From positions 11,881 through 36,328 of IMG/VR virus record IMGVR_UViG_3300030106_000738: a DNA stretch of 24,448 nt. The stretch is one strand, 5' to 3'. The DNA comes from a virus. How positions within the stretch are numbered: the first letter of the stretch is position 1; each line of letters starts with the position of its first letter. The translations under genes were made by a program, and so were the position numbers. The notes below the pieces were generated by a model. The model saw nothing but the letters and a program-made list of their open reading frames with translations, did not search any database and had not been told where the DNA came from. This document shows positions 1 to 24,448 of the stretch, piece after piece.

Positions 1-437
1 CGTCTGACCAGGTGTATTCTACCAGGGTCAGTAATTCTTAAATTTCGTTGTACCCACAGTTGTTTACCCTTAATACTGTTTTTATCGTGTGGTGTATATG
101 CTGATAAAATATGTGGTTTAAACTTCTCTATGTATGACCATAATTTTCTACCATCTTTAATCCATGGTAGTGTCGGCCAAAACATAGGATAGTTTGTAAT
201 AGGTTCCCATTTAGCATTACTCATTGGTGCTTTTAACCAATCATTAGTATCTGAGTAACCATTTGCTTGCATAGGTCCAGGCATTGATGGATCTTTAGAT
301 TTAAGAGTAAACATCTTATCAATGCCTGCTACGAAATCACAAAGTACACCATCCATATCACAGTAGATAGTTGGGAGACCGTCCTGTTCTTGGATCAGGT
401 GTATATACTTGGCCTCCGCTATAGCGGAGAAGTTCAT
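1..437 (-). CDS. HAD-family phosphatase / 5'(3')-nucleotidase-like protein, C-terminus cut by window edge
   Basis: The visible 145 residues begin at an ATG at 437 and run off the window. Residues 25-35 read YCDMDGVLCDF, the DxDGVxxD motif I of HAD phosphatases; D27 would be the nucleophile and D29 the acid/base. ILSAYTPH near residues 110-117 fits motif II with S112, and a Gly-Lys segment follows. The DGVL variant is typical of small nucleotidases and related HAD enzymes. The likely role is removal of a phosphate from a nucleotide or nucleic-acid end; the substrate cannot be read from sequence. The start codon lies one base after the preceding stop and only a weak AAGG sits upstream, so translational coupling is likely. 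Catalytic motifs III and IV lie at or beyond the cut. Family call is firm, substrate is inference. Confidence 0.8.
   Translation of the reverse strand, partial: MNFSAIAEAKYIHLIQEQDGLPTIYCDMDGVLCDFVAGIDKMFTLKSKDPSMPGPMQANGYSDTNDWLKAPMSNAKWEPITNYPMFWPTLPWIKDGRKLWSYIEKFKPHILSAYTPHDKNSIKGKQLWVQRNLRITDPGRIHLVR
414..429. repeat. 16-nt perfect palindrome at the start of the HAD gene
   Basis: CTCCGCTATAGCGGAG is a perfect inverted repeat covering codons 3-8 of the HAD gene. In the mRNA it would form a 6-bp GC-rich stem with a UAUA loop just after the start codon, which could slow initiation. It could also be a chance product of the Ser-Ala-Ile-Ala-Glu codons. Confidence 0.5.
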
Positions 438-438
438 T

Positions 439-1323
439 TTATTTTACTGCCTTACTAATTGCTTTTCTTCTTTTGTGAAGATATTTGTCTGAACTATCAA
501 CATCGCCATCGTTGTCAATGTCTTTGTCTTTTCTATCAGCAAACTTTTTCTTAACAGCTTTAGGTTGAACTTTGTCCATACCTTCACCATCGTCAGATTT
601 GTCATTAGTGTTGTCTTCCATTTTACCACCAGTTTTAAGTGGTTTAGACCTTAAACCAATATTTTTCTTTGGTACTGCAAGTACATTGTCATCAATTTGT
701 TTCTCTAAGTCTTTTGCTTGAGCAGCGTGTGCTTTACTTGCTTTCTTAAGCATATCAGCAGTTTTCTTTACTTCACCTTCATCATCTTTTGCAAGTGCTT
801 CATTTTTAGAATACATTACATCTATGATTGATTGTACTAAACTAGTTACTTTGCCTTGTTGAGCAGCTGCAATCTCTTTGTTCAAATCTTCACCATGTAC
901 TTTTACAGGACCTTTGTCTTTTGACTTAGATTGTTTCTGTGCCATGTCTTCATCTTCTTTTTTATTTTTCTTTTGAGCTTGCATATCTGCCATACCTTTT
1001 CTCATTAAGTTGGCATTTATTTTTCTTTGTGAACTATCTACTGCACCCATAGGTTTTTTAGCTTGAGTTTTTTTAATAGTTTGTACACCTGCATTTGATG
1101 TAGGTGTGTTTGCTTGCATTTCTCTTTGCACGCCTTCTTGGTTTAGTTCTGCTTTTGCTTTTTCTGCCTGTACTACTTGACTATCTGCAACTTCAGGTTT
1201 ACCACCTACTAAGTTGTTTTGTTTGCTAGTAATATCAGCAATAGTTTTTGCTAGTGAACCTTCTTTTGGTTCGCCAAAATAATTGGCATTCCATCCTAGC
1301 GTTTGTTGTTTTTTATCTGACAT
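439..1323 (-). CDS. Lys-rich probable virion-associated protein with C-terminal EF-hand-like loop
   Basis: A 294-aa, highly charged, low-complexity protein with no signal peptide or membrane segment. The ATG at 1323 has a GGGAG ribosome binding site 6 nt upstream. Long Lys/Gln/Ala-rich helical stretches (about residues 95-215) suggest coiled or disordered structure. Near the C-terminus, DKDIDNDGDVDSSDKYLHKR carries alternating acidic residues like a calcium-binding EF-hand or dockerin loop, followed by a basic helix. From memory, this type of tail recurs on several proteins of marine T4-like phages, but its function is not established. The gene follows the 406-aa protein by 15 nt and is probably expressed from the same late promoter, which fits a structural role. 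Function otherwise unknown. Confidence 0.75.
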   Translation of the reverse strand: MSDKKQQTLGWNANYFGEPKEGSLAKTIADITSKQNNLVGGKPEVADSQVVQAEKAKAELNQEGVQREMQANTPTSNAGVQTIKKTQAKKPMGAVDSSQRKINANLMRKGMADMQAQKKNKKEDEDMAQKQSKSKDKGPVKVHGEDLNKEIAAAQQGKVTSLVQSIIDVMYSKNEALAKDDEGEVKKTADMLKKASKAHAAQAKDLEKQIDDNVLAVPKKNIGLRSKPLKTGGKMEDNTNDKSDDGEGMDKVQPKAVKKKFADRKDKDIDNDGDVDSSDKYLHKRRKAISKAVK

Positions 1324-1338
1324 TTTAGTCTCCCTTTA

Positions 1339-2559
1339 TTATAAGTCTGTAAACTTAATTTTTCCTCTTGGCATTTTAATACCAAATTTATCTCTTACCA
1401 TATCCACAACTTCTGGTGGCATTAGATAATTCATTAGATTTGCTAATGATTTTTTTTCTTCAGTTGAACCTCTCATCATTTTAGATATTCTTGCTAAAAC
1501 TTTTGGGTCAACACTTTTAAATTTTGATTTTTGTTCTTCTAACATATCAACATCAATATATGGTACTAATTCTTCTGGTAACTGTGACCATTTCATACCA
1601 TGGTTAATAACTAATCTTGCTTTTGCCGCTGAAGACACAATTGGTAAATCTGCTTTTACTAATTTTAACAATTGTGGTTTCTGCAACCTTTTTAAAATTT
1701 TTCTTAACTTATCAAATTTGTTTAAAGCAATTCCTGTTTCTTTACCTTTTAAAGGTTCATATTCTTTTTTCAGTCTTGCTATTTGAGCATCAGTAAATTC
1801 ATTTAAGTCTTCTCTCATATCTACTTTAAATCTAAATCCTGCTCTTTTGAGTTTTTTCATAACACCATCAGCATCATCCATATTCTCAAACTCAATAGAA
1901 CCTTTATCAGCAATCATACTCATATATCCTGGATTAGCATGACCCATATTTTTATATAACCATCTTTCTGCTTTTTTAACAGTTTGATTATTTGCAAATT
2001 TTAAACGAAGAAATTTAGCTTTCTTTTCATTTAATTCTTCCATAAGTTTATCATGGTTTGCTTTTGCATAGGCAATAGCGTCTGCCTCTTTGTCAAATAG
2101 TTTTACTTCGTTACCATCTTTATCAAAGACACAAAACTTATCTGGATTTCTTTTACTTCTTGCGACATGTTTCGCAGGATCCATATTCATATCTTCTTTT
2201 GCCATATCAGGATTGTACATTAAATAATCATATACTGAATTAACATAATCTTTTGCTTTAGTTATTTTAGATTGTACCCATGCCTCTAAAGGATTACCTT
2301 CGTCTGTCATGCCTTGCATTGCTGAAGATAACTCTAATGCTTTATCAGAAATCGCTTCTAATTCACCTCTTGCCATAGATACTTCATGGTCGTCATCACC
2401 TGCAGGTTCAATTGCTTCTTTTCTTAAATCAGATATCTGTTTTTTTAAGTCTGCAATCTTCTTTGCTTTATCAAGTTTTGCCTGTGCGTTTGCAACAGGA
2501 TCCTCTTTTGCATATATTTTTTTGTAGGCTTCCGCCATTGTTTGTTTATATCTACTCAT
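1339..2559 (-). CDS. Probable late-expressed virion-associated protein, function unknown
   Basis: A 406-aa soluble, Lys-rich and mostly helical protein that I cannot assign to a named family. A segment near residues 144-168 (FDKDGNEVKLFDKEADAIAY) looks like a small repeated domain seen in other marine phage proteins. The chosen ATG (2559) lies 8 nt after a perfect late promoter core TATAAATA, so the transcript would begin about 3 nt before it. No ribosome binding site is visible. An internal ATG seven codons later (MAEAYKK) is possible but also lacks a Shine-Dalgarno. The late promoter is the best evidence that this is a virion or assembly protein; that role is inference. Confidence 0.7.
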   Translation of the reverse strand: MSRYKQTMAEAYKKIYAKEDPVANAQAKLDKAKKIADLKKQISDLRKEAIEPAGDDDHEVSMARGELEAISDKALELSSAMQGMTDEGNPLEAWVQSKITKAKDYVNSVYDYLMYNPDMAKEDMNMDPAKHVARSKRNPDKFCVFDKDGNEVKLFDKEADAIAYAKANHDKLMEELNEKKAKFLRLKFANNQTVKKAERWLYKNMGHANPGYMSMIADKGSIEFENMDDADGVMKKLKRAGFRFKVDMREDLNEFTDAQIARLKKEYEPLKGKETGIALNKFDKLRKILKRLQKPQLLKLVKADLPIVSSAAKARLVINHGMKWSQLPEELVPYIDVDMLEEQKSKFKSVDPKVLARISKMMRGSTEEKKSLANLMNYLMPPEVVDMVRDKFGIKMPRGKIKFTDL

Positions 2560-2567
2560 AACTCTAC

Positions 2568-2575
2568 TATTTATA
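2568..2575 (-). promoter_or_regulatory. T4-type late promoter TATAAATA
   Basis: The minus strand reads TATAAATA here, the exact core recognised by the T4 late sigma factor gp55. With T4 spacing, transcription would start near 2562, 3 nt upstream of the ATG of the 406-aa gene. It sits in the 19-nt gap between two genes. Confidence 0.7.
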
Positions 2576-2578
2576 CGA

Positions 2579-2914
2579 TTAATTATCTACTGGTGCATTT
2601 GCACGCCATTGATAACAAGACCAGTATCTTGCTTTGGTTTTAGGTCCTGGATTATCACAATTATGTCTTGCTCTAAAAGACTTACGCCTCGCTGGGTCGT
2701 CTCTTTTAATAGATAAACCAGTAGTATCACCAAAAGACACTTTCTTTACTTTATCGCCATCTTTAACATATACATAAAATTTCTTACTACCACCTCTGAT
2801 TGGGTCATTAAGTTTTACCTTTTTACCCTGGTACTCAGCTTCAGTAATAGGCAAGTCTTTGTACTGTTGTTCACAAATAGCGTCTATTTCTTCTACTTGT
2901 TTAAATGATTTCAT
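2579..2914 (-). CDS. Small basic protein conserved in marine T4-like phages, function unknown
   Basis: From ATG 2914 the protein is 111 aa. This start has AAGGAG 6 nt upstream and begins MKSFKQ, a common N-terminus in this gene neighbourhood. An in-frame ATG at 2959 overlapping the upstream stop (TAATG) would add 15 residues and is possible, but its ribosome binding site is weaker. The protein is rich in Lys and Arg. The C-terminal half contains KRDDPARRKSFRARHNCD and then YWSCYQW, with two cysteines and a histidine that could form a metal site or disulfide. I recognise this motif pair from hypothetical proteins of marine T4-like phages but know of no assigned function. Confidence 0.75.
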   Translation of the reverse strand: MKSFKQVEEIDAICEQQYKDLPITEAEYQGKKVKLNDPIRGGSKKFYVYVKDGDKVKKVSFGDTTGLSIKRDDPARRKSFRARHNCDNPGPKTKARYWSCYQWRANAPVDN

Positions 2915-2958
2915 TTTTAACTCCTTATAATAGTTTGGGTGTTTCCACTCAAATGTCA

Positions 2959-4740
2959 TTATTTCCCTCTTACTCTCGCCGCTAAGTCTTTATCTGCTTT
3001 ACCCCAAGTACCACTTGATTTAGTAACAAATGAGTTTACTCTAGCAAGACCCCATTGTTGAGGTGTTGTACCTGGTCTATGACCTGTTCGCCAAGCTGCA
3101 ACGCCACGATTATAAACTTTTCTTAATATACCTGCTGGCATACCAGATTTTTCTGCTTTCTTCTTAATCGCTGCTGTAGCAGTTTCATCAATTGAAATAT
3201 CTTCTAGCATTTCTGCAACTGTATTATCTAACTCTATTTTCCAATCAGTTTGATATTTGTCTTTAAACATTTCAATAGTTTCAGGTAATAATGCCCAATC
3301 TCTAATATCGTTAGCAGATAAATCTTCATCTACTTCGCCAAACATCTTCTTAAATTTTTGTGTATGTTTACTAGGTCTAGTTTTACCTTTACTATCACCT
3401 GGTGCAGGTTTATATGCCGCTGGATTGTCGTCATCCATTTTTGCACCTTTTTTAAAGTGTGCGTCTCTAGCAGACTTAGTTGATTTCTTTAAACCAGAAT
3501 AGTATTTTTTAGGTTGCGTACCAGATTTCTTTTTGATATCTGGATCTTGTGCAACTCTATCAACACCTTCAAACTTTGCAAGCGCTCTATCTGCCACAAG
3601 TTTTTCGTAATCTCTTTCTTGTCCTGGTGTAACTTGACTAAACTTTCTAGTATTACTTTTCTGGTCATCACTAATATGTGTATCAACATAACTGTCATAA
3701 GTTTCTGGTTGACCAGGTGTTTTGACTTTTTGTTTTGACTTTTTATCTTTCTTCTCGTTATCAGTTCTTGCTTTGTCTTCGTCATCTGTATTTACATCTT
3801 GTTGATTTGAAGCTGCGTTGATTTCTTCGTCAAACGTTTTGAATGATACTAGTCTATCACTATTCTTTTGTAATACTAGTTTCTTTTGGTCAACGTTTTC
3901 GTTGATAACTTCTTCGTCAATAGTTTCAGCAGGTACGATATCATCTAACCATGCTCTTTTTACACCACCATCTTCCATTTCATATTGTACATAATTAGGT
4001 CCTCTTTTAATAATCTTACCAATACTACCATCTTTTAAATTTTCAACTGTTTCATTCATATTAAATATCTCACCATTGTGATAATTTTCTCTTATAACTC
4101 TTAACTCATCACTATCACTACTAGGCGGTACCATATCTTCTCTAACTCCCATTTGATTTTTTAAATCTTTAAATAGTTTCATAGCGTCTTTCTCCTTTGT
4201 GTTCTTCATTAGACCACTCCTAAAATCTTTATAATTGTTTTGTTTTGCAAGTGCTCTCATTTTACTAGCAGACATACCAGTAACGCCTTCAGCGTCTGGA
4301 TCTCTTTCACCTGCACTCACTACATTAACAGTATCGAAATTGTAATCTTTACCGTTGTATTTTTTAATTAGTTTTTTAAACTCTAATACTCTATCACTAC
4401 CTGCAACCATATAAACATCTGTATATCTTTTATCAAATCTATTCTTTAATATTTCCATAAATGTTCTTTCGTTACCTGTAGCGGGCATTAGTTGTATACC
4501 ACGAGGGTATATTTTCTTCAAATAATCTAGTTTTTGTTTTGCTGTTAAAGGATTTTTGTTTTTATCCTGTGAAGCACTAACATACAAAACAGGCAAACCT
4601 TTCACTCGTTTTGCCATAGTAATTACTTTGTCAATCAACTTTTGATGACCTATAGTAGGTGGGTTTAAACGACCAAATGCAAATACAACTGGTTGTTTTC
4701 TACCAACTTTACTTCTTAGTAATTCTTTTAATGTTTTCAT
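2959..4740 (-). CDS. HIGH-type nucleotidyltransferase fused to a conserved phage C-terminal domain
   Basis: 593 aa from an ATG that overlaps the upstream stop as ATGA; an earlier in-frame ATG (4773) lies inside the kinase gene and is unlikely. Residues 15-165 form a cytidylyltransferase-like Rossmann domain: FGRLNPPTIGH (22-32) is the nucleotide-binding (H/T)xGH motif, and GMSASKMR (155-162) corresponds to the second conserved ISSTxxR motif. Family members transfer AMP or CMP, for example in NMN adenylyltransferase. Residues about 210-520 are acidic and low complexity. The last 73 residues, including AAWRTGHRPGTTPQQWG, form a separate domain that I know from other phage proteins without a firm function. 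It lies directly downstream of a P-loop kinase. The substrate, possibly NMN, is inference. Confidence 0.8.
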   Translation of the reverse strand: MKTLKELLRSKVGRKQPVVFAFGRLNPPTIGHQKLIDKVITMAKRVKGLPVLYVSASQDKNKNPLTAKQKLDYLKKIYPRGIQLMPATGNERTFMEILKNRFDKRYTDVYMVAGSDRVLEFKKLIKKYNGKDYNFDTVNVVSAGERDPDAEGVTGMSASKMRALAKQNNYKDFRSGLMKNTKEKDAMKLFKDLKNQMGVREDMVPPSSDSDELRVIRENYHNGEIFNMNETVENLKDGSIGKIIKRGPNYVQYEMEDGGVKRAWLDDIVPAETIDEEVINENVDQKKLVLQKNSDRLVSFKTFDEEINAASNQQDVNTDDEDKARTDNEKKDKKSKQKVKTPGQPETYDSYVDTHISDDQKSNTRKFSQVTPGQERDYEKLVADRALAKFEGVDRVAQDPDIKKKSGTQPKKYYSGLKKSTKSARDAHFKKGAKMDDDNPAAYKPAPGDSKGKTRPSKHTQKFKKMFGEVDEDLSANDIRDWALLPETIEMFKDKYQTDWKIELDNTVAEMLEDISIDETATAAIKKKAEKSGMPAGILRKVYNRGVAAWRTGHRPGTTPQQWGLARVNSFVTKSSGTWGKADKDLAARVRGK

Positions 4741-5399
4741 CTTTTTCTTTTTTCTGCTTCTTTTCTCATCCATTGCTTAGCAATATGACTTTCTATTGGT
4801 TTCTTCACAAACTTGGCAACTTGTTTATAAACATTCATTATAATATTCTCATCTGCTTTATTGTTATCTACAATAATCATTTTTTGTTGACCAAATAGTC
4901 TTTGAAACTTACCAATATTTCTTTGTACAGTATTCCAGTTTTTCTTTAGTATCTCTGGCGGAACAGTTCTATCTCTTTCTGCATTTCTTGCCATCGCTAC
5001 ATCTAAACTAGTATTTACAAATATCATATAACAATCATAACCCATTTGTTTTAATAACATAACTGGTCTTGCTATACTATCATAATCTCTACCTGTACTA
5101 TCTACCACAAGACCTAAACGACCTTGTATGTAATTCTCTAACGCTTTACCCGTTAACTCTTTTGCTCTTATTCTTATAGGGTCTCTTTGTTTTGCCTCAA
5201 CGTCTGGCATCTTCAAAGATAGACCTGCCTTTTTTAAACCTTGTTCAAATGCTCTATCACTATTTACATTTTTAAGACCCATACCACCTGTAACTCTTGT
5301 TGTTACATAAGTTTTACCTGAACCAGGACCACCTGCAAGGAAAAATGCCTTGAATATGCCTGGGTCATATAGACCTTCTTTTAATATAAATGGTATCAC
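4737..5399 (-). CDS. P-loop kinase (AAA_33 / zeta-toxin-like)
   Basis: 220 aa, starting at a GTG that overlaps the previous stop as GTGA. GGPGSGKT at residues 23-30 is a Walker A loop preceded by a hydrophobic strand. NSD at 47-49 and the strand LVVDSTG ending around D100 fit the substrate-binding and Walker B positions of small kinases. An Arg-rich lid (RNAERDRTVPPEI, 138-150) resembles that of nucleotide or polynucleotide 5'-kinases and zeta-toxin kinases. The likely reaction is ATP-dependent phosphorylation of a small molecule, nucleotide or nucleic-acid end. Immediate coupling to the downstream nucleotidyltransferase suggests a shared pathway. The fold is clear; the substrate is not. Confidence 0.8.
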   Translation of the reverse strand: MIPFILKEGLYDPGIFKAFFLAGGPGSGKTYVTTRVTGGMGLKNVNSDRAFEQGLKKAGLSLKMPDVEAKQRDPIRIRAKELTGKALENYIQGRLGLVVDSTGRDYDSIARPVMLLKQMGYDCYMIFVNTSLDVAMARNAERDRTVPPEILKKNWNTVQRNIGKFQRLFGQQKMIIVDNNKADENIIMNVYKQVAKFVKKPIESHIAKQWMRKEAEKRKR

Positions 5400-5995
5400 T
5401 TGTACTTATCACTCTTTCTTTTTGTACCATCTGAACGAGGTATTAAACCTTTTGCTTTCAAATGTGCTTTATCTGTAAAACCTGCCTTACCTGCTCTGTA
5501 TCTTTTCATTGCGTCTGAAGTATCAGGTGCTTTCTCAGATAAATCTAAGTTAGCGAATTGAGAAAACGTCATGTATTCTTTTCTCATCTTTTTAGTTTTT
5601 TCTTTCATCTTATTAATATATGCACGATAAACTGCCGCTGCTTGCGTTTTACCCATAACTTTTGCTCTTTGTTCCATGGCAATCGCTGCCTGTATTTTAT
5701 GTGCATGTTTCTTACCAGAACCTTCAATCTTTTGTACACTTGCTCTAGCATCTGCTGCCGTTGCAAATTTTAATCCATGAATTGTACCTTTAGGGTTTTC
5801 ATCTGTATATAAGTCAGAATGTTTTTTAGACCCAGCGGGTTGACCTTTTTTTCTAGGTATTCTAGGATTATCTTCTTCAGTTCTTGCTCTATCAAAAGCA
5901 CCAGGTCCTGGATATCCTTTTTCTCCTGGTTTCTTTTTTGGTTTACCTGCTTTACGTCTTTTGTGCATGTAGTACCAAAGTCCTTTTTTAGCCAT
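5396..5995 (-). CDS. Basic protein of unknown function, marine T4-like phage family
   Basis: 199 aa from the ATG at 5995, which has GGAGG 5 nt upstream inside the tail of the preceding gene; the open frame continues upstream but that part only reads the Gly/Asn repeat of its neighbour in another frame. The N-terminus KKGLWYYMHKRRKAG is strongly basic and is followed by Pro/Gly/Lys-rich sequence. The middle (HGLKFATAADARASVQKI, then AHKIQAAIAMEQRA) looks like a compact helical domain. From memory similar proteins occur in marine myoviruses beside DUF6267-like genes. No catalytic motif is visible. It ends overlapping the kinase start, so the two are probably co-translated. Confidence 0.7.
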   Translation of the reverse strand: MAKKGLWYYMHKRRKAGKPKKKPGEKGYPGPGAFDRARTEEDNPRIPRKKGQPAGSKKHSDLYTDENPKGTIHGLKFATAADARASVQKIEGSGKKHAHKIQAAIAMEQRAKVMGKTQAAAVYRAYINKMKEKTKKMRKEYMTFSQFANLDLSEKAPDTSDAMKRYRAGKAGFTDKAHLKAKGLIPRSDGTKRKSDKYK

Positions 5996-6251
5996 TGCTA
6001 CCTCCATTACTGCCGCCGTTACCAGCGCCGTTGCCACCGTTACCATTACCATTACCGTTCGCACCATTACCATTGGCATTATTATTACCATTCGCACCAC
6101 TTGTGTTTTGTGGTTCTTGTTTTGATACTGGTCCTACTCTACCATAGTATCTATATTTTTTAATTATAGGTACACATGTTTTAAGTTTCTTATCATACTT
6201 AAATCCTGGTGGACATTTTTTATCTTCTACAAATTGTTTATATGTTAACAT
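5988..6251 (-). CDS. Small protein with Cys motif and Gly/Asn repeat tail
   Basis: 87 aa from the ATG at 6251, chosen for the AAAGGA site 7 nt upstream; an earlier in-frame ATG at 6299 lies in the previous gene without one. The N-terminal half contains CPPGFKYDKKLKTCVP, a short two-cysteine motif I associate with small proteins of marine phages. The second half is nearly pure Gly, Asn, Ala and Ser (about residues 53-87), encoded by degenerate GGY-AAY units. A flexible glycine/asparagine tail suggests a linker, virion-surface or phase-separating segment; none of these is demonstrated. The gene overlaps its neighbours by 14 and 8 nt. Confidence 0.65.
   Translation of the reverse strand: MLTYKQFVEDKKCPPGFKYDKKLKTCVPIIKKYRYYGRVGPVSKQEPQNTSGANGNNNANGNGANGNGNGNGGNGAGNGGSNGGSNG
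5994..6095 (-). repeat. Degenerate GGY-AAY tandem repeat coding for Gly/Asn tail
   Basis: About 100 nt of imperfect hexanucleotide units (GGTAAT, GGCAAC, GGTGCG variants on the minus strand) encode the Gly/Asn-rich tail. Such repeats can change length by slippage. They also supply the GGAGG ribosome binding site of the next gene. Confidence 0.7.
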
Positions 6252-7518
6252 TTCTTGGTCCTTTATCCCAGTTTTTAGCAGCAGTAAAGTTTTGTACACT
6301 AAACTCTAATCTATCTACTAATTTAACTGCTTTGCCTGATTTGTCAACAGCAACATAACCCTCTGGATTAGTTGCTTGTAAACCTTTTGGTGTTACTTTA
6401 AACGTACCAATTGATTTAGATTTATTTAATTTAGATATCAAAACTGCTTTTGCTGTTTGCAATGTTTTATATGTAGCACATGCAAAATATATTTGTTTGT
6501 TTTGACCATCTATAAATTTTAGTCCTAACTTTTGTATTGTATTATACTTTTCTTTTGCTTTATCTGTTTTTACTCTATCTATTTCTTTTTGTGTTCTATC
6601 TTCATAAAACTTTCTAAACTTAGTAGCAGTTTCTTTTGTACTAGGCAAATCAGTTGCCGCTCTTATGAAACTATTTAAATATGTTTTAAGTTGTACACCT
6701 ACAGATAAAGTATTTGTTTCTGATTTAATTTTGTTTAATAATTCTTTTGATTGTTTTAAACTACCTACTGCCATGTTCAATGTTTTTTTAAATTGTTGCA
6801 TTTCACCTATTGTCATTGTGGCATTACCAGATACATCTTTATAACTTGCGTCATCAAAGAATACACTAGGTGTTCTTCTTAACTTACTTACGTTTGCACC
6901 AAAACTTGCTTTTAGTTTATCAATACTTTTACCTTTATAAGTTGTATGAAATATAATACCTAGTTTACTTGAATTAATTTTACGACCTAAACCAGATGCT
7001 TCTGGCACCATGTAAACAATTGTGTTAGGTTGAAAAGATATCATCTGCTCAGATTTACCACTAGCAGATTTATAAGTTGTTTTCTTTAGTGTAGAGTTTC
7101 TATATAATAAATCACCTTGTAATATCTCTTTCATACCTATTGTTGAAAGATATCTTAAACAATCTTGTAATATGTTAGCAACTTCGCCTGTGTGATTGTT
7201 CTTAATATCTTGTACAGAAAAGTTTACTTTAGGTGTTTTATTAAATACTGATTTTGTACCTACAAAGAATTTGCCATTTTCAGGATGTGGACCACACACT
7301 ATAGCAGGCGCACCGTCCCACTTCGTAGTTATGTTTACTGCTTTGTTTGAATTACCTGATAACAAGTCTGCTGTCGCTTGCAAAAAGTTAACTGCATTTT
7401 GACCGCCTGCAAAACCATTATTAATAATATCATCTTCTAAATGTTCTAAGTGAGTATTTTTATCCTCAGTTAGAAAATCAAAAGCGTAATCTACTTCGTA
7501 TGTGCTATTATCAATCAA
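6238..7518 (-). CDS. DUF6267-like protein with KxDG nucleotidyltransferase (ligase-like) motif
   Basis: 426 aa, starting at a TTG that has AAGGAG 8 nt upstream and overlaps the previous gene by 8 nt; no in-frame ATG lies near it. The N-terminus (EDKNTHLEHLEDDIINNG) and TTKWDGAPAIV match what I remember of DUF6267 proteins of marine T4-like phages. K66-W-D-G69 has the form of motif I (KxDG) of DNA/RNA ligases and capping enzymes, where the lysine is adenylylated. ILQGDLLYRN, then a strand ending NTIVYMVP and LGIIFHTTYKG, could be the following motifs III, IIIa and IV in the right order. If so, it would join or modify nucleic-acid ends using ATP. The ligase relation is inference from motif order, not an established annotation. 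Confidence 0.7.
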   Translation of the reverse strand: MIDNSTYEVDYAFDFLTEDKNTHLEHLEDDIINNGFAGGQNAVNFLQATADLLSGNSNKAVNITTKWDGAPAIVCGPHPENGKFFVGTKSVFNKTPKVNFSVQDIKNNHTGEVANILQDCLRYLSTIGMKEILQGDLLYRNSTLKKTTYKSASGKSEQMISFQPNTIVYMVPEASGLGRKINSSKLGIIFHTTYKGKSIDKLKASFGANVSKLRRTPSVFFDDASYKDVSGNATMTIGEMQQFKKTLNMAVGSLKQSKELLNKIKSETNTLSVGVQLKTYLNSFIRAATDLPSTKETATKFRKFYEDRTQKEIDRVKTDKAKEKYNTIQKLGLKFIDGQNKQIYFACATYKTLQTAKAVLISKLNKSKSIGTFKVTPKGLQATNPEGYVAVDKSGKAVKLVDRLEFSVQNFTAAKNWDKGPRNVNI

Positions 7519-8617
7519 ACTTAATCTCCTTCTTTACACTAATTAAAGGTTCAAAACCTAAAAACGTCATTAAATTATTTACTGAGTTTGTAATAAATCC
7601 TTTAACTTTAGATACTATCTTAAAGTAAATACTTTTTACTTTTGATTTAATTACGTCTAATATACCTTCTTGTAATTCTTCTTTCTCACTTGCTGACATA
7701 GCGTCAACAATTAATGATACAACTGACCAGAAATTGTATTTACCTGTTTTACCTTTTGGATTTGCTTTTGTTATTTTTGCTTTAGCAGTCTGACCAGATG
7801 TTTTAAATCTTGCCTGTAATCTCATCTTACTGGCAATCTTTTGACAATATGCGTCATCATCTACACTATGAATTGAAACCTTTTTGCCATCTGCTGACGC
7901 AACGACCATATATTCTGCCGCTGAATTACTATCACTTCCATATTTCTCATAACCAGACATTGCTTCTCTAGCAAATGCAATTTGAAAATCTGGACTTTTT
8001 TCAAATAACATTCCTAATTCTTTCATACAATCTTTATGTGCTTTCTCAGCAGCGTTCACAACAGGATTATTACCTTTCTTAATAATAGGTCTTAATTGAC
8101 CTGGTGCTAATGTACTCTTAACAAAACTTTCAAATATCTTATTTACTTTTTTAAATTGTGGGTCTGATTTTAATTTTGGTGTTGTTTTTAAGGCAGCATA
8201 GAATGTTGCCAAGGACTCTGCCTGACCACCTGACATAAGTTGTGCTAGACCTATCTTCAATGATAGTCTTTGTTTACCTATGAGTATATCTGTTTTAGGA
8301 GTTGTGTCTGTTGCACCATATGATTTCCAAAAAGATGTTAGAGAAGACTTAGCACGACCATACTGTTCTGCTTTAGCATTTTTGTTACCAAATCTTTTTG
8401 CGATTGCTTTGGCGATGAGTTCGCCTGCTTTGAGTGCTTCTGGACTTTTTAGTAATGTTTTGTAAACACCAGGATTGATACCTACTTCTTCAGGACTTTT
8501 AATTTTCTTTCTATTGTTTTTGTGCCAACCAATAACTATCGCTGCTTCGTAATCTTCAGCTTTTAGACCTTCTTGTAGTTGTACCTTTTTTTCCTCGTAT
8601 TCGTTGAAACTTAACAT
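7511..8617 (-). CDS. Protein of unknown function with endonuclease-like D-x(n)-xLK motif
   Basis: 368 aa from an ATG with GGAGG 7 nt upstream. Residues 106-121 (TPKTDILIGKQRLSLK) have the spacing of a PD-(D/E)xK core: D110 ending one strand and S-L-K121 in the next, with acidic residues E21/E24 in a preceding helix. The conserved-looking LAQLMSGGQAESLATFY follows directly. The C-terminal 60 residues contain an amphipathic, moderately hydrophobic segment (VSKVKGFITNSVNNLMTFLG) that might contact membrane or partner. The gene leads the cluster that continues through the KxDG protein. The nuclease idea is a weak inference; a structural role is equally possible because this family is not one I can name. 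Confidence 0.6.
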   Translation of the reverse strand: MLSFNEYEEKKVQLQEGLKAEDYEAAIVIGWHKNNRKKIKSPEEVGINPGVYKTLLKSPEALKAGELIAKAIAKRFGNKNAKAEQYGRAKSSLTSFWKSYGATDTTPKTDILIGKQRLSLKIGLAQLMSGGQAESLATFYAALKTTPKLKSDPQFKKVNKIFESFVKSTLAPGQLRPIIKKGNNPVVNAAEKAHKDCMKELGMLFEKSPDFQIAFAREAMSGYEKYGSDSNSAAEYMVVASADGKKVSIHSVDDDAYCQKIASKMRLQARFKTSGQTAKAKITKANPKGKTGKYNFWSVVSLIVDAMSASEKEELQEGILDVIKSKVKSIYFKIVSKVKGFITNSVNNLMTFLGFEPLISVKKEIKFD

Positions 8618-8628
8618 TTCAATTCCTC

Positions 8629-8657
8629 CATATAGTGTATATGTACTATTTAGTCAA
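8629..8657 (-). promoter_or_regulatory. Possible weak sigma70-type promoter
   Basis: TTGACT (8652-8657), a 17-bp spacer and TATATG (8629-8634) precede the 368-aa gene. The -35 overlaps the end of the previous gene and the -10 matches only four of six bases. The predicted start would fall inside or just after the GGAGG ribosome binding site, so read-through from upstream is the better-supported source of translation. Confidence 0.3.
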
Positions 8658-8931
8658 GGAAAAACTTAGGAAGACCACCATTTACTTTCCACGGTTGGTT
8701 TTCATTATGAAAATCTGCGAGTTTTCTGGCGTCTTTACGAAAGTCAAAAGTAGAAACCTTACCCTTTTGACCTAAGTTGTTAGTCTGCCATACCTCAAAC
8801 TTGATATTCTTGCCTCTCTTTACAGACTTTACCTGCATAGAGTAACCTGTAGGAAAACTAGTATTGGAAGTCTTGGAACTTCTTGTATTTTTCCTCTGGC
8901 GTTTCTTCCTTCGTAGGGTTGTGTTCGACAT
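8650..8931 (-). CDS. Small basic protein overlapping the gp41 helicase gene, function unknown
   Basis: 93 aa. The start overlaps the end of the helicase gene by 74 nt, an unusually long overlap, but AAAAGGAG 4 nt before the ATG supports it. The first 25 residues are very basic and Ser/Thr-rich (RRKKRQRKNTRSSKTSNTS) and probably disordered. The rest (GYSMQVKSVKRGKNIKFEVW, DFRKDARKLADFHNEN) looks like a small beta-rich domain with a terminal helix. I do not recognise the family. A basic protein coupled to the helicase could bind nucleic acid, but nothing specific shows that. Confidence 0.7.
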   Translation of the reverse strand: MSNTTLRRKKRQRKNTRSSKTSNTSFPTGYSMQVKSVKRGKNIKFEVWQTNNLGQKGKVSTFDFRKDARKLADFHNENQPWKVNGGLPKFFLD

Positions 8932-10261
8932 ATTTCTCCTTTTGCTCTGGTTGTATTAGATTTTGTGCTGATTGTTCTATATCAAACAATTTCATTCTAC
9001 TTCTATCAACACCAATAATAAACTTTCTATTCATTGTTGGATCGTTGTATCTGTTTTTTAATTGTTTGACAAGCATCTGACCTGCCTTTTCTAATTCTTC
9101 ACTACTAATCAAAGCAAACATAAAGTCTGCTGTTGCTGGTAAACCAAAACTTTCAGACGTATCTTCTAAACCTACATCTGTGGAAACAAAACCTGTTCTT
9201 GTAGTTTGTGTTGCCGTTACAATTGGCACATTTAATTCTACTGCCAACCCTCTTAATTCTTCAGCAATTGCTTTTATGTAAGTATAACTGTTTACATTAG
9301 CACCTGCCTTAAATCTACTTGAAGCACAAATATTAATATAATCTATGAATATAATATCTGGTTTAAAACTTTTCTTTAATGCCAACTCATTTACTAATGC
9401 ACGATAATGATTTGCACCTGCACTAGCAGTTGGATATTCTTTGATGATAACTGTACCTGTTGTTTTGCCTTGTAATTGTACTATCTTATCGTTAAACATT
9501 TTTCTGTTTAACATATGTAAATCTTCCATAGATACGTTTAATAAGTTAGCATCTATTCTTTCTGCAATTCTTTCCTCTGCCATTTCCATTGTGATATACA
9601 ATACATTCTTATTATCTGCCAAGGCAGCGGCAGCCTGATGACACATGAATAGAGTTTTACCAACACCCGTACCTGCAAGAGCAACGTTTAGTGTTTTGTT
9701 TGGTAATCCGCCTTTGGTAACTTTATTGAAGAAATCTAAATCAAATGGTATTCTATTTTCTTTTTTATGATAATAGTCAAATCTTTTTTCTATATCAGAC
9801 AAGTAATCATGCCCGACATTCTTATCAAAAGAGACGGCAAGGGCGTCTCTCATTATTTCAGGTATTGCTTCTGCTGTTTGTTTTTGATTTTTGCCATCTA
9901 AGATATGAATACCTTCCATGACGGCATTATGTACTGCACGGTCTTTACAAAACTTTTCTGTAGTATTTGTTAACCAATCAATATCAATGTCTTCTTTATT
10001 AAGTGTAGATATTAAATCAACAATAGATTGATATTGTTTCTCGTTTAAGTCTTTACGTTTACCAATATCAATTTGTAAAGTTTCTTTTGTAGGTTGTTTA
10101 TTATACTGAGATACAAACTTTTGTATTTCAGAAAATATTACACGCTCACTATGGTCTTCAAAATACTCAGGTTTTAAAAAAGGTAAAACCTTTCTAGTAT
10201 ATTCTTCGTTATGTATTAGATTTTTGAGAGCTGTTCTCTCTATCTTCTCCGCTGTTACCAC
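8858..10261 (-). CDS. 41: Replicative DNA helicase gp41 (DnaB-like)
   Basis: 467 aa, beginning at a GTG supported by AAAAGGAG 7 nt upstream. The N-terminal 150 residues are helical and correspond to the DnaB N-domain. The RecA-like motor follows: Walker A GTGVGKT at 197-203, an EMAEERIAERI helix near 227-237, Walker B IIFIDY at 304-309, then TATQTTRTG and a C-terminal KNRYNDP/DRSRMKLF region with the arginine-finger-type residues. It unwinds the lagging-strand template as a hexamer and recruits the primase. Length is close to T4 gp41 (475 aa). The order uvsX-small gene-41 is like other T4-like genomes. Neither primase nor loader is in this window. Confidence 0.95.
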   Translation of the reverse strand: MVTAEKIERTALKNLIHNEEYTRKVLPFLKPEYFEDHSERVIFSEIQKFVSQYNKQPTKETLQIDIGKRKDLNEKQYQSIVDLISTLNKEDIDIDWLTNTTEKFCKDRAVHNAVMEGIHILDGKNQKQTAEAIPEIMRDALAVSFDKNVGHDYLSDIEKRFDYYHKKENRIPFDLDFFNKVTKGGLPNKTLNVALAGTGVGKTLFMCHQAAAALADNKNVLYITMEMAEERIAERIDANLLNVSMEDLHMLNRKMFNDKIVQLQGKTTGTVIIKEYPTASAGANHYRALVNELALKKSFKPDIIFIDYINICASSRFKAGANVNSYTYIKAIAEELRGLAVELNVPIVTATQTTRTGFVSTDVGLEDTSESFGLPATADFMFALISSEELEKAGQMLVKQLKNRYNDPTMNRKFIIGVDRSRMKLFDIEQSAQNLIQPEQKEKYVEHNPTKEETPEEKYKKFQDFQY

Positions 10262-10514
10262 TTACATTCTCCTTTTCTGCCTCTACGGCTAATATATCAC
10301 CTATAACGTTTATGAAGTCACCAGAATCCGTATTTGCATGTCTTGGATTCTCATGTACATTATATTCAAATTTAAGTCTTAACTTACCGTTTTCTTCTCT
10401 AGGTGAAATTTTGCCATATGTATAAACAACGTCTTGGTATATACCTTCTTCTATTTTAAATCCTGTAAGGTCGTGTTTAGGATTTTCCATGTATGTATAT
10501 TTAGGAATTGCCAT
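10209..10514 (-). CDS. Conserved small protein between uvsX and 41, function unknown
   Basis: 101 aa. Its ATG lies inside the end of uvsX (14-nt overlap) and its own end overlaps the helicase start by 53 nt, so it is locked into the recombination/replication operon. The first 75 residues ([39 protein letters not shown]) look like an all-beta domain; the tail is Ser/Asn/Glu-rich and probably disordered. A protein of this size is often found at this position in marine T4-like phages, from memory. An OB-fold-like or helicase-accessory role would suit the context but is not shown. Confidence 0.75.
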
Positions 10515-11520
10515 AACTATATTCTTTTTCTGCCGCTTCGTCTAGTTGTTTCATAACATCTTTTGTAAAATATTTATCTGGATCAGCATATATACTTTTC
10601 GCATATTGTTTTGTGCCATCTGGTAATTCTATTCTTGTAGATACTTGTTTGAATATGCCATGTTTAACTGCTAAGTCAACTAAACCATAGTGTTTATCTA
10701 AACCAGTATCATATCTTAATCTTACATCAACCATCATGTTTTCTTTTGACAATCTGGACTTTTGTGTTTTACAATGTATGATATTACCAACTACGTCTGT
10801 GCCTTCTTTTTCTTTTTTCTTAGATAGATAAACAATTGTACTAGCAGCATATTTCAAACCTGAACCGCCACCCATTTCTTTCATTGGCATATATGCACCA
10901 ACTACGTCATATGTATGATTAGTAATAATCATAGGTACTTTTGTTCTACCTAATTTTAGTGTTAATACTCTAAATGCAGCTTTGAGTATTTGTGCTCTAG
11001 TCATATCTCTAGTTTCTTTACCCTCTGCTGTATCTTCAACTTCTTTTGTTGTTGATAACATACCTAAACTATCTAAGACTAATAGTAATGGTTTTCTATC
11101 TGCCTCATCTTGTTCATTGTATTTGTCTAATATTGTTAATGCTTGATGTCTAAACTCTTGTACTGTAGTTACAGGCATAATTACCATACGTTCACTATCA
11201 ATACCTCTATCTTCAATAAGTTTTTTAGTTAATGCACTTTCACTTTCAAAGTAAATTACACCAGCGTCTTTATTATTATCTAAAAAATTCTTTACCATAC
11301 CTAATACAAAGAAAGTTTTACCTGTCGCACTTTCACCTGCAATAGCAGTTATCTTGTTACTAGGTAAACCACCATTTACACTACCTGATAGTAAGGCATT
11401 AAACATATACGAACCTGTATCTATGAAACTATCTACATCACCTGCTTCGACACCTTCACTTACTACACTAGCATATTCATTGCCAGTTTCCTTAATTATC
11501 TGTTTTAGAAAGTCCGCCAT
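10501..11520 (-). CDS. uvsX: UvsX recombinase (RecA family)
   Basis: 339 aa from an ATG with AAAAGGAG 7 nt upstream. Residues 55-70 ([16 protein letters not shown]) contain Walker A GESATGKT (62-69). [12 protein letters not shown] is the Walker B strand and IITNHTYDV is the sensor/L2 region; [16 protein letters not shown] is typical of phage UvsX. It forms ATP-dependent filaments on ssDNA to drive strand exchange, recombination-dependent replication and repair, together with UvsY (not in this window). Length is slightly below T4 UvsX (391 aa), mostly through a shorter C-terminus. Expression is expected from the strong promoter in front of the upstream 68-aa gene. Confidence 0.95.
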
Positions 11521-11698
11521 CTGTTTTCTCCTTTTGTTTTTGTTCGTTCTCTAATTTCTTTAAATGAAACTCTAGTTTTTCATAGAGTTCGCCAACTGCT
11601 TTCATTTCAGTAGGTCTTATTGCACCTCTTTGACTAGTTGCTTGTATAAGTTTTACCATAGTCACATAGTCTGTCATTACAAGGTTTTTTTCAATCAT
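11492..11698 (-). CDS. Small helical protein upstream of uvsX, probably leaderless mRNA
   Basis: 68 aa if translated from ATG 11698. An earlier in-frame ATG at 11707 lies inside the -10 box and cannot be in the mRNA. The predicted transcription start (about 11699) is one base before ATG 11698, implying a leaderless message. ATG 11677 (MTDYVTMVK, 61 aa) is the alternative and also lacks a ribosome binding site. The sequence [20 protein letters not shown] followed by a Glu/Lys-rich coiled-coil-like helix looks conserved, with a charged disordered tail. The end overlaps uvsX by 29 nt. Function unknown; position suggests a recombination accessory factor. Confidence 0.7.
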
Positions 11699-11705
11699 TG
11701 GTATC

Positions 11706-11734
11706 ATTATATCACACTCCTTTGGTTAAGTCAA
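11706..11734 (-). promoter_or_regulatory. Strong sigma70-type promoter for the uvsX-41 segment
   Basis: TTGACT (11729-11734), exactly 17 bp, then TATAAT (11706-11711). The -10 is a perfect match and the -35 matches five of six. Predicted start is 11699, adjacent to ATG 11698. It fills the 39-nt gap between the DruA-like gene and the 68-aa gene. Confidence 0.8.
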
Positions 11735-11737
11735 GCT

Positions 11738-12862
11738 CTATCTTATAATTTGTATATTGGCGTCTTCGTGCCATATTTCGAGTTCACTTCTAATAGATTG
11801 ATTGGTTTTTAACTTATTATATCTTTTAGTAGCAAGTTTCTGCCACCACTTGATTGTATTTTCTAATGTAAACTTATCGTAATGTAAACCTTTTTTAAGT
11901 TCGTCTGTTTCTCTTTTGAGATATTGTGGTACATTTTCATAACCATAATCAGACATATAAAATCTTTTTTGTTCAGTTAAGTCTCTAGTTTTATTTACAA
12001 ACTTACTAAACTTATCATATAGATTAGCGTCATACTTCTTTAAACTTTCTTTGATGATAGACACCATCTTTGTTTGTGTTTTGAGTTTTCTACTACTTGC
12101 TTCAGGATCAACCAAAGGTTCTCCGTTTCTTTCTGTAAACCAGGCATTCATTTTTTTAAATGCTTCGCCATGTAATAGTGGTAAAAAATGACTATCTGTT
12201 AAACCTTTAAATCTTAAATAAGGTTTCATACCATCATACTGACTAGATGATTTACTACTACCATATAAACTTGTTGTTTCAAATAAACATATGTTAGTAT
12301 TATATTTCTTATTTAGTATATCTCTTACATGATGAGAACAACAAATTGCCGCTAACAATTTACCACCTAGATAATTATAACCAAATGGTTGTGTTGGCAC
12401 AATTACGAAACCCATAATAGCACTATTATTAAATCTACCCATTTCATCTAAATCTGTAGTTGCAAGAGGTCTACCAAGATATTCATTTCTAGGTTTACTA
12501 TTGATTACAGGACTACCAAGTCTTATGAAACCAACAATAGTATTTGTAGTTGTTTCTGTAACTAATAATCTTATAGACTTACCAGGTATACTAGACATGT
12601 TTGTATGACTAGATGTTTTGTTTAACATTCTATCAAATACTTGACCATTAGGTTCTGTAACTTTAAATTTCATATCTTCAGGAGATACTTCAAAGTTGGC
12701 ATAAAAATCATCTTCATCTGCCATGCCAGGTAACTGAAATGGAAAGTTCTTTACTTGTTCTAACTTTTGTTCTTTAAGATACTGGTCTATTCTTTCATAC
12801 TGACCAAAGTATTCTATAAAGTAATTCATCGCCCATGTAGCGTCTTGGTTATTTAATATCAA
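11738..12862 (-). CDS. DruA/DUF4338-like protein next to DNA polymerase
   Basis: 374 aa. It starts at a TTG overlapping the polymerase stop (TTGA), with GAGG 7 nt upstream; ATG 12829 is the alternative but has no binding site. Residues 109-226 resemble the DUF4338 domain of Druantia DruA in order of motifs: IVGFIRLGSP (109-118), RNEYLGR (125-131), a strand-rich IMGFVIVPTQP with YLGGKLL (149-170), and CLFETTSLYG (192-201) followed by a Lys/Tyr/Gly segment and RFKGLTDSHF. The N-terminal 100 residues and the Lys-rich C-terminal third are outside this domain. DruA is part of an anti-phage system of unclear mechanism, so finding the fold in a phage replication operon is unusual. The similarity is recalled from memory, not searched. 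Confidence 0.6.
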   Translation of the reverse strand: MILNNQDATWAMNYFIEYFGQYERIDQYLKEQKLEQVKNFPFQLPGMADEDDFYANFEVSPEDMKFKVTEPNGQVFDRMLNKTSSHTNMSSIPGKSIRLLVTETTTNTIVGFIRLGSPVINSKPRNEYLGRPLATTDLDEMGRFNNSAIMGFVIVPTQPFGYNYLGGKLLAAICCSHHVRDILNKKYNTNICLFETTSLYGSSKSSSQYDGMKPYLRFKGLTDSHFLPLLHGEAFKKMNAWFTERNGEPLVDPEASSRKLKTQTKMVSIIKESLKKYDANLYDKFSKFVNKTRDLTEQKRFYMSDYGYENVPQYLKRETDELKKGLHYDKFTLENTIKWWQKLATKRYNKLKTNQSIRSELEIWHEDANIQIIR

Positions 12863-15336
12863 AAGAAATCCTCTAGGTTACTTGTTTCGCTTGCGTCAAC
12901 TCGCCATTTAATTGCTTCGAGTATAAATCTTAGTGGTTCCATAAATGATTTATTAAACTGTAAATCATAATCTATAAGTTTGTGCATATCAAATTCTTTT
13001 GGCAAATCTGCCATAAAAGTAATTACATTTGCATTCCACATATTCTTTCTTAAATGTACAAACTTACCTTTATCACCTTCATATATTCGTTGATACTTAT
13101 GTGCCACTTTTTTATTTTTAAGTAAATGATTATATAACAAGGCACCTTTTACATGCATTGGTGTGCCTTTCTTGTATATAGATGTTGTATCAGAATATTT
13201 TTCCACATTGTTTATACTACGAGGGAAACCTATTTGTTCTGGCGTCATATGTTCAAACTCTCGTCTAAAGTTTATAACAAATTCTTTCATTTGTTTTTCA
13301 TCACCAGACATTAGTATTTTAAAACTTTCTTTTAGTTTATCTCTAACTGGTAATGGCGTTGAAGTCTTAACTGCCTCGATACCCATAATCTTTAATTTAG
13401 GTTCTGGATATTGTACACCTTCAGAATTGTGTACATTTAAAATATATCTTTTCTTGGCAGTCCAGATACCTCTATCAGCAATTGCTTCTCGTTTCATAAC
13501 CATCTTGTTTTCTTTTACATTCATATAATCGCCAAGTTCTTTATATACTTTTGCAATATATGGTTCTAATCTTTCATGGCAAAATGTATCAAGTGCTTTT
13601 ACAATTTTATTCTTATCAGTTGCACCTGTCATCTTTACAAGTGGTGCCATATTAATATAAACGGAATCTGTATCAGACGCAATAATATAATCGTCATCTG
13701 TTTTATATAACTTATTAAAGTATTCGTTTAGTTTCTTCTCAATCCATTTAATGTTAAGTTGACCAGACATAGTAATCGCTTCTGCTTGTCTATGGTCATA
13801 ATATCTAAAGTATTTGTTACCAATCGCACCATAGGCACTATTCAATGAAATCTTTTTAGAGTGTTGTATGATATAATATTTTCTTGCCAGTTTTTCATAC
13901 TTAGGATCTTTTGTGTTAGCATACATCTGGTCTGCTTCTAACATTTTCTTTTTGTAAATTGTTCTATCGTTATATTCTTTTTGTATAATTCTTGGCAACA
14001 TACCTTGTACGTCTCGTTTATACATTGTGCCATTGGCAGCAATACAGTTACCATCACTTGTATTTACTTTTTTATCTAACAAGTCATCAATCAATATATC
14101 TTTTTGTTTTGGTAGTATAGTTTCAGGACTAATATTGTATTGCATAATCAAATGAGGATATAGTGAGTTCAAGTCAAATGATACAACCCAATCATGGAAA
14201 CCTACTTTAGGATCTTTTACATATGCACCTACAAGTTCTTTTGCTTGTACACTACCAATCTTTCTCATTGGTACAATAATATCATCTTTCAATAGTTCAT
14301 TGAATATAATTGTATCCCACATTCTTACTTGACTAAAGACATCTTCAAAGTTTGCCTTTGCATTATAAGACATAGTGATTGCTAATTCAATAAGTTGTAA
14401 TCTATCTTCTAGTTTATCAACAAGTTCTACGTCAACAATATTATAATCTATAAAAGATTGTATATCATTTTGATACCATTCTTTAAATGTATCATATGGG
14501 TTTTTATCTTTTTGTTCACCAAGTTCTACAAATGCAATATGGTCAAGTGTATAACGTTCTTGGTTCTTAATTGTAAATTTAGCATAGAGTTGTAGATAGT
14601 CAAGTTGTGCAATACCTAGTAATCTAAAAAATGTAACTTGTCTACCATTGTGATATGCTTGGTCTTCATCTACAATATTCCAAGGCGAAAATCTTTTAAT
14701 TACATTCTCACCTAATATCTTTTTAGTTCTATTGATAAGATAAGGCACGTCAAAGTATTTACTATTCCAACCTGTTAGTATATCAGGTGTATATTGTTTC
14801 CAGAAAGCAAGAAACTGTTTTAATAAATCTTTTTCACTTTCACATTTAATATAGTTGACATTCTTTTGTTTTACTTTGTAATCTACTAAACCCCAGACCA
14901 ATATAGATTTTCTTATTTGGTCTTTGATTGTAATACAAATCATTTTTTCTTCAGCGTCATCTACATTAGGAAAACCTTTTTCACTTTCAACTTCTATATC
15001 TATTGTGTATATTCTTAATTTATTTTTATCGTATTCTACTGTGCCTTGATAGTAGTCAGCAATGTATTGATATTGCCATCTGTCTGTACCATAAACAAAG
15101 TTAGGATGCTCTTCATATCTTTTGATGAGCATTCTTGCTTCTTTTACAGTTTTACATTTACGAGCAACTAGTGGCGTGCCATCTAAAGCACGATACTTTG
15201 TTTTGCCTGGTGATTTGTATGGGTGATAAATTGATGGGACATAATGTAATCTATCTTCAAATCTTTCGCCGTTTTGAAAACCACGGACAAGTAATTCGTC
15301 ACCATAAGGTGAAACATTAGTATAAAAATCTCGCAT
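12859..15336 (-). CDS. 43: DNA polymerase gp43 (family B)
   Basis: 825 aa from ATG 15336; an in-frame TTG two codons earlier is less likely. Proofreading exonuclease: YTIDIEVE (ExoI, about 111-117), GWNSKYFDVPYL (ExoII, about 189-200), NIVDVELVDKL (ExoIII, about 299-309). Polymerase: DLNSLYP (motif A, 388-394), KISLNSAYG (motif B, about 495-503), ASDTDSVY (motif C, about 553-560). The protein ends in SNLEDFF, a short hydrophobic tail like the clamp-binding peptide of T4 gp43. It replicates the phage genome together with gp45/44/62. The promoter lies 13 nt upstream, leaving a leader of only about 6 nt, so the leader hairpin that T4 gp43 uses to repress itself cannot exist on this transcript. 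Confidence 0.96.
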   Translation of the reverse strand: MRDFYTNVSPYGDELLVRGFQNGERFEDRLHYVPSIYHPYKSPGKTKYRALDGTPLVARKCKTVKEARMLIKRYEEHPNFVYGTDRWQYQYIADYYQGTVEYDKNKLRIYTIDIEVESEKGFPNVDDAEEKMICITIKDQIRKSILVWGLVDYKVKQKNVNYIKCESEKDLLKQFLAFWKQYTPDILTGWNSKYFDVPYLINRTKKILGENVIKRFSPWNIVDEDQAYHNGRQVTFFRLLGIAQLDYLQLYAKFTIKNQERYTLDHIAFVELGEQKDKNPYDTFKEWYQNDIQSFIDYNIVDVELVDKLEDRLQLIELAITMSYNAKANFEDVFSQVRMWDTIIFNELLKDDIIVPMRKIGSVQAKELVGAYVKDPKVGFHDWVVSFDLNSLYPHLIMQYNISPETILPKQKDILIDDLLDKKVNTSDGNCIAANGTMYKRDVQGMLPRIIQKEYNDRTIYKKKMLEADQMYANTKDPKYEKLARKYYIIQHSKKISLNSAYGAIGNKYFRYYDHRQAEAITMSGQLNIKWIEKKLNEYFNKLYKTDDDYIIASDTDSVYINMAPLVKMTGATDKNKIVKALDTFCHERLEPYIAKVYKELGDYMNVKENKMVMKREAIADRGIWTAKKRYILNVHNSEGVQYPEPKLKIMGIEAVKTSTPLPVRDKLKESFKILMSGDEKQMKEFVINFRREFEHMTPEQIGFPRSINNVEKYSDTTSIYKKGTPMHVKGALLYNHLLKNKKVAHKYQRIYEGDKGKFVHLRKNMWNANVITFMADLPKEFDMHKLIDYDLQFNKSFMEPLRFILEAIKWRVDASETSNLEDFF

Positions 15337-15348
15337 AAACAATAATAT

Positions 15349-15377
15349 ATTATATCACAACTGACTTATAAAGTCAA
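15349..15377 (-). promoter_or_regulatory. Strong sigma70-type promoter for DNA polymerase
   Basis: TTGACT (15372-15377), 17-bp spacer, TATAAT (15349-15354). Predicted start near 15342, six nucleotides before ATG 15336 and with no Shine-Dalgarno. It occupies the 43-nt gap after the 67-aa gene. Confidence 0.8.
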
Positions 15378-15379
15378 GC

Positions 15380-15583
15380 TTATTTTTGAAAATATTTTTT
15401 TAACATTTCTAATTGGTCATCATACTCAGCAATATGTTTCAATTCTTTTTCAATTGTTTCTATATGGTCACTATGTTCAGCAACACCTGAAACATTTTGT
15501 ATATGTGCTTCTACGTTGGTAACATGCTTGTCTATATGACCTTGAGCATGAGACATTAATGCCTTAATTATTTGTTCTCTCAT
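15380..15583 (-). CDS. Small conserved helical protein between regA and 43
   Basis: 67 aa, ATG preceded by AAGGA 8 nt upstream and overlapping regA by 20 nt. The sequence is mostly alpha-helical, with many His, Glu and Ile residues (SHAQGHIDKHVTNVEAHIQN, then AEHSDHIETIEKELKHIAEY), and resembles a small coiled-coil hairpin. I recognise it as a hypothetical protein commonly found beside regA and 43 in marine T4-like phages. Five histidines in the first half could bind metal, which is inference. Function unknown; the fixed position suggests a part in replication or its control. Confidence 0.8.
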   Translation of the reverse strand: MREQIIKALMSHAQGHIDKHVTNVEAHIQNVSGVAEHSDHIETIEKELKHIAEYDDQLEMLKKYFQK

Positions 15584-16001
15584 TATCTTTTCCTTCTTGT
15601 TCTGGTTTCTTGCCTATGTTATACTTAGGTTCCAATATCCAGTCTTTCTTATCTTTGTAAGGTAAAACTTTAATTTGAGATAATGGTGCCTTTTCTTCTA
15701 TAGTGCCAACCAATTCAATTAAACCCCAATCACTTAATAATTGAGATATCGTATTACGTCTTTCAATATCGTTAGATGTAATATTACTTTTTTTGCCATC
15801 TAAAGCAAATAATTCTTTGAAGTGTACAATAAAATATCTGCCTTGTTTATGTAATATATGACAAGACTGGAATATTTTACGTTCTTTTCTACTTGCAACA
15901 CCTATTCGTGTAAGTGTTTCTCTAATCTTTAGGAAATCATCTGGTTCTTTGAGTTTGACCTCAAGCATGCTCTCTGGTTTCCATTCTACAATATCACTCA
16001 T
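15564..16001 (-). CDS. regA: RegA translational repressor
   Basis: 145 aa. Residues from MLEVKLKEPDDFLKIRETL onward align by eye with T4 RegA, including SCHILHKQGRYFIVHFKEL, ERRNTISQLLSDWGL and the basic residues that contact RNA. T4 RegA binds the start regions of many early phage mRNAs and blocks ribosome entry. Compared with T4 there is an 11-residue N-terminal extension (MSDIVEWKPES) and a Lys/Glu-rich tail. The longer start is preferred because its ATG overlaps the gp62 stop (ATGA) and has GGTGGGA upstream; the T4-equivalent Met is at 15968. The leaderless promoters nearby may affect which messages it can control. Confidence 0.93.
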   Translation of the reverse strand: MSDIVEWKPESMLEVKLKEPDDFLKIRETLTRIGVASRKERKIFQSCHILHKQGRYFIVHFKELFALDGKKSNITSNDIERRNTISQLLSDWGLIELVGTIEEKAPLSQIKVLPYKDKKDWILEPKYNIGKKPEQEGKDNERTNN

Positions 16002-16390
16002 TTTTTCCCACCTTTATGTAGTTTATCTTTAATATAGTCAACCTGTTGTTTAGTGAGTAAGTCAAGTGCTATTTGTGCCTTTTTATTGCTATATTTGTAA
16101 TATTGCTTAACCAGCTCTAGGTTTGCCAATTTGCTAGCCTTTAACCACTTACTAAACCTCTTTCGAGGTCTAATAGTATTTAGTAAAAACGTAAATTGCA
16201 TATGCTTTGAGGCATGGTGTAGTCTATTCATTTCATTTGCAAACATAACTGTATCTGCAAAGTAAGATAGACCTTTGTTAATAATAAAAGGAGGATATTT
16301 TTTCTCCCATGTTTTATCATCTGTATCCATTAACTTTTTTTTAGACCAGTTAATAGATGTTAAGTAATCTGTTAATTTGTATTCGTTCAT
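15998..16390 (-). CDS. 62: Clamp loader small subunit gp62
   Basis: 130 aa, shorter than T4 gp62 (187 aa). The N-terminal part carries the recognisable family pattern: LTDYLTSINWSKKKLM, KYPPFIINKGLSYFADTVMF, ANEMNRLHHASKHMQF and RPRKRFSKWLK. One gp62 with four gp44 subunits loads the gp45 clamp onto primer ends. The C-terminus is Lys-rich. The ATG overlaps the previous stop (ATGA), and its own stop overlaps the regA start. The separation of 44 and 62 by an oxygenase gene differs from T4, where they are adjacent. Confidence 0.92.
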   Translation of the reverse strand: MNEYKLTDYLTSINWSKKKLMDTDDKTWEKKYPPFIINKGLSYFADTVMFANEMNRLHHASKHMQFTFLLNTIRPRKRFSKWLKASKLANLELVKQYYKYSNKKAQIALDLLTKQQVDYIKDKLHKGGKK

Positions 16391-16932
16391 ATAAATCTAG
16401 GTCCTGTAATGAAGTGTGATAAAGATATCCTTTCGCCATTAGCGACAGGTGTAACTCTATGATGTAAACCTGATTTAAACATAATCATATCGCCAGGTTT
16501 AAAGTCAATACTATATACTTGATTATTCCATATTTCAAACTTACCACCTTCATAGAAAGTAGGAGATAAGTTCATAATTAAAGTTAATTTAATATCGTAT
16601 GTTAAATCTCTGGCAGCGTCTGTATGCCAATCATAGTTCATACCTAACTTGTAAGTGTTAAGTAATAAAACATCTAAGTTACTTTTAGGATATACATTGT
16701 AACCAAACTTCTCTTGGTTGACTTTATATGCTGTATCAAAGAAACGATTGAGTTCAGGCATTCTACCTGCTGATATTGTATAGACATCAGCATTCTTCAT
16801 ATTGCCTTTTTCGTTATGACCTTGTAGTTCTTTTTTTTCTTCACCTATCTTGTCTTTTAGAAATACGTCAATAAGTTGTTTTCTTTGTTCTACTGATACT
16901 ACATCTGTCCAATGCCAATAATCATACATCAT
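16387..16932 (-). CDS. 2OG-Fe(II) oxygenase, prolyl-4-hydroxylase/PiuC-like
   Basis: 181 aa. The double-stranded beta-helix signature is complete: NYDWHTDAARD gives the HxD iron ligands, FYEGGKFEIW the core strands, GDMIMFKSGLHHRVTPV the distal histidine, and GERISLSHFI the arginine that binds 2-oxoglutarate. Such enzymes hydroxylate proteins, nucleotides or DNA bases. The target here is unknown. The gene sits between 44 and 62 with start/stop overlaps on both sides, so it is produced in step with the clamp loader. Two consecutive ATGs open the frame; the first (16932) overlaps the gp44 stop. Family call is strong; any role in modifying phage DNA is inference. Confidence 0.9.
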   Translation of the reverse strand: MMYDYWHWTDVVSVEQRKQLIDVFLKDKIGEEKKELQGHNEKGNMKNADVYTISAGRMPELNRFFDTAYKVNQEKFGYNVYPKSNLDVLLLNTYKLGMNYDWHTDAARDLTYDIKLTLIMNLSPTFYEGGKFEIWNNQVYSIDFKPGDMIMFKSGLHHRVTPVANGERISLSHFITGPRFI

Positions 16933-17873
16933 TTAAATTTACACTCACCCATTATTTCAGTTAGGCAAGCGACCATATTCAATTCAGGATCTGCCACAAA
17001 AGCATTCTTGTATTGATACTCTGCCAATAAAATACACATAGCAGGTATTGTCTCAGGTTTTAAAACTTCATAAAAGTTTTGATAGAGTTCTTTATACAAA
17101 CCAGTAGCGTCTTTATCAACATTATCTACTACCCATTTTCTCATATCACCAAAGTGTTTATTCTTCAATGCTTTATTGAGACCTTGGATATTCATTTCTG
17201 TAATAGAAACTAATATGCCTGTATCTATCTTACCACTTACACTATAACGTTGTAACTCATTGATTGTTCTTCTAAAGTCAGGATAGAATTTAATAATTAA
17301 TTCTGCCAAGACCTTAGGATCAAAGTCAATGTTTTCTTGTTCTAGTATTGTGGATAATCTTTTGTGAAATAAACCTGCTAATTTTTCTTTATCTTTTTTC
17401 TGAATAGAAAAATTAATTACAGTACATCTGCTGTGAATAGCAGGTATGATTTTGTTTTTATAATTACATGTAAATATAAATCTACAATTATTACTAAACG
17501 TTTCTATAAAGTTTCTTAATGCAGGTTGAACGGACTCAGCGTTCATGTAATCTGCTTCGTCAACAATTACTACTTTAGGTTTATTTGTTTCTGATAATGA
17601 AACTGTACTAGCAAAGTTCTTAATTTGATTTCTTACAATGTCAATGGAACGACCTTCGTCTGAACCATTAATCATCATTACATCACATTCAAGTTCATTA
17701 CATAATGCTTTCGCAATAGTAGTTTTACCTGTGCCAGCAGTACCTGATAATAATAAATTAGGTATTTCACCTTGTTTAACTATCTGTTTAAATGTATTCT
17801 TAATATCAGTTGGTAAGATACATTCGTCAATCTTGGTAGGTCTATATTGCTCTACCCATAAAAAGTTTTCCAT
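16929..17873 (-). CDS. 44: Clamp loader large subunit gp44 (AAA+ ATPase)
   Basis: 314 aa, close to T4 gp44 (319 aa). The N-terminus WVEQYRPTKIDECILP is the box II region of clamp loaders. Walker A GTAGTGKT is at 44-51, Walker B VVIVDEAD at 101-108, sensor FIFTCNYKNKI and the SRC motif HSRCTVINF near residue 150. It hydrolyses ATP to open and place the gp45 clamp on DNA with gp62. The ATG has GAGG 7 nt upstream, and the gene follows gp45 by 17 nt. Confidence 0.95.
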   Translation of the reverse strand: MENFLWVEQYRPTKIDECILPTDIKNTFKQIVKQGEIPNLLLSGTAGTGKTTIAKALCNELECDVMMINGSDEGRSIDIVRNQIKNFASTVSLSETNKPKVVIVDEADYMNAESVQPALRNFIETFSNNCRFIFTCNYKNKIIPAIHSRCTVINFSIQKKDKEKLAGLFHKRLSTILEQENIDFDPKVLAELIIKFYPDFRRTINELQRYSVSGKIDTGILVSITEMNIQGLNKALKNKHFGDMRKWVVDNVDKDATGLYKELYQNFYEVLKPETIPAMCILLAEYQYKNAFVADPELNMVACLTEIMGECKFK

Positions 17874-17890
17874 AATATAACCTCATCTAA

Positions 17891-18559
17891 TTATCCAGTA
17901 AATTTACTTGTATTCTCTAACGCAACCCAATATTCAATTGGTTTAGATTTGTGTTTAAAATTACTAATTAATTTTGATGAGATAGAAACATTATAGTCAC
18001 CAGGTAACATTTTTAAATGTTCAGTTTTAAAATGAAACTCAAACTTAGAGTTTGTTTCGCCAACTTTAATACTAAAGTTATTAGCAGTATCATTCTTCTT
18101 ATCAATTGCTGATAACATGATATCACTACCTTTACTTGATATAGAAATATCAGGCAGTTGTAACATAGCAGCAGCTTTCTTAACTTTAGTTAAATCTGTT
18201 TCAGTAAGTGTAAACGATACCTCTGCTTCAGGCATTTTTACATCTTTTTGTGGAACAGTTAAGATAGACGGATCAGCAAAATAGTATTTTGATTTTGTTG
18301 ATGTACCTTCTTCACTAATAGATAACGACTTGTCATCAAAAGCAAATGTTGGTTTTGTAAATAAAGACATCACACCTAAAAACTCATTCAAGTCATAGAT
18401 AGCGATATCTTGTGGAAAATCTTCACTCACATTAGCAGTAGCAAGGATATTCTTCATTGTAGAGATAGTCTTTAATTGTTTACCAGGAGTAATCACTAAA
18501 TTAGGATTAATCTCAGAAAAGTTTTTAAGTATCTCTTTTGTACTTTCACTTAATTGCAT
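17891..18559 (-). CDS. 45: Sliding clamp gp45
   Basis: 222 aa, essentially the length of T4 gp45 (228 aa). STKEILKNFSEINPNLVITPG at the N-terminus and IYDLNEFLGVMSLF are typical of the T4-type clamp, which forms a trimeric ring that tethers gp43 and, in T4, activates late transcription with gp55 and gp33. The ATG has AAGGAG 8 nt upstream. It follows the DUF3310 gene by 12 nt and is probably transcribed from the promoter at 18881-18909. The presence of late promoters in this window fits gp45 having the same second role here, which is inference. Confidence 0.93.
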   Translation of the reverse strand: MQLSESTKEILKNFSEINPNLVITPGKQLKTISTMKNILATANVSEDFPQDIAIYDLNEFLGVMSLFTKPTFAFDDKSLSISEEGTSTKSKYYFADPSILTVPQKDVKMPEAEVSFTLTETDLTKVKKAAAMLQLPDISISSKGSDIMLSAIDKKNDTANNFSIKVGETNSKFEFHFKTEHLKMLPGDYNVSISSKLISNFKHKSKPIEYWVALENTSKFTG

Positions 18560-18571
18560 TATATAATCTCC

Positions 18572-18874
18572 TTAATTATTATTATATTTTTCAGACATTA
18601 CAGACCTGAGAGCAGGTTCTTTATAATGGTCTTGGGACAATTGTATTACAGCATAATGAATAACTTTCATAAGGTCTTTCTTATTCTTGCCTTCTTTTTT
18701 GCCATAACGTTGGGCATATTTCAAAATATTACCCATACAGAAACCATCGCCGTGTCCTTGGTCGATTATGATTTCAGTTGATTGACGTTGTGATTGTGCA
18801 TAATGACCACCATATGTGCCATCAATATAATCTTTAACATCTTTCAAAATCTTATCTTCTTTAAATTTATACAT
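18572..18874 (-). CDS. DUF3310-like protein, leaderless start
   Basis: 100 aa. IEIIDQGHGDGFCMGN-like sequence (EIIIDQGHGDGFCMGNILKY) followed by AQRYGKKEGKNKKDLMKVIHY matches the short DUF3310 domain found in many phages, sometimes annotated as nucleotide kinase-related but without proven activity. The ATG coincides with the predicted first base of the transcript from the promoter at 18881-18909, and there is no ribosome binding site upstream. So the message should be leaderless. It opens the block that continues with gp45. Confidence 0.8.
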   Translation of the reverse strand: MYKFKEDKILKDVKDYIDGTYGGHYAQSQRQSTEIIIDQGHGDGFCMGNILKYAQRYGKKEGKNKKDLMKVIHYAVIQLSQDHYKEPALRSVMSEKYNNN

Positions 18875-18880
18875 AACTAT

Positions 18881-18909
18881 ATCCTATCATAAAACAACTC
18901 TTTTGTCAA
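18881..18909 (-). promoter_or_regulatory. sigma70-type promoter for DUF3310-gp45
   Basis: TTGACA (18904-18909, perfect), 17-bp spacer ending ATGA, then TAGGAT (18881-18886). The same ATGATAGGATATA string occurs in the promoter at 22115-22143. Predicted start is 18874, the A of the ATG. Confidence 0.75.
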
Positions 18910-19468
18910 GCTCCATATTAAAACTAATTGAAACTCTTGGTTCATTTTTATTTTGACTAGGTTGTACTGAATGAGTTAACCAAGGCGGAAAAAGATATAA
19001 AGTATCTGCCACACTTGGCATTGTCCACATGGCAGAGTTATAGTTATTGTTAGCATGAGGTTTCCATTCTACATCTATCCAATATGCTGACGGATGTTTA
19101 AACTCAATATTACCACAGTTTTCTGGTGTAGCAATATAATAAACACCAGATATCACACACTCGCCATGTATATGTGGTTTGTTATAATGCCCAAAACGAT
19201 TGACATTAATCCATACATTGTCAAGTTGACATTTACCTAGTTGTAATGTTTTTGAAAAATTGTTGGCGTGTTCGTTTATTTCTACAAACAAATCATTTAA
19301 ATCAGGAAACTCGCCATTTAAATTGTTAGATTGATAACCACCTGCGTTTGATAATTCTCTAGTCTCATTGTCTATCTCATGTAATAAACAATATCGTTTC
19401 ATCTGCTCAACATCTAAACCTAGTTGAGTTTCATATACAGGTATTTTAAATATATCGTTTATCTTCAT
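18887..19468 (-). CDS. 2OG-Fe(II) oxygenase, TIGR02466-like
   Basis: 193 aa. KPHIHGECVISGVYYIATPE is the hallmark of the TIGR02466 group of putative 2OG-Fe(II) oxygenases, with the iron-binding histidines at its start. NCGNIEFKHPSAYW, LYLFPPWLTHSVQP (distal iron-binding His) and EPRVSISFNMEL (2OG-binding Arg) complete the core. It is unrelated in detail to the oxygenase at 16387-16932, so the window encodes two distinct families. Substrate unknown. Its upstream region has a 9-bp hairpin and a TATAAT box 7 nt before the ATG but no matching -35, so its promoter is unclear. Its 3' end overlaps the -35 region of the promoter for the next gene. Confidence 0.88.
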   Translation of the reverse strand: MKINDIFKIPVYETQLGLDVEQMKRYCLLHEIDNETRELSNAGGYQSNNLNGEFPDLNDLFVEINEHANNFSKTLQLGKCQLDNVWINVNRFGHYNKPHIHGECVISGVYYIATPENCGNIEFKHPSAYWIDVEWKPHANNNYNSAMWTMPSVADTLYLFPPWLTHSVQPSQNKNEPRVSISFNMELDKRVVL

Positions 19469-19478
19469 AATATAAATT

Positions 19479-19504
19479 ATAGGGCGGATATCTCACCGCC
19501 CTAT
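19479..19504 (-). terminator. GC-rich hairpin between Hsp20 and oxygenase genes
   Basis: A 9-bp perfect stem (ATAGGGCGG / CCGCCCTAT) with an 8-nt loop lies 37 nt after the Hsp20 stop. On the minus strand it is followed by AATTTATATT, a weak U-tract, so it may end or stabilise the Hsp20 transcript. The stem also overlaps a TATAAT box at 19476-19481. Confidence 0.5.
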
Positions 19505-19541
19505 CTATCAATTAAAGTAAATGTTTTTGAGTATATCCCAT

Positions 19542-19985
19542 TTACTTAACCTTAATTGTTCTTGCTTGTTTTTCTTTAGGAACAATTCTCTCTAAAGATA
19601 CTTTAAGCAAACCATCTTTAAGTTCAGCACCTTTGACTTCAACGTCATCTGCTACTGTAAACGACTTAGTAAAAAATCTTTTACTGATACCTTTATGTTC
19701 GTATTCAGTATCTTTATCTTTGTCGTCATTGTAAGGTTTAGATTTAATTGTTAGTACACTTTCCTCAAGTGATACTATAATATCATCTTTACCGTATCCT
19801 GCTAATGCCATTTCAACATCATACTTGTTCTTATCAGTTTTTACGATATTGTAAAATGGAAAACTAGATACCTTAATAGTATCGAAATCGTGGTCAAACA
19901 TTCTTTCAAAATTGTCGAACACGCTGTCGAAGCCTACTGTTACTGGTCTTAATTGATTAAAAATAGATAGTGCTTTGTTAGTCAT
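19542..19985 (-). CDS. hsp20: Small heat-shock protein Hsp20 (IbpA-like)
   Basis: 147 aa with an alpha-crystallin domain: FPFYNIVKTDKNKYDVEMAL, LEESVLTIKSKP, ISKRFFTKSFTVADDVEVKG and the closing LKDGLLKVSLERIVPKEKQ. The N-terminus SIFNQLRPVTVGFDSVFDNF resembles IbpA. It binds unfolding proteins in oligomers without ATP. Phage-borne Hsp20 is common in marine T4-like phages. The ATG has AAGGAGG 5 nt upstream. A late promoter (20053-20060) and a hairpin lie in the leader, so it is expected late, when virion proteins accumulate. Confidence 0.95.
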   Translation of the reverse strand: MTNKALSIFNQLRPVTVGFDSVFDNFERMFDHDFDTIKVSSFPFYNIVKTDKNKYDVEMALAGYGKDDIIVSLEESVLTIKSKPYNDDKDKDTEYEHKGISKRFFTKSFTVADDVEVKGAELKDGLLKVSLERIVPKEKQARTIKVK

Positions 19986-20020
19986 TCTAACCTCCTTGTT
20001 TAAGCAAAGTTACTTTTAAT

Positions 20021-20052
20021 ATAACGACAACCCATAATGGCGTTGTCATTAT
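20021..20052 (-). other. Hairpin at the Hsp20 transcription start
   Basis: The arms ATAACGACAAC (20021-20031) and GTTGTCATTAT (20042-20052) pair with one mismatch, topped by a CCA/TGG mini-stem. A transcript reading through from upstream would form it. A transcript starting at the late promoter (about 20047) would lack part of the 5' arm. Confidence 0.5.
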
Positions 20053-20060
20053 TATTTATA
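20053..20060 (-). promoter_or_regulatory. T4-type late promoter TATAAATA for Hsp20
   Basis: Exact TATAAATA on the minus strand, 68 nt before the Hsp20 ATG, preceded by AT-rich sequence. Predicted start is near 20047. Confidence 0.7.
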
Positions 20061-20085
20061 TAATCACTAATTTTAGGATTACAAG

Positions 20086-20117
20086 TGCTGGGTTTGGTGT
20101 TTTTTTTAAACCCAGCA
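20086..20117 (-). other. 10-bp hairpin with A-rich loop
   Basis: TGCTGGGTTT and AAACCCAGCA pair perfectly over 10 bp around a 12-nt loop that is AAAAAAAACACC on the minus strand. No U-run follows it in the transcribed direction, so it is not a standard terminator. It may end or protect the transcript from the bS21 operon. Confidence 0.5.
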
Positions 20118-20158
20118 AAATTTATTACATTTGACATATAGTCACCGTTACACCAATT

Positions 20159-20212
20159 GACTTGCATTTACGAGAGGCAAGTCTTACCCAGGATTTACGA
20201 ACTACCTGGATA
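20159..20212 (-). ncRNA. Tandem hairpins with a shared UCGUAAAU loop motif
   Basis: Two hairpins stand side by side just after the winged-helix gene. The first transcribed (20185-20212) has an 8-bp stem with one G-U pair; the second (20159-20183) a perfect 7-bp stem. The stems differ but both loops end in UCGUAAAU directly against the 3' arm, 27 nt apart. Different stems with identical loop sequence suggest a protein or RNA binding site rather than a simple duplication. Whether this is a separate RNA, a 3' UTR element or part of the Hsp20 leader cannot be told. Confidence 0.45.
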
Positions 20213-20215
20213 AAC

Positions 20216-20223
20216 TATTTATG
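20216..20223 (-). promoter_or_regulatory. Late-promoter-like CATAAATA
   Basis: One mismatch from the TATAAATA core, overlapping the stop codon of the upstream gene. Its start would be about 20210, at the foot of the first tandem hairpin. This could be coincidence. Confidence 0.3.
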
Positions 20224-20551
20224 CGTATGCTTGTCCCTCAAGCGCCATTAAGCCAGCGGCTACAATCGCTTTTGAAGGTGTACCAATTCTGTAACTAGTA
20301 CCTTTTGAAGATTTATTGATATATACACAATAACCTTCTTCTCTTAACTTATCTACAACCGCTCTTGGTCTCTTTAAGTTAAATTTAGTTTGTGCATCAC
20401 TCCATGATACACTCGCACCTCTTAACATACTGTTAAGAAATTTAGTGCTGTTCGCTATTCTCGCTCTTCCCATAACAACTTTTCCTTTCTTGTTTTTGGT
20501 CTTGCTTGTTTTTCCATTATCACTAATGAAACTTGTTAAAATATTAAACAT
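20219..20551 (-). CDS. Putative small winged-helix DNA-binding protein
   Basis: 110 aa. Residues about 33-92 (STKFLNSMLRGASVSWSDAQ, then FNLKRPRAVVDKLREEGYCV and KGTSYRIGTPSKAIVAAG) have the pattern of a winged helix: helix, turn, recognition helix and a hairpin wing with GTSYRIG. I recall similar proteins in marine phages. The first 26 residues are Lys-rich; ATG 20473 (MGRARIANS) with AAAGGA 10 nt upstream would remove them. The upstream start at 20551 follows the bS21 stop by one base, with AAAGGGA before it. It probably acts as a regulator, but its target is unknown; the structured region directly downstream is one candidate. Confidence 0.65.
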   Translation of the reverse strand: MFNILTSFISDNGKTSKTKNKKGKVVMGRARIANSTKFLNSMLRGASVSWSDAQTKFNLKRPRAVVDKLREEGYCVYINKSSKGTSYRIGTPSKAIVAAGLMALEGQAYA

Positions 20552-20552
20552 A

Positions 20553-20756
20553 TTACTTTTCCCTTTCCCTTAGTCGTTTAGCTTTCAGGACTCGCTTTAT
20601 GTTTTCTTTTTTTATTCTTTGTTTTTTAAGAGAAGGTTTCTCATAATATTGTCTTTGTTTTAACTCTCTCATAACACCTTCTTTTAAAAGTTTTTTCTTT
20701 AGCTGTCTGATTGCTTTTTCAACATTGTTGTTTTTTACTATAACAGTTAATGACAT
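20553..20756 (-). CDS. rpsU: Phage-encoded ribosomal protein bS21
   Basis: 67 aa. LTVIVKNNNVEKAIRQLKKK, the following LLKEGVMRELKQRQYYEKPS and the Lys/Arg-rich C-terminus match bacterial bS21, especially the alphaproteobacterial form with its YYEKPS signature. bS21 sits on the 30S platform near the anti-Shine-Dalgarno and helps mRNA selection. A phage copy could replace the host protein and bias initiation to phage messages, as proposed in the literature on viral ribosomal proteins. The ATG has AGGAG 7 nt upstream. Its leader contains a terminator-like hairpin and a tRNA-like cloverleaf, suggesting RNA-based control. The link to leaderless phage messages is a hypothesis. Confidence 0.93.
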   Translation of the reverse strand: MSLTVIVKNNNVEKAIRQLKKKLLKEGVMRELKQRQYYEKPSLKKQRIKKENIKRVLKAKRLREREK

Positions 20757-20773
20757 AATGTAACTCCTGTGTT

Positions 20774-20847
20774 TGGAGCGGATACCAGGTAACGCACCTG
20801 GGTCTCCAGTTTGGTAAACTGGCGTAATACTTTTATACCATACCCGC
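20774..20847 (-). ncRNA. tRNA-like cloverleaf ending in CCA, in the bS21 leader
   Basis: The minus strand gives a 74-nt element with tRNA geometry: 7-bp acceptor stem (GCGGGTA / TATCCGC, one G-U), discriminator T and encoded CCA, U8, a short 3-bp D stem, a perfect 5-bp anticodon stem (CCAGT/ACTGG) with loop TTACCAA, a 4-nt variable loop and a perfect 5-bp T stem (CCAGG/CCTGG). It departs from a working tRNA: the D loop lacks the GG pair, the T loop is TGCGTTA instead of TTCRANY, and the anticodon would be ACC, very rare in bacteria. It ends 17 nt before the bS21 ATG. It is either a degenerate tRNA-Gly or a tRNA mimic controlling bS21. Confidence 0.55.
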
Positions 20848-20849
20848 CT

Positions 20850-20877
20850 AAAACACCGTGGGCATGTCTGCCCACGG
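20850..20877 (-). terminator. Intrinsic-terminator-like hairpin after the MoxR gene
   Basis: A perfect 8-bp GC-rich stem (CCGTGGGC / GCCCACGG, 20856-20877) with a 6-nt loop is followed on the minus strand by TGTTTTA. It lies 33 nt after the MoxR stop and directly abuts the tRNA-like element. With no promoter visible between it and bS21, bS21 transcription must read through it, so it may be a partial terminator or attenuator. Confidence 0.6.
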
Positions 20878-20909
20878 ATACGAGGTCTACATTATGGACA
20901 AATTTCGTA

Positions 20910-22079
20910 TTATTCAGAAACACTAGGTGTCTCCTCATTTACTACCTCATTGTCATTGGTATCTCCAGACAAGTCTTCTATATTGACACCTGCGTCAACT
21001 TTAGAATACAAGTCTAAGAAACTGTTTTTAGTATCATCATCAAATCTGTTAACACAGACTTGGACAGCTTTTAACTTATTCTTAAAGATAGCAAAAGCAT
21101 TAATGATATGTACTAGTCTTCTAGTAGCAATAATCTCATCAACACCGCCATCATAAAAAGTTTTTCTAATAACGTCTGCCCATTTTACTAAGTTCTCAGT
21201 AAACTTACCATCTTTTAAATCGTAAGCAGACATAACGTTATCTAAAATTTTCTGTTCTACTTTTACAGGAGGATACTCTTGTTCAAATGTAACAGGAAAT
21301 CTTTCAAGGAATGCTTCATTGAGTATATTAGTACCAATAAATCTTCCGTCTTCACTACCTTTACCTTTAGTATTGGCAGTAGCAACAATATTGAAACCAT
21401 CAGCAGGTTCAATAAACTTACCTATCTTTTTAAGGAACACACCGTTACCTTCAAGTATTGGTTGTAAACACATAATCTTATTAGAAGCAAGGTCAATCTC
21501 ATCTAATAAAAGAAGAGCACCCCTTTTCATTGCGTCAACAACTGGACCGTCATGCCACACAGTAGCACCGTCAACTAATCTGAAACCACCAAGTAAATCG
21601 TCCTCGTCAGTTTCAACAGTAATGTTCACTCTAATTAATTCTCTTTTTAACTCAGCACACGCTTGAGTAACACCTAAAGTCTTACCGTTACCAGAAAGAC
21701 CTGTTATAAATGTAGGATAGAATATTTTAGATTTTACAATATTCTTAATATCTTTGTAATTACCAAAAGATACGAAAGTTGCCTCTTTATTAGGGACTAA
21801 ACTTTCAGTATTCTGAGCAGTCTCTTTTAGAGTAACTGTCTCAGCAACTTCTTTTTTAGGTAATTTTTGTTTGATGTTTTTACTAGGGTTAACTACGCCG
21901 TTAGATGGTAACTTATATAATCCTCTACCCACTTTGTAGTCTCCTGAATTTACTAACCAACTGTTACCAGTTAAGTTAAATTTAGTTTCAAGTTCTTGGA
22001 CTTGCTTTCTAGTAATCTCATCAGATCCATATTCTTTCAAAGCAAGGTCAACAAACTTTTGTTGTTTTTCGTTTAACAT
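20910..22079 (-). CDS. MoxR/CobS-like AAA+ ATPase
   Basis: 389 aa from the ATG at 22079, chosen for AAGGAG 9 nt upstream; the frame extends 15 codons further without a binding site. Residues 1-55 look like a small N-terminal domain (EKQQKFVDLALKEYGSDEIT), then a linker. The AAA+ core has Walker A GLSGNGKT, Walker B LLLLDEID, sensor NIVATANTKG and LERFPVTFEQEYP, with the insert typical of MoxR proteins. The tail is acidic. Marine T4-like phages often carry this gene annotated as cobS. MoxR ATPases normally partner a VWA protein encoded next door, as here, to remodel or load metal into targets. A chaperone role is better supported by context than cobalamin synthesis. Confidence 0.88.
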   Translation of the reverse strand: MLNEKQQKFVDLALKEYGSDEITRKQVQELETKFNLTGNSWLVNSGDYKVGRGLYKLPSNGVVNPSKNIKQKLPKKEVAETVTLKETAQNTESLVPNKEATFVSFGNYKDIKNIVKSKIFYPTFITGLSGNGKTLGVTQACAELKRELIRVNITVETDEDDLLGGFRLVDGATVWHDGPVVDAMKRGALLLLDEIDLASNKIMCLQPILEGNGVFLKKIGKFIEPADGFNIVATANTKGKGSEDGRFIGTNILNEAFLERFPVTFEQEYPPVKVEQKILDNVMSAYDLKDGKFTENLVKWADVIRKTFYDGGVDEIIATRRLVHIINAFAIFKNKLKAVQVCVNRFDDDTKNSFLDLYSKVDAGVNIEDLSGDTNDNEVVNEETPSVSE

Positions 22080-22114
22080 AATGTAGTTCTCCTTTTTCAT
22101 TAATTTATAAGTAT

Positions 22115-22143
22115 ATCCTATCATAGAAAGTGGAATAAGTCAA
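22115..22143 (-). promoter_or_regulatory. sigma70-type promoter for the MoxR gene
   Basis: TTGACT (22138-22143), 17-bp spacer ending ATGA, TAGGAT (22115-22120). The ATGATAGGATATA block is shared with the promoter at 18881-18909. Predicted start near 22108 leaves a 29-nt leader that includes the AAGGAG site. A late-like TATAAATT overlaps the start region (22102-22109). Confidence 0.7.
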
Positions 22144-22145
22144 GC

Positions 22146-22176
22146 AAAAAGAACCGTTGGAAAACAAAGGTTTTTT
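22146..22176 (-). terminator. Possible weak terminator after the VWA gene
   Basis: AAAAAACC and GGTTCTTTTT pair with one mismatch around a 13-nt loop, the U-rich arm being last in the transcribed direction. The stem is AT-rich and short in GC, so activity would be low. Confidence 0.3.
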
Positions 22177-22211
22177 AACTTTCTGCTGTGTCAGAATGTC
22201 GCACTTTGACA

Positions 22212-24448
22212 TTATGCAACCCTTTCCACAAATTTATTCAGTAAAACTCTGGATATCTTTTTAGTTTTTAAAGTCTTACTAAATTCTGCTTTCATTTTAG
22301 CGGCAGTCATTTCAGGTTTGATATCTGCTTCGCCATCTTCAATCTTTAAATTTTTTCTTGGTATGATAAACAATTCATCATAACCAAAGTTAGTAATAGT
22401 ACCAACTTTGTCCTTTCTCATTTGCTTTCTAATCTTATCAACTTCTTCGTAATTTCTTCTCTCAGGCATAAAGTTAGCAATGTCATAGTAATTAGCATTA
22501 TTTCTACTAGTAATATAGAAACCAATAATGTTAGTACCAGTTTTTGCTCTTAACAAATCAAATAAAACTTTACTACTTCTACTATATCCCCAACCTTCAT
22601 ACTTGTAATTTTTTCTAGTTTGTTTATCTTTAATAACTAAGTTAATATCACCATGAGGATAATCACAATCTAAACTACCGTCTTCTTTAGTGAATACAGT
22701 ATTACTTAACGAATGACCTGCACCGTCAGTTAAAAAGATAGTATTCATTTTTTGTATTTTATGTTTAGCAATAAATTCTTTTACTAAAGTAAATGAAGCA
22801 ATGATGGCAGGATCCAGAGGAGTACCGCCAAGTCTGAAACAATTTGGCATTGAAATAGTTGTATAATAATCTGGATCACCCATATATCTATTTCTTCTAT
22901 TACCATAATAGTCAGTATGATACTCACCAAATCTATATAAGTTTAACATATTCTCGTTATACTCAGGAGTTTTTTGGTCACTAGATAACCACTCAACTAA
23001 GTTTACATTCTCAACAAATAAGTCACCTTGTTTATGTACAAAAGGAGACCTGTCTAAACTTTTAGTTGCTCTACTTGTCCAACCATAATCTTCATCTAAA
23101 TCTTTATTGAAAAAAGCACCTCTCTTAATATCAGAAAAAGCAAATACTCTAAAAGGTATTTGAACTGCTTTACAAAACATTGCTAAGTTGATAGTTTGTT
23201 TAATAGTATCATCTATGTTTGTTGACATACTACCAGACCAATCTATAAACATCATCATACCGTGATTTTTAGCACCAGGTTCTACTTGTATCTTTTTGAA
23301 TATATCATCATTAAATTTATATGAGTGTATTTTATTCATATTGATAATACCAGTTTTACTTGTTAAAGTCTTTTTATAATTATCTGCCGCTTTCTTCATT
23401 TCAAATTCTTTTGCCATATAAGAGACAGTTTTTGATTGTGAGTTTTTCCATTGTTTAAATCTCAATGCACTAGCAGTTAAATCTTTTTGTTGAAGATAAC
23501 CAATTCTTATTTGATTAGAATAATATTGTTTGTATATCTCATTAATTCTTTTAGAAGATATTACAACGTTTTCATCTTTAACACTAGGTAAAGTACAATA
23601 TATTCTATCTTTAACTGTATCATCTAATTTTGATAAAGACTTAATTGCTTCTTCATACATTTGGTCAGATAGTGCTTCGTTCTTACTAGGGTCAATAGTC
23701 TCTGGTATATAATCTGGATTGTGACCGCCTAATATACCTTTCATACTATCTTGTTTTTCTTTTTTATCATTTTCAGGTTTATCTTCATTACCTTTACCAT
23801 CTGATTTACCAGACGTATTGTCTTCTTCTTTATTATCATCTTCATCACCAGAACCTGAAGTTGTTTGTTCTTCATCTGAAGGATCCTGACTATCATCACC
23901 GTCAGCAGGTACATTATCTTCCATGCTGTCTTCTAAATCTTGTTTATCTTGTTTTGCTTGCATTGCTTGTTTATATAAAGGATCTTTTTCTTTATCGTAA
24001 TTTTCTTCTTTAGAATAAGCAAAGATTTGTTTTGCTAACTCAATAACATCATCAAAGGTTTCTAAATGATTTGATTTCTCAATAAAATCTTTTTCTTTAG
24101 ATGTAAAGTTAATTGTATTTTCCATGTGACCAGACTTAGCAAAGATATTAAGTCTATCAATAAATTTCATGTGGTTGGCATCTTTACCAATGTTACCAAA
24201 AAACTCTCTAGCAACTAATTCTTTGTAACCGTTAAAGTATGATTTTCTAAGACCAGGATATTTTAGTTTCATCTTCTTATCAATTCTGATATCTTCAATA
24301 ACGTTTAGATAAGAATGTGGAATATTGTATTTCTTTTTTGCTTCGTTTAATTTTGTTTCATCAGCAGGAGTCCATAATGCATGACCAACTTCATGTCCAC
24401 AAAGTAAATCATATAAGTCATTAGACATATTGTCCCAAATAGGTAAAA
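22212..24448 (-). CDS. HExxH metallopeptidase-VWA fusion protein, N-terminus cut by window edge
   Basis: At least 738 residues are visible. The frame stays open to the window end (LPIWDN precedes the first Met), so the true start is outside. Near the N-terminus, CGHEVGHALWTPADE holds an HExxH zinc site, with a probable third ligand in NVIEDIRID about 30 residues later. A strongly acidic, low-complexity linker covers about residues 160-225. The C-terminal half is a von Willebrand A domain: MFIDWSGSMS (394-402) is the DxSxS MIDAS motif, with later RLGGTPLD and IFLTDGAG giving the remaining metal ligands. Similar proteins in marine phages are called CobT-like or peptidase. It most likely works with the MoxR ATPase 130 nt downstream. 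Substrate unknown. Confidence 0.87.
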   Translation of the reverse strand, partial: LPIWDNMSNDLYDLLCGHEVGHALWTPADETKLNEAKKKYNIPHSYLNVIEDIRIDKKMKLKYPGLRKSYFNGYKELVAREFFGNIGKDANHMKFIDRLNIFAKSGHMENTINFTSKEKDFIEKSNHLETFDDVIELAKQIFAYSKEENYDKEKDPLYKQAMQAKQDKQDLEDSMEDNVPADGDDSQDPSDEEQTTSGSGDEDDNKEEDNTSGKSDGKGNEDKPENDKKEKQDSMKGILGGHNPDYIPETIDPSKNEALSDQMYEEAIKSLSKLDDTVKDRIYCTLPSVKDENVVISSKRINEIYKQYYSNQIRIGYLQQKDLTASALRFKQWKNSQSKTVSYMAKEFEMKKAADNYKKTLTSKTGIINMNKIHSYKFNDDIFKKIQVEPGAKNHGMMMFIDWSGSMSTNIDDTIKQTINLAMFCKAVQIPFRVFAFSDIKRGAFFNKDLDEDYGWTSRATKSLDRSPFVHKQGDLFVENVNLVEWLSSDQKTPEYNENMLNLYRFGEYHTDYYGNRRNRYMGDPDYYTTISMPNCFRLGGTPLDPAIIASFTLVKEFIAKHKIQKMNTIFLTDGAGHSLSNTVFTKEDGSLDCDYPHGDINLVIKDKQTRKNYKYEGWGYSRSSKVLFDLLRAKTGTNIIGFYITSRNNANYYDIANFMPERRNYEEVDKIRKQMRKDKVGTITNFGYDELFIIPRKNLKIEDGEADIKPEMTAAKMKAEFSKTLKTKKISRVLLNKFVERVA

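Follow-up and report, generated by a model that had tools for sequence, protein, structure and literature searches.

Upstream of the bS21 gene in the window (the whole 24,448-nt stretch of viral DNA analysed here) lies a 74-nt cloverleaf that we interpret, with a probability of about 70%, as a phage tRNA-Gly gene with an alternative A18-G55 elbow, co-transcribed with bS21 in HTVC008M-type pelagimyophages and used in translation. At the level of sequence comparison, its tRNA fold, the selection on its stems, its glycine identity and the coupling of its two elbow positions are established. The main interest of the element is this coupled, recurrent exchange of the elbow in phage tRNAs, not bS21 mimicry.

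A tRNA-Gly gene upstream of bS21

The cloverleaf has an acceptor stem of 7 bp, anticodon and T stems of 5 bp each, a U8 and an encoded 3' CCA, which ends 17 nt before the bS21 ATG on the same strand with AGGAG in between (Table 1). Its D stem consists of 3 bp plus U13-U22, and that of the element family of 3 bp plus U-U or U-A. ARAGORN, run independently of Rfam, identified a tRNA-Gly(ACC). The Rfam tRNA model RF00005 scored 51.9 bits (E 1.1e-8; cut-off 29) and the family model R1 scored 90.3 bits. These results agree with the architecture, the spacing to bS21 and the ACC anticodon read in an earlier note on this DNA. The folding z-score of the element alone was -2.4, covariation among relatives being a far stronger signal. 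A 63-aa ORF spanning the tRNA (20747-20938) was set aside as spurious. The source contig, of 46.9 kb, is closest to Pelagibacter phage HTVC008M, with 82.7% identity at the element region.

Relatives were collected with a DNA pattern that imposed the acceptor, the D arm and the CCA, including U73 and the first acceptor pairs, and left the anticodon free. The search returned at least 119 viral stretches with 75 distinct sequences. In a set of 50 thinned viral relatives (A1), 99.3% of cells were paired across the cloverleaf, and arms of 7/4/5/5 bp showed compensatory variation. Double compensatory cells numbered 225 at 20 stem pairs compared to 59 in shuffles, changes on both sides were observed at 13 of the 20 pairs, and paired cells dropped to 36-49% in slid controls. 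Given this covariation and both sets of controls, the element is a structured RNA whose stems are all under selection; the compensatory changes among related phages for which the earlier note had suggested looking are present. Further hallmarks of a tRNA were G19-C56 in 73/73 members, U8-A14 in 71/73 and an invariant G53-C61 pair closing the T stem.

The bacterial glycine identity set comprises G1-C72, C2-G71, U73, C35 and C36 (PMC9976931). All of these are constant in the relatives; the constancy of U73 and the first acceptor pairs was imposed by the search pattern, that of C35 and C36 was not. The anticodon is NCC (UCC, ACC, GCC or CCC), with C35 and C36, in all 81 distinct family members, which the pattern did not ask for, and U33 is kept nearly always. 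The earlier note had judged the element unlikely to be an ordinary tRNA. This holds for its sequence but not for its nature, which is that of a tRNA-Gly gene with U73 and the full glycine identity set. The anticodon loop has 6 or 5 nt in 6 of the 81 distinct members (L121:4168-4240, L127:5113-5185, L174:6417-6489, L137:5557-5629, L132:3400-3472 and L183:930-1001), in which CCAA after U is still kept. Within the 6-nt-loop clade, a later compensatory acceptor change replaced C6-G67 with U6-A67 (L121 versus L127/L174). According to PMC8007984, no surveyed cellular genome has a tRNA-Gly with the ACC anticodon. Copies of tRNA-Gly(ACC) with a canonical elbow were observed at L146:3359-3433, L170:9558-9632, L187:3083-3157 and L221:6850-6924.

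Table 1. Features of the tRNA-Gly(ACC) and bS21 region, in window positions
Feature	Position	Strand	Basis
tRNA-Gly(ACC) gene, encoded CCA, discriminator U73	20774..20847	-	ARAGORN; Rfam RF00005; family model R1; covariation
Anticodon ACC, positions 34-36; C35 and C36 glycine identity, family-invariant	20813..20815	-	ARAGORN; family alignment; identity set PMC9976931
A18, in place of near-universal G18	20831..20831	-	sequence; family alignment
G19, retained, pairs with C56 (20794)	20830..20830	-	G19-C56 in 73/73
G55, in place of near-universal U55 (psi55), covaries with A18	20795..20795	-	T-loop scans; 18/55 table
Shine-Dalgarno AGGAG of bS21, between tRNA and ATG	20764..20768	-	sequence
bS21 (PF01165), first gene after the tRNA	20553..20756	-	PF01165 match
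9-bp hairpin 5' of the tRNA; relatives that lack the tRNA also keep a hairpin before bS21	20856..20877	-	leader comparison
CATAATGTAGACCTC motif conserved in bS21 leaders of pelagimyophages; candidate promoter or transcript start	20882..20896	-	leader comparison

The exchanged elbow at positions 18 and 55

The D loop of the window element, AAAAGUA, corresponds to A14 A15 A16 A18 G19 U20 A21, and its T loop is UGCGUUA. Textbooks present the contact between G18 and psi55 as universal, and tRNA-finding programs rely on it. In place of this contact and of U54-A58, all 73 family members have A18-G55, in T loops of the form xGCRxUA, and the 54-58 pair is G-G in 50/73 and otherwise A-U, U-U, C-A or U-A. 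The D loop had been described as lacking GG and the T loop as noncanonical: G18 is indeed absent and G55 is present, but G19 and C56 are both kept, so the G19-C56 elbow pair is intact. Since 18 and 55 are swapped as a covarying pair, the variant is altered and the tRNA class unchanged. The tRNA-Gly(UCC) of T4-type phages resembles the family in its length of 74 nt, GCGG acceptor, D stem RYATA..GTA, U73 CCA and NCC anticodon. It is canonical in having G18G19 and TTCGATT, whereas in the family A18 is combined with G55, frequently alongside G54-G58 or A54-U58 in the T loop. This T4-type tRNA is very likely the parent type of the family, as judged from these shared features.

To follow the coupling of the two positions, each was scanned separately. 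A T-loop scan for G55 that left the D loop unconstrained found A18 in 65 of 65 distinct full-length sequences, and a D-loop scan for G18 found T55 in nearly all sequences and G55 in none. Rare G18 members with an unusual T-loop frame (GTCAGTA, ATCGTTA) had T55. Possible intermediates at L335-6286, L278-6674 and L296+9998, with T loop GTCAGTA or ATCGTT(A/C) and G18-T55, lie beside other tRNAs. In a set of 283 distinct viral tRNAs covering many isotypes, sampled by patterns and not a census, the combinations at 18/55 were G/T in 148, A/G in 128, G/C in 4, A/T in 3 and G/G in 0. On a tree built on 58 columns without the D and T loops, A18 changed 29 times and G55 28 times, and 13 independent supported pairs gave 11.8 concordant and 0 discordant changes (p ~0.0005). 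We take A18-G55 to be a compensated, functional alternative elbow in which G19-C56 is kept. The swap deprives the tRNA of the nucleotides that are modified to Gm18 and psi55. A literature search found no paper on an A18/G55 elbow; subscription papers were mostly outside that search, and novelty is provisional.

Departures from the standard elbow have been described in other settings. The Steinberg group reportedly selected suppressor tRNAs in which G54-A58 or G54-G58 replaces U54-A58. Those suppressors came from laboratory selection, whereas the phage family is natural and has G54-G58 as its commonest T-loop state. Natural tRNAs without G18 and TpsiC also include tRNA-Pyl and mitochondrial tRNAs with non-canonical D and T loops, but these have other stem lengths or have lost the D/T contact, while the phage family has standard stems and one tertiary pair exchanged (PMC7609411).

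The exchange extends beyond this family. Several host-type tRNA-Gly(GCC), separately derived, also have A18-G55, and the near-identical host-type relatives L196 and L101 have G18/T55 and A18/G55, respectively. Non-Gly tRNAs detected by ARAGORN on the family contigs were all canonical (G18-T55). A Gly-specific swap is ruled out by A18-G55 in Thr, Phe, Met, Ile, Lys and other viral tRNAs. A control scan with one A18 D arm, open to any isotype, returned 75 viral loci; the 38 parsed A18 cloverleaves had G55 in 35, covering about a dozen isotypes, and T55 in 3, and the G18 twin D arm had T55 in 38 of 39 and C55 in 1. In bacteria, the A18 D-arm sequence was found in 0 of 299 genomes (the phylum of MAG G013) and the G18 twin in 291 of them. 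The A18 family pattern had a single genome_contigs match, L362:2000-2073 in MAG Alphaproteobacteria TMED93. The matching contig probably belongs to a phage and was placed in the MAG by binning; the MAG has a canonical tRNA-Gly(UCC) of its own on a different contig. Cultured Salmonella phage PVP-SE1 has A18-G55 in 1 of its 24 annotated tRNAs. This tRNA-Ile(GAU) (L533:6001-6076) has the T loop AGCAAAG, and identical copies occur in related cultured phages. None of the tRNAs of phage T5 or of Pseudomonas phage JG004 has A18-G55. Canonical UCC tRNA-Gly occurs alongside variant UCC tRNA-Gly in L084, L094 and L145, and GCC and UCC variant members occur together in one phage in L114, L118 and L124. 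As far as these scans reach, the swap recurs in phage tRNAs and is not seen in the sampled bacterial genomes.

Genomic neighbourhood and transcription

An IMG/VR search for bS21 returned 80 loci. The element precedes bS21 in the HTVC008M-like loci L001-L023 (L007, whose sequence starts too near bS21, is left out of this count) and is absent from more distant loci. Of 79 bS21 leaders, 31 share the leader motif but lack the tRNA. In the leaders of the window and of L025-L058, CATAATGTAGACCTC is followed mostly by a hairpin of varying sequence, with the tRNA present or absent. In several relatives, ACCTC in the bS21 leader is complementary to GAGGT in the Shine-Dalgarno of bS21 and might pair with it. 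The leader comparison makes the CATAATGTAGACCTC/hairpin leader a more plausible control element of bS21 than the tRNA. The gene that follows the element is the gp45 clamp in most relatives and peroxiredoxin, bS21 or a further gene in others. The element also lies within tRNA clusters (L084, L168) or stands free with its own terminator (L094, L123, L139 and others). In Mosig it is located between hsp20 and gp45, far from bS21, which has no tRNA there. In the complete phage HTVC008M it is the only tRNA found by Rfam and R1, and HTVC008M is listed with zero tRNAs in a published survey (PMC7029224).

A TTGAC-N(15-19)-TATAAT-like promoter was observed in 80 of 116 contexts, with a spacer of 17 in 72, compared to 38 of 4000 random 60-mers (1%). 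In 51 promoter-bearing contexts the -10 ends 7 or 8 nt before tRNA nucleotide 1, and the predicted start of this sigma70-type promoter is at tRNA nucleotide 1 or 1-2 nt before it. This spacing suggests that the tRNAs of the relatives are probably transcribed nearly leaderless. At L083:2445-2500 and in about 80 other contexts, the strong sigma70-type promoter heads a gp45 or peroxiredoxin operon. The window tRNA differs from these relatives in being preceded by the CATAATGTAGACCTC motif and hairpin.

The earlier note had proposed that the element is a tRNA mimic that controls bS21, or a means of recruiting RNase P to its message. The element does lie on the strand of the next gene, often 10-40 nt before the start codon, and before gp45 the transcript would start with the tRNA; compact phage operons, however, place any element near a start codon. 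An autoregulatory leader would be tied to its regulated gene, whereas here the downstream genes differ among relatives, copies have terminators or lie inside tRNA clusters, and bS21 leaders occur without the element. Glycine anticodons and the discriminator are kept in all relatives, which an rRNA-mimicking leader would not need and which control of a downstream gene would leave unexplained. The other locations of the element argue against a bS21 leader or mimic, and we consider a tRNA-like leader of whichever gene follows very improbable. RNase P processing of the bS21 message is possible, and would be ordinary tRNA punctuation. A decaying tRNA pseudogene, the alternative that the earlier note had allowed for, might be read from the non-consensus loops and from the failure of the Rfam tRNA model to find the Mosig copy, which is annotated as a hypothetical protein. 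This reading is refuted: all arms and the elbow show covariation, and conservation extends over at least 81 distinct sequences. Its chance is negligible.

Possible roles of the tRNA and its elbow

In the explanation we favour, a phage tRNA-Gly used in translation, host tRNA processing would cut the tRNA from the bS21 transcript, host GlyRS would charge it with glycine, and the charged tRNA would serve translation, its ACC anticodon reading the GGU-rich phage genes. The phage tRNA may also replace host tRNA-Gly lost through host defence or decay, and the elbow swap was possibly favoured by escape from elbow-reading enzymes. GGU accounts for 295 of the 385 Gly codons of the window (77%), which matches the ACC anticodon. 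The GGU-rich Gly codons, the complementary GCC and UCC members and the kept U33 favour a decoding role. The anticodon loops of 6 or 5 nt should decode poorly and count against pure decoding, and decoding alone looks redundant where canonical UCC stands beside variant UCC. The absence of ACC from surveyed cellular genomes (PMC8007984) also counts against the favoured explanation. UCC members mismatch the main Gly codon of their phages. Gly codon shares barely differ between ACC, UCC and GCC carriers, so codon compensation is weak as the sole reason.

The swap could also serve immune evasion, in that nucleases or toxins of host or phage that read the G18-psi55 elbow would destroy host tRNAs and spare the phage copies. 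Phage tRNAs evade tRNA-targeting defence through sequence change (PMC10264068, PMC12409363), and defence escape is the closest known reason for altered phage tRNAs. The defence-evading tRNAs are likewise copies of host species changed at constant positions (PMC10264068, PMC11555353, PMC12409363), but the escape changes known there affect the anticodon stem-loop or U16 of the D loop, whereas here the changes are at elbow positions 18 and 55, with no defence system linked. tRNA-Gly is targeted by toxSAS FaRel2 and GNAT toxins (PMC11559606), although these read the acceptor stem rather than the elbow; the D loop is what AriB recognizes. Phage T5, the textbook example of escape by means of tRNAs, was considered as a known defence escaper with a swapped elbow and has none. 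We know of no effector that reads 18-55. Recurrence in phages, with the D arm in 0/299 bacterial genomes, and the swap of two different Gly isoacceptors in several phages speak for evasion, while other tRNAs of the same phages retain G18-T55 (PVP-SE1 is swapped in 1/24). We regard evasion as unlikely.

A glycyl-tRNA set apart from the ribosome, charged, withheld from EF-Tu by its altered loops and serving as substrate for a transferase of the phage or the host, has its closest functional analogue in the staphylococcal cell-wall tRNA-Gly. The non-proteinogenic tRNA-Gly(UCC) of the staphylococcal pentaglycine bridge resembles the phage family in that its glycine identity is intact while its D and T loops are altered; it is well charged and binds EF-Tu poorly (Giannouli 2009, via PMC8007984). 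Use in the cell wall and weak EF-Tu binding are established for the staphylococcal tRNA and hypothetical for the phage family; the phage elbow differs in keeping G19-C56, and these phages have no known Gly-transferase. A non-ribosomal role would fit the retention of glycine identity even in members with anticodon loops too short for decoding, the acceptor compensation in the 6-nt clade and the coexistence of canonical and variant UCC tRNA-Gly. It fits less well with the same elbow in phage Ile, Phe, Thr, Met, Lys and other tRNAs and with the complementary pairs formed by GCC and UCC variants. No Gly-tRNA-dependent transferase is among the HTVC008M annotations, in which most genes are unnamed. 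Such a role appears clearly unlikely.

Because its elbow is non-canonical, a widespread marine-phage tRNA has been overlooked, as in the zero tRNAs listed for HTVC008M (PMC7029224) and the hypothetical protein of Mosig. Through it, phages supply a tRNA-Gly(ACC), whose anticodon is not found in any cellular genome surveyed, according to PMC8007984. As a natural, repeatedly evolved and covarying replacement, the swap shows what the elbow needs: a stacked purine at 18, a partner at 55, and G19-C56. The reasons proposed for it are defence escape, independence from modification and non-ribosomal use, and it offers a way to test whether enzymes that recognize the elbow are evaded by phage tRNAs. We tentatively put forward, as a possibility, that A18-G55 is a natural second solution of the elbow, which phages may have repeatedly adopted in many tRNA species because it puts the tRNA out of reach of host enzymes that recognize or modify G18-U55, and which may have become fixed in a dedicated tRNA-Gly of marine T4-like phages, including the ACC form, perhaps with a role beyond decoding.
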